Assembly: GCF_002874775.1 (NCBI RefSeq)
Contig: NZ_CP020991.1
Location: 248,001-312,000 of the forward strand
Length of the DNA: 64,000 nt
Direction of reading: 5' to 3'
From: Monoglobus pectinilyticus
GTDB lineage: Bacteria; Bacillota; Clostridia; Monoglobales; Monoglobaceae
Shown here: positions 1 through 64,000 of the stretch, piece after piece
Layout of the letters: each line of letters starts with the position of its first letter
Numbering within the stretch: position 1 is the first letter of the stretch
Made by a program: the position numbers and the translations under genes
Notes under the pieces: model-generated
The model's database searches: none
Told to the model about the DNA's origin: nothing
The model's input: the letters and a program-made list of their open reading frames with translations, nothing else

Positions 1-1339
1 TAGTGCCAATTGCTGTCCCTGGAATAGTTGTGGTGTAATATGGTGAAGCAGACAGGAATTCTACATCTGTAGACACAAATCCTGACATTGGAAGCCATGA
101 GTGATAAACACCATTAAGAATAATGTCACCATGAACAATAATGGTCCATATTCCGGGAGTAGCATCTAATATTCGCACAACTGTTAACTGACCGCCGCTG
201 CCCTCCAGCGGCATATAATATTCTACAGTTACTCTGGTATTCTCAAGAACAAGCTTTACCTCTGTGCTTGTGCCCGCTTTTGCCGGTACACGTCCAACTA
301 ATTCTCCGGATGGTGACCGAATTGATACAGAAAGCCTATCGGATACAGTATTCCAAAGCGAAATACATATGTTACCGGCGTTGCTGCCTACTCTTACATC
401 AACATTCTGAGTTTCACCAACTGTGTTGAGTTTTCCTGATGTATGATGGCGCTCCTGACATTCATTTCCGGCTGCATTACAAATACAAACTCCTTTTAAA
501 TTAGATATACCGCTTAAATATTCTTCAAATATACTGAAACCATCGTGACTTCCAAAGTTTGTACCTAGACCAAGACAAATTACTACCGGCCTTTTCAATT
601 CATGAGCCTTTTTTATAATATATTCAATACCTACCATTACTGCACTTGATTCAAAAGCGTATTCCTGTTGGTCTGGAACGCAAAATTTTTCAAGATAAAA
701 TGGCCGGGCTTTTTTTAATTTAACGGCAATTATATCAGCCTCAGGCGCTGCTCCTGAAAAATCATCTATTTCTCTTCCTGCAGCTACCGAGGCCAAAAAG
801 GTTCCGTGGCCTGATTTATCATGTTCAGGAACTATATCATGAGGATTTTCAGAAGATAATGCGGAGTTAATTTGTTCATTATTGTATTCATGTCCGAAAA
901 AGAAACCGTCAGGAGGATCTCCTTCAGCTGTTTGATCATATATAAATTGAATTTTACTTGTTCCGTCTTCATAAATAAAGCTTTTTTGCATATAATCAAT
1001 ACCTGTGTCTACGATACCAACTAAAACGCCTCTGCCTTTTAAGTCAAGATACGGTTGGTTATGAACCGGTATAATTCCGGCTGAATCAAGAGGAGGACGG
1101 TCCAGTGTTCCCAATATTACAGGTGCAGAACTTATAAACGATGTGCTTAAATAAGAAAGCAAATCATCATAGTGACTTTTATCTATATAACCGATAATAT
1201 ATCTTCCGGATAGAGTCTGTGTAATTGTTATATTAGGATTTTCTTTTATAAATTCATCAAGATAATCGGAACTTCTGACTATAAAATCAAGAGTGTCGGG
1301 CGATTGTATAAAATTTTTGATCTCATTTGAAAGTTCCAT
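1..1339 (-). CDS. Csp-like subtilisin family (S8) protease, C-terminus cut by window edge
   Basis: Reading on the minus strand from the ATG at 1339 gives about 446 residues before the window ends, so the C-terminus is missing. Two of the three subtilase catalytic elements are visible: Asp111 in GIVDTGID and His178 in KSGHGTFLAS. The Ser motif (GTSxAAP) would lie beyond the edge. A long insert between the His and Ser segments is typical of clostridial CspA/B/C proteases, which process the spore cortex hydrolase SleC during germination. No signal peptide is seen, as expected for Csp proteins. The start follows the stop of the upstream subtilase by one base, and its AGGAG ribosome site lies inside that gene's last codons, so the two are translationally coupled. 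Whether this copy is active or a Csp pseudoprotease cannot be decided without the Ser region. Confidence 0.85.
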   Translation of the reverse strand, partial: MELSNEIKNFIQSPDTLDFIVRSSDYLDEFIKENPNITITQTLSGRYIIGYIDKSHYDDLLSYLSTSFISSAPVILGTLDRPPLDSAGIIPVHNQPYLDLKGRGVLVGIVDTGIDYMQKSFIYEDGTSKIQFIYDQTAEGDPPDGFFFGHEYNNEQINSALSSENPHDIVPEHDKSGHGTFLASVAAGREIDDFSGAAPEADIIAVKLKKARPFYLEKFCVPDQQEYAFESSAVMVGIEYIIKKAHELKRPVVICLGLGTNFGSHDGFSIFEEYLSGISNLKGVCICNAAGNECQERHHTSGKLNTVGETQNVDVRVGSNAGNICISLWNTVSDRLSVSIRSPSGELVGRVPAKAGTSTEVKLVLENTRVTVEYYMPLEGSGGQLTVVRILDATPGIWTIIVHGDIILNGVYHSWLPMSGFVSTDVEFLSASPYYTTTIPGTAIGT

Positions 1340-1340
1340 A

Positions 1341-2909
1341 TTAAATTCTCCTTTTATATAGTTCCAAATCATCGATGGTGTCACAAAGACTTAGTTTTCC
1401 ATATCCCCAAAGAGGATTGGGATAGGTTAAATATGTATTTCGGACTGCATTTTTGCATAGGAAAGCTTTAACACGCTGTCCGTAAAGAAAAGGATCATTC
1501 CCTTTTACAATTCCCCATTCCATCATAAGAGCCGCTGCTCCAGAAACAAATGGGGCAGCCATGCTGGTTCCCGTATATGTATCAAAACCACCGCCGGATT
1601 TTGCTGTATAGATGTTTTCGGCAGGAGCTGTCAAATCCAATTGAGGCAGTCCAATTTCATGCATTGTGCCGCCTCTTCCTGAAAAGGTGCAAACAGTGTC
1701 AGTTTCGGGCCTATAACCGCCAACAGAAATTGGAGTAACCGCAGTAGCCGGTAATGTCATCGTCATGTCTGGAGTAGATTCAAGAAATGAAGTACGTTCA
1801 GACACTTCATCAATTGTCGGGAGCCAAACGTCAAAATTACCGTCTACTATTTTTTCACCGTAACATATTAGAGTCCAAATACCGTCCATTAGGTCTGATG
1901 CTGCTCCTAAATTAACGTAAATTTCCTGAGCTGCACTATAATGATTTGGTTCACCAAAAGAAAAAGATATTTTAACATTGTGTAAGTTTAAACTAATATC
2001 TCGAACCAATGGTGTAATTATGCCTGTAGACATCCCGCTGGGATTAACTAATTCAAAATTAACAATATCGGAAAAATTTTTCCAAAGTGATAAGTAAACA
2101 TTATTTTTATTAGATGAAACGTTAAAGTTCAAATTTAGTGGATTATTTTCTTTAATATTTCCTTTAAAATGGTGGCCGCTATATCCTTCGTTTCCGGAAG
2201 CACATACAATTACTGTTTTCCAAAGTCTTGATATGTCATCAATATAAGTTTCAAATAAAGATTGGCCTCTATGAGAACCATTATTCGTACCATAACTTAA
2301 GTTGATTACGCAGGGCATGTTATAATTAATTGCTTTATCAATAATATATTTTATACCTCTCATTATGTCGGTTGTGCGAGTTTCTGAACTACCAAGCTTT
2401 ACTGCTATAATTGATGCTTCCGGAGCTGCTCCGCTGATTCCTGCAGCAATACCAGCAACTGCAGTTCCGTGTCCTATAAAATCTTTGCATACAAATTTAT
2501 CTGCATTAATATCAGAAAATGTATATTCTGTTCCCTTATAAAAACCATTAGGTGGGACTCCTTCAGTTGTCATGTCCCATACAGATAAAATTCTTGTTGT
2601 TTCTGCAGTGTTCATAAATTCGGAGTGGCTGCTATCAATACCGGAATCTATAATTCCAATTATAACTCTAGAACCGGTCAAATGGTAACTTGTTTGATTT
2701 TGGACCGGAGATATACATGTTGAGTTGAGACCGAGTTTAGTTGATAAAAATAGTTTTTTTGTTGGTTCCCAATATTCAATTTCTTTTAATTCTCTCAGAT
2801 ATTTGATTTGAGATGGTTCTATATCAATAATTGCATAACCGACGCTTAATATTTCAATTTTATCTCTTATAGAATCAAGGTTGCCATTATATTTTATAAT
2901 ATATTCCAT
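1341..2909 (-). CDS. Csp-like subtilisin family (S8) serine protease
   Basis: A 522-residue subtilase with a complete catalytic triad: Asp88 (GIIDSGID), His147 (FIGHGTAVAG) and Ser449 (TGTSMAAPF), with the oxyanion Asn240 in CASGNEG. An insert of about 200 residues between Asn240 and Ser449 is predicted to be the jelly-roll domain seen in Clostridium CspB. Residues 1-70 resemble a short prodomain. In clostridia, Csp proteases relay the germinant signal by activating pro-SleC in the spore. This is the first gene of a two-protease operon reading toward the window start, and it diverges from a SpoIID/peptidoglycan-binding gene. The ATG at 2909 has only a weak ribosome site. The family is clear; the germination role is inferred from family and neighbours. 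Confidence 0.88.
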   Translation of the reverse strand: MEYIIKYNGNLDSIRDKIEILSVGYAIIDIEPSQIKYLRELKEIEYWEPTKKLFLSTKLGLNSTCISPVQNQTSYHLTGSRVIIGIIDSGIDSSHSEFMNTAETTRILSVWDMTTEGVPPNGFYKGTEYTFSDINADKFVCKDFIGHGTAVAGIAAGISGAAPEASIIAVKLGSSETRTTDIMRGIKYIIDKAINYNMPCVINLSYGTNNGSHRGQSLFETYIDDISRLWKTVIVCASGNEGYSGHHFKGNIKENNPLNLNFNVSSNKNNVYLSLWKNFSDIVNFELVNPSGMSTGIITPLVRDISLNLHNVKISFSFGEPNHYSAAQEIYVNLGAASDLMDGIWTLICYGEKIVDGNFDVWLPTIDEVSERTSFLESTPDMTMTLPATAVTPISVGGYRPETDTVCTFSGRGGTMHEIGLPQLDLTAPAENIYTAKSGGGFDTYTGTSMAAPFVSGAAALMMEWGIVKGNDPFLYGQRVKAFLCKNAVRNTYLTYPNPLWGYGKLSLCDTIDDLELYKRRI

Positions 2910-2989
2910 ATGAACACAGCCTTAAAATATATTTTTGCTCACGTACCAACGAGCTGTACATATATTATTATGAGAAAGGATGTGATATT

Positions 2990-4225
2990 ATGAGAACAGA
3001 TTATATAGATAAAGGAATTCTGCAGGTATCGGTCTCTACAGAGAAATTTGTAATACCAACAGATAATGCTTTGGTTCGTATTACTGATCCTCTTGACGGT
3101 TCTGTAATAGAGGAAGTTAAAACAGACAGTTCAGGTCAGACGCCCGCTGTTGAATTGCCTGCACCGCCGCTTGAATATTCGGTTAACGGTGGAGATGAAA
3201 GACCATATGCATTATATAATGTAACTGTTTCAGCAGCAGATACAGAGGTTCTTCATATTGATGGAGTACAAATTTTACCCACTAGTTCAGCGATACAAAA
3301 TGCAGTTTTAAGACCAGCCGTTCCGGGAGGCTTCAATGTTCGCAATACGTTGATTAACTCTCATTCTCTTTGGACGAATTATCCGGCAAAAATACCTGAA
3401 AATGAAGTGAAGCCAATAGATAATGCAAGTGGGTTTGTAGTACTGCCTGAACCGGTTATACCTGAGTATATTGTTGTTCATCTTGGTAATCCCGATGACA
3501 TATCTGCCGGTGACGTTGAGGTTCCATTTAAAGAGTACATAAAAAATGTAGCAAGTTGTGAAATTTATTCTACCTGGAAGACTGAAACAATAAAAGCAAA
3601 TATACTTGCAATTTTATCATTTACTTTAAACCGTGTTTATACAGAATGGTACAGAGGAAAGGGACATGATTTTACTGTCACAAACTCTACAGCATATGAT
3701 CAGGCATTTAATTACGGAAGAAATATATTCAAAGAAATCTCTGTAGCAGTAGATGAATTATTCACGAATTATATAACCAGAGAAAATATTGAACAGCCAT
3801 TGTTTACACAGTATTGCGACGGCAAACATACACAGTGCGGCGGTTTGTCACAATGGGGTTCTCAGGCACTCGGGGAGCAGGGATATGATGCTTTAAGTAT
3901 ATTAAAAACTTATTATGGTTCAGATATATATATTGAATCAGCTGAAAAAGTTGAGGGGATTCCATCATCATATCCAGGAGAACCTCTGCAAATAGGAAGC
4001 TTGGGAGAAGCAGTAAGAACCGTTCAAACTCAATTAAATAAAATTTCGAACAATTACCCGTTAATTGCTAAACTGAGGATAGATGGAAGTTATGGTGAAT
4101 CAACAGCAAACAGTGTAAAAACATTTCAAAAAATTTTTTATCTTCCGGAAACAGGAGATGTAGATTTTTCAACATGGTATCAAATTTCTAATATATACGT
4201 AGCTATTTCAAAAATGGCTTCATAA
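2990..4225 (+). CDS. SpoIID/LytB-domain protein with C-terminal peptidoglycan-binding domain
   Basis: The 411-residue product shows three parts. Residues 1-110 look like a beta-sandwich of the carboxypeptidase-regulatory type (VRITDPLDGSVIEEV, then TDSSGQT). Residues about 157-315 look like a SpoIID/LytB domain: VPFKEYIKNVASCE aligns with the SpoIID catalytic region, placing Glu191 at the catalytic position, and GLSQWGSQALGEQGY matches the SpoIID GHGVGMSQYGA segment. Residues about 330-408 are a PG_binding_1 repeat (IGSLGEAVRTVQTQLN). SpoIID is a lytic transglycosylase acting on denuded peptidoglycan strands. No signal peptide is visible, so the protein probably acts inside the developing spore. 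AAAGGATGTGAT precedes the ATG. It diverges from the Csp protease pair, which suggests a shared role in cortex or germination. Confidence 0.75.
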   Translation: MRTDYIDKGILQVSVSTEKFVIPTDNALVRITDPLDGSVIEEVKTDSSGQTPAVELPAPPLEYSVNGGDERPYALYNVTVSAADTEVLHIDGVQILPTSSAIQNAVLRPAVPGGFNVRNTLINSHSLWTNYPAKIPENEVKPIDNASGFVVLPEPVIPEYIVVHLGNPDDISAGDVEVPFKEYIKNVASCEIYSTWKTETIKANILAILSFTLNRVYTEWYRGKGHDFTVTNSTAYDQAFNYGRNIFKEISVAVDELFTNYITRENIEQPLFTQYCDGKHTQCGGLSQWGSQALGEQGYDALSILKTYYGSDIYIESAEKVEGIPSSYPGEPLQIGSLGEAVRTVQTQLNKISNNYPLIAKLRIDGSYGESTANSVKTFQKIFYLPETGDVDFSTWYQISNIYVAISKMAS

Positions 4226-4291
4226 ATTAGGTTTTAAAAAATAGCATTGTATAAAATATTTTTGCTGGGTGACAAACTAAAAATATCATGG

Positions 4292-4320
4292 TTGACATTA
4301 TAAAATGGTTATAGTAGAAT
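4292..4320 (+). promoter_or_regulatory. Sigma-A-type promoter for the 4350 gene
   Basis: TTGACA (4292-4297), a 17-bp spacer, then TAGAAT (4315-4320). The -10 ends 29 bases before the ATG at 4350. The fit to the vegetative consensus suggests growth-phase expression, unlike the spore genes upstream. Confidence 0.7.
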
Positions 4321-4349
4321 GTAAGAAAAACTTATAGGACGTGATATAT

Positions 4350-4709
4350 ATGGATAAAAAATTGTTGGAATATATCTCCGAAAAATCACAAGAGCTAATA
4401 AATTCTTCAACATGCAGTAATGGGGCAAAATCAGCAGCAGAATCCTGGCTGAAAGCCGTTGGCACAGAAAACGAAGCTTCTGAGACAAAGAATTATTTTG
4501 CTGAATTGGAATCTGATATTATGCCTATTGATAGTTTAATTAATTTTGCAGAATCAGATAACGGAGTAAATTGTTTTGGAGCAGACGCCGCAAAAAGCAT
4601 AGCAAAACATGCAAGGGAAATTAAATCATCAGGGGCAAAATATTGCGATTGTCCGGCTTGTGCTGCAGCAGAGGCAATCCTAAAAAAAAAGAATGATATT
4701 CTTAAATAA
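4350..4709 (+). CDS. Small conserved hypothetical protein with C-terminal CxCPxC motif
   Basis: About 119 residues, acidic and helical, ending in YCDCPACAAAEAILKKK. Similar 110-120-residue proteins occur widely in clostridia and are sometimes labelled molecular chaperone Hsp90, but nothing in the sequence resembles the Hsp90 ATPase, so that label should not be used. The clustered cysteines could bind a metal or an Fe-S centre. I chose the ATG at 4350 because AGGA lies at 4336-4339, 10 bases upstream; the in-frame GTG at 4341 would leave only one base after that site. It has its own vegetative promoter and a terminator downstream. Function unknown. Confidence 0.7.
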   Translation: MDKKLLEYISEKSQELINSSTCSNGAKSAAESWLKAVGTENEASETKNYFAELESDIMPIDSLINFAESDNGVNCFGADAAKSIAKHAREIKSSGAKYCDCPACAAAEAILKKKNDILK

Positions 4710-4738
4710 TAGAACACTGTTGACCGATTATAATAAAA

Positions 4739-4773
4739 TATTCCGCCGCTCAGTTTATTTGAGCGGCGGAATA
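4739..4773. terminator. Bidirectional terminator, copy A of a duplicated hairpin
   Basis: A perfect 14-bp stem (arms 4739-4752 and 4760-4773) around the loop GTTTATT. It lies between the convergent 4350 gene and the DUF6273/stalk pseudogene. A/T-rich tracts flank both sides. The right flank starts with a second 16-bp palindrome (4769-4784). The same hairpin occurs at 7727-7755 with the loop reversed. Confidence 0.8.
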
Positions 4774-4888
4774 AATATTTATTCAGTTGTTACCATTGCA
4801 GTATTAGTAGCTTCGTCCCACTCTACATTATATCATAAGTTTTCAGATAGGAATCTAAACGGAACCATTACTCTACACGATTATAACT

Positions 4889-6301
4889 TTATTCCATCCA
4901 TGCTTCTTTATACCATGGGGTTTTACGCCATGCTTCTGAAAACACTTGCGGTTCAGGTTTGTCAACTACTACCCTCTGCAAATTTTCTACATATGTTACT
5001 TTGGCGTCAAATGCTTCTGATACAGCCCTAAGAGGTACCATTGTTCTTTCTCCAACTATTCTCGGGGCTGTATCAAGCGTAAAAACTTCTGTACCATTTC
5101 CCATTTCATAGTTGTCTATCTGCATTACTACTGTTCTTTCGCCATCGTTCGCCGTTATAACCCCGTCTCCATCGTCATAACTTACTTCTGCTCCAAGCGA
5201 TTCAAATATTGCCCGAACCGGCACCAGTAGTCTGTCGTTCTCCTCTATCGGCTGCTGGTCTAAGTTTAACTGTTTACCCTGTGAAAATACAGCTATGCCT
5301 TCTTGACCATATCCGTCGATTTTATATGGGTCGTTCTCTGTTCCTGATCCAGATTTTATTATCATATTATCTTCATTCAGATAAAATGCCGGACGAACTC
5401 CAAGTTCATACATGTTAACTATTTTCCCACTATATGTATTTTCTCCGTATATTGATGTTACATCTGTGCTTCCTCCTAACGTTCCTGCATGCATAGTTGC
5501 AACACTACGAAGCCAATATTCATAATACCCATTATTAATAGTTGAGTTTGGAATTGAGCTATCGGTTCTTTTGGCTCCTACAATTCCAAAGTTTTTCCAT
5601 ATATTATATATCTGTGATTCATTGAGTAAAAATACAGTATCAGTCTATCTATACATTGCGCCTTGAAATGCTTCACCCAGTTCCGAAACATCAACCGTAT
5701 GAAGCACTCTAGGATTACGCCCACTGCCCACCATAAATCCTCGCATATATATCCTATTACATCCGTTTTCAGATAAATCAAGTTCACTTCCGTTTAAGGT
5801 TTGCCATTGGCTGACTGTTTTCATCACTCTACGCTCTGATAATGTTAAATTATCAATGTGCAAAAATCCTTTTTCATCCGCATATGGATACTTACCTTCT
5901 TCATATTGAACAGCATTATTATTTCCATGTATCTTTTTAGCGGTTGGAGGATTGTTTCTCGGCCATATTATATCCCCTCCCTCTGCATATGAATTCAACC
6001 ATGTACGTATATTACTTTCTTTCCATTTATTTGTTCCATATACTAAATGTCCATCTGCATTTGCATCTTTAACAGATGCGTCAAACGCTTTAAAGCATAT
6101 TATCTTATCGCTCACTATTAACTTGCCATTTTCATCATCTGCCATATACCTCCATAAAATTGGCTCATTATTATACTTTCCCATTTGAAGATATGTACCT
6201 ATTGAAAAATCAATTGGTTCTGCGTTTACTGTTATTGTCATACCAGCATATAAAACTGTTATAGTCAAAATAACAGCTAATATTTTTTGAATTTTTAACA
6301 T
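4889..6301 (-). pseudogene. DUF6273/copper-amine-oxidase-N domain secreted protein with in-frame amber stop
   Basis: A paralogue of the gene at 7824-9242. The first segment (6301 to 5645) encodes a signal peptide (about residues 1-27) and a DUF6273-like domain, then stops at TAG (5645-5647) directly after GAMYR. The frame continues without shift through 50 more codons and a further 201 codons, carrying the rest of DUF6273 (GVRPAFYLNEDN) and two stalk-domain halves (LLVPVRAIFESLGAEV and MVPLRAVSEAFDAKV). The intact paralogue reads AMYRLYDTIF where this copy reads AMYR-stop-TDTVF. Repaired length would be 470 residues, against 472 for the paralogue. C-terminal identity looks much higher than N-terminal identity. 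The downstream half has kept its sequence, so the mutation is probably recent. Alternatives are read-through or a sequencing error. Confidence 0.8.
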
Positions 6302-6333
6302 TTGTTTCTCTTCCGTTTTTAATTTTAATTATT

Positions 6334-7701
6334 TCATTGCATTCCTAAGTACTGCTTAACTCTAGTATCCCCGTTTTCTCCCCATACATTATATAACAAC
6401 CCTCTAGTTATATCATATATTAATTTACCATAATCCTTTATATTATATCTATTATCAGCAAATGTACTAATAAATTGATCATATGCAAATCCGTCATGAC
6501 TATCACTCCAAGTTTTACTACTATCGTTATAAACACCATAAACAGAAGGATGGTTAATAAAATTATGAATATTATTATTAGTTCCATTTAATGTTTGAGT
6601 CAAATATGCCTGCTCATTTGGACCACCTGAATATATACCGTACGACGTCATATCATCATAGATTAAACTATAATATTTTCCCAATGTTCTCATAAAGTTT
6701 TGCGCTTTTTGTTTCGGGTATACTTTTGCATTGTTGTCAAATCCATGAACACGGCCTGTCACAAGAGATATATCATATTCCATTTCAAACGAAATTATTG
6801 TGCTTGTATTCTTTGTGCCTCCTATTACACTATCTCCATCTACGACTGTGTTGTTTATTGAACTTTTTAGTATATTTTCAACCTTATTTTCATATAACAT
6901 TTTCTCATCTGCCGCCATATCATCATTATAATCCGAAAAATACAATCCAGGTTGAATCATTACTATATCAAATATATCGCTGTTATCAGTGCATTTTCCT
7001 GTATTCGCTATAGTTCCGATGTTCTCCCAATGTTCAGTATCTACATCGCAATAAGGTATCCATATCAGTTTTTTATCCTTGCCATGTATATATCTTGATA
7101 TCTGATCCATATTCGCATAACCTGTATATGTGTTTACGTTTGATTCTAAGCATATAGGATCTTCACGCCCGTAATATAAACCTGTAATAATATTTTCTCC
7201 AAACTCATTTGCTATACTGTTATAGATATTCTGCGTTGTATCAAGATATAGATTTAAAAAGTCTGTTCTCTGTGTGGCATCATCAATTTCGTATCTCCAC
7301 ATATGCGGAGTTCCCAAATATATTTCAGGCATTTGTATTTTATCTGCTCTGTTTCCATTTACTGCGGTTAATGCACTCTGCATATTCTGCAATATATTCT
7401 TATATTTATTTACAACTATACTCAAACGATTGCTCGTTTCTCCGTACAAACTGCTGCTATCCCAAAATTTGGATAGGTCTCCTAAATCATTTTGTTCTAC
7501 TTTTCCATTGTTTTGCATATAACCGTCAAAATCAACATCTCTAACTGATATTACAAACGCTACATTTTTGTTTCCTATCAACTCAAAATACTTTTCAAAA
7601 AACTCTTGTGTATATACGTAATTGCTACCATCAGAATTTTTATATCTACTTATATTTGTATCAGCATTTACACTTCCTACTCCGTCAAACTCTGTTCTCA
7701 C
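6334..7701 (-). CDS. 5'-truncated copy of the giant surface protein C-terminal (DUF4855-like) domain
   Basis: The 455-residue frame matches the last ~480 residues of the giant protein at 9263-17065, ending VKQYLGMQ where the parent ends CKNYLGWQ. Shared motifs include GLYYGREDP, IWIPY, IVMIQPGLYFS, ISFEMEYDIS and GGPNEQ, which suggest a TIM-barrel fold of the DUF4855 type (tentative). The homology (IVRGVRTEFDGV) starts only a few bases after the terminator hairpin of the upstream copy. About 240 residues including the SLH region are missing relative to the parent. There is no signal peptide, and AGAGGA abuts the GTG at 7701 with no spacing, so translation is doubtful. I read this as a relic of a segmental duplication, although the frame is intact and conserved for 455 codons. 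Confidence 0.65.
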   Translation of the reverse strand: MRTEFDGVGSVNADTNISRYKNSDGSNYVYTQEFFEKYFELIGNKNVAFVISVRDVDFDGYMQNNGKVEQNDLGDLSKFWDSSSLYGETSNRLSIVVNKYKNILQNMQSALTAVNGNRADKIQMPEIYLGTPHMWRYEIDDATQRTDFLNLYLDTTQNIYNSIANEFGENIITGLYYGREDPICLESNVNTYTGYANMDQISRYIHGKDKKLIWIPYCDVDTEHWENIGTIANTGKCTDNSDIFDIVMIQPGLYFSDYNDDMAADEKMLYENKVENILKSSINNTVVDGDSVIGGTKNTSTIISFEMEYDISLVTGRVHGFDNNAKVYPKQKAQNFMRTLGKYYSLIYDDMTSYGIYSGGPNEQAYLTQTLNGTNNNIHNFINHPSVYGVYNDSSKTWSDSHDGFAYDQFISTFADNRYNIKDYGKLIYDITRGLLYNVWGENGDTRVKQYLGMQ

Positions 7702-7726
7702 TCCTCTTACTATTAACCAAATATAC

Positions 7727-7755
7727 TCCGCCGCTCAAATAAACTGAGCGGCGGA
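7727..7755 (-). terminator. Terminator hairpin, copy B, with U-tract lost at the duplication junction
   Basis: An 11-bp perfect stem (7727-7737 and 7745-7755) with the loop AATAAAC, downstream of the gene at 7824-9242. The loop plus adjacent bases are the exact reverse complement of copy A at 4739-4773, while the right flank (7756-7773) is the same in both. On the minus strand the hairpin is followed by GTATATTTGG, not a T-run, so termination is probably weaker than at copy A. Confidence 0.6.
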
Positions 7756-7823
7756 ATAAATATTTATTCAGTTGTTATTATTGCAATATCAAGTTGATTC
7801 GTCTCAATTTATATTTAGCCAAC

Positions 7824-9242
7824 TTATCGTTTTTTACCTTTTCCGTGTATTTCTATATCCCATATATTTTGGTAATGTCCTTCGTCAGTGTCTTCCGGCT
7901 GTGGCGGGTCTATTACTACTCTGTCTAATTCTTCTACCCAGTCAACTCTGCAGTCAAACGCTTCCGATACTGCTCTCAGAGGTACTACTGTTCTATCTCC
8001 TACTAACTTTGGCGCTACATCCAGTGTAAATACTTCTGTTCCATTACCCATTTCAGGATTGTCAATTTGCATTACTACTGTTCTTTCACCGTTATTGGCT
8101 GTTATAACTCCATCTCCATCGTCATACGTTACTTCCGCACCCAGTTGTTCAAATATTGCTCTTACCGGAACCAGCAATCTATCATCTTCCTCTATTGGCT
8201 GCTGATCAAATTCCACTTGTTTTCCGTTACAGAAAATTGCTGTATTTTCTTGTCCTTTTCCGTCCAATATATATGGGTCTTCTTCCGTTCCGATTCCGGA
8301 TTTGATTATCATATTATCCTCATTTAAATAAAATGCTGGTCTTACTCCTAATTCATTATCTGTAGGATTAGTTACAGCATATGCCTCTTTGCTTGCAGCC
8401 ACGGTAATACCATTATCTCCATCGGGTGTTCTTAACCAATACCATTGATAAGGCGATTTTCCTATTGGATTATCAATACCATACCATGGATCTAAAACTC
8501 CTTCTGCCTTTTCCGCTTCAACAGTACCAAACTGAGACCAAAGTTCATATAATTGACTTTCATCAAGCGTAAATATTGTATCGTATAACCTATACATCGC
8601 CCCATAATATGCCTTATTCATTTCTGATATCTCATATTTATACTTAATTTGTTCTAAATGAGTACCTGGCGCTCTCACTATTTCAGGATAATACGGAACA
8701 TTTAAGCCATTTGTCGATAACATTTTTTTGTTTTCAGATAGAGCCTGCCAGTGACTTACTGTTTTTATTGCCGACATTTCAGATTCTGAGAAATTTTTAT
8801 TTGATAAAAATCCAGCAGAATCAGCATACGGATCTAAGCCTTCTTCTGACATATAGTATCTTCTAACATGTTCCTTATCAGGCTTTTTTCCATATTTCCA
8901 GTTAATTTTACCAATATCAGCTGTTGAATTTAACCATATACGTAGTGTTGATTCCTCCCAAAAATTACTTCCGCAATGTTCATACTTTCCAATAGGTTCT
9001 TTAATTGGATCAAAATTTTTATAGCACAAAATTTTATCGCTTACCATTAAAATTCCATTTTCATTATCGTAGACCACTGCTTTCCAAAGTATTGGATTAT
9101 CGTTATATTTTCCTAATTGAAAATATGTACCAGATGTTATATCTATATTATCTTCAGCAGCAATCGCAGTAATAGATGTAAATAACAATATTATAGATAA
9201 AAACATATATAACATTTTTTTATATTCATTACACTTTTTCAT
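7824..9242 (-). CDS. Secreted DUF6273 protein with C-terminal copper-amine-oxidase-N (stalk) domain
   Basis: A 472-residue protein. A signal peptide covers about residues 1-30 (hydrophobic MLYMFLSIILLFTSITAIAA). A DUF6273-like domain follows (LGKYNDNPILWKAV, MVSDKILCYKNF, STLRIWLNS, then GVRPAFYLNEDN near residue 320). Two stalk-domain halves come last (DDRLLVPVRAIFEQLGAEV and RTVVPLRAVSEAFDCRV), then a basic tail. DUF6273 is common in secreted proteins of gut clostridia and has no known activity; the stalk domain is thought to be a cell-wall or protein-binding module. I chose the ATG at 9242 because AGGAGG precedes it by seven bases; the upstream in-frame ATG at 9272 overlaps the giant gene's end. 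It is the second gene of the giant protein's operon. Confidence 0.8.
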   Translation of the reverse strand: MKKCNEYKKMLYMFLSIILLFTSITAIAAEDNIDITSGTYFQLGKYNDNPILWKAVVYDNENGILMVSDKILCYKNFDPIKEPIGKYEHCGSNFWEESTLRIWLNSTADIGKINWKYGKKPDKEHVRRYYMSEEGLDPYADSAGFLSNKNFSESEMSAIKTVSHWQALSENKKMLSTNGLNVPYYPEIVRAPGTHLEQIKYKYEISEMNKAYYGAMYRLYDTIFTLDESQLYELWSQFGTVEAEKAEGVLDPWYGIDNPIGKSPYQWYWLRTPDGDNGITVAASKEAYAVTNPTDNELGVRPAFYLNEDNMIIKSGIGTEEDPYILDGKGQENTAIFCNGKQVEFDQQPIEEDDRLLVPVRAIFEQLGAEVTYDDGDGVITANNGERTVVMQIDNPEMGNGTEVFTLDVAPKLVGDRTVVPLRAVSEAFDCRVDWVEELDRVVIDPPQPEDTDEGHYQNIWDIEIHGKGKKR

Positions 9243-9262
9243 TTTAATTCCTCCTATTTTAT

Positions 9263-12200
9263 TTACTGCCATCCTAAATAATTTTTACATTTTTGTGTAA
9301 ATGTTGTTTCTCCATATAATAAACCGCATGTCATATCATAAATGAGTTTATTATAATCCTCCGCATAGTATTCATTTAGAACTCCATTTATATTTCCATT
9401 ATAGAAAGAAAAATATGGCATATTACTACCAGGATCATCATAGTTTCCTGTTTTTTCTGCATCTAAACTAGCCAAAAATGATGGATGGTTTACAAAATAA
9501 TGTCTGTTATTATTTTTTAAGATTTCATTGCCTTCATTGTTGTAAATGCCGGAATAATTCTGTTCATTTGGTCCGCCTGCGTATATTGCAAAAGATTTAT
9601 TAGCGTCATTTATTAAATCTTTGTATTTATTATATGTTACCATAAAGTTATCTGCTTTTTGAGCAGATTTTACACGTTCTCTATTGTGTATACGTCCTGT
9701 TATCAATGAAATGTCATATTCCATTTCAAATGAAATTATTGTATTTGTAATTTTTTGACCATATGGCACACCACACATATAAAATTGATTATTTGCCGCA
9801 CTCAAATACAAATCCTTTACCTTTCTAAGCTGGTCATTATAATACCCATTGTCCGGTTCAAGTTCTACATTATAACTTTCAACTCCACTTTCTCCACCTT
9901 CATAATTTGAATAAAACAAGCCCGGCTGCATCATAACTATATCGAATAAATCTTCGTTTGTATTTAGTGTTTTACCTGTATTAGCAGCTTCCGCTATGTT
10001 TGTCCATTCAGTTTCATTAGTGCTGTATGGAATCCAAAACAGGCTTTTATTCTTTCTATGTATAAATTCTGATATCTGAGAACGGTTTTTATATGCAAAC
10101 GTTGGATTTCCATAAGCGTCTTTCATGCTATCAGGGTCTTCTCTTCCAAAATATAATCCTGTTATATTCCCTTCACCAAATCGACTTGCAATATTGTTAT
10201 ATATTACATTCGTTACATACATATATTTATCAAGCAAATCTTGTTCTGTTGTTTTTTCCGGGTTTGTTGAAAACTCCACTTCATCATTTATTCCTGTATG
10301 CGCAAGATGCGGTGTGCCTATATATAATTCTGGCATTTGAATTTTATCGCTTCTTCCTGAATTTGCTGAAGTCAATCCGCTTTTCATATTACTTATAATA
10401 TTTGCAACTCTATCTGTTGTTTTTGATATTACACTATTTATCCGCTCGTCTGTTATGTCTTGATTATACTTCTGGTTGAACTTATTATACCCTATTGTAT
10501 CCTGGTCAAAATCCACGTCACGGATTGAAATTACAAATCCAACCTTTTTATTGCCTATCATATCAAAATAATTTTTAAAGAATTCAGGAGTATATTGATA
10601 TTCACTGCCTTTATCATTCATATAACGGCTTGAAATAGTAAGGTTATAATCTTGGTTTGGTTCCATCTCAGAATCATAAAGCATAATATATACAGTCTTT
10701 TCACCGTCCTTTACAACTCTTACATTTTTCAATCCTTCGTCCAGCGTAAATAAACAGCTCATTATTGATTTACACATCTCTGCTCTTGTGATTGTATCTT
10801 TTGGATTAAAGCTATTTCCGTCTCCCACCATTATTTTATTGCAGTATAATTGCCTTACCGCCTCTAAATAATACTGGTTTATTTTCCATTTATCACTCAA
10901 TCCCTTATTGCTGTTCCAATTACTCATTTGGTCGCATGACATGTTTTCACTATATGTATATAACTTGTTTGGTACTTTTGTATCTTCCACTGCTCCCATA
11001 AATACTGACTTTATTATATATGCTGACTCATCTCTTGGGATTTCACTGTAAAAATAACTGTCGTCGATTGCTTTCCCTGCATATATATCTATATTTTGCG
11101 TCATATACCGTATATAGTTTCTCGCCCAATACTCTGCATTTGGATTTGCATTTTCTAATTCTACGTCTGCGCTTTCCAGTAATATTTTAAATAATTCCGC
11201 TCTTGTAACCGGGTCTATTGCATTTACTTTTCCTTGGTCGTCTCCTCCTATTGCTCCTATATTTGTTGCCTTAAACAAATACGGATAGTACCATGTTTCT
11301 GTTCGTTCTTGCAAATCTCCATACTTCTTTACCTTATATTTTTCATTTGCATTATATATATTTGGCACTACTCCGTCAAACTCTGTTCTCACTCCTCTTA
11401 CTATTTCTAAATCAGGCTCCGGCGTTGGTATTACATACCATTCCTGTTCTTCAACAACATTTGTTTTACCCCAACCTGAATCCAACTTTTGATATACTTC
11501 AACATCATTCTTATCATAACCATATGGCTTTGTAAACCTTATATTATCATATAAATATTCGCCTTCCGCAACATAGTTTACTATATTTGTTTTATTTGCT
11601 ATTGATAACAAATACGAATACGTATCGATAATATTATATGTTCCTGATATTGCAGAACTCGTTCCATTTATACAATAACTTCCCTGACTATTTTTTGAGG
11701 TGATTATACTTGCTGTATTATCTTTATACACTACTACAGGGAATCTATACTGCAGGTTTTTATCAATGACTTGCTGAACATCATACTTTGATAAATCCGC
11801 ATTCTTAATCGTTATATTATTATCATTCGTGTACTGTCCTAACATTTCCTGATAATATTCAGCTATTGCGTTTGATTGCTTCACTTCATGAGCATTTCCT
11901 TGCGTCAAGTTATATACATCATCCGGTTCAGTGAATAAGTTATAGCTTTTAGTATTTCCCTTGATTTTACTAGCGATAGCCGGCAAGCATCCATAAATAT
12001 TTAATACAGAAGCAATTGACGCACCAAATTGGTTGGCAGTAACATTAGCAAAATCATGTTTTCCTGCTCTAAAGTCGCTATTATATATATTACCGTTCGA
12101 AAAAACGGACGTTTCATTCTCCGAAAGAATCATAACCTGCGATATGTTATTAAAGGCTCCGTACAGCTCTGATACATTTAGTCTCAGATTCAGCTCTGTT

Positions 12201-15200
12201 TCACAGTTTATTATTTCTTCCCTGCTTCCTTCATATCCTCCGCCGAGTAACATTACATATACTGCTATTCCTTTATTATTCAGTTCTTCAACCTTTTCTT
12301 CCAATGCGGTTTTATCTGTTATTTTTTGGACGAATAAAGTTATCAATTTGTTCCCATTTGTGGATATACTTTCCTCTTCGGTTAGCGCTTCCTCGCATCG
12401 TGCAAGCATAGTTTCCGCGTCTGTTGTTCCCGAATAGTCCTTGGACATCATTAGTCCCAGTGAATTCTTTGCGCTTTCTGCGTCTTTTGCATATCCATAG
12501 TTTGTATCGTCCACTAAAACTATTTCTGTTCCTTTGTTTGCCGAATCTATCAGTCCTTCAACTGAACTTGCCCATCTTTTTGTTGAACCCTGGTCAAACT
12601 TCTGCATATCAGCTGAACTATCAATTCCTATTGCCAATGTCACTGCCGAGCCTGTCTCTTCTATATCCTTGCTTATGTCTTCTTGTGTAAGCTCATTTTC
12701 CATTGCCAATGTCATTATATTTTCTGAATCTGCCGCTTGGACGCTTGTCTCCGCAGAACCGCTTGTTTGAATAAGAATTGATTTTCTGTCAATGTAACCC
12801 AAACCATCTCCTATACCAACAATAACTTTTATCTGTTTACCCAATGCGTCCGGGTCAACTGTAAACTGTACGCTTCTATAATCGTCGCATCCGTCAACAG
12901 GCAGGAATGTTCCTTGTCTTGCATTCCAGAAAAAGAATGGCGCCGCTTTTTCAGAACATCTATACTGGTCGTCTCGTATGGTAAGTTGATATATTCCCTT
13001 GCTCTCATCTATAACTGTCATTGACGCTGCTGTTATTTCGGGATATACGTCCGGGGCTGTTTCAGGATACATCTGGTCATATTCCATACCTATAGAACGT
13101 ATAGGCACATCGGTTGACGGTTTTATTGACGCGTCTTGCAGAACCGTTAAATCAAATCTTGCCTTCTCACCGTCATCGTATTGTCCTATTGCCGCCGTTA
13201 GAGTTACATCTGTATCTTTTCCGTATGCGTCCGGGCGGTGCACTTCTCCCGTGTTGCTTATGTATCCCTCGTGGCTGCTTGTCCATGTTATTTTGCTTCC
13301 TTTGGGTCCCTTCGCCGGCAGTGATATATTTTCGGTTATATTGTTTCCTATATTATCACTCATATATTTTCTCAGCCAGCGCATATCCTCTATCTCTATT
13401 GAGCTATACTTCTGCGCCTCTTCTGAATATACCGGCATACAGCCGTCTATATTTGAACCAAATGAATACATATATCCATATCGGCTCAGCGCTATGCTGT
13501 ATCCGTTTCCGCATACTATTTCTGTTATTTCTTTTCCTGCCAGACTTGTAACAACTGCCGGAGACTGCTGTGTTCCAGTCTTATTTAATCCGAGCTGATA
13601 GTTAGAGCCATTTCCCCACGCGTACACTGTTCCGTCATTTTTTATTGCAAAGCTCTGCAAGTTTTCAGCAAATACTGATTTTATATCGCTAAGCCCCGGT
13701 ACTTTTGCAGGTATATTTCTGCTCACTTTATCCCCATGCCCCAACTGACCTGATGCGTTTCTGCCCCAGCTGTATACGTTTCCTTTGTTGGTTAAAGCTA
13801 TACAATAATTGACGCTGGTTTTTATATCGACAAATTTTTCGTATGGCTCATCAAAGCTTACCTGAAGTTTTTGAGGAGTGTTTGCAGAACTATCCGTTCC
13901 GTTTCCAAGCTGTCCGTCTGTCCCTTCACCCCAAGTATATACTTCATTTCCGGCAATTGCAGCAACAAAGCTGTCTCCGGCTGATACTTTTGTAAAATTA
14001 TTTTTATCCGTTATTTGAACCGGGACTTTTGAATCTGTATTATTACCCTGACATAACTGTCCTAAATTATTGGCTCCCATCCCCCAAAGTGTTCCGTCGT
14101 TTTTTAGGAAAATACTGAACCCATCTCCTGCTGTGATCTGCTTTACATCTGATATATCTGATATTTTAGTCGGCACTTTATATTTACCGGCCGTGCCGCC
14201 CATAGGCTTATTAGTATTACTTCCAAAGCCCCATACATTGCCCTCTGTATCAAGCACCAAATTAAAATTCTTCCCGCGCTCAACTGACTTTGGGATAACG
14301 CCGTCTCCTAAAACTATTTCATGAGGCGCGTTGTGTTTAACTTCCTTATCTGTTCCGTCTCCATAATATCCTGTGCCCCAAGCAACTAATTTCCCTTCGC
14401 TGTTTATTCCTATTGTCTGTGCTCGCTGTGAGTCTATATCAATAAAATCATAGATATATTCTGATTTAAGCGGCTTTTGGTATTTTTTTGAAGATTTCAA
14501 TTCAAAACTGCTGTCGTCCGTCAGGCTTCCCCAGCGCCATAATGTTTTATTCACATCAACACCTATAGAAAACTTATCCCCGACTGCAACCTCATTTATA
14601 TTTTTAGTGTTTTCAACCTTTTTGAACGAGGCGTTATTTCCGTCAAACACCTGTCCTGCCTGGTATACTTCCCCCTGCAAAACATATGCAGTAGAGTTTC
14701 CTCCGGCAAAAACATTTTCAGGATATATTCCTGTTCGTATTGGGGCCGATGAGTATGTTTCATTTTCTCCTAAACTTCTGCCCAGCTGGCCATATGTATT
14801 ATCACCAAAAACATAAAGCTGGTTATCATTGCATATCATTGCCGTATGATTAGCTCCGGTTGCAATCTTTTTGACGTTGTCATAATCATTTAAGTAATTA
14901 AAGGGATTCGGCATACTTCCGCCCAGCTGACCTTTATCATTCTTGCCCCAAGCATAAAGTTTTCTACCATTAAGAGAATTATACCTATATGACTGATAAC
15001 TTCCGGCTTCTATAATTTCTCCACTGTCTACTCCGCGTGGCAAATCATAATATTCAACCTTACTTTCATCATCTATTTGCTTTTCTTTGTTAGAACCCCA
15101 GGAATATATTCTGTAATTTGAAACTGAACTTTCCTGTCTCAACGCAGAAGCGTGTTCTACTCCTGCTGTAATATCAGATATTCCTGTCAGAATTTCTACA

Positions 15201-17065
15201 GGTACATTTTTATTAACATAAGTTCCGTCTCCTAGCTGTGCGCTTGAATTATCTCCCCAGCCATACAAAACTCCGTCTTCTGTCAAAGCATATGATGTGT
15301 TGGCACGGGTTTCTGCTTTTGCTATTCTTTTATTTCCCCACACTGCTTTAACTTCTGTAAAATCCTCAGAATCAATATTTGTTCCGTTGCCTAGCTGTCC
15401 GCAGTCATTTTTTCCTTTTGCCATCACTTTTCCGTCTTCAACTTTAAGTATATAACTGTTTCCAAGGGCTATATTATGGTCTCTATACATTTCCGGTGAG
15501 TTTACATATGAATTAAATACTGAAACCTTTTTTAAACGAAATGAATCATTGTCATTTTCAGGTATAAATATTGTGCTCCCGTATGATGTTACTGACTGAT
15601 AGTCAACCAAATCCAGTTTATATTTCTCATCATATAAATTGAATTCCATCCATGAATCATAATATGGATCATACAGACACGGTCTGTCCTCCGTGGTATA
15701 TTTATGTCCTTCATCGTCACCGCCAAACCATGATGTTCCGCCCTGATAATACAGGCAACTACCTAAGTTTGTAAATATTCCGCCGAATATACCGATATTA
15801 TCTGAATTAGAGGGTCTTATTTCGCCTCTTTTCCATGTTTCATCTATAGTATCATAAATATATACATCATTTGAATGCTGATCAGCATACCAATCATGTC
15901 CGGCAGTAAAATAAATCCTGCCGTTAGCGGCTGTTGAAACTCTTCCCTTTAAAGAGTGAATTTCGCCTTTCTGCACAGGAATTGTCCACTGGTCATTTTC
16001 AGGTGAATATTTATATAGACTAACCTCTCCGCTGGAGTCACTCGGAGAGCTCCCTGCCGGATTTCCTGACACAATACCTCCGCCAATGTAAATATTTCCG
16101 TTCACAGCATGAGCGTTAAAATATGAGCCTGTCTGCGGCATGTTTGACTTTTGAGACCATGTTTTTGTATTTGTGTTAAAAGCCTGAACCTCGTTGCCTG
16201 CCGCATTTGGACCAGCCCCTCCAATTACATATATTATATCACCTATTGCTGCAACTCCGGCATATGCTCTGTACGTTGGAATCACCGGATAAATTGACCA
16301 ACTATCGTTTGATATATTATATGCAAATGTGGCGTCTGAATCAAAACAATAAATATATCCATTACACTGAGTAACAGGAACTCCCGTACCTACGCTTCCG
16401 TCGACAGAACGGCTGTATGAAATATTAAATCCACCGCCATCTGCATAGTCGAAATTTTCCGAATATTTTTTAACTTTCTCGCTGTAGGCAGTCTCCTCAT
16501 CATTTTCATCTGACAGAAGCATTAACTCACTTTCATTTTGTATCAAATATGTATTATGTTCATACGTCTCTTTACTATTACCAGGGATAACAAATACTGT
16601 TTCTTTGTATCTATATCCGGCAGCATACACTTTCAGGATATGCTTTCCCTCCGGTATACTGTCAAAATGTGCAATACCATTCGAATCAGAAACAGCATGA
16701 TCTTCATCAACTGATACATCTGCATTCGACACAATTATTCCGTCTTGTGTAGCAATCTTAATTTCTATCTGACGTGAAAATTCTTCACCTGCATTATTAT
16801 CCAGCAACGCAGGTGAAGGAATAGTTTCCTGCGGTTTGGAACTTTCAGGCGTTTCAACCGGCTCCTGAGTAAATGTTAATTCTGTAGGCTCCGGAGTTGT
16901 ATCAACCGGTTGCTTTGTAACTTTATCCTCAAATTCCGGCAGCGTTACATTTTCAGAAACATCAACGTCGTTATTCTCTTCCCCCTGAGAATTTACTATA
17001 CCAAAATTACTCATACATATTAACATTGACATTGCCAATATTAGACTTATTATCCTTCGCTTCAC
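9263..17065 (-). CDS. Giant secreted S-layer-type protein: Kelch, RCC1, VWA-like, SLH and DUF4855-like domains
   Basis: A 2600-residue protein starting at GTG 17065 behind AGGAGGGAG. By eye: signal peptide 1-26; Pro/Thr/Glu-rich linker 27-95; carboxypeptidase-regulatory-like sandwich 98-162; Kelch-type propeller about 230-520 (GDIIYVIGG, GNIYIGGG); RCC1-type repeats about 540-1210 (many copies of YxWGxNxxGQLGxG); bacterial Ig-like module about 1225-1310 (ITWTSSHEGYISNTGEV); a VWA-like domain about 1474-1640 (LAIGIDSSADM); a region 1675-1835 resembling C39-type peptidases but lacking the catalytic Cys; an SLH-like region about 1930-2105 (ITRAEMCKSIM); and a putative DUF4855-like barrel 2120-2600. 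SLH modules bind cell-wall polymers, so the protein is probably displayed at the surface with two propellers facing outward. It heads an operon with the DUF6273/stalk gene. Its ligand is unknown. Confidence 0.85.
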   Translation of the reverse strand: MKRRIISLILAMSMLICMSNFGIVNSQGEENNDVDVSENVTLPEFEDKVTKQPVDTTPEPTELTFTQEPVETPESSKPQETIPSPALLDNNAGEEFSRQIEIKIATQDGIIVSNADVSVDEDHAVSDSNGIAHFDSIPEGKHILKVYAAGYRYKETVFVIPGNSKETYEHNTYLIQNESELMLLSDENDEETAYSEKVKKYSENFDYADGGGFNISYSRSVDGSVGTGVPVTQCNGYIYCFDSDATFAYNISNDSWSIYPVIPTYRAYAGVAAIGDIIYVIGGAGPNAAGNEVQAFNTNTKTWSQKSNMPQTGSYFNAHAVNGNIYIGGGIVSGNPAGSSPSDSSGEVSLYKYSPENDQWTIPVQKGEIHSLKGRVSTAANGRIYFTAGHDWYADQHSNDVYIYDTIDETWKRGEIRPSNSDNIGIFGGIFTNLGSCLYYQGGTSWFGGDDEGHKYTTEDRPCLYDPYYDSWMEFNLYDEKYKLDLVDYQSVTSYGSTIFIPENDNDSFRLKKVSVFNSYVNSPEMYRDHNIALGNSYILKVEDGKVMAKGKNDCGQLGNGTNIDSEDFTEVKAVWGNKRIAKAETRANTSYALTEDGVLYGWGDNSSAQLGDGTYVNKNVPVEILTGISDITAGVEHASALRQESSVSNYRIYSWGSNKEKQIDDESKVEYYDLPRGVDSGEIIEAGSYQSYRYNSLNGRKLYAWGKNDKGQLGGSMPNPFNYLNDYDNVKKIATGANHTAMICNDNQLYVFGDNTYGQLGRSLGENETYSSAPIRTGIYPENVFAGGNSTAYVLQGEVYQAGQVFDGNNASFKKVENTKNINEVAVGDKFSIGVDVNKTLWRWGSLTDDSSFELKSSKKYQKPLKSEYIYDFIDIDSQRAQTIGINSEGKLVAWGTGYYGDGTDKEVKHNAPHEIVLGDGVIPKSVERGKNFNLVLDTEGNVWGFGSNTNKPMGGTAGKYKVPTKISDISDVKQITAGDGFSIFLKNDGTLWGMGANNLGQLCQGNNTDSKVPVQITDKNNFTKVSAGDSFVAAIAGNEVYTWGEGTDGQLGNGTDSSANTPQKLQVSFDEPYEKFVDIKTSVNYCIALTNKGNVYSWGRNASGQLGHGDKVSRNIPAKVPGLSDIKSVFAENLQSFAIKNDGTVYAWGNGSNYQLGLNKTGTQQSPAVVTSLAGKEITEIVCGNGYSIALSRYGYMYSFGSNIDGCMPVYSEEAQKYSSIEIEDMRWLRKYMSDNIGNNITENISLPAKGPKGSKITWTSSHEGYISNTGEVHRPDAYGKDTDVTLTAAIGQYDDGEKARFDLTVLQDASIKPSTDVPIRSIGMEYDQMYPETAPDVYPEITAASMTVIDESKGIYQLTIRDDQYRCSEKAAPFFFWNARQGTFLPVDGCDDYRSVQFTVDPDALGKQIKVIVGIGDGLGYIDRKSILIQTSGSAETSVQAADSENIMTLAMENELTQEDISKDIEETGSAVTLAIGIDSSADMQKFDQGSTKRWASSVEGLIDSANKGTEIVLVDDTNYGYAKDAESAKNSLGLMMSKDYSGTTDAETMLARCEEALTEEESISTNGNKLITLFVQKITDKTALEEKVEELNNKGIAVYVMLLGGGYEGSREEIINCETELNLRLNVSELYGAFNNISQVMILSENETSVFSNGNIYNSDFRAGKHDFANVTANQFGASIASVLNIYGCLPAIASKIKGNTKSYNLFTEPDDVYNLTQGNAHEVKQSNAIAEYYQEMLGQYTNDNNITIKNADLSKYDVQQVIDKNLQYRFPVVVYKDNTASIITSKNSQGSYCINGTSSAISGTYNIIDTYSYLLSIANKTNIVNYVAEGEYLYDNIRFTKPYGYDKNDVEVYQKLDSGWGKTNVVEEQEWYVIPTPEPDLEIVRGVRTEFDGVVPNIYNANEKYKVKKYGDLQERTETWYYPYLFKATNIGAIGGDDQGKVNAIDPVTRAELFKILLESADVELENANPNAEYWARNYIRYMTQNIDIYAGKAIDDSYFYSEIPRDESAYIIKSVFMGAVEDTKVPNKLYTYSENMSCDQMSNWNSNKGLSDKWKINQYYLEAVRQLYCNKIMVGDGNSFNPKDTITRAEMCKSIMSCLFTLDEGLKNVRVVKDGEKTVYIMLYDSEMEPNQDYNLTISSRYMNDKGSEYQYTPEFFKNYFDMIGNKKVGFVISIRDVDFDQDTIGYNKFNQKYNQDITDERINSVISKTTDRVANIISNMKSGLTSANSGRSDKIQMPELYIGTPHLAHTGINDEVEFSTNPEKTTEQDLLDKYMYVTNVIYNNIASRFGEGNITGLYFGREDPDSMKDAYGNPTFAYKNRSQISEFIHRKNKSLFWIPYSTNETEWTNIAEAANTGKTLNTNEDLFDIVMMQPGLFYSNYEGGESGVESYNVELEPDNGYYNDQLRKVKDLYLSAANNQFYMCGVPYGQKITNTIISFEMEYDISLITGRIHNRERVKSAQKADNFMVTYNKYKDLINDANKSFAIYAGGPNEQNYSGIYNNEGNEILKNNNRHYFVNHPSFLASLDAEKTGNYDDPGSNMPYFSFYNGNINGVLNEYYAEDYNKLIYDMTCGLLYGETTFTQKCKNYLGWQ

Positions 17066-17222
17066 TTTTTCTCCCTCCTAATTTCTCTTTTTTCTTTTTT
17101 GTTTTTTTACTTAATTAAAATGCAAATTTAATATTTTCATATAAAACAAATTTAAAAATATTTTCTTCAAAGTATGTATTACTTAAAACAATTGATATAT
17201 TACAATATTTTCGGATGATAAA

Positions 17223-17252
17223 AGTATAATTAAAATTCATATAATACTGCAA
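17223..17252 (-). promoter_or_regulatory. Candidate promoter for the giant surface protein operon
   Basis: On the minus strand TTGCAG (17252-17247), an 18-bp spacer, then TATACT (17228-17223). This leaves a leader of about 150 bases before the GTG at 17065. The surroundings are very AT-rich, so chance matches are likely. Confidence 0.4.
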
Positions 17253-18049
17253 TCTCTAACACGAACTTATTTTCATTTTTTCACTTCCTTTCTTTAAAAT
17301 TAATTCAAATATCATAAATAAATTTTTTTGAAATACTAAATATATTGTAATATACTATTTTTTATAGTTCAAAGAAATATTTAAAATGTCTGAATGAAAA
17401 TATTAATTGATTAACAATAATTAAACCATTTAACTATAAATAGCTAAAAAAATATGCGTAAAGAGAAAATTAATAAATTTAACTTTCTATTTACAGTTTA
17501 TAATTCACGATATTATACATATTATATTTTAATAATTTATAATAAGTATTATTATGTATATTTCTGTGTTAATGCAAAAATAAAATAAAAATAATTTTTA
17601 ATAACCGCATATTATATTGGATTATTTTTACAATATTATTATTGTATATATTACCAAATTGTCATAGAATTGTCAACATTTTTATGTATATTTTCTTTTA
17701 TTTTAATGAATAAGTTATATTTAATAAATAATTATAATAATTAAGATAATAAATAAATCAAATCTAGCTATTATATAATAACTAGATTTTTAATAGAAAT
17801 TTATGATATTCTATTAATTAATATAATATATTTTAAAAATAATTTTAAGTTCTGCGTTAATTTTACTCAAATTTATACCATATTCTAAATTCTTATTTTA
17901 TTATCAATTTATATCAATTAACATATTATATTAATTTTAAAGCTCCTCATATCTTTCTAATAATTTTATAATGTTCTACAAATATCTAGTTATTAAATTT
18001 ATACCTATTGAATAAAATATATAAATATTTTTTACTATACAAATACTAA

Positions 18050-18078
18050 TTGACATACAAGTTAGAGTGTGCTAACCT
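18050..18078 (+). promoter_or_regulatory. feoAB promoter
   Basis: TTGACA (18050-18055), a 17-bp spacer, then TAACCT (18073-18078). The -35 is perfect and the -10 is weak. The spacer holds an inverted repeat (next entry), which fits a repressible iron-uptake promoter. The feoA ATG is at 18128. Confidence 0.55.
18061..18076. promoter_or_regulatory. Candidate metalloregulator operator over the feoAB promoter
   Basis: The inverted repeat GTTAG-N6-CTAAC lies between the -35 and -10 elements and overlaps the -10. The half-site is similar to the TTAGG/CCTAA half-sites of DtxR/IdeR-type iron repressors and unlike the A/T-rich GATAAT Fur box. Binding here would block polymerase. No regulator gene is in the window. 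Confidence 0.45.
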
Positions 18079-18127
18079 ATATGTGAGGAAATAGCTTGAT
18101 CATGCTTTTGATAAGGAGTGTTTATTA

Positions 18128-18349
18128 ATGAAAACGCTTAAAGATGCAGAATGCGGCAGTACTGTCAAAGTTGTCAAACTTAATGGCAGCGGTGCATTAA
18201 AACGAAGAATAATGGATATGGGAATAACGAAAGGTACTGCTATAAGTGTTCGCAAACTTGCGCCTTTGGGAGACCCAATGGAATTAAGAGTAAGAGGTTA
18301 TGAACTGTCTCTTAGAAAATGTGACGCTGAACTTATAGAGATTGATTAA
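18128..18349 (+). CDS. feoA: Ferrous iron transport protein A
   Basis: A 73-residue SH3-like FeoA of usual length, with the family core LKRRIMDMGITKGTAISVRKLAPLGDPMELRVRGYELSLRK. FeoA is a small cytoplasmic partner of the FeoB Fe(II) transporter. It starts at ATG 18128 behind AAGGAG and is followed after 23 bases by feoB, so the two form an operon. The promoter at 18050-18078 carries a candidate metal-responsive operator. Confidence 0.93.
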   Translation: MKTLKDAECGSTVKVVKLNGSGALKRRIMDMGITKGTAISVRKLAPLGDPMELRVRGYELSLRKCDAELIEID

Positions 18350-18372
18350 CATACATATTTAAGGAGAAATCT

Positions 18373-20565
18373 ATGACTGTAAAAATCGCACTTGCCGGAA
18401 ATCCAAATTGCGGAAAAACTACTATATTTAACGCTTTAACAGGATCGAATCAATATGTCGGAAATTGGCCCGGTGTTACCGTAGAAAAAAAAGAAGGTAC
18501 TTTAAAATATAACAGCGATGTTATTATTATGGACTTGCCCGGCATATATTCATTATCTCCATACACATTAGAAGAAGTTATTTCTCGAAAATATTTAATA
18601 TTAGAACGTCCTGACGTAATTTTGAACGTAATTGACGGGACAAACATAGAACGCAATCTATATCTTACAACTCAGCTGCTTGAACTTGGAATACCTGTTG
18701 TAATTCTCATAAATATGGCAGATATTTTAAAAAAACAAGGCGATGTTTTAAATCTTCAAAGATTTTCGGACGCCTTAAGCGGCTGTCCGGTTTTTGAGGC
18801 ATCTGCGCTTAAAAATGACGGTATTTCTCAGGCTGTAGATAAAGCTATAGAGTTAGCTCAAACTGATAAAAATAAGAAAATTTTAAGACCTCTTCTTTTT
18901 AGCCCAAAACTTGAGGAGACTCTTGCATTTATATCTCATAAGCTTAGCAGGGAAATCCCTGATACTCAAAAACGCTTCTTTGCTATAAAAATTTTTGAAA
19001 GAGATAAAAAAATTAACGAGTTAATAAATTCAAATTATATTCCAAACGTTGAAGATATAATTAAAAAGACCGAAAAGACTTTTAACGATGACAGTGAAAG
19101 TATAATTACTAACGAACGATATGCTTATATTACCTCTATTATTAAAAATTGTTATATAAGGAAGTCTGATAATGAACAGACATTATCAGAAAAAATTGAT
19201 CTAGTTCTAACAAATAGGTTTGCAGCTATACCAATTTTTATAATAGTAATGTTTGTTATGTACTTTGTTTCAGTTACAACAGTTGGTTCTTATGTAACCG
19301 ATTGGATGAATAATGGAATATTTGGAGAGGGATGGAGTTTATTTGGAAACTGGATACCGGGTATCCCGGTAATTGTTGAAAGTTTCTTAAGCTTTATTGG
19401 AACTGCGGACTGGCTCAATAGTTTGATTATTGACGGAATAATTGGCGGTGTTGGTGCTGTGCTTGGTTTTGTACCTCAATTAATGGTGCTTTTTATATTT
19501 CTAGCCTTCCTGGAAGGCTGTGGATATATGTCTCGCGTTGCTTTTATTATGGACGAAGTTTTCAGAAAATTTGGTCTGTCAGGAAAATCATTTATTCCTA
19601 TCTTGATTGGAACAGGGTGCGGCGTTCCGGGAATTATGGCTTCCAGAACTATAGAAAATCCGGCTGACAGAAAAATGACAATAATAACAACAACTTTTAT
19701 CCCATGCGGAGCAAAACTTCCTGTTATCGCTTTATTTTCAGGAGCTTTATTCGGAGGAGCCTGGTGGGTGGCTCCAAGCGCATATTTGCTTGGAATATCA
19801 GCAATTGTTGTTTCTGGGATTATACTTAAGAAAACCTCAGCGTTTAGCGGAGACGATACTCCGTTTGTTATGGAATTGCCTCCATACCACATGCCAACCG
19901 CAACAAATGTTTTGAGAAGTATGTGGGACCGCTCATGGTCATTTATAAAAAAAGCAGGAACAGTGATATTAATTTCAACAATAATAATATGGTTTTTGTC
20001 AAATCTCGGCTTTGAGAACGGAAATTTTGGATTTGTAAATGACTTTTCTAATGGACTGCTGTCTTACATTGGAAGATGGATATCATGGATTTTTATACCT
20101 CTTGGGTTTGGCAGCTGGAGAGAAACTGTTGCTACACTTGCAGGGCTTATTGCTAAGGAAAATATAGTAAGCACTCTTGCAGTCCTGTTTGACTTTTCGC
20201 AATCCGGTTCAATTGAAGGTTCCTGGGGTATATTGACTTCAGCGTTTACACCATTATCGGCCTATTCATTTTTAGCATTTAATCTTTTATGTGCTCCATG
20301 CTGTGCAGCAATGGCAGCGATAGCAAGAGAAATGAATAATAAAAAATGGACTGCATTTGCTATTTTATATCAAACGGGATTTGCGTATATAATTTCTTTA
20401 TGTATCTACCAACTTGGCTCGTTTATAGCTTATGGGACATTTAATATTTACACTTTCTTTGCTGTAATAGCATTTGCAGCTTTATTATATGCTATTTTTA
20501 GAAAAAACAGATATAAGAAGTCAAATGAGTATTTAAATGAATTTAATAAAAAACGGACCGCATAA
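18373..20565 (+). CDS. feoB: Ferrous iron transport protein B
   Basis: A 730-residue FeoB, full length for the family. The N-terminal G domain carries G1 (GNPNCGKTT, 9-17), G3 (DLPG, 54-57) and the NMAD G4 motif. A cytoplasmic spacer follows to about residue 275. The membrane part has the Gate motifs (IGTGCGVPG near 415 and the Cys-rich LLCAPCCAAM near 640) and about ten hydrophobic segments. The protein imports Fe(II) across the inner membrane. The stop codon lies inside the stem of the downstream terminator. A small Cys-rich FeoC-like gene is not seen. Confidence 0.96.
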   Translation: MTVKIALAGNPNCGKTTIFNALTGSNQYVGNWPGVTVEKKEGTLKYNSDVIIMDLPGIYSLSPYTLEEVISRKYLILERPDVILNVIDGTNIERNLYLTTQLLELGIPVVILINMADILKKQGDVLNLQRFSDALSGCPVFEASALKNDGISQAVDKAIELAQTDKNKKILRPLLFSPKLEETLAFISHKLSREIPDTQKRFFAIKIFERDKKINELINSNYIPNVEDIIKKTEKTFNDDSESIITNERYAYITSIIKNCYIRKSDNEQTLSEKIDLVLTNRFAAIPIFIIVMFVMYFVSVTTVGSYVTDWMNNGIFGEGWSLFGNWIPGIPVIVESFLSFIGTADWLNSLIIDGIIGGVGAVLGFVPQLMVLFIFLAFLEGCGYMSRVAFIMDEVFRKFGLSGKSFIPILIGTGCGVPGIMASRTIENPADRKMTIITTTFIPCGAKLPVIALFSGALFGGAWWVAPSAYLLGISAIVVSGIILKKTSAFSGDDTPFVMELPPYHMPTATNVLRSMWDRSWSFIKKAGTVILISTIIIWFLSNLGFENGNFGFVNDFSNGLLSYIGRWISWIFIPLGFGSWRETVATLAGLIAKENIVSTLAVLFDFSQSGSIEGSWGILTSAFTPLSAYSFLAFNLLCAPCCAAMAAIAREMNNKKWTAFAILYQTGFAYIISLCIYQLGSFIAYGTFNIYTFFAVIAFAALLYAIFRKNRYKKSNEYLNEFNKKRTA

Positions 20566-20585
20566 AAAAATGCAGGTCCGTTTTT
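20549..20585. terminator. Bidirectional terminator overlapping the feoB stop codon
   Basis: The arms 20549-20563 and 20570-20585 pair along 15 bp with one bulged base (core ACGGACC/GGTCCGT), flanked by A5 and T5 runs, so it works in both directions. It serves feoB and the convergent amidohydrolase. The feoB TAA (20563-20565) is partly inside the left arm. Confidence 0.85.
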
Positions 20586-20590
20586 AATAA

Positions 20591-21400
20591 TTATATATTT
20601 AAAACTCTTTTTGCGTTTTTATAATATATATTTTCTAGTTCAATTTTTTCAAGACCGATACTGTCTATAAACTCTTTTTCTTCTTTTACCCGGTGCCATG
20701 GATTATCGGTTCCAAATAAAACCTTATCACTTCCATGATTTCTAACAATACGTTTAAATTGTGCCTTATCCATAAATCCGGCCGTATATGAAGTGTCAAT
20801 CATTATTGGCGTTCCAACTATGTATTTTTCTACGGCATCCCATTCTTTCCAGCCACCCATATGAGCTGCAATAATCTTATCTCCGCTTATATAATCCAAA
20901 ACATGATTCAAACATTCCGGCATGCAGTGAACAGGCTTTGGCATACCAATATCCTGTCCGGCATGAAACACAACATAAAGACCAAGTTCATCTGTCTTTT
21001 TTAAAATTCTTTTTATTTCCGGGGAACTCACAAAAACCCCCTGATATTCCGGATGTAACTTTATACCCAATAATCCGGCCTCTTTGATTTCTTCCAGAAC
21101 TTTCTCACAATCATTTTGTAATGGGTGAACGCTTCCAAAAGATATGATTCCGTTATGTCCATTTATTTCCGCTGCAAATTTGTTTATTGATGTTGATTGG
21201 GTAACGGTGGTTGCAATTGGTAAAACCACAGAATAGTCAACATTATCCTCTTTCATTGTTTTCAGCAGCTCACCAAGGCTGCCGTCTGTTCTGGCGGGAA
21301 AGTTTTCACCCTGAATTTTTACAATATTATCCTCAAGCGAATGAATCGCTCTCTTAGATATCTTGTCCGGAAAAACATGCGTATGAAAATCAATAATCAC
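20591..21400 (-). CDS. Amidohydrolase-family (Amidohydro_2) metal-dependent hydrolase
   Basis: A 269-residue TIM-barrel hydrolase of the amidohydrolase-2/TatD-like type. The first metal motif is DFHTHVFP (residues 3-10). Further motifs are IKLHPEYQG, a VFHAGQD strand, AAHMGGW, and a late LFGTDNPWH holding the catalytic Asp. Relatives include aminocarboxymuconate-semialdehyde decarboxylase-like enzymes and many hydrolases of unknown substrate. The start is GTG 21400, seven bases after AGGAGG. It is the last gene of the metF-metH operon, 17 bases after metH, and a role in one-carbon or methionine metabolism is possible but unproven. Confidence 0.8.
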   Translation of the reverse strand: MIIDFHTHVFPDKISKRAIHSLEDNIVKIQGENFPARTDGSLGELLKTMKEDNVDYSVVLPIATTVTQSTSINKFAAEINGHNGIISFGSVHPLQNDCEKVLEEIKEAGLLGIKLHPEYQGVFVSSPEIKRILKKTDELGLYVVFHAGQDIGMPKPVHCMPECLNHVLDYISGDKIIAAHMGGWKEWDAVEKYIVGTPIMIDTSYTAGFMDKAQFKRIVRNHGSDKVLFGTDNPWHRVKEEKEFIDSIGLEKIELENIYYKNAKRVLNI

Positions 21401-21417
21401 TGTAAATCCTCCTAATA

Positions 21418-23823
21418 TTAATTGTCATATCCAAAAATTTCATTAGCAATCTTGACGGTTGCTCTTGCGTCTTTTCCATAATAATCGGCGCCGACAAAAT
21501 TAACATACTCCTCATTTAATACAGCTCCGCCGACTACTACCTTAGCGCTGCTACCTGCTTCTCTTAAGGCAGAAATTGTATCTTTCATACTTTTTACCGT
21601 TGTTGTCATCAATGCGCTGAGACCGACCAGCTTAATATCATTCTGAATTACAGCGTCTACAACACTTTCTATAGGAACGTCTTTACCTAAGTCAATTACA
21701 TCATAACCATAATTTTCGAGCAGCATTTTTACAATATTTTTTCCAATATCGTGAATATCACCCTTAACTGTAGCCAAAACAATTTTACCTTTTTTATTTT
21801 CTCCTTCTTTTTTTGAACTGTCACGTATAATTTCAAAACCACATTTTACAGCCTCTGCAGATTGGATAAGCTGCGGCAGAAACGCCGTTCCCTTTTCGTA
21901 TCTGTCTCCCACAATATCAAGAGCCGGAATAAAATAATTGTCAATTATCTTTATAGGGTCTAAATCTTTGAGCATTTCTTTTGTTGCTATACCTGTTTCT
22001 TCACGTCTTCCATCAATGATATAAGAAGTAATATCTTCATTTGTACCTTTTGCCGCATTCGTATTATCACTAACTTTTCCGGCACTATCTTTGCCGGAAC
22101 CGGTTTCAGACACATAATCTGCATAGTTTGAAATATAATCTACAGCGTCAACGTCCTGATTGTTCAGCACTTTAAAACCTCGGACTGTTTTCATAATATC
22201 AAAACTCATTGGATTAACTATTGCAGAATCCAGCCCTGCGCCAAAACCTGCGGCCAAAAATACACTGTTTAAAATTGGTCGCGCAGGAAGCCCGAATGAC
22301 ACGTTGCTTACTCCGAGCACAGTTTTAACCCCAAGTCTCTCTTTTACCAGCTTGATAGCGTTTATTGTTTCTATAACTAACTTCTGTTGGGCTGAAGCTG
22401 TAAGTACTAAACAATCAATAATAATATCTTCTTTTGGTATTCCGTATGTTTCCGCTGTACGTACTATCTTTTCAGCAATTTTATATCTTCCCTCTGCCGT
22501 TTCAGGTATTCCGGTTTCATCAAGACATAAACCTACAACAACCGCACCATATTTTTTAGCTATTGGAAAAATAGCGTCCATACTTTCTTGTTTGCCGTTA
22601 ACAGAATTAATAATAGGCTTACCATTATATTTTCGTATTCCAGCTTCAACGGCGTTTTTGTCACTACTGTCAAGCTGAAGAGGCAGGTTTACTGCCGCCT
22701 GTATCTCACTGACGGTTTTTGCAAGAGTCTCCGCTTCATTTATCTCCGGCAAGCCACAATTAACGTCAAGGACATCAGCGCTGTTATGCATTTGCGAGAT
22801 AGCTTCACTGACTAAATACCCAAAATCCTGTTGTCTTAATTTTTCCTTCAGTTTTTTCTTTCCGGTCGGGTTAATTCTCTCTCCAATAACTGTAACGGCG
22901 TTATCAAAAATAACAGTTTTAGTTCCTGACGACACTGCTGTTACATGCTCATATTCCGGACTGAAAAACTCAACAGCCTCAACCAAATTTCTTGTTTCCT
23001 TAATAAACTCCGGAGTTGTGCCGCAGCATCCGCCTATAACAGAAACGCCTTTTTCTGCAATTTTTTTCATAAAGTTAGAAAAATCCTCAGCCAAAATATT
23101 ATAGACTGTCTTATCATTCTCAATATGCGGAAGTCCCGCATTAGGCTGAACCATAACCGGTACCCGTGAGTATTTTATGAGCTCATCTATAGTTGGCAAT
23201 AATTCTTTGGGTCCTAGAGAACAGTTTACACCTAAAGCATCTACTCCTAATCCAGAAAGTGTGACAGCAACCGACTTAGGGTCACAGCCGACAAATGTTC
23301 TACCGTCTTCTTGAAATGTCATCGTGACAAATACCGGCAGATTTGTATTTTCTCTTGCAGCAAGAATGCCGGCCTTAACCTCCAACAAATCAGACATCGT
23401 CTCAAACAGGACTATATCAGCACCGGCTTTTTCACCTGCAACTAATTGCCGTTTAAACATTTCATACGCATCATCAAAAGATAATGTTCCCATGGGCTCC
23501 ATAAGCTGCCCTAAAGGACCAATATCAAGAGCTGAAAACTTTGCGCCGCTTTTTTTAGCAAGTTGCACTCCTGCTGTTATTATCTCTTCTACCGAGTATC
23601 CGCAGTCAGACAGTTTCAACTCATTAGCTTGAAAAGTGTTTGCTGTTATTACATCTGCACCTGCTTTTACATATTCTTTGTGTATTTCAAGCACTGTTTC
23701 AGGTTTCTCAATATTATATACTTCAGGAAGACCTCCAGGCTCAAGACCGGATTTTTGAAGCATGGTTCCCATGGCTCCGTCAAAAAATAATCTATTATGC
23801 TTTATATACTCTGCCACGCTCAC
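21418..23823 (-). CDS. metH: Cobalamin-dependent methionine synthase without activation domain
   Basis: An 801-residue MetH that transfers the methyl group of methyl-tetrahydrofolate to homocysteine through B12. Domains in order: homocysteine-binding barrel (1-290, with the zinc ligands in VNCSLGP and GGCCGT); pterin-binding barrel (about 305-570, VIGERINPTGKKKLKE and DVNCG); B12 cap (about 605-690); B12-binding Rossmann domain (about 690-801, with the cobalt-ligand motif DIHDIGKNI). The S-adenosylmethionine-binding reactivation domain of E. coli MetH (1227 residues) is missing and is supplied by the preceding gene, whose end overlaps this start by 29 bases. The start is GTG 23823 behind AGGAGG. 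Confidence 0.93.
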   Translation of the reverse strand: MSVAEYIKHNRLFFDGAMGTMLQKSGLEPGGLPEVYNIEKPETVLEIHKEYVKAGADVITANTFQANELKLSDCGYSVEEIITAGVQLAKKSGAKFSALDIGPLGQLMEPMGTLSFDDAYEMFKRQLVAGEKAGADIVLFETMSDLLEVKAGILAARENTNLPVFVTMTFQEDGRTFVGCDPKSVAVTLSGLGVDALGVNCSLGPKELLPTIDELIKYSRVPVMVQPNAGLPHIENDKTVYNILAEDFSNFMKKIAEKGVSVIGGCCGTTPEFIKETRNLVEAVEFFSPEYEHVTAVSSGTKTVIFDNAVTVIGERINPTGKKKLKEKLRQQDFGYLVSEAISQMHNSADVLDVNCGLPEINEAETLAKTVSEIQAAVNLPLQLDSSDKNAVEAGIRKYNGKPIINSVNGKQESMDAIFPIAKKYGAVVVGLCLDETGIPETAEGRYKIAEKIVRTAETYGIPKEDIIIDCLVLTASAQQKLVIETINAIKLVKERLGVKTVLGVSNVSFGLPARPILNSVFLAAGFGAGLDSAIVNPMSFDIMKTVRGFKVLNNQDVDAVDYISNYADYVSETGSGKDSAGKVSDNTNAAKGTNEDITSYIIDGRREETGIATKEMLKDLDPIKIIDNYFIPALDIVGDRYEKGTAFLPQLIQSAEAVKCGFEIIRDSSKKEGENKKGKIVLATVKGDIHDIGKNIVKMLLENYGYDVIDLGKDVPIESVVDAVIQNDIKLVGLSALMTTTVKSMKDTISALREAGSSAKVVVGGAVLNEEYVNFVGADYYGKDARATVKIANEIFGYDN

Positions 23824-24505
23824 AAGTAGTTCCTCCTTTTCTGAACATACAATTTTCTCTCATTGAACAAATATCGCATTTTGATTTTTTCTTTTTAAAA
23901 CTTATATTTTCAGTAAATCCAATTATTGCGGTAACCGACTTTCCGGGTATCATTAAAGAGCTGTTCGTCACTGTCAATCCAATTTTTCTGTTGGCGTCAA
24001 GAACATCGAGTAAATTTTTCTGAATGTCAATTGGCAAATCTCCATAACCGGGAGAAAAGCGCAAATTTGTTCCTTTCCCTAAAACTTCCGCCTCAGCTTT
24101 TATTTTCTTTTCAACTTCATCGCAAACCTTTTCGATAAATTCAGTGGCGCAGCTATCCATTACTACCGCCTTCAGCATATCATTCCCTTGTGCAATACGT
24201 ATGCTGTTATCAACTTCTATACCGAGCGTCACAGCCATAACGGCACATTTTCGGCATTCGCGCAAATGCTCATATATATCATTGCCTTCAAGTCTTAAAC
24301 TGGTACCAACAACATCTATACAAGAAACTGCATCATGATATCCGACTTTTATATCAAAAATCTTATACACATATCTATACCGCGAGATTTTTTTTATTTC
24401 CTCTATACAGTTATCAATCATAGTTTCGGTATTAGTATCAATTTCCTGACCTCTATGTCCTAAATATCTTAGTATTTCATTTTTATCAAGCTCAATATTA
24501 AACAT
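23795..24505 (-). CDS. Methionine synthase activation-domain protein
   Basis: A 236-residue stand-alone protein matching the MetH reactivation domain found as a separate gene in clostridia. Visible features are LRFSPGYGDLPIDIQKNLLDVL, equivalent to the RxxPGY S-adenosylmethionine-binding motif, and a Cys-rich end (CDICSMRENCMFRKGGTTC). The C-terminal CX2CX5C...C cluster is absent from the E. coli domain and may bind an Fe-S cluster that supplies the electron for cob(II)alamin reduction; that is inference. The gene sits between metF and metH and overlaps metH by 29 bases, which points to coupled translation and a stable complex. Confidence 0.88.
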   Translation of the reverse strand: MFNIELDKNEILRYLGHRGQEIDTNTETMIDNCIEEIKKISRYRYVYKIFDIKVGYHDAVSCIDVVGTSLRLEGNDIYEHLRECRKCAVMAVTLGIEVDNSIRIAQGNDMLKAVVMDSCATEFIEKVCDEVEKKIKAEAEVLGKGTNLRFSPGYGDLPIDIQKNLLDVLDANRKIGLTVTNSSLMIPGKSVTAIIGFTENISFKKKKSKCDICSMRENCMFRKGGTTCERGRVYKA

Positions 24506-24527
24506 TAAACCACTCTCTCAAATTATA

Positions 24528-25388
24528 TTATACATATTCAAGAAGCTGCTTAGCTATCTCAGGTTTGTTCATAGAATACAGATGTATACCACACGTATTA
24601 TTTTTTACCAAATCGCTTATTTGTCTTCCGGCATACTCTATTCCGGCTTTTAGAAGATCGTCAGGGCTGGATTCATATTTATATAGAATTCTAACCATTT
24701 CCGAAGGCAAAGACGCACCGCACATAAATATCATATTAGAAATCTGGCTCTTAGACATCATTGGCATTATACCGGGAGTTATTGGAACGGTAATACCGGC
24801 TTTTTCAGCAGCTTCAAAAAATCTATAAAAGTATCTGTTGTCAAAAAACAGCTGTGAGACAAAAAAATCTGCACCCGCTTCTTCTTTTATTTTCATATGT
24901 TCTATACTTTTATTAAAATCATCGCATTCAATATGACCCTCAGGATAAGCTCCTGCAGCCACACATAGTTCACTATTCGTCTTAATTTCTTTTATTAGTT
25001 CAAAAGCATGACTATAACTTGCTTTTTCAGGCTCAAAACCTTCTTTTGGAATATCTCCTCTCAGGGCTAAAATATTTTCTATCCCTTCGTCCTGTATTGC
25101 CTTCACCTCTTCAAGAACACTATCAGGTGTAGAAGAAATACAGGTCATATGAGCCATAGACTCAATATTAAATTCATTTTTTATCTTTGATGCAAGCTCT
25201 ATAGTTTTATTTCTGTTTGAACTTCCTCCTGCTCCGCAGGTTACACTAATAAATTTCGGTTCAAGATAAGACAATTCTTTTAGCATAATTCCCACATTTT
25301 CAAAAGCCTCTTCCTTTTTGGGAGGAAAAATTTCAAAAGATATTATAGGTTTGTCATTTTTATTTTTAAACAGTTGAGAAATCTTCAT
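24528..25388 (-). CDS. metF: Methylenetetrahydrofolate reductase
   Basis: A 286-residue FAD-containing TIM barrel of usual MetF length. It reduces 5,10-methylene- to 5-methyl-tetrahydrofolate, the methyl donor for MetH encoded two genes downstream. Family motifs include SFEIFPPKKEEAFE at the N-terminus, ISVTCGAGGSS, LALRGD, and GADFFVSQLFFD in the folate/FAD site. It starts at ATG 25388 behind TAGGAGAT and is the first gene of the operon metF, activation protein, metH, amidohydrolase. No S-box or T-box leader was recognised in the 75-base leader. Confidence 0.95.
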   Translation of the reverse strand: MKISQLFKNKNDKPIISFEIFPPKKEEAFENVGIMLKELSYLEPKFISVTCGAGGSSNRNKTIELASKIKNEFNIESMAHMTCISSTPDSVLEEVKAIQDEGIENILALRGDIPKEGFEPEKASYSHAFELIKEIKTNSELCVAAGAYPEGHIECDDFNKSIEHMKIKEEAGADFFVSQLFFDNRYFYRFFEAAEKAGITVPITPGIMPMMSKSQISNMIFMCGASLPSEMVRILYKYESSPDDLLKAGIEYAGRQISDLVKNNTCGIHLYSMNKPEIAKQLLEYV

Positions 25389-25463
25389 ATTCTATCTCCT
25401 AGTATCAAATATATTTAAATTTTCATACGCAGATTAATAACAAAAACCGCAAAATTTTAAAAT

Positions 25464-25492
25464 ATTATATCATAACAATTGTTTATATGCAA
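25464..25492 (-). promoter_or_regulatory. metF-metH operon promoter
   Basis: On the minus strand TTGCAT (25492-25487), a 17-bp spacer, then TATAAT (25469-25464), with TG one base before the -10. This is a strong sigma-A promoter with a leader of about 70 bases, too short for a SAM riboswitch. Confidence 0.75.
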
Positions 25493-25543
25493 ATAAATAA
25501 ATTTGTAAATTATACAAAAATAAACTATATACACTCTATATAC

Positions 25544-25572
25544 TTGACAAGAACGGAAAAGAAAGTTATATT
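25544..25572 (+). promoter_or_regulatory. mrp promoter
   Basis: TTGACA (25544-25549), a 17-bp spacer, TATATT (25567-25572). It diverges from the metF promoter about 50 bases away and precedes the Mrp-type gene. Confidence 0.75.
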
Positions 25573-25625
25573 TAAACTTGTTGTTTTTCAATATTTTAAA
25601 ATTTATTTAGATTGGAGATATGAAA

Positions 25626-26456
25626 ATGAGCGAAAATTGCACACATGATTGTTCAAGCTGCGGTGAAACTTGCTCTGAAAGAGAACAGGAACAAAATAGT
25701 TTTAGGGTAGATTTGGGAGCGCATAGTTCTGTAAAAAAGGTAATAGGTATTGTCAGCGGAAAAGGCGGCGTAGGTAAATCTCTCGTCACTTCACTTTTAG
25801 CTGTAAACATGAAGAAAAAGGGACACAATGTTGCAATTTTGGACGCTGATATAACAGGACCGTCAATACCAAAAGCTTTCGGTATAACCAATAAGGCCGT
25901 TGGCAGCGACTTTGGTATTCTTCCTGAAAAATCAAAGCTTGGCATTGATATTATGTCTATAAATTTGCTGCTTGAAAACGATACTGAACCTGTAGTTTGG
26001 AGAGGTCCTATTATTGCTGGAACAGTTAAACAATTTTGGAGTGAAGTAGTTTGGGAAGATGAGGATTATATGTTTGTTGATATGCCGCCGGGAACCGGAG
26101 ACGTACCACTGACAGTTTTTCAGTCACTCCCAGTTGACGGTATAATTATTGTCACTTCACCGCAGGAGCTTGTCTCAATGATTGTCGGCAAAGCAGTGAA
26201 AATGGCAGAGTTAATGAATATTCCGATTATTGGACTTGTCGAAAATATGAGTTATGTAACCTGTCCTGACTGCGGCAAAAAAATAAACATTTTCGGAGAA
26301 AGTCATATAGATGAAATAGCAAAAAAACACAACATAAAAGTATTGGATAAGCTGCCGATTGATCCAAACATTGCGTCCGCATGTGACAATGGTATAATAG
26401 AATCAATATCCGAAAATCCAATACCAAACTCTATTGAAGCAATAGAAAATTTGTAA
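25626..26456 (+). CDS. Mrp/NBP35-type P-loop ATPase, Fe-S cluster carrier
   Basis: A 276-residue Mrp/ApbC-family protein that binds and transfers Fe-S clusters in the cytoplasm. An N-terminal Cys cluster (C5, C9, C12, C16) resembles the NBP35 ferredoxin-like motif. The deviant Walker A is SGKGGVGKS (44-52). DMPPGTGDVPL is the switch II region, and CPDCGKK near residue 217 is the bridging CxxC. I prefer the ATG at 25626 (eight bases after GGAG) over the ATG at 25620, which leaves only two. It has its own promoter and shares a terminator with the convergent flavoprotein gene. Confidence 0.92.
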   Translation: MSENCTHDCSSCGETCSEREQEQNSFRVDLGAHSSVKKVIGIVSGKGGVGKSLVTSLLAVNMKKKGHNVAILDADITGPSIPKAFGITNKAVGSDFGILPEKSKLGIDIMSINLLLENDTEPVVWRGPIIAGTVKQFWSEVVWEDEDYMFVDMPPGTGDVPLTVFQSLPVDGIIIVTSPQELVSMIVGKAVKMAELMNIPIIGLVENMSYVTCPDCGKKINIFGESHIDEIAKKHNIKVLDKLPIDPNIASACDNGIIESISENPIPNSIEAIENL

Positions 26457-26480
26457 TAAAATTAAATGTAATGATATATA

Positions 26481-26520
26481 AAAGGTCATAATGTGAAATA
26501 CCACATTATGACCTTTTTTT
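26481..26520. terminator. Bidirectional terminator between mrp and the flavoprotein gene
   Basis: A perfect 15-bp stem (26481-26495 and 26502-26516, core GGTCATAATGTG) with a six-base loop and T-run. It reaches the stop codon of the convergent gene at 26519. Confidence 0.88.
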
Positions 26521-27148
26521 ATCTTATATAATTTGTTTTTATCTTTGCTTCACGTTCAGGCGGTTCTATTCCGGCCTCTTTTGCTGCATTTAAAGATTTC
26601 AAAATCCATGCCATATTTCTTCCAAGTATTCTCATAGTCTGAACGCCTTCTTCGTCTTTCAAAACTTCCTCAGGAGTATTCCCATGAACCATGTTCCAAT
26701 AATTTGAACAAACAATAGGCATATTTGTTATGCCAAAATATTTTGAAATTTGATCAAGCGTTGCTGATGCGCCCCCTCTTCTGCAGCTTGCAACAACTGC
26801 TCCGGGTTTATATGCCAAATTAGAGCCTCCAGCATAGAATAATCTGTCTAAAAATGAAGTTATCGCGCCAGACGCAGAAGCATAATGAACAGGTGAGCCT
26901 ATAATTATTGCATCAGCAGTTCTACAACTGAGAATAGCCTTATTTACCACATCGTCATCGAACTGGCATAGTCCGTTTCCGTTTTTTGCACACATGCCGC
27001 AGCCAATACACCCTCTTATAGGAAGCATACCAACCTGAAAAATTTCTGTATTAATCCCGTTTTTTTCAAGTTCATCTGCTACTATGCTTAAAGCAGTGTA
27101 TGTACATCCTTTATGTTTTGGGCTTCCGTTTACTAATAATACTTTCAT
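26519..27148 (-). CDS. NAD(P)H-dependent FMN reductase-like flavoprotein with Cys motif
   Basis: A 209-residue flavodoxin-fold protein. VLLVNGSPKHKGCTYTAL is the FMN phosphate loop and IIIGSPVHYASASGAITSFLDR the isoalloxazine-binding segment. C47, C50 and C53 in GCIGCGMC, with C61, form the compact Cys cluster of archaeal/clostridial iron-sulfur flavoproteins, which may bind a 4Fe-4S cluster. Such proteins shuttle electrons or detoxify oxygen or quinones; the partner here is unknown. It starts at ATG 27148 behind GAGGAGG and is monocistronic. Confidence 0.85.
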   Translation of the reverse strand: MKVLLVNGSPKHKGCTYTALSIVADELEKNGINTEIFQVGMLPIRGCIGCGMCAKNGNGLCQFDDDVVNKAILSCRTADAIIIGSPVHYASASGAITSFLDRLFYAGGSNLAYKPGAVVASCRRGGASATLDQISKYFGITNMPIVCSNYWNMVHGNTPEEVLKDEEGVQTMRILGRNMAWILKSLNAAKEAGIEPPEREAKIKTNYIR

Positions 27149-27240
27149 AATTTAACCTCCTCATAATTTAACTTATTATTATTTTAATGGTATTATAACT
27201 ATTTGATATAATTATATATTTTTTTACATTTTAAGTCAAG

Positions 27241-27267
27241 AAAAAAGACTCTCCAATAAGGAGAGTC
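27241..27267 (-). terminator. Terminator of the Cthe_2159-like gene
   Basis: An 8-bp stem (27247-27254 and 27260-27267, GACTCTCC/GGAGAGTC) with loop AATAA, followed on the minus strand by T6. It lies about 75 bases after the stop at 27340. Confidence 0.8.
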
Positions 27268-27339
27268 ATAAAAATATAAAAAGGGGTTATGAAAAACAAT
27301 AGATTCAGCGTATTAATCATCACCTCTTCTATTGATAAA

Positions 27340-29793
27340 TTAAAATCCGCCTCGTCCGCCGCCGAACCTTCCTCCAAATGTTCCTAATTTTGAAATGGTT
27401 TCAGAAGTCGTTATACTTCCAATTTCAGTTCCTCCAATATAATTTGAAGGCTGACTATACAGTCCGTCTATGCTTTCACTCTCAGCTGTCCCACCATAAG
27501 AGATAGTATAAGTATCATCTGAATCTAAATCAGGTGAGCTGAAAATCAAAGCCTGGTATTCTTTTGACGGCTTAAATGTAATTATATCTTCACCGCTTGA
27601 ATTTTTGATATTAATTATAGTCTCTTTTTGTACAGCTTCAGACAACGATACCACTAAAACATTTTGTTTTGAATCATCACTTGGTATTTCAAGCATACCA
27701 TTGCTTCCGACAGCAACAATATAACCTCCGTTTATCCACATGGAACCGTCTGTATCAAGCGGACTGTCTCCGCCGCTCGTTGGACCGTCCAGGATGATCG
27801 TTCCGCCATTAACTTCCAAAAATCCATTGGAGTCAATTGCGTCTGCCATTGCGTCAATATAGATATAACCTCCGTTTATAGTGATAGAATGACCGTTATT
27901 ATCAACGTCCGTACGCTGCCCTCCAAAATTAGCCTGACCATTAAAACTAGATATATTTTGTCCATTATCAGTTGGTCTTTCACCATTTGGAGGGAGGGAA
28001 TCGGGCTGCTGCATTATTTGTTCTGTATTACCAGGGGAAAAATCAGGCGGCATATTATTTTGCTGATTATCAATATTTCCATTAACAATTCTCTCAGCAA
28101 GACGCTCTAAAATCATACTTGAATCCATTACACCATGTTCCATACTATCACTGCCTGTTCCTCCGGCATTTAACCCATCGTCTGTGGATATTATATGAAT
28201 GTTTCCGCTGTTGATTGTCATTTCTGCTTTACTTTCTATTCCTTCTGTGGAATATTCTATATTTATATCACCTGCATTAACATTCAAATTTCCGTGAGCG
28301 CTCATACCTTTGCCCTCTTCAGAATAAATATTTAATTCACCGCCGTTTATCTCAGTAATATCTCCCGAATGAATACTATGGTCAATTGAATGTATATTTA
28401 TTTTTCCTGAGTTTATATAAATATCTTCTGCTGCTTTTAATCCTTTTGAACTTTTTTCATTGGTAGTAACGCCTTCCTCCTGAGTTTGCTGTGTGTCTTC
28501 AATATTTCCACTTATTGATAATTCTCCATTTTCAACCATTGATTTAAGCTTTTCAGTTACTTCCTCAACGGTCATATTATCAAAAACTGAAGTATCAATG
28601 TTATTTAATATTTGTGAAATACCGCCTTTTTCATTTACGTTATTTCTGTAGTTTTCCGGTAAAGTGTTAGAATCAAATTTCGCTCCGTCGTCCTGCGGCT
28701 CATTTCTTTCAAAATCATTCGGAAAACCGGTAATGTTTTTGTGTGAACCGATTATTTCCCCGGTAGTAGTCATATTTATTTCACCGCCATCAACTATAAC
28801 ATTCCATTCACCCGACTGAATACCGTCACCGTCTGAAGTAATATTCAAAGTTCCTCCTATTATCTTAACACCACATTTGGCATGTATCCCGTCACCTATT
28901 TTTGAATTTATCGTTATATTCCCGTTTTCTATCCTTATATCATCATCACCGGCAATACCATGTTTATAATTCGCATTAATTATTAAGGAACCATTGCCTT
29001 TTATCTCCAAATTATCATCACTGAATAAGGGGGCACTTGCGTCTTCATAATTATATTGCTCACTATCAGTAAGCGTATTATCAGTTCCGTCTGTTAATGT
29101 TATATATCCTTTGTCGGTATTTTTAAAATATATTGCCGGACCGTCACTATTCGTTATGTCTACACCGCTTAATCTAAGCTTAACTTTTTCATCGGTATTT
29201 ACAATAATCATTCCGTCTTCTGTTTTGCCGCTGACTTCAAAATCTCCGCCTTCGGTTATATATACAATTTTATCATCTGTTTTAACTCCGCTTCCGTTTA
29301 CTTCCATAGAAGTCATATTTATTGTTCCAAGATTTTCTTTCCATGAATCATCTTCAATCTCTTCTTTTTCAGTTATATAAATAGTATTGGTATTTTCATT
29401 CCATTCTACCTGAGCTCCTAAAAATTCAGATATTAATCTCACCGGAACCAATGTTCTGTCATTTAGTACGACTGGAACTGTCTCAGTATTTATCACCTCT
29501 CCGTCTTGATTAGTGATTTGACCGCCTATTGTCATAGATATTGATTTTTTCTTCTTTTTCACAGTTACAGTCTGAATTTCTTCGTCCCATTTTACCTTTG
29601 CGCCCATAGCTTCAAATATAGTTCTTGCCGGTACCATAGTAAAATTATTTATAATCTGAGGTTCGACATCAAAAACTAATAATTCTCCTTCATAATAAAC
29701 ATTTATGTTTTCCTCAGCCAGCGACGTTATCGGAAAGGACATTAAGAATAATAGTATAAATACAGAGAATATTGAACATAATACTTTTTTCAT
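27340..29793 (-). CDS. Secreted stalk-domain plus Cthe_2159-like carbohydrate-binding beta-helix protein
   Basis: An 817-residue secreted protein. The signal peptide is about residues 1-26 (MKKVLCSIFSVFILLFLMSF). A copper-amine-oxidase-N stalk domain in two halves follows (MVPARTIFEAMGAKVKW and LVPVRLISEFLGAQVEW). Then comes a long repetitive beta-solenoid (IRIENGNITINSKIGDGIHA, GGTLNITSDGDGIQSGE, NSGNIHIISTDDGLNAGG) typical of the family named after Clostridium thermocellum Cthe_2159, a polygalacturonate-binding protein. A Gln/Asn/Pro-rich insert lies about residues 580-650, and the C-terminus is Gly-rich (GGRFGGGRGGF). I chose ATG 29793 behind AAGGAGG. A surface role in pectin or other acidic glycan binding is inferred from the family. 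Confidence 0.82.
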   Translation of the reverse strand: MKKVLCSIFSVFILLFLMSFPITSLAEENINVYYEGELLVFDVEPQIINNFTMVPARTIFEAMGAKVKWDEEIQTVTVKKKKKSISMTIGGQITNQDGEVINTETVPVVLNDRTLVPVRLISEFLGAQVEWNENTNTIYITEKEEIEDDSWKENLGTINMTSMEVNGSGVKTDDKIVYITEGGDFEVSGKTEDGMIIVNTDEKVKLRLSGVDITNSDGPAIYFKNTDKGYITLTDGTDNTLTDSEQYNYEDASAPLFSDDNLEIKGNGSLIINANYKHGIAGDDDIRIENGNITINSKIGDGIHAKCGVKIIGGTLNITSDGDGIQSGEWNVIVDGGEINMTTTGEIIGSHKNITGFPNDFERNEPQDDGAKFDSNTLPENYRNNVNEKGGISQILNNIDTSVFDNMTVEEVTEKLKSMVENGELSISGNIEDTQQTQEEGVTTNEKSSKGLKAAEDIYINSGKINIHSIDHSIHSGDITEINGGELNIYSEEGKGMSAHGNLNVNAGDINIEYSTEGIESKAEMTINSGNIHIISTDDGLNAGGTGSDSMEHGVMDSSMILERLAERIVNGNIDNQQNNMPPDFSPGNTEQIMQQPDSLPPNGERPTDNGQNISSFNGQANFGGQRTDVDNNGHSITINGGYIYIDAMADAIDSNGFLEVNGGTIILDGPTSGGDSPLDTDGSMWINGGYIVAVGSNGMLEIPSDDSKQNVLVVSLSEAVQKETIINIKNSSGEDIITFKPSKEYQALIFSSPDLDSDDTYTISYGGTAESESIDGLYSQPSNYIGGTEIGSITTSETISKLGTFGGRFGGGRGGF

Positions 29794-29918
29794 TTTATTC
29801 CTCCTTAAAAATATTTCCACTTGACTATACGAAAATTATAAATTAGTTTTCTTAAATAAACCTTAAAACTAAAAATAAAATTGTAAAGTTTATATGAACA
29901 AAATCTCTATATAAAAAC

Positions 29919-29950
29919 TGAATAGCAATTTGGCTATAAGGGTAAAATAA
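29919..29950 (+). promoter_or_regulatory. Candidate forespore (sigma-G/F-type) promoter of the ger operon
   Basis: TGAATA (29919-29924), a 16-base spacer, then GGTAAAATAA (29941-29950), just upstream of gerA. TGAATA is the sigma-G -35 consensus and the downstream block resembles a sigma-F -10. A good vegetative promoter is not seen here, which fits forespore expression. Confidence 0.45.
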
Positions 29951-29964
29951 TCCAGGTGATAAAA

Positions 29965-31452
29965 TTGATAGATACAAATTTAAAAAATAATGAGAATACC
30001 GTAAAACAGCTGTTTAACTCAGATAAGAATATTGATTTTAACTTTCGCGAATTTAAAGTTGAGTTTAAAAACGAAACGGCTGACGCTTTTTTAATATACT
30101 ATGACGGAATGTCAAATCAAACATTTTTAAACCGCGATATTATGCGGTCTTTGCTCACATGCAAAGCGTATGACACAAGCGTAACACCAAAAAAAGATAT
30201 TGTTTTTAAACAAATAGTATCAGTGGCGCCTCTAAGCATTGCCGAAGATTTTGATTTAATCGGAGAAAAAATCTCTTTTGGTGAATGCGGTATCTTTATA
30301 GACGGCTGCGACTGCTGTTTTATAGCCGATATAAAAGGCTGGGACTCACGAGGAGTTGATTCGCCTACTCAGGAAGTCAGCCTTGCGGGACCTCAGGAAG
30401 CGTTTGCCGAATCTATAATGACAAATTTAGCACTTGTTAGAAAGATATTAAAAAATCCTAAATTAACCGCCACTAATATTCCGGTAGGCAAAACAAATAA
30501 AATTCCCTGCGCTTTAATGTACATTGAAGGAATAACAAACAGCAAGCTTATCAAAGAGGTAACTAGAAGATTAAAAGATATAGATACCGAGTATATATTT
30601 TCTTCAAGTGATGTTGAAATGCTGATAGAAGACACCACTTATTTTCCTATGACTAGAACCTTAAAAACAGAGAGACCCGACAGAGTTGCCTCAATGCTTG
30701 TCGAGGGAAAGGTTGCAATAATAGTTCAGGGCAGCCCATTTGCATTGATAGTTCCAACTACTTCATTAGATTTGATAGAAGCCACAGAAGACAATTATGT
30801 ACGTGTTCCCGAGGCAAATTTGATGAGATTAGTACGAATATTTGGCATGTCTCTGTCAATTCTTCTTCCTGCACTGTTTATTGCCGTAATGTTATACCAC
30901 CAGGCAATTCTCCCCACTGACTTACTAATAGCTATTTCAGCCAGCCGTGAAAAAGTTCCATTTCCACTTATAGTAGAATTAATCTTAATGGAAATATCAT
31001 TTGAACTTATAAAAGAGGCATCCGTCAGAGTACCAAACCCAATTGGCAGCACTCTTGGTATAATCGGTGGACTGATTTTAGGCCAGGCTGCAGTTGAAGC
31101 AAGCATAGTCAGTCCAATATTAATAATAATAGTATCAATAGGCGGAATTGGAGCATTTTCGACACCAACCTTATCACTTTCAAGATCTCTCAGCGTATTA
31201 AAATTTGTATATATAGCAGCGGCATATTTGTTTGGAATAGTTGGTCTGGTGGCTGCTATAATGATAACTTTGTCAGGATTGGCAGCGACTAAAACGTTTG
31301 GGTTTCCATTTCTATCCGATTTCGGAATTAACGTTCGTTCATCTGAATCATTGCTTGTAAAACCAATATGGAAAAAAGAAAGACGTCCGGCTGAACTCAA
31401 AACAAAAGATAATATAAAACAGCCGCACATAAGCAGAAAGTGGAAAAAATAA
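29965..31452 (+). CDS. GerA-family spore germination protein, A subunit
   Basis: About 495 residues. The N-terminal cytoplasmic half has the GerAA motifs FNFREFKVEFKNETADAFLIYYDG-like start, KGWDSRGVDSPTQEVSLAGPQEAFAES and LVEGKVAIIVQGSPFALIVPT. The C-terminal half has about five membrane spans with PFPLIVELILMEISFELIKEAS(V/I)RVP(N/T)PIGSTLGIIGG, the most conserved GerA signature. The protein sits in the spore inner membrane as part of a nutrient receptor that forms an ion channel. I prefer TTG 29965, four bases after AGGTGAT; a GTG at 29956 lies inside that ribosome site. It ends 11 bases before the fused GerB-GerC gene. Confidence 0.9.
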   Translation: MIDTNLKNNENTVKQLFNSDKNIDFNFREFKVEFKNETADAFLIYYDGMSNQTFLNRDIMRSLLTCKAYDTSVTPKKDIVFKQIVSVAPLSIAEDFDLIGEKISFGECGIFIDGCDCCFIADIKGWDSRGVDSPTQEVSLAGPQEAFAESIMTNLALVRKILKNPKLTATNIPVGKTNKIPCALMYIEGITNSKLIKEVTRRLKDIDTEYIFSSSDVEMLIEDTTYFPMTRTLKTERPDRVASMLVEGKVAIIVQGSPFALIVPTTSLDLIEATEDNYVRVPEANLMRLVRIFGMSLSILLPALFIAVMLYHQAILPTDLLIAISASREKVPFPLIVELILMEISFELIKEASVRVPNPIGSTLGIIGGLILGQAAVEASIVSPILIIIVSIGGIGAFSTPTLSLSRSLSVLKFVYIAAAYLFGIVGLVAAIMITLSGLAATKTFGFPFLSDFGINVRSSESLLVKPIWKKERRPAELKTKDNIKQPHISRKWKK

Positions 31453-31463
31453 AAGGAAACAGA

Positions 31464-33452
31464 GTGATATCTATGAATAAAAAAAATATCAATTTAGGTA
31501 TATGGTGTTTAACATTTAACTGTCTGCTGATAAAAATATTTATAGGATTTTCGAACATTCTGCTTCACGAGACAGGTTCTTCATCATGTTTGGCATTAAT
31601 CTTTAGTTTTGCTGTATTTACGGCGATTTTGTTTATAGTTTACTTTTTCAAAAGATATTTTATATTGAGCCTTAAAAACACTTATTTAAGAAACACTATA
31701 TTTGTGATATTAATTGGTTATTTAATATCACATAATATATATTTTATTTACCAGCTGATTAATACAATAAACAACAGCGCTTATCCCAATACTCCTCTTT
31801 GGATTGTCTTGACATTAATTGCTGTTACAGTGCTGATTGTTGGAATCAGAGACTTTTCGTCTATCTTAAAACTGCATAGTATATGCGTTCCGTTAATAAT
31901 AATTGGATTGATTATAATTTCAATAAGCAGTATAAAATATGATGATATATATAATGCTCTTCCTGTATTAGGAAATGGAATCGCTTCCACGATAAGCAGC
32001 GGATTCAAACATCTGTTTGCATTTTCAGAAATAATAGTTCCAATTGTATTTTTAACAATAATGCCTGAAGAAAAGTCTAAAAATATAAACCGTTCAAAAA
32101 TTATATTATACTCAGCAATTATTGGCGCTGGGATTTACAGTATATTTACTATAATATCTCTGCTGGCAATCCCGACCGACTCTGTTTTTGTAGCAGAAAA
32201 TAATCCATTGTTCCATATATCAAGATTTTCAGGTATAAACCGGCTTAACACCCGGCTTGATGTGTTAAATATAATTATTTCAATCACATCCGGTATATTA
32301 TATTTATCAACATCACTTGCGGTCATAAGAATTCTTATGAAAAAAATTGGTTTACCAAAAAACAGCTTCATGAAAACAACCGCGTCAATATTGGTATTGT
32401 TAATTGGAATAGTTCCTCTTTGCGGCTGTTACGACAACAGGGATATTGAAGATACCGCATATGCAATAGCTGTTGGCGTAGATAAAGACGAAAATACAGG
32501 TTCATTGATATTCTCATTTCAATTTACAAATCCGCTGACAACCGGAGAAAATACAGACCCGCAAAATTCAGGTTCAGAAGAAAGTGAAACAGAAAATAAG
32601 TCAGTAAACAATATTTCAATTGATGCTGATAATATATTTGACGGTTTAGAGAGCGTTAAAAGATTTATAGGCAAAACGCCATCACTTTCACATTTAAAAC
32701 TTATTGTCTTTTCAAAATCAATAACTAACAGTGATGGGTATTTAAAAAATATCTGTGAAGATTTTATTAACATTAATGATGTGCGTCCGGAAACTAAAAT
32801 ATGTATAGCAAGCACAGATACCGCTAAAGAGTATCTATATGGAGTCAACCCATCACTCGAAGAAAGTATGGCTAGATATTATGAATTATTATTTTCAGAT
32901 TCTTCTACAACCGAAACTTTGCAAACAAATTTAAGAACATTTTTAATAAAACTTACCGGTAGTTCAGGAGACGGGTATCTTCCAATTATTTCACCGGATG
33001 GATTTACGGGGGCAATCTTGTTTTCCGGGGAAATACCCAAAATAGAACTAAGTAATCATGAATGTCAAATTATAAACATACTTTTAGGGATAGAAAGAGA
33101 TTCTATATTTTTTACTTCCGAATCCACCAATCAAGTCTACAAGATAAAAAGTTCATCACCTAATATAAAAACAAATATAGAGAATAAAAAAATCAGTGCT
33201 GAAATTGAAACCAAAATATTTGCCAAGAAAAATCAAAATGGTTCTGAAGATAATTATGAATTGCTCTATGAAGATTTAATGAATGATAGTAAAAATTTAA
33301 TTGAAAAAATATATCAAAATCAATGTGATATATTATCAATCGGAAAATTTGCAAAATCTAAATTCTTATATGAATACGAATGGAAAAATGTAATCCAAGA
33401 AAAAGAAAATATCATAAATATACCGACCGTTAATATTAATTTATTATATTGA
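31464..33452 (+). CDS. Fused GerB-GerC spore germination protein
   Basis: One frame of 662 residues covers what are normally two genes. Residues 1-300 are a GerAB-type amino-acid/polyamine-permease-like membrane protein with about nine spans. Residues 303-322 read like a lipoprotein signal peptide ending in the lipobox LCGC (Cys322). After it, CYDNRDIEDTAYAIAVGVDKD is the start of mature GerAC, and the rest matches GerAC (PSLSHLKLIVFSK, DVRPETKI, and a long C-terminal alpha/beta domain). The B part's last span and the C part's signal peptide appear merged. The in-frame ATG at 32370 begins the C part but has no ribosome site, so independent translation looks unlikely. I prefer GTG 31464 (six bases after GGA); ATG 31473 is possible. 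Confidence 0.88.
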   Translation: MISMNKKNINLGIWCLTFNCLLIKIFIGFSNILLHETGSSSCLALIFSFAVFTAILFIVYFFKRYFILSLKNTYLRNTIFVILIGYLISHNIYFIYQLINTINNSAYPNTPLWIVLTLIAVTVLIVGIRDFSSILKLHSICVPLIIIGLIIISISSIKYDDIYNALPVLGNGIASTISSGFKHLFAFSEIIVPIVFLTIMPEEKSKNINRSKIILYSAIIGAGIYSIFTIISLLAIPTDSVFVAENNPLFHISRFSGINRLNTRLDVLNIIISITSGILYLSTSLAVIRILMKKIGLPKNSFMKTTASILVLLIGIVPLCGCYDNRDIEDTAYAIAVGVDKDENTGSLIFSFQFTNPLTTGENTDPQNSGSEESETENKSVNNISIDADNIFDGLESVKRFIGKTPSLSHLKLIVFSKSITNSDGYLKNICEDFININDVRPETKICIASTDTAKEYLYGVNPSLEESMARYYELLFSDSSTTETLQTNLRTFLIKLTGSSGDGYLPIISPDGFTGAILFSGEIPKIELSNHECQIINILLGIERDSIFFTSESTNQVYKIKSSSPNIKTNIENKKISAEIETKIFAKKNQNGSEDNYELLYEDLMNDSKNLIEKIYQNQCDILSIGKFAKSKFLYEYEWKNVIQEKENIINIPTVNINLLY

Positions 33453-33506
33453 TATAGTTATATAGTAAAATAAAAAATTTCAAAAAATGACACCTGCCTT
33501 TTGTAA

Positions 33507-33535
33507 TTGACAAATTTAGATATATGTGGTATTAT
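33507..33535 (+). promoter_or_regulatory. abrB-like gene promoter
   Basis: TTGACA (33507-33512), a 17-bp spacer, TATTAT (33530-33535); the start codon is 27 bases further. A strong vegetative promoter, unlike that of the germination operon upstream. Confidence 0.75.
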
Positions 33536-33562
33536 TATCATATTGTTAAGGAGGTAGCAATT

Positions 33563-33814
33563 ATGAAACCTACTAGTGTCATTCGTGAATTAGATCACTA
33601 TGGACGTCTCGTTATTCCGAGCGAAATGAGACGGGTACTAGGTCAATCAGATGATGAAAAAATAAGAGTTGAAATATATACATTAGACAATAAGATATTT
33701 ATTCAAAGAGTTACGCCTTGCTGTGCTTTCTGTGATAGAGAAGATAATTTAGTTGAATACAGGGGAAAAATGATTTGCAAATATTGTCTTAATGATTTAA
33801 CCAAACAAATATAA
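33563..33814 (+). CDS. AbrB/SpoVT-family transcriptional regulator with C-terminal zinc-ribbon-like motif
   Basis: An 83-residue protein. Residues 5-50 form a swapped-hairpin AbrB DNA-binding domain (RELDHYGRLVIPSEMRRVLG), the transition-state regulator family that represses sporulation and stationary-phase genes until Spo0A-P accumulates. The C-terminal third carries C54-x2-C57 and C72-x2-C75 (CAFC, CKYC), a four-Cys zinc-ribbon-like tail. The start is ATG 33563, directly after AAGGAGGT; an upstream in-frame extension is not needed. It has its own promoter and terminator. Targets are unknown. Confidence 0.9.
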   Translation: MKPTSVIRELDHYGRLVIPSEMRRVLGQSDDEKIRVEIYTLDNKIFIQRVTPCCAFCDREDNLVEYRGKMICKYCLNDLTKQI

Positions 33815-33817
33815 AAT

Positions 33818-33844
33818 ATGACCTGCGGATTAATCGCAGGTCAT
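33818..33844. terminator. Bidirectional terminator after the abrB-like gene
   Basis: A perfect 10-bp stem (33818-33827 and 33835-33844, ATGACCTGCG/CGCAGGTCAT) with a seven-base loop. It separates the convergent abrB-like and stalk-domain genes. Confidence 0.82.
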
Positions 33845-33866
33845 TATTATTTTAAGTATAAACTTG

Positions 33867-34787
33867 TTAATCAGCAAATAAATTTTCATATGATGGCTTT
33901 GGAGTTGCTGTTGTTTTATCTTCATTGCTTACAACAGGTGACGAGCTATTACTTTTTTCTATTGTTCTTATACCGGTAATAGCCCTTTTAATAGGTATAG
34001 AATATCCACTCTCATCATTTAAAGATACCATAGTAGTAATTTTCACTTTTGTTCCAATAGGGTTATTATTTTCTACACCAAGCTGTTCAGTCCAAAAATT
34101 TTCTACTTCAGGAATATCAGTAATAGGAATCATTTTATATGGCTCGTTTTCATCTTGTAAATAATATTTAGAATCCAATTTTGATATTATACCAACAGTC
34201 GAAATAAGAGTTTTATCTTGAACATCTTTTTTATCATATAAGTCAGCTATCGAAACTACATTTTCTTTAGTTTCATCATAATCATCTAAAATATATACGT
34301 TCATAGCTCTGTCGGTCTTACCTTCATCATCATTAACAAATTTAGCGTTTACATCAGCTCCAAAAGCCTCTGAAATTGCTCTAGCAGGCACAAATGTACG
34401 AAAATCTCTGGTTATATCTCCCTGGAAAGCCGGAGCGTCCAGTTCAACTGTTTCTTTCAAAGCTTGCTCTTCACCGTCAATTTTATAAATATCAAGTCTT
34501 GGCAAGCCAATAACCAAACGTAATGTAGTATCATATCTCACAATCTGAATTTTTTTATCAGTATTAAACCAATATACAGTAGCTCCTAAAGCTTCTGCAA
34601 TGGCTCTAAGCGGTATCATTGTTCTATCATTTTGAATATACGGACGTTCAGCCTCACTAAAATCAATAGGCTGACCGTTAATATAAATGTTTTCAATAGG
34701 TGATGCAGCGTAGCTTGATATAGAAAAACTGCAAATTATACCGATGGTTATCGATAAACTTATAAACAAACAAATCAGTTTTTTCAT
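33867..34787 (-). CDS. Secreted copper-amine-oxidase-N (stalk) domain protein
   Basis: A 306-residue protein. The signal peptide is about residues 1-27 (MKKLICLFISLSITIGIICSF). The stalk domain has two halves (MIPLRAIAEALGATVYW near 50 and FVPARAISEAFGADV near 130). An unassigned C-terminal region of about 130 residues (ISTVGIISKLDSKYYLQDENE) resembles a small OB-like fold, and the tail is Ser/Thr/Pro-rich. It starts behind AAGGAAGG. It is the fourth stalk-domain protein in the window. Function is unknown; likely cell-envelope associated. Confidence 0.8.
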   Translation of the reverse strand: MKKLICLFISLSITIGIICSFSISSYAASPIENIYINGQPIDFSEAERPYIQNDRTMIPLRAIAEALGATVYWFNTDKKIQIVRYDTTLRLVIGLPRLDIYKIDGEEQALKETVELDAPAFQGDITRDFRTFVPARAISEAFGADVNAKFVNDDEGKTDRAMNVYILDDYDETKENVVSIADLYDKKDVQDKTLISTVGIISKLDSKYYLQDENEPYKMIPITDIPEVENFWTEQLGVENNNPIGTKVKITTMVSLNDESGYSIPIKRAITGIRTIEKSNSSSPVVSNEDKTTATPKPSYENLFAD

Positions 34788-34847
34788 AATAACCTTCCTT
34801 AACTATATATTTAATACATGATTTTTTCAAATCTAAATTTATTTTAT

Positions 34848-34876
34848 ATTATACTATAAATCAACCGAATATGCAA
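34848..34876 (-). promoter_or_regulatory. Promoter of the 33867-34787 stalk-domain gene
   Basis: On the minus strand TTGCAT (34876-34871), a 17-bp spacer, TATAAT (34853-34848), about 60 bases before the start codon. Confidence 0.7.
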
Positions 34877-34897
34877 CAGAAAATAATGTCAAACCTT

Positions 34898-35884
34898 TTA
34901 GAGTAAGTCGCAGACAGCTTTAAAACCATACATTGATTTGGAAAATTTTATAGCATTAACTATTGCTTTAGACGTCACATATGCCGATAAAGTTCCAACC
35001 AAATTAATGTCAGCTTTTAAATCACCCAGCGATAACGCATATATAGTATCTCCGCCAAGAGTGGTGTGAACAGGGCATATACTTCGTGAATAACCGTCCT
35101 GAGCCATTTGAGCAACTTTTGTCATATGTGTTTTATCAAAGTTAGCATTTGTTAAAACAGCACCAATTGTTGTATTTGTAATTATTTGATTTTCAAAATT
35201 TGAATAGAATTCAAACATTAGCTCCTGACAATCTTTTTTAGATAGTTTTGTTTTATCCTTATTCAGCACCCCTGCAACTTTCTTTCCTGTTTCAAAATCA
35301 AAAATATCTCCGAAAGCATTTACAACTACTATAGCGCCAACCATAAGACCGCCTAATTTTGCTGCATATATACCAATTCCGCTTTTAGTACAACGATCCA
35401 TTCCCAACACTTTGCCTACAGTGGCTCCAACGCCGGCTCCATAACAGCCTTGCTCAGGCATATTTATTTCAGCATTTTCACAAGCTTTTACTGCCATATC
35501 AAAATTAGGCCTTTTTTTCATTGAACCAACTGTCAAATCAAAAATAGATGATTGACAAACAATAGGAACTTTAGTAACACCAACATCAAATCCAATACCT
35601 TTGGATTCCAAATAACTCATAACCCCGCCGGACGCATCAAGGCCAAAAGCACTGCCGCCGCTCAGAACCACAGCATTAATTTTATCCATAGCCATAGTGG
35701 GATTCAAAAGCTGTGTTTCACGTGAAGCCGGCCCCCCTCCTCTTACATCTACGCCGGCAGGGGCTCCGTCTTCACACAAAATAACAGTACAACCGGTGCC
35801 GCCTTCAAAGTCCTCCGAACTTCCTATCTTTACATTTGGAAGTTCTGTAATGCTTATTTCCTCTATAAGATTATCTACGAACAT
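34898..35884 (-). CDS. P1-family (S58, DmpA-like) peptidase
   Basis: About 328 residues of the DmpA/BapA superfamily of self-processing N-terminal-nucleophile aminopeptidases. Family signatures include GVDVRGGGPASRET, AVVLSGGSAFGLDASGGVMSYLE and NTTIGAVLTNANFDK, the latter being the region where the precursor is cut to expose the nucleophile. It releases N-terminal residues from small peptides; the substrate is unknown. I prefer ATG 35884 because AGGTGAGC precedes it by about four bases; the GTG at 35893 directly abuts the upstream TAG and sits in that ribosome site. It is co-transcribed with the XRE-cupin-ligase gene. Confidence 0.85.
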   Translation of the reverse strand: MFVDNLIEEISITELPNVKIGSSEDFEGGTGCTVILCEDGAPAGVDVRGGGPASRETQLLNPTMAMDKINAVVLSGGSAFGLDASGGVMSYLESKGIGFDVGVTKVPIVCQSSIFDLTVGSMKKRPNFDMAVKACENAEINMPEQGCYGAGVGATVGKVLGMDRCTKSGIGIYAAKLGGLMVGAIVVVNAFGDIFDFETGKKVAGVLNKDKTKLSKKDCQELMFEFYSNFENQIITNTTIGAVLTNANFDKTHMTKVAQMAQDGYSRSICPVHTTLGGDTIYALSLGDLKADINLVGTLSAYVTSKAIVNAIKFSKSMYGFKAVCDLL

Positions 35885-35893
35885 TTTGCTCAC

Positions 35894-38209
35894 CTATTGC
35901 TTATTATCATTATCTCTAATCTCAACGCGCCTTATCTTGCCGCTTATTGTCTTTGGGAGTTCATCAACAAATTCAACTATTCTAGGATACTTATAAGGAG
36001 CTGTATGTTTCTTTACATAATTCTGAACTTCTTTTTTTCTTTCTTCGCTGCCTTCAACACCTTTTACCAAAACTATTGTAGCTTTAACCACCTGGCCACG
36101 GATCGGATCCGGTGCAGGAGTAATAGCGCATTCCAATACATAAGGAAGTTCCATGATAACACTTTCAATTTCAAAAGGTCCTATACGATAACCTGATGAT
36201 TTTATGACATCATCTGTTCTTCCAACATACCAAAAGTAACCGTCCTCGTCACGCCAAGCCGTATCTCCCATATGATATACGCCGTCATGCCATGCTTCAC
36301 GCGTTAATTCCTCAGAATTATAGTATCCTTTAAATAATCCGCATGGAATACTGTTCTTAGTATTAATAACAATTTCACCGACTTCGCCGGCTGCAGCAGA
36401 TTTACCGTTTGGCAAAACAATATCAACATCATACAGCGGACTGGGTTTGCCCATAGAACCTGGTTTTGGCGTCATACCAACAAAATTGCCGACTACAAGA
36501 GTAGTTTCTGTTTGACCAAATCCCTCCATAAGCTTTATACCGGTATGTTTATAAAATTGCTGATATACTTCGGGATTAAGCGCTTCTCCTGCAACAGTAG
36601 CATACTCGAGTGAAGACAAATCATATTTTCCCAAGTCTTCTTTTATAAAAAATCTAAACATCGTAGGAGGTGCGCAGAAAGAAGTAATATTATATTTCTT
36701 AAACAGCGGTAAAATATCCTCTGCCTCAAATTTATCAAAATCATATGTGAATACTGCGCCTTCACACATCCACTGACCATAGAGTTTTCCCCACAGCGCT
36801 TTTCCCCAGCCAGTATCTGATATAGTAAAATGAATACCGTCAGGATTTACATTCTGCCAATATTTTGCAGTAATAAAATGCCCCAAAGGATATTTATGGC
36901 TATGCATTGCTATCTTAGGATATCCGGTAGTGCCTGACGTAAAGAACATCAGCATAGTTTCGTCTCCGCATGCAGTTTCATCCGGATTCTGAGGACGAGG
37001 GAATTCATCACTGAAGTTTTCAATTTCATTGTCAAAGTCATGCCAGCCTTCACGCTTGCCTCCAACCATAATTTTTAAGACGTCAAAATCACAATTTTTT
37101 TCGCCAAGCTCTGCCTGATGTGCCGTATCACCATCTGAAGTACAAACTATAGCCTTTACTTCAGCCGCCTTAAACCTATAATCAAAGTCGTGCTCAACAA
37201 GCAGGTTTGTTGCGGGTATTACAACAGCGCCTATCTTATGTAATGCAAGGATAGAAAACCAGAATTGATAGTGGCGTTTTAAAACAAGCATTACTTTATC
37301 GCCTTTTCCTATTCCAAGTGACTTAAAATAATTTGCAGTCTTAGCGGAATACTTTTTCATATCTTCAAAAGTAAACCTGCGTTCTTCTTTCTCTCTGGAC
37401 AAATGCAGCATAGCCATCTTATCAGGAGCTTTTTCAGCAAGCCTATCAACAATATCAAATGCAAAATTAAAATTATCTTCATTAATAAAATCTATCGATT
37501 TAACAATACCGTTTTTGTCCGTTTCAGTTTTAAGATAGTTTTTATATATCATATCATCTGAATCTTCACGGATAGGAACAGGCTTTTCAGGAGTTATTTC
37601 AACATTTTCTATATAGCTTGTCCCTCTGCCGTTGGGAGTCAGCACTATTGCATAAAATTTACATGTGTCACAATCAACAGCAATCATACCGTGAGGAGTC
37701 TTGCTGTCGTAATAAATACTATCTCCGGGATTCAATATTTCAATATTATCACCTATTTGCACTTTAAGCTTACCGCTTAAAACAATATCTAACTCTTGTC
37801 CCTCATGCTTTGAAAGCTTTATATCCTTATGCTGTTCCGCTTCAGAAAATGGTGCGGTTACAAGAAATGGTTCTGCAATTCTATTTTTAAAAAGAGACGC
37901 CAAATTATTATATTCAAATTCTTTACGTCTTACTATTTTCATACCTTCACCGGCACGAGTAAGCTCATATCCTGACAAAGTTGCGCTTTGTCCTTCTAAA
38001 AGATCTGTAACATCTACGCCCAAAACTCTGGCGCAAAGACAAATAAATGAAAAACTAAAATCACTTTCACCGTTTTCGATTTGCTTATATTTTTCGATGT
38101 CAACTGAAGTCTTTTCAGCAACTTCTTCCATCGTTAATCCATCAATTTCACGTAAGGTTTTTATACGTTCAGCAACCTCTTTTATTCTTCCGTCCAAAAC
38201 ATTGTCCAT
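35894..38209 (-). CDS. XRE-cupin regulator fused to acyl-CoA/acetyl-CoA synthetase-type AMP-binding enzyme
   Basis: A 771-residue three-part protein. Residues 12-66 are an XRE-type helix-turn-helix (LTMEEVAEKTSVDIEKYKQIENGE). Residues about 110-195 are a cupin (HEGQELDIVLSGKLKVQIGDN, LNPGDSIYYDSKTPH). Residues about 250-765 are an AMP-forming ligase of the medium-chain acyl-CoA synthetase type (MLMFFTSGTTGYPKIAMHSH, GFGQTE, YHMGDTAWRDEDGYFWYVGRTDDVIKSSGYRIGP, and the catalytic Lys in LPKTISGKIRR). XRE-cupin regulators normally are separate genes next to such ligases, so one chain may couple substrate sensing and catalysis to DNA binding. Strong promoter upstream; the stop is TAG. Confidence 0.9.
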   Translation of the reverse strand: MDNVLDGRIKEVAERIKTLREIDGLTMEEVAEKTSVDIEKYKQIENGESDFSFSFICLCARVLGVDVTDLLEGQSATLSGYELTRAGEGMKIVRRKEFEYNNLASLFKNRIAEPFLVTAPFSEAEQHKDIKLSKHEGQELDIVLSGKLKVQIGDNIEILNPGDSIYYDSKTPHGMIAVDCDTCKFYAIVLTPNGRGTSYIENVEITPEKPVPIREDSDDMIYKNYLKTETDKNGIVKSIDFINEDNFNFAFDIVDRLAEKAPDKMAMLHLSREKEERRFTFEDMKKYSAKTANYFKSLGIGKGDKVMLVLKRHYQFWFSILALHKIGAVVIPATNLLVEHDFDYRFKAAEVKAIVCTSDGDTAHQAELGEKNCDFDVLKIMVGGKREGWHDFDNEIENFSDEFPRPQNPDETACGDETMLMFFTSGTTGYPKIAMHSHKYPLGHFITAKYWQNVNPDGIHFTISDTGWGKALWGKLYGQWMCEGAVFTYDFDKFEAEDILPLFKKYNITSFCAPPTMFRFFIKEDLGKYDLSSLEYATVAGEALNPEVYQQFYKHTGIKLMEGFGQTETTLVVGNFVGMTPKPGSMGKPSPLYDVDIVLPNGKSAAAGEVGEIVINTKNSIPCGLFKGYYNSEELTREAWHDGVYHMGDTAWRDEDGYFWYVGRTDDVIKSSGYRIGPFEIESVIMELPYVLECAITPAPDPIRGQVVKATIVLVKGVEGSEERKKEVQNYVKKHTAPYKYPRIVEFVDELPKTISGKIRRVEIRDNDNKQ

Positions 38210-38291
38210 ACTGATAACTCCTTAAAATACAAATTTTATAAAAATAATAGATAATATTATTTAGTAAAATAATACAAACTCTATAAATTTA

Positions 38292-38320
38292 AGTATAGCA
38301 TTACTAAAAATGTTTGTCAA
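38292..38320 (-). promoter_or_regulatory. Promoter of the XRE-cupin-ligase operon with flanking inverted repeat
   Basis: On the minus strand TTGACA (38320-38315), a 17-bp spacer, TATACT (38297-38292). Copies of TTACTAAA/TTTAGTAA at 38301-38308 and 38260-38267 form an inverted pair around the start site, a possible operator for the fused XRE protein. Confidence 0.7.
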
Positions 38321-38325
38321 CTTAC

Positions 38326-41181
38326 TTATATTTTAGCTTTTTCGTTCTTTTTCTCTAAATATTTTTTTAAATATTGACCTGTATATGACGCGCTGTTTTT
38401 TGCCACTTTTTCCGGCGTACCTTTAGCGACAATAGTTCCTCCGCCGTCTCCGCCTTCCGGACCTAAATCAATAATATAATCAGCAGTTTTAATAACATCC
38501 AAATTATGTTCAATAACCACAACCGTATTTCCTGCATCTACAAGCTTTTGCAAAACATTTATAAGCATATGAACATCCGCAGTGTGCAGTCCTGTTGTCG
38601 GTTCATCCAATATATATATTGTTTTTCCTGTGCTTCTTCTGCTGAGCTCAGTGGCAAGTTTAACTCTTTGAGCCTCACCTCCGGACAGAGTTGTGGATGG
38701 CTGACCTATTTTTATATAACCCAGTCCAACATCATATAAAGTTTGAAGCTTTCTGCTTATTTTAGGAACATTTTCAAAAAAGCTGCACCCCTCCTCAACT
38801 GTCATCTCCAGTACTTCATAAATATTCTTACCCTTATATTTAACTTCAAGTGTTTCTCTATTATACCGTTTTCCATCACAAACTTCACAAGGCACATACA
38901 CATCAGGCAAAAAGTGCATTTCTATTTTAATTATTCCGTCTCCTGTACAGGCTTCGCATCTTCCGCCCTTTATATTAAAACTAAACCTTCCTGACTTGTA
39001 GCCTCGGGATTTTGCCTCCTGGGTTGCCGCAAACAACTCCCTTATATCTGAAAACAGACCTGTATATGTTGCTGGATTACTTCTTGGAGTACGGCCGATA
39101 GGAGACTGGTCAATATCAATAACCTTATCTAAATTTTCTTCCCCCTTTATACTCTTAAACTTGCCGGGTTTCTTTTTCGAACCATTTAATACATTTGATA
39201 AATGTTTGTATAATATTTCGTTTACAAATGAGCTCTTTCCGCTTCCTGATACGCCGGTTATACAAGTAAAAGTTCCAAGAGGTATTTTGATGTTGACATT
39301 CTTTAAATTATTCTCTTGACAGCCTTTAATTTCTAAGTTAAATCCATTTCCTTTTCTTCGTGTTTCCGGAACAGGTATCAATTTTTTACCTGACAAATAT
39401 TGACCTGTTAAAGAAGTTTCACATTTCATAATTTCCTTGGCGGTTCCTGTTGCCACTACTTCTCCGCCATGTATTCCTGCGCCGGGTCCTATATCCACTA
39501 TATAATCCGCAGCAAGCATTGTATCTTCATCATGTTCAACCACTATCAAAGTATTTCCTAAATCTCTTAACCGTTTCAAAGTCTCAATCAGTTTATCGTT
39601 ATCTCTCTGATGAAGTCCGATACTGGGCTCGTCCAGAATATACACAACACCCATTAAGCTTGAACCTATTTGAGTTGCCAAACGTATTCTCTGTGCTTCA
39701 CCTCCGCTTAACGTTCCCGCACTTCTAGAGAGCGTCAAATATTCCAATCCAACATTTTTTAAAAATTTCAATCTCTCTTTTATTTCCTTAAATATATTTT
39801 CGGAAATTATTATGTCTTTTTTTGATAAACTGATTTTTATATTAGAGAAAAAATCGTAAGCTTCAGTTATAGACATATCACTTACTTGGTTTATATTTAA
39901 CCCTCCAATAGTGACCGCCAAAGATTCCGGCTTTAATCTGGCTCCTTCACATTTAGGGCAAGGCATATCTACCATAAAAGTTTCTATTTCAGCTTTCATC
40001 CAGTCAGAATTCGTTTCTTTATGTCTTCTTTCAAGATTATTAATTATGCCTTCAAATCTTGCATACTGAACTCCTTTTGAAAATTTTCTGTCATAGGTCA
40101 GCTTTATTTTTTGGTCACCGGTTCCGTATAAGATAACATCAAGTATTTTTTGGGGGAGATTTTTAATAGGCTCATCAAGACTGAATTCATAAAGTTCAGA
40201 TAAACCTCTGTAATACATATACGAAATCGAATTTTTGTCAGTTCCGTTCCAACCGCTTGCGGCTATTGCACCTTGGTTTATAGATAATTCTTTATCAGGT
40301 ATAATAAGGTTTGGGTCGATTTCAATAATATGTCCTAAACCTGCGCATTCCGGACACGCACCATAAGGAGTGTTAAAAGAAAACATTCTAGGCGTGAGTT
40401 CTTCTATGCTTATACCGCAGTCCTCACAAGCATAATTTTGTGAAAACATTAACTCTTCTCCATCTATTATATCAACAATCACAAGCCCATGTGCCATGTT
40501 TAAAGCTGTTTCCAATGAATCAGCCAACCTTTTATCAATACCCTCTTTTATAATAAGCCTATCAACAACTATGTCTATGTTATGTTTTTTCTGTTTATCA
40601 AGACGGATATCCATATCAGAAATTTCGACAGTTTTTCCGTCTATTCTTGCCCTTACAAATCCATTTTTCCTTGCGTCTTCAAACGTCTTTACGTATTCGC
40701 CTTTTCGTCCTCTGGCAACAGGAGCCATTATTTGTATTTTAGTACGCTCAGGCAGATTACGAACAGAGTCAACAATTTGGTCAATGGACTGGGGCGAAAT
40801 CTCTTTTCCGCAATTAGGACAGTGTGGCACACCTATTCTTGCATATAACAATCTGATATAATCATATATCTCTGTCACTGTTCCTACTGTTGAACGCGGA
40901 TTTCTCGCCGTTGTCTTTTGGTCAATTGATATAGCCGGAGACAAACCATCTATTGATTCAACATCTGGCTTGCTCATTTGACCTAAAAATTGTCTGGCAT
41001 AAGCTGATAAAGATTCAACATATCTCCGCTGACCTTCAGCATAGATAGTGTCAAAAGCAAGTGAAGACTTTCCGGAGCCGCTTAAACCGGTAAAAACTAC
41101 AAGTTTATCTCTTGGTATTTCCAAATCAATATCTTTTAAATTATTTTCCTTTGCACCTTTTACAATTATATTTTTGTTCAT
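38326..41181 (-). CDS. uvrA: Excinuclease ABC subunit A
   Basis: A 951-residue UvrA of full family length. It carries two ABC ATPase halves: Walker [13 protein letters not shown] near 35 and [12 protein letters not shown] near 645, with two signature motifs [18 protein letters not shown]. Zinc-binding Cys motifs are CPNC, CEDCGIS...CPEC and CEACTGDG...CEVC. It recognises DNA lesions and loads UvrB. It lies 26 bases after uvrB, in one operon. Translation starts at ATG 41181 with AGGAG 11 bases upstream. Confidence 0.98.
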
Positions 41182-41207
41182 ATTTATGTCAACTCCTATT
41201 ATAACGC

Positions 41208-43175
41208 TTATTCTTCCTGCATTCTTCTAATTTCATCACGTATCTGAGCCGCTAATTCAAACTGAAGAAGCTCTGCAGCTTTTTTCATATCAACAGTTAA
41301 TTCTGCAATTGCTCGTTCCTTATCAATTAATTTTTGTTCATTCTTCTTTGCTGTCTTTCCTTTTTCTGACCTGCTTAATTCAGTGGTTGCTTCAATAACC
41401 TCATATACTTCTTTTTTAATTGTCTGTGGAATTATATTATGCTCTTTATTAAAGGCAATCTGTATACCGCGCCTTCTGTTAGTTTCATCTATAGCATATC
41501 TCATTGAACCGGTTATTGTGTCTGCATACATTATAACTTTTCCTTTTGCGTTTCTTGCCGCTCTACCTATTGTTTGAACCAATGATGTCTCGCTTCTTAA
41601 AAAGCCTTCCTTATCAGCGTCCAGTATAGCAACAAGAGAAACTTCAGGTATGTCTAATCCTTCACGCAAAAGATTTATGCCGACTAATACATCAAACTCG
41701 CCAAGTCTTAAATCTCTTATAATTTCCATACGTTCAATGGTCTTAACATCTGAGTGTAAATATCTTACCTTTACACCAAGGTCGTCAAAATATTCAGTAA
41801 GTCTTTCCGCCATTTTCTTTGTAAGAGTAGTAACTAAGACCCTTTCATTATTTTTTGTCCTTTCGACAATTTCTGTGTAAAGGTCATCTACTTGTCCATC
41901 TATTGGTCTGACTTCAACCTCAGGATCAAGCAAACCGGTAGGTCTGATTACCTGTTCTACAATACGGGTTGATTGCTCTTTTTCAAAATCTGCCGGTGTT
42001 GCAGATACAAAAACTGCTTGATTCAGCTTTCCCCAAAACTCATCAAAATTGAGAGGTCTGTTATCAAAAGCAGATGGTAATCTAAATCCGTATTTGACCA
42101 AATTTTCTTTTCTGGCACGGTCACCTGCATACATTGCTCTAACCTGCGGCAGCGTAACATGGCTTTCGTCAACAAACAATAAAAAATCTTTCGGTAAATA
42201 ATCAATAAGTGTAAACGGAGGACTCCCCGGTTCTCTGCCGCTGATATGTCTGGAGTAATTTTCTATTCCATTACAAAATCCGGTTTCTCTCAGCATTTCC
42301 ATATCATATTTAGTGCGCTGTTCTAGTCGTTGAGCTTCAACCAACTTATTATTATTTCTGAGTTCTTTTAAGCGTTCTTCTAATTCTTTTTCAATACTTA
42401 TTATAGCATTGTCACGCTTCTCAGGCGTAGTAACATAATGTGATGCAGGATATACCGCAATATGCTTTCTTTCACCAATAACTTCACCTGTTACAGTGTT
42501 TATTTCTGTAATACGTTCAACTTCATCTCCGAAAAATTCTACTCTTACTGCCGTATTATATGCGTCAGAAGGAAATATATCTAAAACATCTCCTCTTACG
42601 CGAAACTTATTTCTTGAAAAATTAATATCGTTTCTTTCATATTTAATTTCTATAAGTTTTGCAATAACTTCGTCCCTGTCTTTTATCATTCCCGGTCTCA
42701 GTGATATAACCATATTATTATAGTCTATTGGGTCACCCAATCCATAGATACATGAAACACTGGCTACAATAATAACATCTTTTCTTTCAAATAATGCCGC
42801 AGTAGCGCTGTGACGAAGCTTATCAATTTCATCATTCGTCTGAGCGTCCTTCTCAATATAGGTATCAGAGTAAGGAATATACGCCTCAGGCTGATAGTAA
42901 TCATAATATGATACGAAATATTCAACTGCATTTTCCGGGAATATTTCTTTGAATTCGCTGCAAAGCTGCGCCGCCAATGTCTTATTATGCGCTAAGACTA
43001 ACGTAGGTTTTTGCACCTTTTCAATCACATTTGCCATTGTAAAAGTTTTACCGCTTCCGGTAACTCCTAAAAGCGTTTGAAATTTATCACCATTTAAAAT
43101 ACCGTCAGCTAATGTTTTAATAGCTTTAGGCTGATCGCCGGCCGGCGAATATTTTGATACAACTTTAAAATCCAT
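41208..43175 (-). CDS. uvrB: Excinuclease ABC subunit B
   Basis: A 655-residue UvrB. Helicase-like motifs include Walker [11 protein letters not shown] near 40, the beta-hairpin region [20 protein letters not shown] and QTIGRAARN, plus a C-terminal UVR domain ([33 protein letters not shown]) that binds UvrC. It verifies damage during nucleotide excision repair. The start follows GGAGGTGTGTT. It is the first gene of uvrBA; no convincing SOS box was seen upstream. Confidence 0.98.
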
Positions 43176-43243
43176 AACACACCTCCGTGCTATAAAATAA
43201 TTCCTTCAGATAATAATGTATTTATTAATAACACTTATCTCAC

Positions 43244-43273
43244 ATTGTACCACATTTGAAACCTATAATTCAA
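43244..43273 (-). promoter_or_regulatory. uvrBA promoter
   Basis: On the minus strand TTGAAT (43273-43268), an 18-bp spacer, TACAAT (43249-43244), about 70 bases before uvrB. No GAAC-N4-GTTC LexA-type box overlaps it. Confidence 0.55.
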
Positions 43274-43343
43274 CACATTTTTTAAAAAATATGCTCAAAA
43301 GAGAACTCACCATTATAATGCTTTTTAGCGAAAAAAATAAACC

Positions 43344-43372
43344 TTGCGCGACACACCTTTTTATGCTATCAT
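43344..43372 (+). promoter_or_regulatory. Candidate promoter of the hybrid kinase gene
   Basis: TTGCGC (43344-43349), a 17-bp spacer, TATCAT (43367-43372), about 37 bases before the ATG at 43410. Confidence 0.5.
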
Positions 43373-43409
43373 AATGATACCATATATGTAAATTAAAGGG
43401 GCAACTACA

Positions 43410-45779
43410 ATGTTTATTTTCAGAACAAAACATATACAAAAGTTAAAATACTTTATGTTTTTTACCATAATTTTTATTATTTTCTCTATTAGTTATACTA
43501 ATGGTTTTAGCGAGGAAAATAACAATGTTAGTTCAGATAAAAACATACAAGTTTTATTTATAAGTTCATACTCGCCCTCAAACACATCGGTTCTTAAACA
43601 ACTCGAAGGTATACGCGAAACACTTGACGGCTCAGTTACACTTGAAAGTGAATTTTTGAATTCAAATATAATAAATGATAATAAAAACGACGCATTATTT
43701 TATGATATTCTTAACTATCATATTTCTTCATATGAAAACAATTTCGATATAGTTATCGTTGGAGACGATGAAGCGCTTGACTTAGTTTTAAAATACCAAA
43801 ATGTTCTATTTCCTAATACACCCATAATCTTTGAAGGAATTGAAAACAAATTTATTGCTGAAAAAGCAGCAATGGATCCGTTAATTACTGGTTCTATAGA
43901 AAAATTAAATATTGAAAACAATATTCATACAGCACTGAATCTTTATCCTGACGCAAAAAATATTATTGCTATTTCTGATAATACATTAACAGGTATCGGT
44001 GACAGAGATCAGTTTTATGCTGAGCAGGAACAATTTTCTAATATCATTTTCAAAGATATTAATTCTTCTGAATTAAATGAAGAAGAATTTGTATCCGCTC
44101 TTTCTAAACTTAATAATGACAGTATACTGTTCTATTTAAATATGAATGAAACTATTGATAAAAAGCAATACTCCGATTATGAAGTCTGCAAGCTAATAAC
44201 AGAAAATACAACAATTCCAACCTTTTGTTTAACTGATTTAAATATTGGTAACGGTTATTTGGGTGGAGCAGTGTTGTCTTCAAAGCAGTCAGGTATAATT
44301 GCAGCAAATACTGTAAATTCAATAATTAATGGACAAAATATATCCGAAATACCTTTATCGGAAAATTCAAGTTCAAAATATAAATTTGATTTTAAAGTAA
44401 TGAAAAAATATCATATAAGCAGTTCGTCTTTGCCTTCAAATTCTATATATGTTAATTATGAGAAATCATTTAGAGAGAAATATGGTAAGCTTCTTGCTAT
44501 TGGCTCTATCCTAATAATGATACTTCTTCTTTTGATACAATTTGTAATTAAATGGTTTGAATCGAGAATGAAAAACAGAAAATTGGAAATATCTACTTCT
44601 ACACTGAAAGAAGCGTTAAAAATTTCTGAAAGAAACGGAATTGCAAAATCTGAATATTTGAATTGTGTGTCAAATGAAATAAAACAACCTATGAGTACTC
44701 TTATTTCTTTAATTAACAGAACAAAAAAAGAACTTAATGATTCTGAAAAAACTAAACAAAATATTAATGCAATTGATGATACAGCACACACTCTCTTTAA
44801 CTCTGTAAATGAATTACTTAATATTTCTAATCTAGATATACAGACTTTAGAAATAAATCATGAGCCATTTAAACTAAGCCGCGTTCTAAATGATCTAAGA
44901 CAGACTTTTTCTTATCTTTGTAATGAGAGAAATATTACTTTTTCTGAAAACAGGTATGATATTACTGAAAATAATTATTATGGTGATTCATATAAGCTAG
45001 GCCTACTACTATCAAATTTGCTTACTAATGCGCTTAAATACACAGAAAATGGAAATACTATTGACTTAAAATCAACACAAAAACCATCCGGCGACAAAAA
45101 TTATGCTATCCTTGAATTTGTTGTCAGTGATACCGGTATTGGTATGAGCAAGGATAAACTGGATAAAGTATTTAGCAATAATTACAACAATGATTCTGCA
45201 CAAAATGGCAGCGGTCTTGGTTTATCAATGACAAAAAAATATATTTCTATGATGAACGGAAATATTTCTGCTATAAGCACTGAAGGTGAAGGAACGTCAA
45301 TTACTGTTACGATTCCTCTTGAAATTTGTGAAAAGGACGGCAAACAAGTTCGTGTATACAAATCACCTGAAGAATATAATTTTTCCGGTAAAACAATACT
45401 TATAGCAGAAGATAACGAACTTAATCTTGCTATACTAGACGATGTTCTTAAAACTGTTAATTTTAAAACTATGATAGCTAAAAATGGGCGTGAAGCAGTA
45501 TATACTTTTAATAAAGCTCAGTATAAGGATATTGATGTAATACTTATGGATGTAGATATGCCTATAATGGACGGATATGAAGCAGCAAATACTATCAGAA
45601 AAAGCAAGCACGCTAACTCCTCTACTATCCCCATAATAGCTATGTCGCAAGACGTATATGAGGATGATGTGGAAAAAATCTTAAATAATGGTTTTAATTC
45701 ACATGTGATTAAACCTGTTGATGCAGATGAATTATATTATACTTTAGAGAAGTATTTAGAAACGTCTGAACAAACATAA
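43410..45779 (+). CDS. Hybrid sensor histidine kinase lacking the phosphoacceptor histidine
   Basis: A 789-residue membrane sensor. Residues 11-31 are a membrane anchor or signal. Residues 45-345 look like an ABC-transporter substrate-binding-like sensor (VLFISSYSPS, IVIVGDDEALDLV, LGGAVLSSKQSG). A second span is at about 361-381, then a dimerisation region 405-470, an ATPase domain 500-640 (N-box LLTNALKY, G1 DTGIG 574-578, G2 GSGLGLS) and a receiver domain 660-785 with the phosphoacceptor Asp714 (LMDVDMPIMDG) and Lys768. The H-box, normally SHExxxP, reads VSNEIKQP: position 422 is Asn (AAT). Autophosphorylation by the usual route is therefore not expected. It may act as a scaffold, phosphatase or receiver for another kinase. 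Confidence 0.88.
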   Translation: MFIFRTKHIQKLKYFMFFTIIFIIFSISYTNGFSEENNNVSSDKNIQVLFISSYSPSNTSVLKQLEGIRETLDGSVTLESEFLNSNIINDNKNDALFYDILNYHISSYENNFDIVIVGDDEALDLVLKYQNVLFPNTPIIFEGIENKFIAEKAAMDPLITGSIEKLNIENNIHTALNLYPDAKNIIAISDNTLTGIGDRDQFYAEQEQFSNIIFKDINSSELNEEEFVSALSKLNNDSILFYLNMNETIDKKQYSDYEVCKLITENTTIPTFCLTDLNIGNGYLGGAVLSSKQSGIIAANTVNSIINGQNISEIPLSENSSSKYKFDFKVMKKYHISSSSLPSNSIYVNYEKSFREKYGKLLAIGSILIMILLLLIQFVIKWFESRMKNRKLEISTSTLKEALKISERNGIAKSEYLNCVSNEIKQPMSTLISLINRTKKELNDSEKTKQNINAIDDTAHTLFNSVNELLNISNLDIQTLEINHEPFKLSRVLNDLRQTFSYLCNERNITFSENRYDITENNYYGDSYKLGLLLSNLLTNALKYTENGNTIDLKSTQKPSGDKNYAILEFVVSDTGIGMSKDKLDKVFSNNYNNDSAQNGSGLGLSMTKKYISMMNGNISAISTEGEGTSITVTIPLEICEKDGKQVRVYKSPEEYNFSGKTILIAEDNELNLAILDDVLKTVNFKTMIAKNGREAVYTFNKAQYKDIDVILMDVDMPIMDGYEAANTIRKSKHANSSTIPIIAMSQDVYEDDVEKILNNGFNSHVIKPVDADELYYTLEKYLETSEQT

Positions 45780-45807
45780 TAATGAAACATTAGTAACCTT
45801 TTAAAGT

Positions 45808-46221
45808 TTAACTATTGTAATCTTCTTCAAAAGACGCTAATTCTTCTTTAGTTTTAAAAATTATTCCGCGCGTTAAATTTAAAATATCATCGTCAGGGAT
45901 ATCTGACGCATATACCTTAAATGAATATAAAAATTTTTCAGCTGCTTTTGCTGAATCTGTATTACTGCACAAATATATTTCAATGCTGTTTCCATTAAGG
46001 CGTGCGAGATAATACTGCTCATTTCCGGGTGTACTGCTTGGAATTGCTTCCTGCATTCCCGGTGTTGTTTGCGATGCAACTGCTTCAGCAGAATTTAAAT
46101 TTTTAGTGACAGACCTGTTTATAACGTTTACAGTTGCAAAATATGTTATATAACCAATCATCAAAGTAAAGAACACAACTGAAACACAAATGATAATACT
46201 TTTGACTAACTTTTTATACAT
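45808..46221 (-). CDS. BofC C-terminal-domain-like membrane protein
   Basis: A 137-residue protein with one N-terminal span (residues 7-29), a Thr/Pro/Ser linker, and a C-terminal domain reading YYLARLNGNSIEIYLC, then DIPDDDILNLTRGIIFKTKEELASFEEDY. The pattern LP.DD...L..GI...s.eEL..lEDY matches the BofC C-terminal domain, an inhibitor of SpoIVB signalling to sigma-K in Bacillus; clostridial relatives often have only this part. I prefer ATG 46221, eight bases after GGGGG; in-frame ATGs at 46236 and 46251 lack a site. The SpoIVB connection here is inference. It diverges from the PBP gene. Confidence 0.6.
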   Translation of the reverse strand: MYKKLVKSIIICVSVVFFTLMIGYITYFATVNVINRSVTKNLNSAEAVASQTTPGMQEAIPSSTPGNEQYYLARLNGNSIEIYLCSNTDSAKAAEKFLYSFKVYASDIPDDDILNLTRGIIFKTKEELASFEEDYNS

Positions 46222-46294
46222 AATTAGTACCCCCATATCTTGTGTTATCATATTTGCTGTAACACTAATTTAATAGATTATTAACAGATTTATA

Positions 46295-46323
46295 GTTTAT
46301 TATACCTGTTTATGTGATATAAT
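46295..46323 (+). promoter_or_regulatory. Candidate extended -10 promoter of the PBP gene
   Basis: TGTGATATAAT gives an extended -10 (TATAAT at 46318-46323); the -35 region GTTTAT is poor. A second TATAAT lies at 46331-46336. The ATG is at 46380. Confidence 0.4.
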
Positions 46324-46379
46324 TATATAGTATAATATGTAGTATTTTGATGATTGATATTTTATAAGGGGAAAAAATA

Positions 46380-48428
46380 ATGGGAAAATACGTTGGAAAA
46401 TTTATTTTAATATTTTTAATTACAATTATTATTGGAGGAGCTGTTGCCGGAGGAGCTGTACTCACTGCTGTAATGGGCATGTGGGGAAATACTGACGGCA
46501 TTGATTTGGATTCACTGACGATGGACAGCAATTCAAACATAGTATATCTTGATCCCAATACAGGAGAAGAAAAGAATCTCTTAACATTATCTTCTGATGA
46601 AAACAGGATTTGGGTAGATCTGGACGCAACTCCTAAAAATCTTCAAAATGCCTTTATTGCTATTGAGGACGAACGTTTTCCTATTCACAATGGAGTAGAT
46701 ATAAAACGAACACTTAAAGCTACTTTAACATATTTTTTAGATAAACTAACCGGTAAAGGCGGCCAAGCTTCTCTTGGCGGCAGTACTATTACGCAGCAGC
46801 TTATAAAAAATATAACCGGTGATGACGAACAAACAATTTCCAGAAAAATTTCAGAAATTTCAAAAGCTATTGACTTAGAAAAAAAATTATCTAAAGATCA
46901 GATTTTAGAACTTTATTTAAATTGTATATTTTTATCCCAAAACTGTCATGGAGTTCAAACAGCTGCAAATTTGTATTTTGATAAGGATGTAAGTCAATTA
47001 AACCTGGCTGAATGCGCTTCTATTGCATCTATTACTCAAAATCCGGCATTATATGACCCATTCATAAATCCGGATAAAAATAAAGAAAAACAAGAATTGG
47101 TTTTAGCAAAAATGCTTTCTCTTGGTTATATAACTCAGGAAGAATATGATGAAGCTGTTAACTATCCTCTTACATTCAGCAAAGATACGGCTGCAACTAA
47201 AAAAGAAGAAATAATAACATCATATTATGTTGACCAAGTAGTACGTGATGCAATATCAAGATTGCAGGAAAAAGGCTATTCTGAAAGTCTTGCAACAAAA
47301 ATGGTATATTCCGGCGGTCTTAAAATTTACTGTGCTTATGACCCGGAAATTCAATCAATAGTTGAAGAATACTATTATAATACAAATAATTTCCCAGATT
47401 CTTCAGCCCAGTCTTCAATTGTTATTATTGACCCATCAGACGGCAGAGTTGTTGCAATGGCAGGCGGAATTGGTGAAAAAGAAGCTAGTTTTACTCTGAA
47501 CCGTGCAGCACAAAGTCCCAGGCAGCCGGGATCAACAATAAAGCCATTAGCTGTATACGCACCCGCACTGGATAATGGAACAATAAACACAAGTACAAGA
47601 GTGATGGATAAAAGAAAATCCTATGATGGCTGGGTACCAAGAAACTATAGTTACACTTACAGTAATTCAGAAGTTGGACTTGACTATGCTCTTCAGCAGT
47701 CTTTGAATACAGTGCCTGTAGAAATAATGTCGGACATGGGCATTCAGACTTCGTTCGATTTTATGACGCAGAAACTTGGATTTACTACCCTTGTTGAAGC
47801 AGAAGAAATAAACGGTGAAATTTACACAGATCTTGGATATGCACAATTGGCGCTCGGCGGTTTAACTCACGGCGCTACAAATATTGAAATGACTGCTGCA
47901 TACTGCATTTTCCCAAATCAAGGTGTATATAATAAACCTTACACATTTACTGAAATTAAAAATGAAAGCGGTGAAACAATCTTGACCGGCAGAGACAGTG
48001 ATACTACCTGGGAAGCAATAAAGCCGGAGACCGCCGCAATAATGAACAGATATCTTAACAGTGTTGTAACCAGCGGCACCGGTCGCGGAGCGGCATTGTC
48101 AGACGGAACCTTTACTGCCGGAAAAACAGGTACAACATCAGAAAACTTTGACAGATGGTTTATCGGCTATTCTCCATATTATGTAGCTTCAGTATGGTAT
48201 GGATATGATACGCCGGCTTCAATAGAAATGTCATCAAACCCTTGTATTCCTGTATGGAAAAATGTTATGGACAAAGTACATTCGACAATAAAAAAGAAAA
48301 ATAGAAGTATAGATATAGACTATAGCGTCAGTGTGTCATCAGGAGTTTCAAAGTCTAAGAACACCGAAAATAATTCAGGAAGAAGAAATAGTGGTTCAAA
48401 CAATTCAAGAGAATCTGACGGCGAATAA
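46380..48428 (+). CDS. Class A penicillin-binding protein (PBP1A-type)
   Basis: A 682-residue bifunctional peptidoglycan synthase. A membrane anchor is at about 7-30. The glycosyltransferase-51 domain (about 75-250) shows the catalytic Glu in EDERF (95-99) and GGSTITQQLIKN (133-144). The transpeptidase (about 340-620) has STIK with Ser385, SLN (441-443) and KTGT (582-585). The C-terminal tail is Asn/Ser/Arg-rich and probably disordered. It polymerises and cross-links glycan outside the membrane. It starts at ATG 46380 behind AAGGGG. The tail and small size suit a clostridial PBP1. Confidence 0.95.
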   Translation: MGKYVGKFILIFLITIIIGGAVAGGAVLTAVMGMWGNTDGIDLDSLTMDSNSNIVYLDPNTGEEKNLLTLSSDENRIWVDLDATPKNLQNAFIAIEDERFPIHNGVDIKRTLKATLTYFLDKLTGKGGQASLGGSTITQQLIKNITGDDEQTISRKISEISKAIDLEKKLSKDQILELYLNCIFLSQNCHGVQTAANLYFDKDVSQLNLAECASIASITQNPALYDPFINPDKNKEKQELVLAKMLSLGYITQEEYDEAVNYPLTFSKDTAATKKEEIITSYYVDQVVRDAISRLQEKGYSESLATKMVYSGGLKIYCAYDPEIQSIVEEYYYNTNNFPDSSAQSSIVIIDPSDGRVVAMAGGIGEKEASFTLNRAAQSPRQPGSTIKPLAVYAPALDNGTINTSTRVMDKRKSYDGWVPRNYSYTYSNSEVGLDYALQQSLNTVPVEIMSDMGIQTSFDFMTQKLGFTTLVEAEEINGEIYTDLGYAQLALGGLTHGATNIEMTAAYCIFPNQGVYNKPYTFTEIKNESGETILTGRDSDTTWEAIKPETAAIMNRYLNSVVTSGTGRGAALSDGTFTAGKTGTTSENFDRWFIGYSPYYVASVWYGYDTPASIEMSSNPCIPVWKNVMDKVHSTIKKKNRSIDIDYSVSVSSGVSKSKNTENNSGRRNSGSNNSRESDGE

Positions 48429-48466
48429 GTTTAGCTAATTTTGTTTGTTATATTACAAACTTTGTT

Positions 48467-48505
48467 AAATCGAGTGGAGTTATTTATCTTCCACTCGATT
48501 TTTAT
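48467..48505 (+). terminator. Terminator of the PBP gene
   Basis: A perfect 12-bp stem (48467-48478 and 48490-48501, core ATCGAGTGGA) with an 11-base loop, followed by TTTTATTATTTTA. It sits about 40 bases after the stop. Confidence 0.87.
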
Positions 48506-48526
48506 TATTTTATAATTAGAAAACAG

Positions 48527-48748
48527 TTATCTAACATAAGTAGACTTTTCTTCTTCCCAGCTTTCTAATATTTCATATATAATTTTTATTACCGTTTCGG
48601 CTTGCGGGCCTGTAATAGTTCCGCTGATATATTGACTAAGTGTTGATGGCTGTAAGTTCTTGAATCCCCTCTTTCTGATAGCATCCAATAAATCCACTTG
48701 TCTTTTTTCCAGTCTTAGTAATCTAATTTTGATTTCATTTACCACCAT
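48527..48748 (-). CDS. Small helix-turn-helix regulator
   Basis: A 73-residue basic protein. RQVDLLDAIRKRGFKNLQPSTLSQYISG fits an XRE-like helix-turn-helix with a recognition helix in the LQPSTLSQYISG segment, and the spacing resembles small phage or ICE repressors. The start is ATG 48748, close after GAGGTGAT; GTG 48754 is in the ribosome site. It diverges from the XRE gene at 49038, with TTTGTC motifs in the 290-base gap, so it is probably a regulator of this island. No relative can be named with confidence. Confidence 0.65.
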   Translation of the reverse strand: MVVNEIKIRLLRLEKRQVDLLDAIRKRGFKNLQPSTLSQYISGTITGPQAETVIKIIYEILESWEEEKSTYVR

Positions 48749-48806
48749 AATCACCTCACTTTAATAAAAAACTATTGCATACTCATGAAAAATATATTAT
48801 AATAAT

Positions 48807-48815
48807 TTTGTCGAA
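48807..48815. promoter_or_regulatory. Exact 0A box in the divergent HTH/XRE promoter region
   Basis: TTTGTCGAA is a full match to the Spo0A-binding box (core TGTCGAA). Related motifs TTTGTCTAA (48852-48860), GACAAA (48948-48953, opposite orientation) and TTTGTCGGA (48975-48983) lie in the same gap. The set may be a Spo0A target, or a cluster of operators for one of the two HTH proteins. Confidence 0.5.
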
Positions 48816-49037
48816 TAAATTTGCCATTGTATATGCGCAAGTTTTCTTTTATTTGTCTAACTTTATAAATAAGTTATTAATATTATAATACAGAATATTT
48901 CTGTAGTCAACAAAAATGCAGATTTTATCTGTAATTTGTTGATTTATGACAAAGAAGGTTAAACTTTTTCTAACTTTGTCGGATTTTATTTATAAAGTCT
49001 TACTATAAACAAGTGTGAATTGGAAGAAGCTGATATT

Positions 49038-49559
49038 ATGGAAATGATAACTGGATCCGAATTTGCAAAAAAAATTAAAGAACTAGCATTAAAAAACAAT
49101 AAATCAATCAAAAAAGTTTTAAAAGACTGTGGAATTAATAGAAACTATATTTATGATTTAGAAAATAAAATAAAATATCCCGCATGGGAAAAAATAACAG
49201 TAATAGCAGAATATTTTAAAGTTTCTGCCGACGATATACTGGGTATTGACAATAAAATTCCCAGCGATGAATCTATAGAAGACAATTCAGAATTAAATAA
49301 TAAATTAACAAAAAATGAAAAAGAACTTTTGGAACTAGTAAATTTAATCTCTGATGAAAAACTTAAAACTAAATTTATCGAACAAATTAAACCTATAATT
49401 GAAGAATACGCATTAAATAAACAAAAAGATGAACTAGACAAAGGCATAAATGAAATATTAAAAATTGATACTGAATACGGAGAAATTGCTGCTAAAGGAC
49501 AGTCGGTCAAAAATTTAAAATCTAATAAGATTGATGAAAACATTGACAATATAGATTAA
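49038..49559 (+). CDS. XRE-family transcriptional regulator
   Basis: About 173 residues. An XRE helix-turn-helix covers residues about 7-62 (AKKIKELALKNNKSIKKVLKDCGINRNYIYDLENKIKYPAWEKITVIAEYFKVSADDILG). The rest is Glu/Lys-rich and likely coiled coil (ELNNKLTKNEKELLELVNLISDEKLKTKFIEQI). I chose ATG 49038 over the TTG at 49020; the ribosome site is weak either way. The next gene, 69 bases on, is an ImmA/IrrE-type peptidase; such pairs occur in mobile elements and stress switches, where the peptidase cleaves the XRE repressor. Confidence 0.85.
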   Translation: MEMITGSEFAKKIKELALKNNKSIKKVLKDCGINRNYIYDLENKIKYPAWEKITVIAEYFKVSADDILGIDNKIPSDESIEDNSELNNKLTKNEKELLELVNLISDEKLKTKFIEQIKPIIEEYALNKQKDELDKGINEILKIDTEYGEIAAKGQSVKNLKSNKIDENIDNID

Positions 49560-49628
49560 TTTATAATAAATTTAATTTTATTTAAATACTTTTTGTCGTT
49601 ATCATTATACATAAATGGGAGGATAATG

Positions 49629-50552
49629 ATGACAGCACAATATTATGCAATTCAAACTTTATTACAATATAATATTAAAGAATTTTCCATACTCGTTGAC
49701 GACATTGAGTCCATACTGCTTGACAGAGGCTGGATAATAAAAAGTTATGATATTAATTCTTCTGATTATATAGATATTTTTAAAAGAATGGGTGTACTTG
49801 ATATAGCCAAATATTCACCTGCATTCAGCATTAAAACGGATAATAATATGATACTTTTTTATCGCAACAATTTATCAAATGCAGGAAAACGTTTCGCATT
49901 AGCTCACGAACTCGGTCACGATATAATGGGGCATTTTTCTAAGCATGGAATATTAGGTTTTCAGGAAAATGGACTTCTTGATGATAACCAAGAACGCGAA
50001 GCAAACGAATTCGCTCTTGAATTCCTTGCCCCAATATGCGTTTTATCTGTAAATCGTATATCAACAGTTGAAGATATTTCTATGTTTTCTTTACTTGATA
50101 AAAAACATTGTTATGAAATATTAACAAAGATTGATAATCATAATAAATATAGTAATGCTGAAATTGAACTCTGCAAAAAATTTAAGGCAATTAAATCGCC
50201 CGGGAAATATAAAAATATAAAATTAATTATATCAACAAGTGTTTTAACAATAATTATTGTTACCGTTTTATTTATATTTTTATCTCAGTTTTATCCATCC
50301 CCTATAAGTATCCAAGCAAATGAAGCTGATGATTATGAATCTTCTCCCACACCTACATTGAGTATATCTGAAACATCCCCTTCACCGTCAATTAGTGTCA
50401 ATCAAGAAAAAGTCGGAGTGACCAAAAGCGGAATAAAATATCATGACCTTAACTGCAGTTATATAAAAGATAAGCCTAATATAATATACATGACTATAGA
50501 TGAAGCAATAAAATCAGGCTATCAGCCCTGTGGCAAATGCAAACCGAAATAA
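49629..50552 (+). CDS. Membrane-anchored ImmA/IrrE-type metallopeptidase with C-terminal Cys/His motif
   Basis: About 307 residues. Residues 60-130 carry the M78 zinc-peptidase motif HELGH (93-97) followed by EREANEFALEFLAP (E124/E127 as third ligand), matching ImmA/IrrE. Unusually, a hydrophobic span follows at about 198-220 (IISTSVLTIIIVTVLFIFL), then a Ser/Thr/Pro-rich linker and a compact C-terminal unit with YH (271-272), Cys276 and PCGKC (Cys301, Cys304). This H-x3-C...C-x2-C pattern resembles a small metal-binding module seen at the ends of nuclease and Ada-like proteins. The peptidase is cytoplasmic if the span is oriented N-in. GGGAGG precedes ATG 49629 by six bases; ATG 49626 is possible. 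Confidence 0.82.
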   Translation: MTAQYYAIQTLLQYNIKEFSILVDDIESILLDRGWIIKSYDINSSDYIDIFKRMGVLDIAKYSPAFSIKTDNNMILFYRNNLSNAGKRFALAHELGHDIMGHFSKHGILGFQENGLLDDNQEREANEFALEFLAPICVLSVNRISTVEDISMFSLLDKKHCYEILTKIDNHNKYSNAEIELCKKFKAIKSPGKYKNIKLIISTSVLTIIIVTVLFIFLSQFYPSPISIQANEADDYESSPTPTLSISETSPSPSISVNQEKVGVTKSGIKYHDLNCSYIKDKPNIIYMTIDEAIKSGYQPCGKCKPK

Positions 50553-51185
50553 ATATATTAAACTTATAACAAATATTTTTATAAGTCTTTATAAAAATGC
50601 TATGATAAGTATTGATAAGAAAATATTTAATGTTTTATTTCATAATTTAATCATAGCATAAGACGTATATATTAACTTATTTTATCAACTTACAATGTAC
50701 TATATCCAAAACATGTATTTATAAAATTAATATGATAGTAATCTTAGAATGTCTGTGACAGGCTTTGGAGTATTAATAATATAAATAATTTATTTTATTA
50801 ATTCTTAGACATAATCAATATTTATATGCCAGTCATAAATTTATACTCATCCCAATATATGCGCAGTCGCAAAAAATAATATTATAAGAATCACTTAATT
50901 GACTTTATTACTTTTTTTGCATTTTGAATTAAATTTAACTATTATTGAATTTCTTTTTATCAAATGAGATTCTAATTTGATTCACTCAAATATTTATACT
51001 TTTTATCATAACTTAAGTAGGAGCAACTTCTATTGAATAAGACCTAATTATAAACAATTCTAAAAACTATTGCTTTTAAAGAAATTAAATCACGATTTGA
51101 AATAAAATACAAGAATATATAAATTCTTGTATTTTATTTTTTAATTATTATATACCTATATTATACAAAAATTAATTATAAAATC
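50553..51185. other. 633-bp AT-rich intergenic region with inverted repeats, no gene seen
   Basis: No reading frame or RNA gene is supported. An 8-bp hairpin (50562-50569 and 50579-50586) just after the peptidase stop could be a weak terminator. Inverted arms ATGCTATGAT (50597-50606) and its complement (50650-50659) lie 43 bases apart. The spo0A terminator is at 51101-51138. The rest is featureless A/T. Confidence 0.5.
51101..51138. terminator. Terminator downstream of spo0A
   Basis: A 16-bp A/T-rich stem (51101-51116 and 51123-51138) with a six-base loop, about 48 bases after the spo0A stop. The T-run is stronger on the plus strand, so it may act in both directions. Confidence 0.7.
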
Positions 51186-51986
51186 TTAAGAAGCATTCTT
51201 AAGCTGAAGTCTTAACTTATCTGCTATCATTGCTATAAATTCTGAATTTGTCGGCTTTCCTTTTATTTGTGATACTGTGTAACCGAACACGTTGTTCAGA
51301 GTGTCCATGTCACCTCTATCCCACGCTAGCTCTATCGCATGTCTTATCGCTCTTTCAACTCTGCTTGACGTTGTGCTGAAGTTCTCCGCTATGGTTGGAT
51401 ATAATTCTTTGGTTACAGAGTTCATTATATCCAAATCATATATCGCCATCATTATTGCCCTTCTTATGTATTGGTATCCCTTTATATGCGCCGGTATGCC
51501 TATCTCATGTATAACGTTTGTCACCATTGCTTCTACCTGTGCATAGTCAAACTTTTTTGTGTTCACCTTCCAGTTCTGCATTACATCTTCGCCTGTGGTT
51601 ATCGGAGCCGCCATCATTGTGATTCTGTCAATCAGCGCATCATAGTTGACAGGCTTCAACATACAATATTCAACGCCGTATGAATTGGAATATGACGTTA
51701 CAGTCTCGTTCAAGACTGAGCTTACTATCAGAACATGAGGACGTTTATTCAGCTGCATTCTGTTGATTCTCTCAAGAACTCCTATTCCGTCTATAGTCGG
51801 CAGCACCAAATCCATTACCAAAACATCTACGTCATTATTCTTTATTAAACTTGCTACTTCTAATCCATCATGTACACATCCTACAACATCTATCTTTGCA
51901 GACTGTCTCAAATATAAGCACAATCCATCTGCAAAATCTTTGTCGAAATCTGCTACTGCTACTTTAATTTTTTGATTAATTTCCAT
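51186..51986 (-). CDS. spo0A: Sporulation master response regulator Spo0A
   Basis: A 266-residue Spo0A. The receiver domain (1-125) has the phosphoacceptor Asp59 (VLVMDLVLP) and Lys111 (CMLKPVNYD). The effector domain (145-266) has the Spo0A-specific recognition helix [19 protein letters not shown] and [27 protein letters not shown], nearly identical to Bacillus Spo0A. Phosphorylated Spo0A binds 0A boxes and starts sporulation. One oddity: the acidic pocket reads VADFDKD, so the second Asp of the usual ADD is Phe14, although Asp15 follows. AGGGAG precedes the ATG. A perfect consensus promoter and an adjacent 0A box lie upstream. Confidence 0.97.
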
Positions 51987-52163
51987 TTCTTTTCTCCCTA
52001 TATTGATAATTTAAAATTAATTCACCATTATATGGCAATAACAAATAATTATATAAAATACTTTTATTATACTTAAAACGATTTTATTCTTAGTTAAAAA
52101 ATAATTAAAGCAGTAACACAATTGTAAGATTATTGACATAATATGGCAACATTTGATATTCAA

Positions 52164-52192
52164 ATTATAGTAACTTTCTTTTATCTTGTCAA
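52164..52192 (-). promoter_or_regulatory. Perfect consensus sigma-A promoter of spo0A
   Basis: On the minus strand TTGACA (52192-52187), a 17-bp spacer, TATAAT (52169-52164). The leader is about 180 bases. No other promoter in the window except that of glmM matches both hexamers exactly. Confidence 0.8.
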
Positions 52193-52196
52193 CCCA

Positions 52197-52205
52197 TTCG
52201 ACAAA
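52197..52205. promoter_or_regulatory. 0A box upstream of the spo0A promoter
   Basis: TTTGTCGAA on the minus strand ends five bases upstream of the -35. Its position suits activation or autoregulation by Spo0A-P. Confidence 0.6.
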
Positions 52206-52352
52206 ATATTTACAAAAAATCAGCTATTCTGTAAATAAATATAAATTTCTATTATTTCAAAGATAAAAAATTTTATATTTTGCACTAAAAAAATTAAGAG
52301 AAAAAAATATACAAATTGGATATAAAAACTATATTACAAGTATTGCTAAAAA

Positions 52353-52406
52353 AATATGCTTACTATCTGATTATTTATTAATAAATAATCAGATAGTAAG
52401 CATATT
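52353..52406 (-). terminator. Terminator of murD: 54-bp perfect palindrome
   Basis: The arms 52353-52379 and 52380-52406 pair perfectly for 27 bp with no unpaired centre. On the minus strand it begins 14 bases after the murD stop and is followed by T-rich sequence (T6 then AGC). It is far longer than other terminators here. Confidence 0.85.
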
Positions 52407-52419
52407 AAAACATTAAATA

Positions 52420-53829
52420 TTAAAAACTATTTACAATATTTTTAAAAGTATTTCCGCGCTCCTCAAAATTTTTAAATAAATCAAAACTTGCGCAAGCAGG
52501 AGAAAGAATAACAACGTCCCCAGCTTCTGCAATTTCCTTAGCCTTCTTAACAGCGTCTTCAAAAAGAGAACACTTATAAATTGGAATATTATTTTCATTA
52601 TAATTTTGAGCTGATTTTACTGCGTCTTCAATTTTATCTGCTGTAAAACCACATAAAACCAAACTTTTAACCTTATTATTCACAACAGAACCAAACTCTT
52701 CAAAAGGTATCTTTTTATCATAGCCTCCTGCGATTAAAACAACTTTTTTATCAAAAGAATTTAACCCCGCAGTAGTTCTAGCAGGCGAGCTGGCAATAGA
52801 ATCATTATAATATTTAACTCCGTTAAGTTCTCTAACAAATTCTATTCTATGCGGGACTCCAACAAATTCTTTTGCAGTTTTTCTGATAATATCATCTGAA
52901 ACTAACCCATCAACCGCAGCGATAGCAGCCATATAATTTTCTACATTATGCATTCCAGGAATATATATATCTTCTACACTTAAAATTTCGCGTTCTATAT
53001 GGCCGTCATTATAAAAAGATATTATCATATCATCATTCAAACAATAGCCATTATTTAATCTATTTTTGCGGCTGAAGTAAATTCCATTTGCAGTTTCATT
53101 ATTAAATTCTCTTGTGATATCATTATCATAATTGAGTACTACTTTTCCATCACTGCCCTGATTTAAAAATATTGTTTTTTTAGCACTAATATATTCATCA
53201 AAATCAGTATGCCAATCTAAATGATTTGGAGTAATATTTGTGACAACAGCAATTTTGGGACTCATTTTCATTGTTTGCAGTTGAAAACTGGATAATTCAA
53301 CAACAACTTTATCATTATGTTTTATTTTTTCAACCTCACCAATAAGCGGTGATCCAATATTTCCTCCCAAATAACAATTATAACCGCCTCGTTTAAGCAT
53401 TTCATAAATAAGACTTGTGGTAGTGGTTTTACCGTCACTTCCAGTAACGGCTATAATATCAGCCGGACAGAGTTCAAAAAACAGTTCCATTTCAGAAGTA
53501 AGTTCTGCGCCATTTTGAACCGCTTTGCTAAGAGCAGGCACGTCAAACCTTATACCTGGAGTTTTAAATATAACTTTTATATCATCATCAATTTTATCAA
53601 GATATGAATCTCCTAAAATAAAAGAAACTCCCAAAGCAGATAACTCACTGTAAGTATCACCAAGCTGTTCTTTAGTTCTTCTATCATATGCTGTCACTTT
53701 TGAGCCCATACCAACCAAAAATTTTATAAGTGGAACATTGCTGACTCCAATTCCCACAACAGCAACAGGCTTCCCATTGACCTTTTTTTTAAAATTCTCA
53801 ATAGGAACTGAATACTCATTAACCTCCAT
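52420..53829 (-). CDS. murD: UDP-N-acetylmuramoylalanine-D-glutamate ligase
   Basis: A 469-residue Mur ligase adding D-Glu to UDP-MurNAc-L-Ala in the cytoplasm. Motifs are VVGIGVSNVPLIKFL in the UDP-binding domain, the ATP loop TGSDGKTTT (129-137), NITPNHLDWH near 215, the ligase-domain GVPHRIEFV and NDSIASSPART. TTGGAGG precedes the ATG. It lies 92 bases downstream of the ispH-rpsA stop but a terminator (53873-53900) sits in the gap. Length and motifs are normal for MurD. Confidence 0.95.
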   Translation of the reverse strand: MEVNEYSVPIENFKKKVNGKPVAVVGIGVSNVPLIKFLVGMGSKVTAYDRRTKEQLGDTYSELSALGVSFILGDSYLDKIDDDIKVIFKTPGIRFDVPALSKAVQNGAELTSEMELFFELCPADIIAVTGSDGKTTTTSLIYEMLKRGGYNCYLGGNIGSPLIGEVEKIKHNDKVVVELSSFQLQTMKMSPKIAVVTNITPNHLDWHTDFDEYISAKKTIFLNQGSDGKVVLNYDNDITREFNNETANGIYFSRKNRLNNGYCLNDDMIISFYNDGHIEREILSVEDIYIPGMHNVENYMAAIAAVDGLVSDDIIRKTAKEFVGVPHRIEFVRELNGVKYYNDSIASSPARTTAGLNSFDKKVVLIAGGYDKKIPFEEFGSVVNNKVKSLVLCGFTADKIEDAVKSAQNYNENNIPIYKCSLFEDAVKKAKEIAEAGDVVILSPACASFDLFKNFEERGNTFKNIVNSF

Positions 53830-53872
53830 TTTAAATCCTCCAATACGATATTAATATTCGCGCTCAAAAACT

Positions 53873-53900
53873 AGGGGCAGACAAAGTCTTGTCCGCCCCT
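53873..53900 (-). terminator. Terminator of the ispH-rpsA gene
   Basis: Arms AGGGGCGGACAA/TTGTCTGCCCCT on the minus strand pair fully with one G-U wobble (53900-53889 and 53884-53873), followed by AGTTTTTG. The wobble exists only in the minus-strand RNA, which fixes the orientation. Confidence 0.8.
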
Positions 53901-53921
53901 AATGATTTAAACTAATAAAGC

Positions 53922-56288
53922 TTATGCTTCAGGCTCTTCATTAACATCTTCAGATGCCTTCTTCTCAGAATCTTCGCTAACTTCTGCAGAATCAAGAATG
54001 TCTCCTAATGTAAAGCTTGTTTCCTCAATATAAGAATTAGGTAAAACTTCTTCATTTGAATCACTGTCAGCAGTTACATCAGATGCTGAATCGGTCATAA
54101 GAGCTTTCATTGAAAGACCAATCTGCTTTGTATCGTCATTAATTTCAACGATTTCACAATCCACAACATCACCAATAGCCAACACATCTGAAGGTTTGTT
54201 GATTCTTTCATTTGAAATCTGAGAAATATGAATCAGACCATCTACATATTCAGCCACTTCAGCAAAAGCACCAAATGGAAGAATTCTAACAATCTTAGCC
54301 TGAATCTTATCTCCTACATGCAGATCCTTAACAGCTTTAACCCAAGGGCTGTCTTCTTCCTTCTTGTATCCTAAAGAAACTTTACCCTTATCTTTGTCAA
54401 GATCCTTAATATAAACTTCAAGCTCCTGTCCAACACTAACTATTTCAGACGGGTGTTTAATTCTATTCCAAGATAACTCTGAAATATGAACCAAACCATC
54501 AACGCCGCCAATATCTACAAAAGCACCGAAAGGTGTAATAGACTTTACAATACCGGTATATTTTTTGCCAATCTCAGCATCTTTCCAAAATTCAGCAGCT
54601 TTTTGCTCTTTGAGCTCTCTAACAAGAGAAATTCTGTTTTTATCTTTATCAAGTTCTTTAATATATACTTCAATTTCATCTCCAACTTTAACAACCTCAG
54701 AAGGATGAGAAATACGAATCGGAGAAAGTTCAGAAATATGAATTAATCCGTCAACACCACCCAAATCAATAAAAGCTCCAAACGATGTTAAAGACTTAAC
54801 TATACCCTTATATTGTTTGCCTTCTTCTGCAGTTGCCCAAAATTCAGCAGACGCTTTATCGGCAGCTTCTTTTGCAACTGTCTTAATAGAGCCGACAACT
54901 CTCTGTCTTCCTCTTCTGTCAGTATCCATCTTAATAATTCTAAACTTCTGCTCTGTATTTAATAAAACGCCTAAGTCTGAAAGATAGTTCAATGCACATT
55001 CAGAAGCTGGTATAAATACACGAACTCCTTTTGCAATTGTAACAACACCGCCTCTAACCAACTCAACAACACGTCCTGAAAGCACTTCGTTGTTTTCAAA
55101 AGCAGCTTTAAGTTCTTCCATACCTTTAACAGCGTCAATTTTCTTTTTAGAAAGAGTAACGACACCATCTCTGTCGCTGACATGGACAATATAAACGTCA
55201 ACCTCTTCACCAATCTTTACCAAATCATTAATATTATCATTAGGGTCATTAGTTAGTTCATCAAAAGGAATCACTCCGTCATACTTGCTTCCAATATCAA
55301 CTTGAACCTCAGTTGGTGTGATACCGATTACAACGCCCTTTACTACCTCACCTGATTTCAGAGGCTTTAATGTTTCCTCTAGTGCCTCTGCAAAATTCAT
55401 TTCATTTTCCGCCATGGTTAAATAGACCTCCTTGATTACCGACTCGGGAGTAGATGCTCCGGCGGTAATACCTACTTTCATTTTTTTGTTTAATAAATTA
55501 TTATATTGTTTTTTTATTATTTTACTATTTTCAACATGAACAGTGTTTTCACATAATTCCTTACAAACTTCATAAAGTTTTAAAGTATTAGAACTGTTTT
55601 TACCTCCTACAACAAACATCATATCTACTCTAGCTGCCAACTCAGCTGCCGATTTTTGTCTTTCAGAGGTTGCACTACATATTGTATCAAAAAAATCGGC
55701 ATTTGTAAAATGTTTTTTTAAAATTTCTTCAACTTTTTTAAATAATTGCCTTCTTATGGTAGTTTGCGCAACAACGGATATTGGAATATCCTTCAATTTT
55801 AACAGCATATCGTTTATATCATTCTCATCTGATATAATTATAGCTGAATTATTACACCACCCATTTATGCCAATAACTTCAGGATGTTCAGGATTACCTA
55901 CAATAACTATTGTTCTGCCTTTATTTATGTATTCATCCAAAACAATCTTATGGATTTTTTTTACAAAAGGACAAGTAGCGTCAATCAATTTTATATTATT
56001 TTTTTTAAAATATTCTATATCTGATTTTGGTACGCCATGAGCTCTTATAATCACTCTTGAACCAAATGGAGCGTCACAAGGTTTTTCTATCGCTGATATA
56101 CCCTTTTTTGCAAGGTCGTTTGTAACATCTGTATTATGGATCAGCATTCCATAGGTATATATTAAAGAATCATCCGCTAAATTGTTTTGACTTAGCTTAT
56201 CTTTTTCACTTATACAATCATAAGCTATTTTGACAGCTCTATCAACGCCAAAACAAAAACCGGCATTTTTAGCTATTTCTATTTTCAT
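53922..56288 (-). CDS. Bifunctional IspH (HMBPP reductase) - ribosomal protein S1 fusion
   Basis: A 788-residue fusion known from clostridia. Residues 1-285 are IspH, the Fe-S enzyme of the last MEP-pathway step making IPP and DMAPP, with Cys ligands in AGFCFGV (C12), DATCPFV and ICSATSER, and the TAGASTPE loop. Residues about 315-720 carry five S1 RNA-binding repeats (YKGIVKSLTSFGAFIDLGG, YTGIVKSITPFGAFVDIGG and others). A short acidic tail follows. Weak ribosome site. It is the last gene of the run zinc ribbon, CbiJ-like, cmk, plsC; cmk-rpsA linkage is classical. One protein supplies both isoprenoid synthesis and translation initiation. Confidence 0.95.
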   Translation of the reverse strand: MKIEIAKNAGFCFGVDRAVKIAYDCISEKDKLSQNNLADDSLIYTYGMLIHNTDVTNDLAKKGISAIEKPCDAPFGSRVIIRAHGVPKSDIEYFKKNNIKLIDATCPFVKKIHKIVLDEYINKGRTIVIVGNPEHPEVIGINGWCNNSAIIISDENDINDMLLKLKDIPISVVAQTTIRRQLFKKVEEILKKHFTNADFFDTICSATSERQKSAAELAARVDMMFVVGGKNSSNTLKLYEVCKELCENTVHVENSKIIKKQYNNLLNKKMKVGITAGASTPESVIKEVYLTMAENEMNFAEALEETLKPLKSGEVVKGVVIGITPTEVQVDIGSKYDGVIPFDELTNDPNDNINDLVKIGEEVDVYIVHVSDRDGVVTLSKKKIDAVKGMEELKAAFENNEVLSGRVVELVRGGVVTIAKGVRVFIPASECALNYLSDLGVLLNTEQKFRIIKMDTDRRGRQRVVGSIKTVAKEAADKASAEFWATAEEGKQYKGIVKSLTSFGAFIDLGGVDGLIHISELSPIRISHPSEVVKVGDEIEVYIKELDKDKNRISLVRELKEQKAAEFWKDAEIGKKYTGIVKSITPFGAFVDIGGVDGLVHISELSWNRIKHPSEIVSVGQELEVYIKDLDKDKGKVSLGYKKEEDSPWVKAVKDLHVGDKIQAKIVRILPFGAFAEVAEYVDGLIHISQISNERINKPSDVLAIGDVVDCEIVEINDDTKQIGLSMKALMTDSASDVTADSDSNEEVLPNSYIEETSFTLGDILDSAEVSEDSEKKASEDVNEEPEA

Positions 56289-56324
56289 ATTATATTATCT
56301 CACTATATCTTTTTATAATATACA

Positions 56325-56933
56325 TCATATCTGATTATTTAAAGGAATGTTAGACAGCTCAGATATTTTTGGCATAAGGAGCTTGTCTGTTATCTCCTGA
56401 AGCTCAGCTGAATTTAATTTCTCATCAAAATATGATGTCAACTCTATTGGCTTCCCTATCCGCACAATTAATTTACCAAAAGGTTTATACTCGCCTTCAA
56501 TACCAATCGGCAAAATATTTGCCCGCGCCTTAACAGCAACCAGGGCAGCGCCCATTTTTCCTTTTCTTAAACGGTCTTTATGCGACCTTCCTCCTTCTGG
56601 GAAGATAGCTATATGCTTGCCGTCAGCAACAAGACTTATAGCAGTTCTCAGAGCTCCAAAATCTGATTTTCCGCGTTTTATAGGAAATGCTCCGAGAGCA
56701 GTAATAAGCTTTCCGAAAATTTTATTTTTGAATAATTCTTCTTTAGCCATAAATCCTATTTCAAAGGAAAATGCGGTTCCAACAAGCGGAGGATCAAGAT
56801 TGCTTTTATGGTTAGCGCATATTATAAATCTCTCATCAACACTTGGAATATTTTCCTTTCCAACGAACTTTACTCTAAAAAAAACTTTAAAAAATGCATT
56901 AACGACAAATCTGCCAAATTTATATAATGTCAT
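56325..56933 (-). CDS. plsC: 1-acyl-sn-glycerol-3-phosphate acyltransferase
   Basis: About 202 residues. It makes phosphatidic acid from lysophosphatidic acid at the membrane. The HX4D motif is NHKSNLD (His42-Asp47) and the glycerol-phosphate motif is FPEGGRS near 113; a PIGIEG motif follows. The start is ATG 56933, seven bases after AGGAG; it overlaps the end of cmk by 14 bases. It lies in the cmk-plsC-ispH/rpsA operon found in many Clostridia. Confidence 0.92.
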   Translation of the reverse strand: MTLYKFGRFVVNAFFKVFFRVKFVGKENIPSVDERFIICANHKSNLDPPLVGTAFSFEIGFMAKEELFKNKIFGKLITALGAFPIKRGKSDFGALRTAISLVADGKHIAIFPEGGRSHKDRLRKGKMGAALVAVKARANILPIGIEGEYKPFGKLIVRIGKPIELTSYFDEKLNSAELQEITDKLLMPKISELSNIPLNNQI

Positions 56934-57591
56934 TGCATTTCTCCTCAACTAAAGATAAAATTTTATTTATTACTTCATCTATTGACATGTTAGTAGTGTC
57001 TAATAAAACGGCATCATCTGCCTGTTTTAACGGAGCGAAATCTCTTTCACTGTCATTTTTATCACGAAATAAAATTTCTTCTCTGACTGATTCAAAATTT
57101 GTTTCAGCCTTTTTTTCTATAAGTTCCTTATATCTTCGTCTCGCCCTTTCGTCAACATCAGCGGTTAAAAATATTTTCAGTTCCGCGTTTGGAAGAACAT
57201 AAGTACCAATATCTCTGCCATCCATAACTACGCTGGATTTTTCAGCTAATTTACGTTGAATATCAACAAGTTTAAGTCTGACAGAAGGTATTGTTGCAAC
57301 ATTTGAAGCAGCAATCGAAACTTCAGGTTTTCTTATTTCTTTTGTAACGTCTTTTCCGTTTAAGAAAAATTTCTGTCCATGTTCGTCATTTTTTATTTCT
57401 ATAGATATATTATTAATTATTCTCTGAAGTTCAGTTTCGCTCCTAGTATCCAATCCGGCCTTTATTGCAGCAAGACCAACGCTTCTATACATAGCGCCTG
57501 TATCAATATAAATATAATTTAACATTTTAGCAACAGACTTAGAAATTGTGCTCTTACCCGCACCGGCAGGTCCATCAATAGCAATTTTCAT
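56920..57591 (-). CDS. cmk: Cytidylate kinase
   Basis: A 223-residue (d)CMP kinase of normal length. Walker A is GPAGAGKST (7-15); IDTGAMYRSVGL binds the nucleotide; DGRDIGTYVLP and ARRRYKELIEK are the NMP-binding and lid segments. It phosphorylates CMP and dCMP. AGAGGT precedes the ATG. It overlaps plsC and is followed by ispH-rpsA, the classical linkage. Confidence 0.96.
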   Translation of the reverse strand: MKIAIDGPAGAGKSTISKSVAKMLNYIYIDTGAMYRSVGLAAIKAGLDTRSETELQRIINNISIEIKNDEHGQKFFLNGKDVTKEIRKPEVSIAASNVATIPSVRLKLVDIQRKLAEKSSVVMDGRDIGTYVLPNAELKIFLTADVDERARRRYKELIEKKAETNFESVREEILFRDKNDSERDFAPLKQADDAVLLDTTNMSIDEVINKILSLVEEKCNDII

Positions 57592-57614
57592 TTTTACCTC
57601 TTAATTAAAACATT

Positions 57615-58493
57615 TTATTTCTGATGCTCAGAACTATCTGATAGAGCATCAGATTTATTTAATAATTGACCTTTATTTATATTTTCTTTATACTCATAAT
57701 CACTAATATTTTCTTCTGAATCTAAAACAAACAATTCTTTTAAAATGGAGCTGAATTCATCTAGATTATCATAAATATACTTATAGTCATAACCTGAATT
57801 CTGAGTAAAAATAACATTTACACCAAGTTCTGATGCAGCTTTTAATTTATCAAGTATATCAAAAGAACTATCAGTTATTAAAAGTTTAGCTTCAAGCTTT
57901 TTCAGAACGCCTTTCATTCCATCAAAACTGCTTATATCATCAAAATCCTTTACATTCAATAATGGAATTCCAAACTCAAGAGCCAACTCAATATCAAAAT
58001 CAAAACCCGATGAAATTGGAACATACAAAGAATTTCTATCAAAAACCAAATCAGATATAGCTTTAACATTATATGGTTTTGAAAAAAATACTATATTACC
58101 GACAGTGTTATTTATCTTTGATGCAACACTTTCATAAGAATAATCAACATCACATTTTATATTAACTCTTTTCAAGTTAGAGCGTTCAAAAGGCAGTGTT
58201 GGTGGAATCAATTTAATCAATGGCAGTTTTAAATCCTCAGCGACATTTAATGCAACCAAAGACTCATCACTTTTGGGCGCATTAATTATGTCAACAACAC
58301 AATTTATATTATTTTTATCAATAATACGGCAGAGACTCCTATAGCTCATTTTCCCAACAACCGCATTACCTTTCCCCAAAAAACCTGCATTTGAGAAAGA
58401 TGAAAAATGAAATAAATAATTTGCATCCAATTTATCGAGAATGCGCGATGTTTCTCTTGCCAAATTACCACCGTCAGAGATTATAAGAAGCAT
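57615..58493 (-). CDS. Uncharacterised protein with precorrin-6A reductase (CobK/CbiJ)-like fold
   Basis: A 292-residue cytoplasmic protein. The start MLLIISDGGNLARETSRIL and segments GKMSYRSLCRIIDKNNINCVVDIINAPKSDESLVALNVAEDLKLPLIKL follow the pattern of CobK/CbiJ (G-rich loop, then hinge, then IDAtHPfA-like strand with INAPKS in place of THPFA). There is no other cobalamin-synthesis gene nearby, so the enzyme role is doubtful and it may be a repurposed reductase-like protein. The C-terminal 60 residues are Asp/Asn/Glu-rich. It starts two bases after the zinc-ribbon gene's stop and precedes cmk. Confidence 0.5.
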   Translation of the reverse strand: MLLIISDGGNLARETSRILDKLDANYLFHFSSFSNAGFLGKGNAVVGKMSYRSLCRIIDKNNINCVVDIINAPKSDESLVALNVAEDLKLPLIKLIPPTLPFERSNLKRVNIKCDVDYSYESVASKINNTVGNIVFFSKPYNVKAISDLVFDRNSLYVPISSGFDFDIELALEFGIPLLNVKDFDDISSFDGMKGVLKKLEAKLLITDSSFDILDKLKAASELGVNVIFTQNSGYDYKYIYDNLDEFSSILKELFVLDSEENISDYEYKENINKGQLLNKSDALSDSSEHQK

Positions 58494-58495
58494 GA

Positions 58496-58987
58496 TTATT
58501 CTCCTGTTTTAGAATCGCTTTTATGCGCGTCATTGTCCACATGTTTATCAGGCTCATCATCAACAGGTTCAGAGCTGGACGGCGAGTAGTATTTATGTGT
58601 ATCTCCATAAAACTCAGCATCTACATCCTCCGAAAGTTTTTCACCGCAATAAGGACAGTAAGAACAGTGATCTTTAACGCCCTTGCCGCATTTTGGACAT
58701 TTAACAATTGCTTTATAACCGCCTAATTGATCGTCAAGTTCTTCAAGCATATCATTTAATTTATCAATTTCAGCACATTTATCTTTAACATTTTCATCAA
58801 GCGGTGTATGATTTTTATAGCTGATATATACTGCTTCACCAATCTGAGAATACAAATTTTTAATTGAATTACTAAGATCAAACATCGAATATTTTAACTT
58901 TGAATATTCAACAACTTCGCCGGACTTTTTAACCACAGTCTGCGCGGCAGACCCAACAGCACTCATTACATTTTCTAAAAAATCCAT
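58496..58987 (-). CDS. Zinc-ribbon domain protein
   Basis: A 163-residue protein. Residues 1-90 are helical (SGEVVEYSKLKYSMFDLSNSIKNLYSQIGE) and probably coiled coil. A zinc ribbon of CPKCGKG...CPYCGEK type lies at 97-116, followed by an acidic disordered tail of about 45 residues. Such zinc-ribbon proteins are common in Firmicutes and have no defined role. It starts at ATG 58987 behind AAAGGAG and is tightly followed by the CbiJ-like gene. Confidence 0.75.
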   Translation of the reverse strand: MDFLENVMSAVGSAAQTVVKKSGEVVEYSKLKYSMFDLSNSIKNLYSQIGEAVYISYKNHTPLDENVKDKCAEIDKLNDMLEELDDQLGGYKAIVKCPKCGKGVKDHCSYCPYCGEKLSEDVDAEFYGDTHKYYSPSSSEPVDDEPDKHVDNDAHKSDSKTGE

Positions 58988-59016
58988 AAAAACAACTCCT
59001 TTATTAATATTTCAAT

Positions 59017-59042
59017 AAAGTATTCCCCAAAAAGAATACTTT
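59017..59042 (-). terminator. Terminator of ychF
   Basis: A 9-bp stem (59017-59025 and 59034-59042, AAAGTATTC/GAATACTTT) directly after the ychF stop at 59048; the minus-strand tail TTATTG is modest. Confidence 0.6.
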
Positions 59043-59047
59043 TAATA

Positions 59048-60142
59048 TTACACATTAAATCTGAATAAAACAATATCTCCATCTTTCATTACATATTCTT
59101 TTCCTTCAGACCTCACTAAGCCCTTTTCCTTAGCGGCACTCATACTGCCGCAATTCATTAAATCATCAAAATGCACTACCTCAGCACGGATAAAACCGCG
59201 TTCAAAATCAGTGTGAATTTTTCCTGCTGCCTGCGGAGCTTTTGTTCCCTCTTTTATGGTCCATGCCCTTACTTCCGGCTTTCCTGCAGTAAGATAACTA
59301 ATAAGTCCCAAAAGTTTATAACTCGCCTTTATTAATTTATCAAGTCCTGATTCAGCGGCACTAAGCTCATCCAAGAACATTTGCTTTTCATCCTTTTCAA
59401 GCCCAGCAATTTCTTCTTCTATCTTTGCTGAAATAACCATTACCTCAGCTTTATCAGATTTAGCATACTCTTTTATCTTATTAACAAATACATTAGTATC
59501 CTCATTTGCATAATCATCCTCAGCAACATTAGCAGCGTAAATTACTGGTTTCATCGTGAGCAGTGCGACATCTTCAAGCATATCTAACTCATCATCAGTC
59601 ATATCCATAGAACGAGCTGTTTTACCACTTTCTAAATGCGCCTTTAATCTTTCATAAAAATCCTGATATGCAAGATACTTTTTCTCTCCGCCTCTTATAG
59701 ACTTCATTATCTTGTCAATTCTTCTGTCAAGAATTTCTAAATCTGACATTATCAGTTCATAATTAATCGTCTCTATATCACGCACAGGATCCACACTTCC
59801 GTCAACATGTACAATATTACCATCTTCGAAAGCTCTGACAACATGAACAATAGCGTCAACCTCACGGATATTGGATAAAAACTTGTTCCCCAAACCTTCA
59901 CCTTTGCTTGCACCTTTTACCAGTCCAGCAATATCAACAAATTCTATAACTGCATAAGTTGTTTTATCCGGATCATACATTTCAACCAACTTATCTATTC
60001 TCTCGTCAGGTACAAGAACTGTGCCGACATTTGGTTCTATAGTACAAAACGGATAATTTGCTGATTCTGCTCCTGCTTGTGTAATTGCATTAAATAGTGT
60101 GCTCTTACCAACGTTTGGTAATCCGACAATTCCAAGTTTCAT
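59048..60142 (-). CDS. ychF: Redox-regulated ATPase YchF
   Basis: A 364-residue Obg-family P-loop ATPase of normal YchF length. P-loop GLPNVGKST (7-15), [17 protein letters not shown] near 70, NVAEDD in place of the NKxD GTP motif (the reason YchF prefers ATP), and a C-terminal TGS domain ([22 protein letters not shown]). It binds ribosomes and is linked to oxidative stress. AGAGGATATACAG precedes the ATG. It is separated from glmM by 54 bases. Confidence 0.96.
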
Positions 60143-60196
60143 CTGTATATCCTCTCTTTATGTGAAATTTCAAATCTATATGTATTATTAGACGTT

Positions 60197-61558
60197 TTAA
60201 TTTAACTTAGCTTCAAAAAGATTAGCCAATTCTCTTGCTCTTTTTTCAATCAAATTCTCATCTTTTCCTTCTATCATTACTCTTACAAGAGGCTCCGTAC
60301 CGGACGGTCTTATAAGGACTCTCCCGGTATCTTTAAACTCACTTTCAAGTGCTTCTATTGCTTGTTTAATCTCAGGAAACTTCATATAATTCTCTTCATT
60401 TTTAAGTTCATTTTTAACACTTGCATTTATTAAAACCTGAGGATAAACCTGCATAGCAGATGCTAATTCAGACAAACGTTTACCTGAATGCTTTAAAACA
60501 GAAACCAGTTGTATTCCTGTTACAAGTCCATCACCTGTAGTATTATGTTCAAGCAGTATAACATGACCCGACTGTTCTCCGCCAATCAAATGGTTATTTT
60601 TTAGCATTTCTTCAAGAACATATCGGTCTCCAACCTTAGTTCTTTTAATGTTAATTCCGTTTTCTTCACCCATAACAAAAAATCCTAGATTGCTCATTAC
60701 AGTTGCAACAATTGTATTATCAGGTAATTTACCGTTTTTCTTCATATCAAGACCTATGACGGTCATAATTTTGTCTCCGTCAACTATATGACCGTTTTCG
60801 TCTACAGCTAAAACTCTGTCAGCGTCACCATCAAAGGCCAACCCTACATAAGCCCCGCATTCAGTAACAAAGGCAGCCAAATTTTCAAGATGTGTTGAAC
60901 CGCAATTTTCATTTATGTTTATGCCATTTGGTGAATCATTAATAACGCAAACTTCTGCGCCAAGTTCTTCAAGTGCTTTTTTAGCTGTAACTGAAGAAGC
61001 ACCGTTTGCACAGTCTATAGCAATTTTTATTCCATCAAAAACAGTGTCACAAGTTGTTTCTGCAAATTTGATATATTTATCAACTAAAGAATCATCGATA
61101 GTAATATGTCCGATATTCTTGCCTATCGGCGACTCAATTTTTTCAGAATTATCAAGAATAATTGATTCTATTCTATTTTCAATTTCATCGCTGAGTTTAT
61201 ATCCGGAACCGCTGAAATATTTAATTCCATTATGTTCAAAAGGATTATGCGATGCGGATATCATAACTCCTGCGTCAAAACCTTCACTTCTAACAAGATG
61301 GGCAATAGCTGGAGTTGGAATAACTCCGGCAAGAACGGCTTCAGCACCAACACTGCATATACCTGCAACTAAGGCGGACTCTAAAATTCCACCTGATATT
61401 CTGGTATCCTTACCGACTAATATTCTAGGTTTATCACCGCAAGTTTCAGTCAAAACATAAGCACCGGCTTTACCGATTTTAAAAGCTAACTCAGGCGTTA
61501 ACTCTCCGTCTTTGTTAGCAACTCCTCTTACACCATCAGTTCCAAATAATCTACCCAT
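60197..61558 (-). CDS. glmM: Phosphoglucosamine mutase
   Basis: A 453-residue GlmM interconverting glucosamine-6- and -1-phosphate for UDP-GlcNAc synthesis. MGRLFGTDGVRG at the start, the phosphoserine loop ISASHNPFEHNG (Ser103), metal loop DGDADR and the sugar loop GGEQSGH identify it. The start is ATG 61558 behind TGGAGGATAG, not the longer in-frame ATG 42 bases upstream. It has its own perfect promoter and lies near cdaR, as is usual. Confidence 0.97.
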   Translation of the reverse strand: MGRLFGTDGVRGVANKDGELTPELAFKIGKAGAYVLTETCGDKPRILVGKDTRISGGILESALVAGICSVGAEAVLAGVIPTPAIAHLVRSEGFDAGVMISASHNPFEHNGIKYFSGSGYKLSDEIENRIESIILDNSEKIESPIGKNIGHITIDDSLVDKYIKFAETTCDTVFDGIKIAIDCANGASSVTAKKALEELGAEVCVINDSPNGININENCGSTHLENLAAFVTECGAYVGLAFDGDADRVLAVDENGHIVDGDKIMTVIGLDMKKNGKLPDNTIVATVMSNLGFFVMGEENGINIKRTKVGDRYVLEEMLKNNHLIGGEQSGHVILLEHNTTGDGLVTGIQLVSVLKHSGKRLSELASAMQVYPQVLINASVKNELKNEENYMKFPEIKQAIEALESEFKDTGRVLIRPSGTEPLVRVMIEGKDENLIEKRARELANLFEAKLN

Positions 61559-61625
61559 AACTATCCTCCAAAATATCAAATGCTTACTTAACATAAACAA
61601 AATGTATACAATAATTTCTTTAATT

Positions 61626-61654
61626 ATTATACGCTAATGCAACAAATTTGTCAA
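61626..61654 (-). promoter_or_regulatory. Perfect consensus sigma-A promoter of glmM
   Basis: On the minus strand TTGACA (61654-61649), a 17-bp spacer, TATAAT (61631-61626), about 70 bases before the start codon. Confidence 0.8.
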
Positions 61655-61677
61655 ACAATATTAAAAGTTTTCAGCCA

Positions 61678-63258
61678 TCAATACCCGGTATTGCAGCTCT
61701 CAATTGCAGCTAAAGCAACTCGTATTCCATCCAATGCAGCGCTTATAATACCGCCCGCATATCCTGCGCCTTCCCCTGCCGGATACAATCCTTGAATACC
61801 AACAGACTCAAAATTACTATCCCTGGCAATCTTAACCGGCGCAGAAGTTCTCATTTCCACTCCGGTCATAATAGCTCCTCCTGATGCAAAACCTTTTATC
61901 TTATTATCAAAATATCTCAGTCCTTCACTTAATGTGACAGATATGAATTTAGGAAGGCATGAACGCAAATCTGATAATACTGTTTTACCAGTAAAACTAG
62001 GATTTACACTTTCCAGCTGACTGCTTTTTTTACCGGTCAAAAAATCTTTCGCAAGCTGCACCGGAGCCGAAAAATCACTGCCGCCTAATTTGAAAGCCAT
62101 CGATTCGTATTTACGCTGAAATTCTATCCCAGCTAAAGGTGAGTTAGTTTCAAAGTCCTCAGGTCTTACTGAAACCACCAACGCGCTATTAGCATTTTCG
62201 GCATCTCTTTTATAATCGCTCATTCCGTTCACAACAAGTCTTTCATCTTCGGAAGAAGCATTAACAACATATCCACCGGGACACATACAGAACGAATAAC
62301 AGCTTCTGTCTTTTCCATTATATACCAGCTTATAATCGGCCAGAGGCAATGACTTCCATTCTACTCCATATTGACTTCGACTTATAAATTCTTGCTTATG
62401 TTCAATTCTTACTCCGGCGGCAAACGGTTTTGCTTCGATTTTTACTCCTGCTTTATAAAGCATTTCATAGGTATCCCGGCTGCTGTGACCAATACTTAAA
62501 AACAACTTGTCACATTCGATGACTTTATCATTATTTAATTCAATTTCTGAAACTTTTCCGTTACGCATTTTTAATGAGGTTAAAGTTGTATTAAATTGAA
62601 TTTCACATCCATTATCCAACAAATATTTTCTCATATTTATAAGCACGTTTCTAAGCTTATCAGTTCCAATATGTGGTTTTGACTTATATAAAATATCGTT
62701 AGGGGCACCGAACCGCACAAAAGTTTTTAAAATAAATCTCTGTCTCTTGTCTTTAATACCTGTATTGAGTTTACCGTCCGAAAAGGTTCCTGCTCCGCCC
62801 TCACCGAACTGCACATTTGATTCCGTATTCAATTTTCCCGAATTCCAAAATTCCTCAACAGACTTAACTCTTTCTTCAACCATGCCGCCGCGTTCAATTA
62901 TAAGCGGTGGATTTCCGGATAATGTCAATATATACGCAGTGAACAGACCGCATGGTCCCATACCAACGACAACCGGACGTTTTTTAAACATTTTTTTACT
63001 TTCAACTTTTATTTCATCATTTTGAGATATTATTTGCAAATTGCTATTTGGTAATATCTTTGCACCATTATTTACTTCCGCTGCCACCGAGTAAATATAT
63101 TTTATTGATTTTTTGTGCCTGGCGTCAATTGATTGACGGTATATATAAAAATTATCTGCATAAATGCATTGCTGCCGCACAAATTCCTGAGCGGCAAGCA
63201 AAACATCTTCAATTTTATGGTTAACAGGCATCTTTATATTATTAATTACTATTTGCAC
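61678..63258 (-). CDS. FAD-dependent dehydrogenase (COG2509-type)
   Basis: A 526-residue flavoprotein of the uncharacterised FAD-dependent dehydrogenase family. The FAD loop GMGPCGLFTAYILTLSG lies near residue 98, with VVVGMG before it, then NVQFGEGGAGTFSDGKLNTG, and the C-terminal FAD motif GLYPAGEGAGYAGGIISAALDG. It begins with GTG 63258, overlapping the cdaR end by 17 bases, with GGAGG nine bases upstream. Gene order cdaR, FAD protein, glmM is common in clostridia; the substrate is unknown. Confidence 0.88.
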   Translation of the reverse strand: MQIVINNIKMPVNHKIEDVLLAAQEFVRQQCIYADNFYIYRQSIDARHKKSIKYIYSVAAEVNNGAKILPNSNLQIISQNDEIKVESKKMFKKRPVVVGMGPCGLFTAYILTLSGNPPLIIERGGMVEERVKSVEEFWNSGKLNTESNVQFGEGGAGTFSDGKLNTGIKDKRQRFILKTFVRFGAPNDILYKSKPHIGTDKLRNVLINMRKYLLDNGCEIQFNTTLTSLKMRNGKVSEIELNNDKVIECDKLFLSIGHSSRDTYEMLYKAGVKIEAKPFAAGVRIEHKQEFISRSQYGVEWKSLPLADYKLVYNGKDRSCYSFCMCPGGYVVNASSEDERLVVNGMSDYKRDAENANSALVVSVRPEDFETNSPLAGIEFQRKYESMAFKLGGSDFSAPVQLAKDFLTGKKSSQLESVNPSFTGKTVLSDLRSCLPKFISVTLSEGLRYFDNKIKGFASGGAIMTGVEMRTSAPVKIARDSNFESVGIQGLYPAGEGAGYAGGIISAALDGIRVALAAIESCNTGY

Positions 63259-64000
63259 TTATTTTAACCTCCGACACATTATCAACCGTTTTAGCCCAAG
63301 ACGGCAGCACCAATTTAGAAGTTATTTCATGTCCGTTTTCAAAGCTGGATAAAGTTACCGGTTCTGTCTGTATCTGCGAATAATTTTCTATAGAATTATT
63401 ATCACCATAGATTTTAATCTCGCCCGGTTCACACTTTAAAGTAACACCCGACAAAGTGTAATCGGCATTCGGAACCACTTTAACCGATTTTACTTTATAC
63501 AGCGGACACTCTGCCTGTATCACAGGAGTATTATTCCAAATCCATCTTTTATCTTTCTCGGTAAGTTCTTTTCCGTTTGAATCAAATAACTTAACCTGAC
63601 AATCCTGCTTTAATTTACCGTCAATATAAGCGCTGTAATCAGTATTTATAAAATCAATATTAACACTGGCATATGAAACATTATCTATATTTGACTGTGC
63701 ACCAAATACTCTGATTTTATCTTGTGACAGACTAATGTCACCGCTTACATAGCCATCCATCACATCACCGCTGTGAGTATATTTTATATCAACATCTTTA
63801 TATTTGGTTGATTCAACATGAACGTCAACAGCAGACGGTGTAAAACTAACTATATCACCGAATTCTGAACTAACACTAAGGTTAACAGTTATAACTCCTT
63901 CGCTTGTCAGCTTAGATGCATTGACATCAGAAAAATCCAGTTTAGCAATAATATTACTGCTGTCAAATTTAGCAATAACTTTTCGGCTGCCCTCAATTTT
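63242..64000 (-). CDS. cdaR: YbbR-domain protein CdaR, N-terminus cut by window edge
   Basis: The frame is open to the window edge and gives about 252 C-terminal residues. YbbR-type beta repeats are visible (IAKLDFSDVNASKLTSEGVITVNLSVSS, YASVNIDFINTDYSAYIDGKL, VKVVPNADYTLSGVTLKCEPGEIKIYGD). CdaR sits outside the membrane and modulates the c-di-AMP cyclase CdaA, which should lie just beyond this edge. The next genes (FAD protein, glmM) match the conserved cdaA-cdaR-glmM order. The missing part should carry the membrane anchor. Confidence 0.85.
   Translation of the reverse strand, partial: KIEGSRKVIAKFDSSNIIAKLDFSDVNASKLTSEGVITVNLSVSSEFGDIVSFTPSAVDVHVESTKYKDVDIKYTHSGDVMDGYVSGDISLSQDKIRVFGAQSNIDNVSYASVNIDFINTDYSAYIDGKLKQDCQVKLFDSNGKELTEKDKRWIWNNTPVIQAECPLYKVKSVKVVPNADYTLSGVTLKCEPGEIKIYGDNNSIENYSQIQTEPVTLSSFENGHEITSKLVLPSWAKTVDNVSEVKISANSN

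Follow-up and report, generated by a model that had tools for sequence, protein, structure and literature searches.

A GerB-GerC fusion gene in the spore receptor locus of Monoglobus pectinilyticus and its relatives

The stretch of DNA analysed here, from the gut bacterium Monoglobus pectinilyticus (the window; 64,000 nucleotides, positions 248,001 to 312,000 of contig NZ_CP020991.1), carries a locus for a nutrient receptor of the GerA type, made up of gerA and then a single gerBC gene, with the receptor parts side by side in the order A-B-C. One SASP gene match was found in the genome as a marker of spore formers. All the features of the window described below lie on the forward (+) strand. 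The GerA subunit (PF03323, 5.4e-147) is encoded by gerA at 29965..31452, directly upstream of gerBC. The gerA ORF is open from GTG 29956, and TTG 29965, which has the better Shine-Dalgarno match, is probably the start used. In nine of 17 loci, a SigG-like box lies at -45/-46 relative to the gerA start chosen; its score was mostly not above that of shuffled sequences, and it is not claimed. Just downstream of gerBC, a small ORF (33563-33814) has a strong Shine-Dalgarno sequence, AAGGAGGT, ahead of its ATG 33563, a weak match of the AbrB/SpoVT-N type (3.4e-4 to the SpoVT model, well under its cut-off) and paired CxxC motifs.

The gerBC ORF (31464..33452) encodes 662 residues, for an estimated mass of about 73-74 kDa, and ends at TGA 33450-33452. 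Its reading frame is open from GTG 31440 in the ORF list, and GTG 31464, served by a Shine-Dalgarno-like AAGGA at 31453..31457, is the probable translation start. Three Pfam domains were found in this frame above their cut-offs: Spore_permease (PF03845) at residues 73-317 (6.5e-10, 38.8 bits against 23.4), Spore_GerAC_N (PF25198) at residues 324-510 (8.6e-26, 91.3 bits against 27), and the C-terminal Spore_GerAC domain (PF05504) at residues 516-643 (7.6e-07, 29.8 bits against 23.6). A preliminary description of this DNA had reported GerB and a full GerAC part in one 662-residue frame, and both points are borne out. Both NCBIfam subfamily models scored below their cut-offs, TIGR00912 on the GerB part (32.4 against 139.55) and TIGR02887 on the GerC part (115.9 against 163.25); therefore, the two parts are both divergent. 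When the genome (G000; 2,757,678 bases in one contig) was searched with PF03845 at E 0.001, a setting which more distant GerB relatives could escape, gerBC was the only match.

The GerB part covers residues 1-295 (31464..32348), as delimited by the Spore_permease match, the AF2 model and the Foldseek matches to APC transporters. It is followed by a basic loop (32349..32363), predicted to be cytoplasmic from K+R against D+E in 19 sequences, which leads from TM8 to the GerC signal helix (residues 301-319, 32364..32420; a helix in the AF2 model and a hydrophobic peak). Next comes the lipobox L319-C320-G321-C322 (32418..32429), a proposed Lgt site with a proposed LspA cut before Cys322. The GerC part occupies residues 323-662 (32430..33449) and contains both GerAC domains; its nearest solved structure is GerBC 3n54, by sequence and by fold. 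As read from the sequence, GerB and GerC, which are separate proteins in most receptors, are joined exactly where the predicted lipid-anchor signal of GerC starts. The codon of Cys322 in LCGC, counted from GTG 31464 as in the preliminary description, lies at 32427-32429. L319 and C322 do not vary among 19 fused proteins (19/19), G321 is kept in 18 (Ser in one), and the hydrophobic columns ahead of the lipobox vary. The lipobox stands after a hydrophobic helix with a basic n-region, as expected of a GerC; an N-terminal signal on a polypeptide of its own is lacking, GerC being fused to GerB.

Eight spans precede the signal helix in the GerB part according to alignment, hydropathy and AF2. With these eight and the GerC signal helix, the window protein falls short of ten GerB spans. 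Since C. botulinum GerXB proteins are given 7-10 predicted helices in the available sections of PMC5083711, ten spans should not be a strict requirement for GerB. In the AF2 model built from 19 sequences (mean pLDDT 78.7, pTM 0.76), the GerB helices were placed at residues 6-26, 30-61, 73-103, 112-128, 131-157, 173-199, 210-235, and 265-295, and were followed by a ninth helix (301-319) and the GerC domain, with a break between these two at 321-329, where pLDDT is below 50. The mean K+R/D+E counts over the 19 sequences were 4.63/1.37, 2.58/0.11, and 3.63/2.21 for loops 2-3, 4-5, and 6-7, and 4.84/0.26 for loop 8-9 (residues 290-306). For loops 1-2, 3-4, 5-6, and 7-8 they were 1.32/0.68, 1.16/0.74, 1.21/1.05, and 3.21/2.79, and for GerC residues 322-334 they were 1.00/3.26. 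This positive-inside pattern predicts that GerB is N-in, that the loop between TM8 and the signal helix is inside, and that GerC is outside. When the AF2 model was submitted to Foldseek, no match but GerBC 3n54 (5.6e-08) reached 0.001 or lower. AdiC, at an E value of 1.3e-3 (above 0.001), was matched with probability 1.00 and a TM-score of 0.53-0.54 by target length, which points to an APC/LeuT-like fold in this one model, and LAT1 structures were among the weak matches. A sequence profile compared with solved structures returned 3n54 at 6.8e-07 and nothing else below 0.6.

The same fusion was then sought in clostridial genomes. The frame was found in 11 of the 12 genomes of the genus, window included, with 36-42% identity in the other ten and no stop or frameshift in any of them, so that the merger of two separate genes considered in the preliminary description is not borne out. 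The genome without a match, G001, is 74% complete, and a match reported in two pieces (G011) is actually one frame of 718 aa. PF25198 was matched in 34 of the 38 family genomes, one sub-cut-off row of G037 being left out of the count, and was not found in G001, G021, G025, and G031. Fusion-sized frames (623-718 aa) were present in 20 of these 34 genomes (g1, 11; g5, 1; g6, 3; g9, 5), and unfused-sized frames (367-431 aa) in the other 14, which belong to the genera g2, g3, g4, g7, and g8. A related-locus search with the single window protein as query gave no loci; with alignment A2 as query, the scan of named genomes gave 23, 19 fused and four unfused. Ructibacterium gallinarum DSM 107454, Candidatus Roslinia caecavium, rabbit Monoglobus MAGs, and MAGs titled uncultured Ruminococcus were among the fused ones. 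The 19 fused proteins share 24-40% identity with the window protein. The fusion is real and does not stem from a slip in assembly, given that genomes from four genera, each assembled separately, have the same frame. In eight chosen pairs, dN/dS was 0.12-0.21 in GerB and 0.12-0.22 in GerC, and across the junction (codons 297-324), where changes are few, it was 0.08-0.38. The gerA frame was open beside gerBC in all 18 fused loci whose stretch was fetched, some of them cut at the locus end, and gerA was 487-509 aa long in the 17 read to the start.

A GerA tree and the GerB C-termini of the unfused relatives bear on how the fusion arose. In the tree of 41 rows, the fused family members formed one clade of 18 rows (support 100/98) whose sister was the unfused genus g3 (99/97); G011 and G036, whose contigs lack gerA, are not in the tree. 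The deep joins are unsure, since long outgroup branches meet there. The unfused GerB proteins of g2, g7, and g8 extend 64-74 residues past TM8 with two further spans and end after TM10; in g8, the second of these spans alone passes the hydropathy threshold, and the g7 locus L066 was left out of the comparison for want of a GerB match. In both g4 rows GerB extends 29 residues past TM8 with one span and ends after TM9; the loss of TM10 in these loci (L059, L061) is apparently a separate event. In both g3 rows, only nine residues and no span follow TM8, and GerC is separate with its own signal. In all 20 fused family rows the recognisable GerB ends after TM8, and a short loop leads to a single hydrophobic helix with the lipobox behind it. 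These tail lengths suggest that the GerB C-terminus was eroded and that an eight-span GerB then joined a whole GerC signal. Since the g3 GerB ends after TM8 and its GerC has its own signal, the loss of TM9-TM10 with the whole GerC signal next is the simplest reading. The preliminary description had taken the GerC signal peptide to be merged with the last span of GerB, and this is probably imprecise on the evidence of g3; however, the Pfam Spore_permease match extends across the signal helix to residue 317, and this helix may therefore be a remodelled TM9. The g3 GerC frame (L060 in G014, L069 in G013) opens at the GerB stop, which it overlaps, and no ATG, GTG, or TTG was found in it before the lipobox; a Shine-Dalgarno-like AAGGGGGTGA stands there, with ATT after it. 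In g3, GerB and GerC may be linked either by a rare AUU start or by a +1 frameshift, and the translation of GerC already seems to be tied to that of GerB.

A second fusion was found in G049, a genome of family f6 in the same order. Its GerB and GerC lie in one open frame of 812 aa (L053:2220-4382) with the lipobox LTGC, ten hydrophobic spans precede the signal helix, and the gene order is BC-A. The GerA of G049 groups with that of its split relative G050 (100/100), far from the clade of the window, so that this fusion, known from one genome, apparently had a separate origin; the whole GerA tree needs two changes for the fused state, of which G049 is the second. The number of spans before the signal is even in both fusions, and GerC should therefore be exported in both if GerB is N-in.

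Wider searches were carried out over the class and the phylum. In the class survey with PF25198, 272 of 391 genomes matched, and among the matches listed no frame exceeded 542 aa; since fused proteins score low and the matches listed are the top ones, this survey cannot count fusions. A junction profile (A4) matched 249 of the 391 class genomes at E 0.01. At least 12 matches were stop-free over positions 1/2-100, and among the matches listed these were all in the family of the window, at 124.8-134 bits, the next match listed standing at 72.1 bits. Three A4 matches outside the family, stop-free from position 8-16, belong to frames whose length, 410-459 aa, does not suffice for a fusion. In six more long frames (547-826 aa; L118-L122, L126), a stop lies between GerB and GerC or the two are in different overlapping frames, and none is a fusion. 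In the phylum scan (398 genomes, 14 matching at 1e-12), the junction was covered by the match of the window itself only. As far as these profile scans reach, the full junction appears confined to the family of the window; since A4 picks up G049 only weakly (9.1e-4), it would miss fusions of other origin, and unrelated ones like that of G049 could escape. No B-C fusion was named in the titles and abstract openings of the literature searched, in which subscription journals are thinly covered; the words 'fused' and 'fusion' do not occur in the available sections of PMC5083711, nor 'fused' in those of PMC11841064.

In the standard lipoprotein pathway, SPII cutting follows lipidation, and a lipobox behind eight spans is an unusual substrate for Lgt and LspA. 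The genome has one LspA match and two Lgt homologues (C1:2197826-2198536 and 1418652-1419377), of which one, as a guess, serves the forespore. We propose, as a fairly probable outcome, that Cys322 is lipidated and that LspA then cuts, which would yield a GerB with nine helices and a lipoprotein GerC. The ribosome would make one chain from gerBC, GerB would be inserted N-in with its eight spans, and the GerC signal helix would cross outward, so that GerC would come to lie on the outer surface of the inner spore membrane. Cys322 would be lipidated by Lgt, and LspA would most likely cut before it. The products would be a GerB of eight spans with the left-behind leader helix at the place of TM9 and a lipid-anchored GerC beside it, so that the receptor would have B and C in a 1:1 ratio and in one place from the moment of synthesis. 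Somewhat more tentatively, gerBC may encode a self-separating polyprotein whose leader, after the LspA cut, works as a ninth GerB helix in place of TM9-TM10, whose B and C parts are 1:1, whose kind of fusion arose at least twice, and which reports topology, with GerB N-in and TM8 ending inside.

It is possible, though rather doubtful, that the chain stays uncut and that GerC is tethered to GerB by the signal helix as a permanent ninth span, Cys322 maybe being lipidated. This is the main rival, and a serious one, since the available sections of PMC11841064 propose that GerKC keeps its leader: a long hydrophobic stretch before the Cys makes SPII removal unlikely there, lipidation presumably prevents cleavage, and GerKC may thus retain a hydrophobic N-terminus. 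The signal helix also occupies the position of TM9, for which it could substitute in the structure, the permease match extends through this helix, and the break at 321-329 fits a flexible linker equally well. However, the entire lipobox is kept across fused proteins that share 24-40% identity with the window protein, although a tether would require no more than a hydrophobic helix, and LspA is encoded in the genome. The two outcomes named in the preliminary description, SPII release and a tethered GerC, thus both stand, and the sequence does not choose between them; the invariant lipobox suggests that at least lipidation is favoured.

The other alternatives fare worse. That gerBC is a decaying, non-functional remnant with a truncated GerB, fused by a lost stop, would fit the loss of two GerB spans, the NCBIfam scores of both halves, and its being the sole GerB found in the genome; yet the frame is open in 20 family genomes, dN/dS is well below 1 in all three segments of the eight pairs, and the adjoining gerA frame is open, which makes this very improbable. 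Slightly less probable still is that GerC is made also, or only, from an internal start before the signal (ATG 32370, 32337, or a rare codon). In-frame ATGs do lie at 32337 and 32370, ATGs also occur close to the junction in several relatives (L045, L047, and L048 among them), and a rare start is conceivable in the family since the g3 GerC seems to use none of ATG, GTG, and TTG. However, ATG 32337 has a 3-base Shine-Dalgarno match and ATG 32370, which the preliminary description had singled out as a possible strong start, has none, no better than other in-frame codons, and the ATGs are not conserved. In the 60 codons ahead of the lipobox, a count of ATG, GTG, and TTG gave none in L049 and a single ATG at -42 in L052; L011 has a single TTG (codon 278) between codons 265 and 344, and both of these codons lie inside TM8. 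An assembly or sequencing error that merged two genes found no support and is refuted by the recurrence of the frame noted above.

The kind of receptor is known; what is new is the two-gene layout with an eight-span GerB and an internal lipoprotein signal. The B. subtilis GerAA-GerAB-GerAC receptor shares the A-B-C order, the Spore_permease GerB, and the GerAC domains with a lipobox, whereas the window has B and C in one gene and a GerB with eight spans of its own. The g3 receptor shares a GerB ending right after TM8 and differs in its two frames; the G049 fusion shares the single GerB-GerC frame with a lipobox and differs in its ten spans and the order BC-A. LAT1 with 4F2hc/CD98hc likewise pairs an APC-fold subunit with an outer-face partner. 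Those two are encoded by separate genes, and the fold of CD98hc differs from that of GerC. The analogy with heteromeric amino-acid transporters has been drawn for GerAB/GerAC (sections of PMC8617281).

The B:C ratio and contacts of the receptor rest largely on predicted models, as pentamer or hexamer, according to the sections available of PMC11841064 and PMC13170314, and a natural B-C fusion is independent evidence of direct 1:1 B-C pairing. For GerAB, the available part of PMC8038838 gives ten suggested spans and 11 in the UniProt prediction; if GerC is outside, the end of TM8 is inside, which argues against the 'outside' label of the GerAB termini there. The fusion also suggests that eight GerB spans beside a signal helix can suffice. 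Moreover, structural work could use gerBC as a receptor core in one chain, and whether LspA can cut behind a polytopic domain could be tested on it. The fusion gives a hint from nature of how the sensor for the waking of dormant spores is put together.
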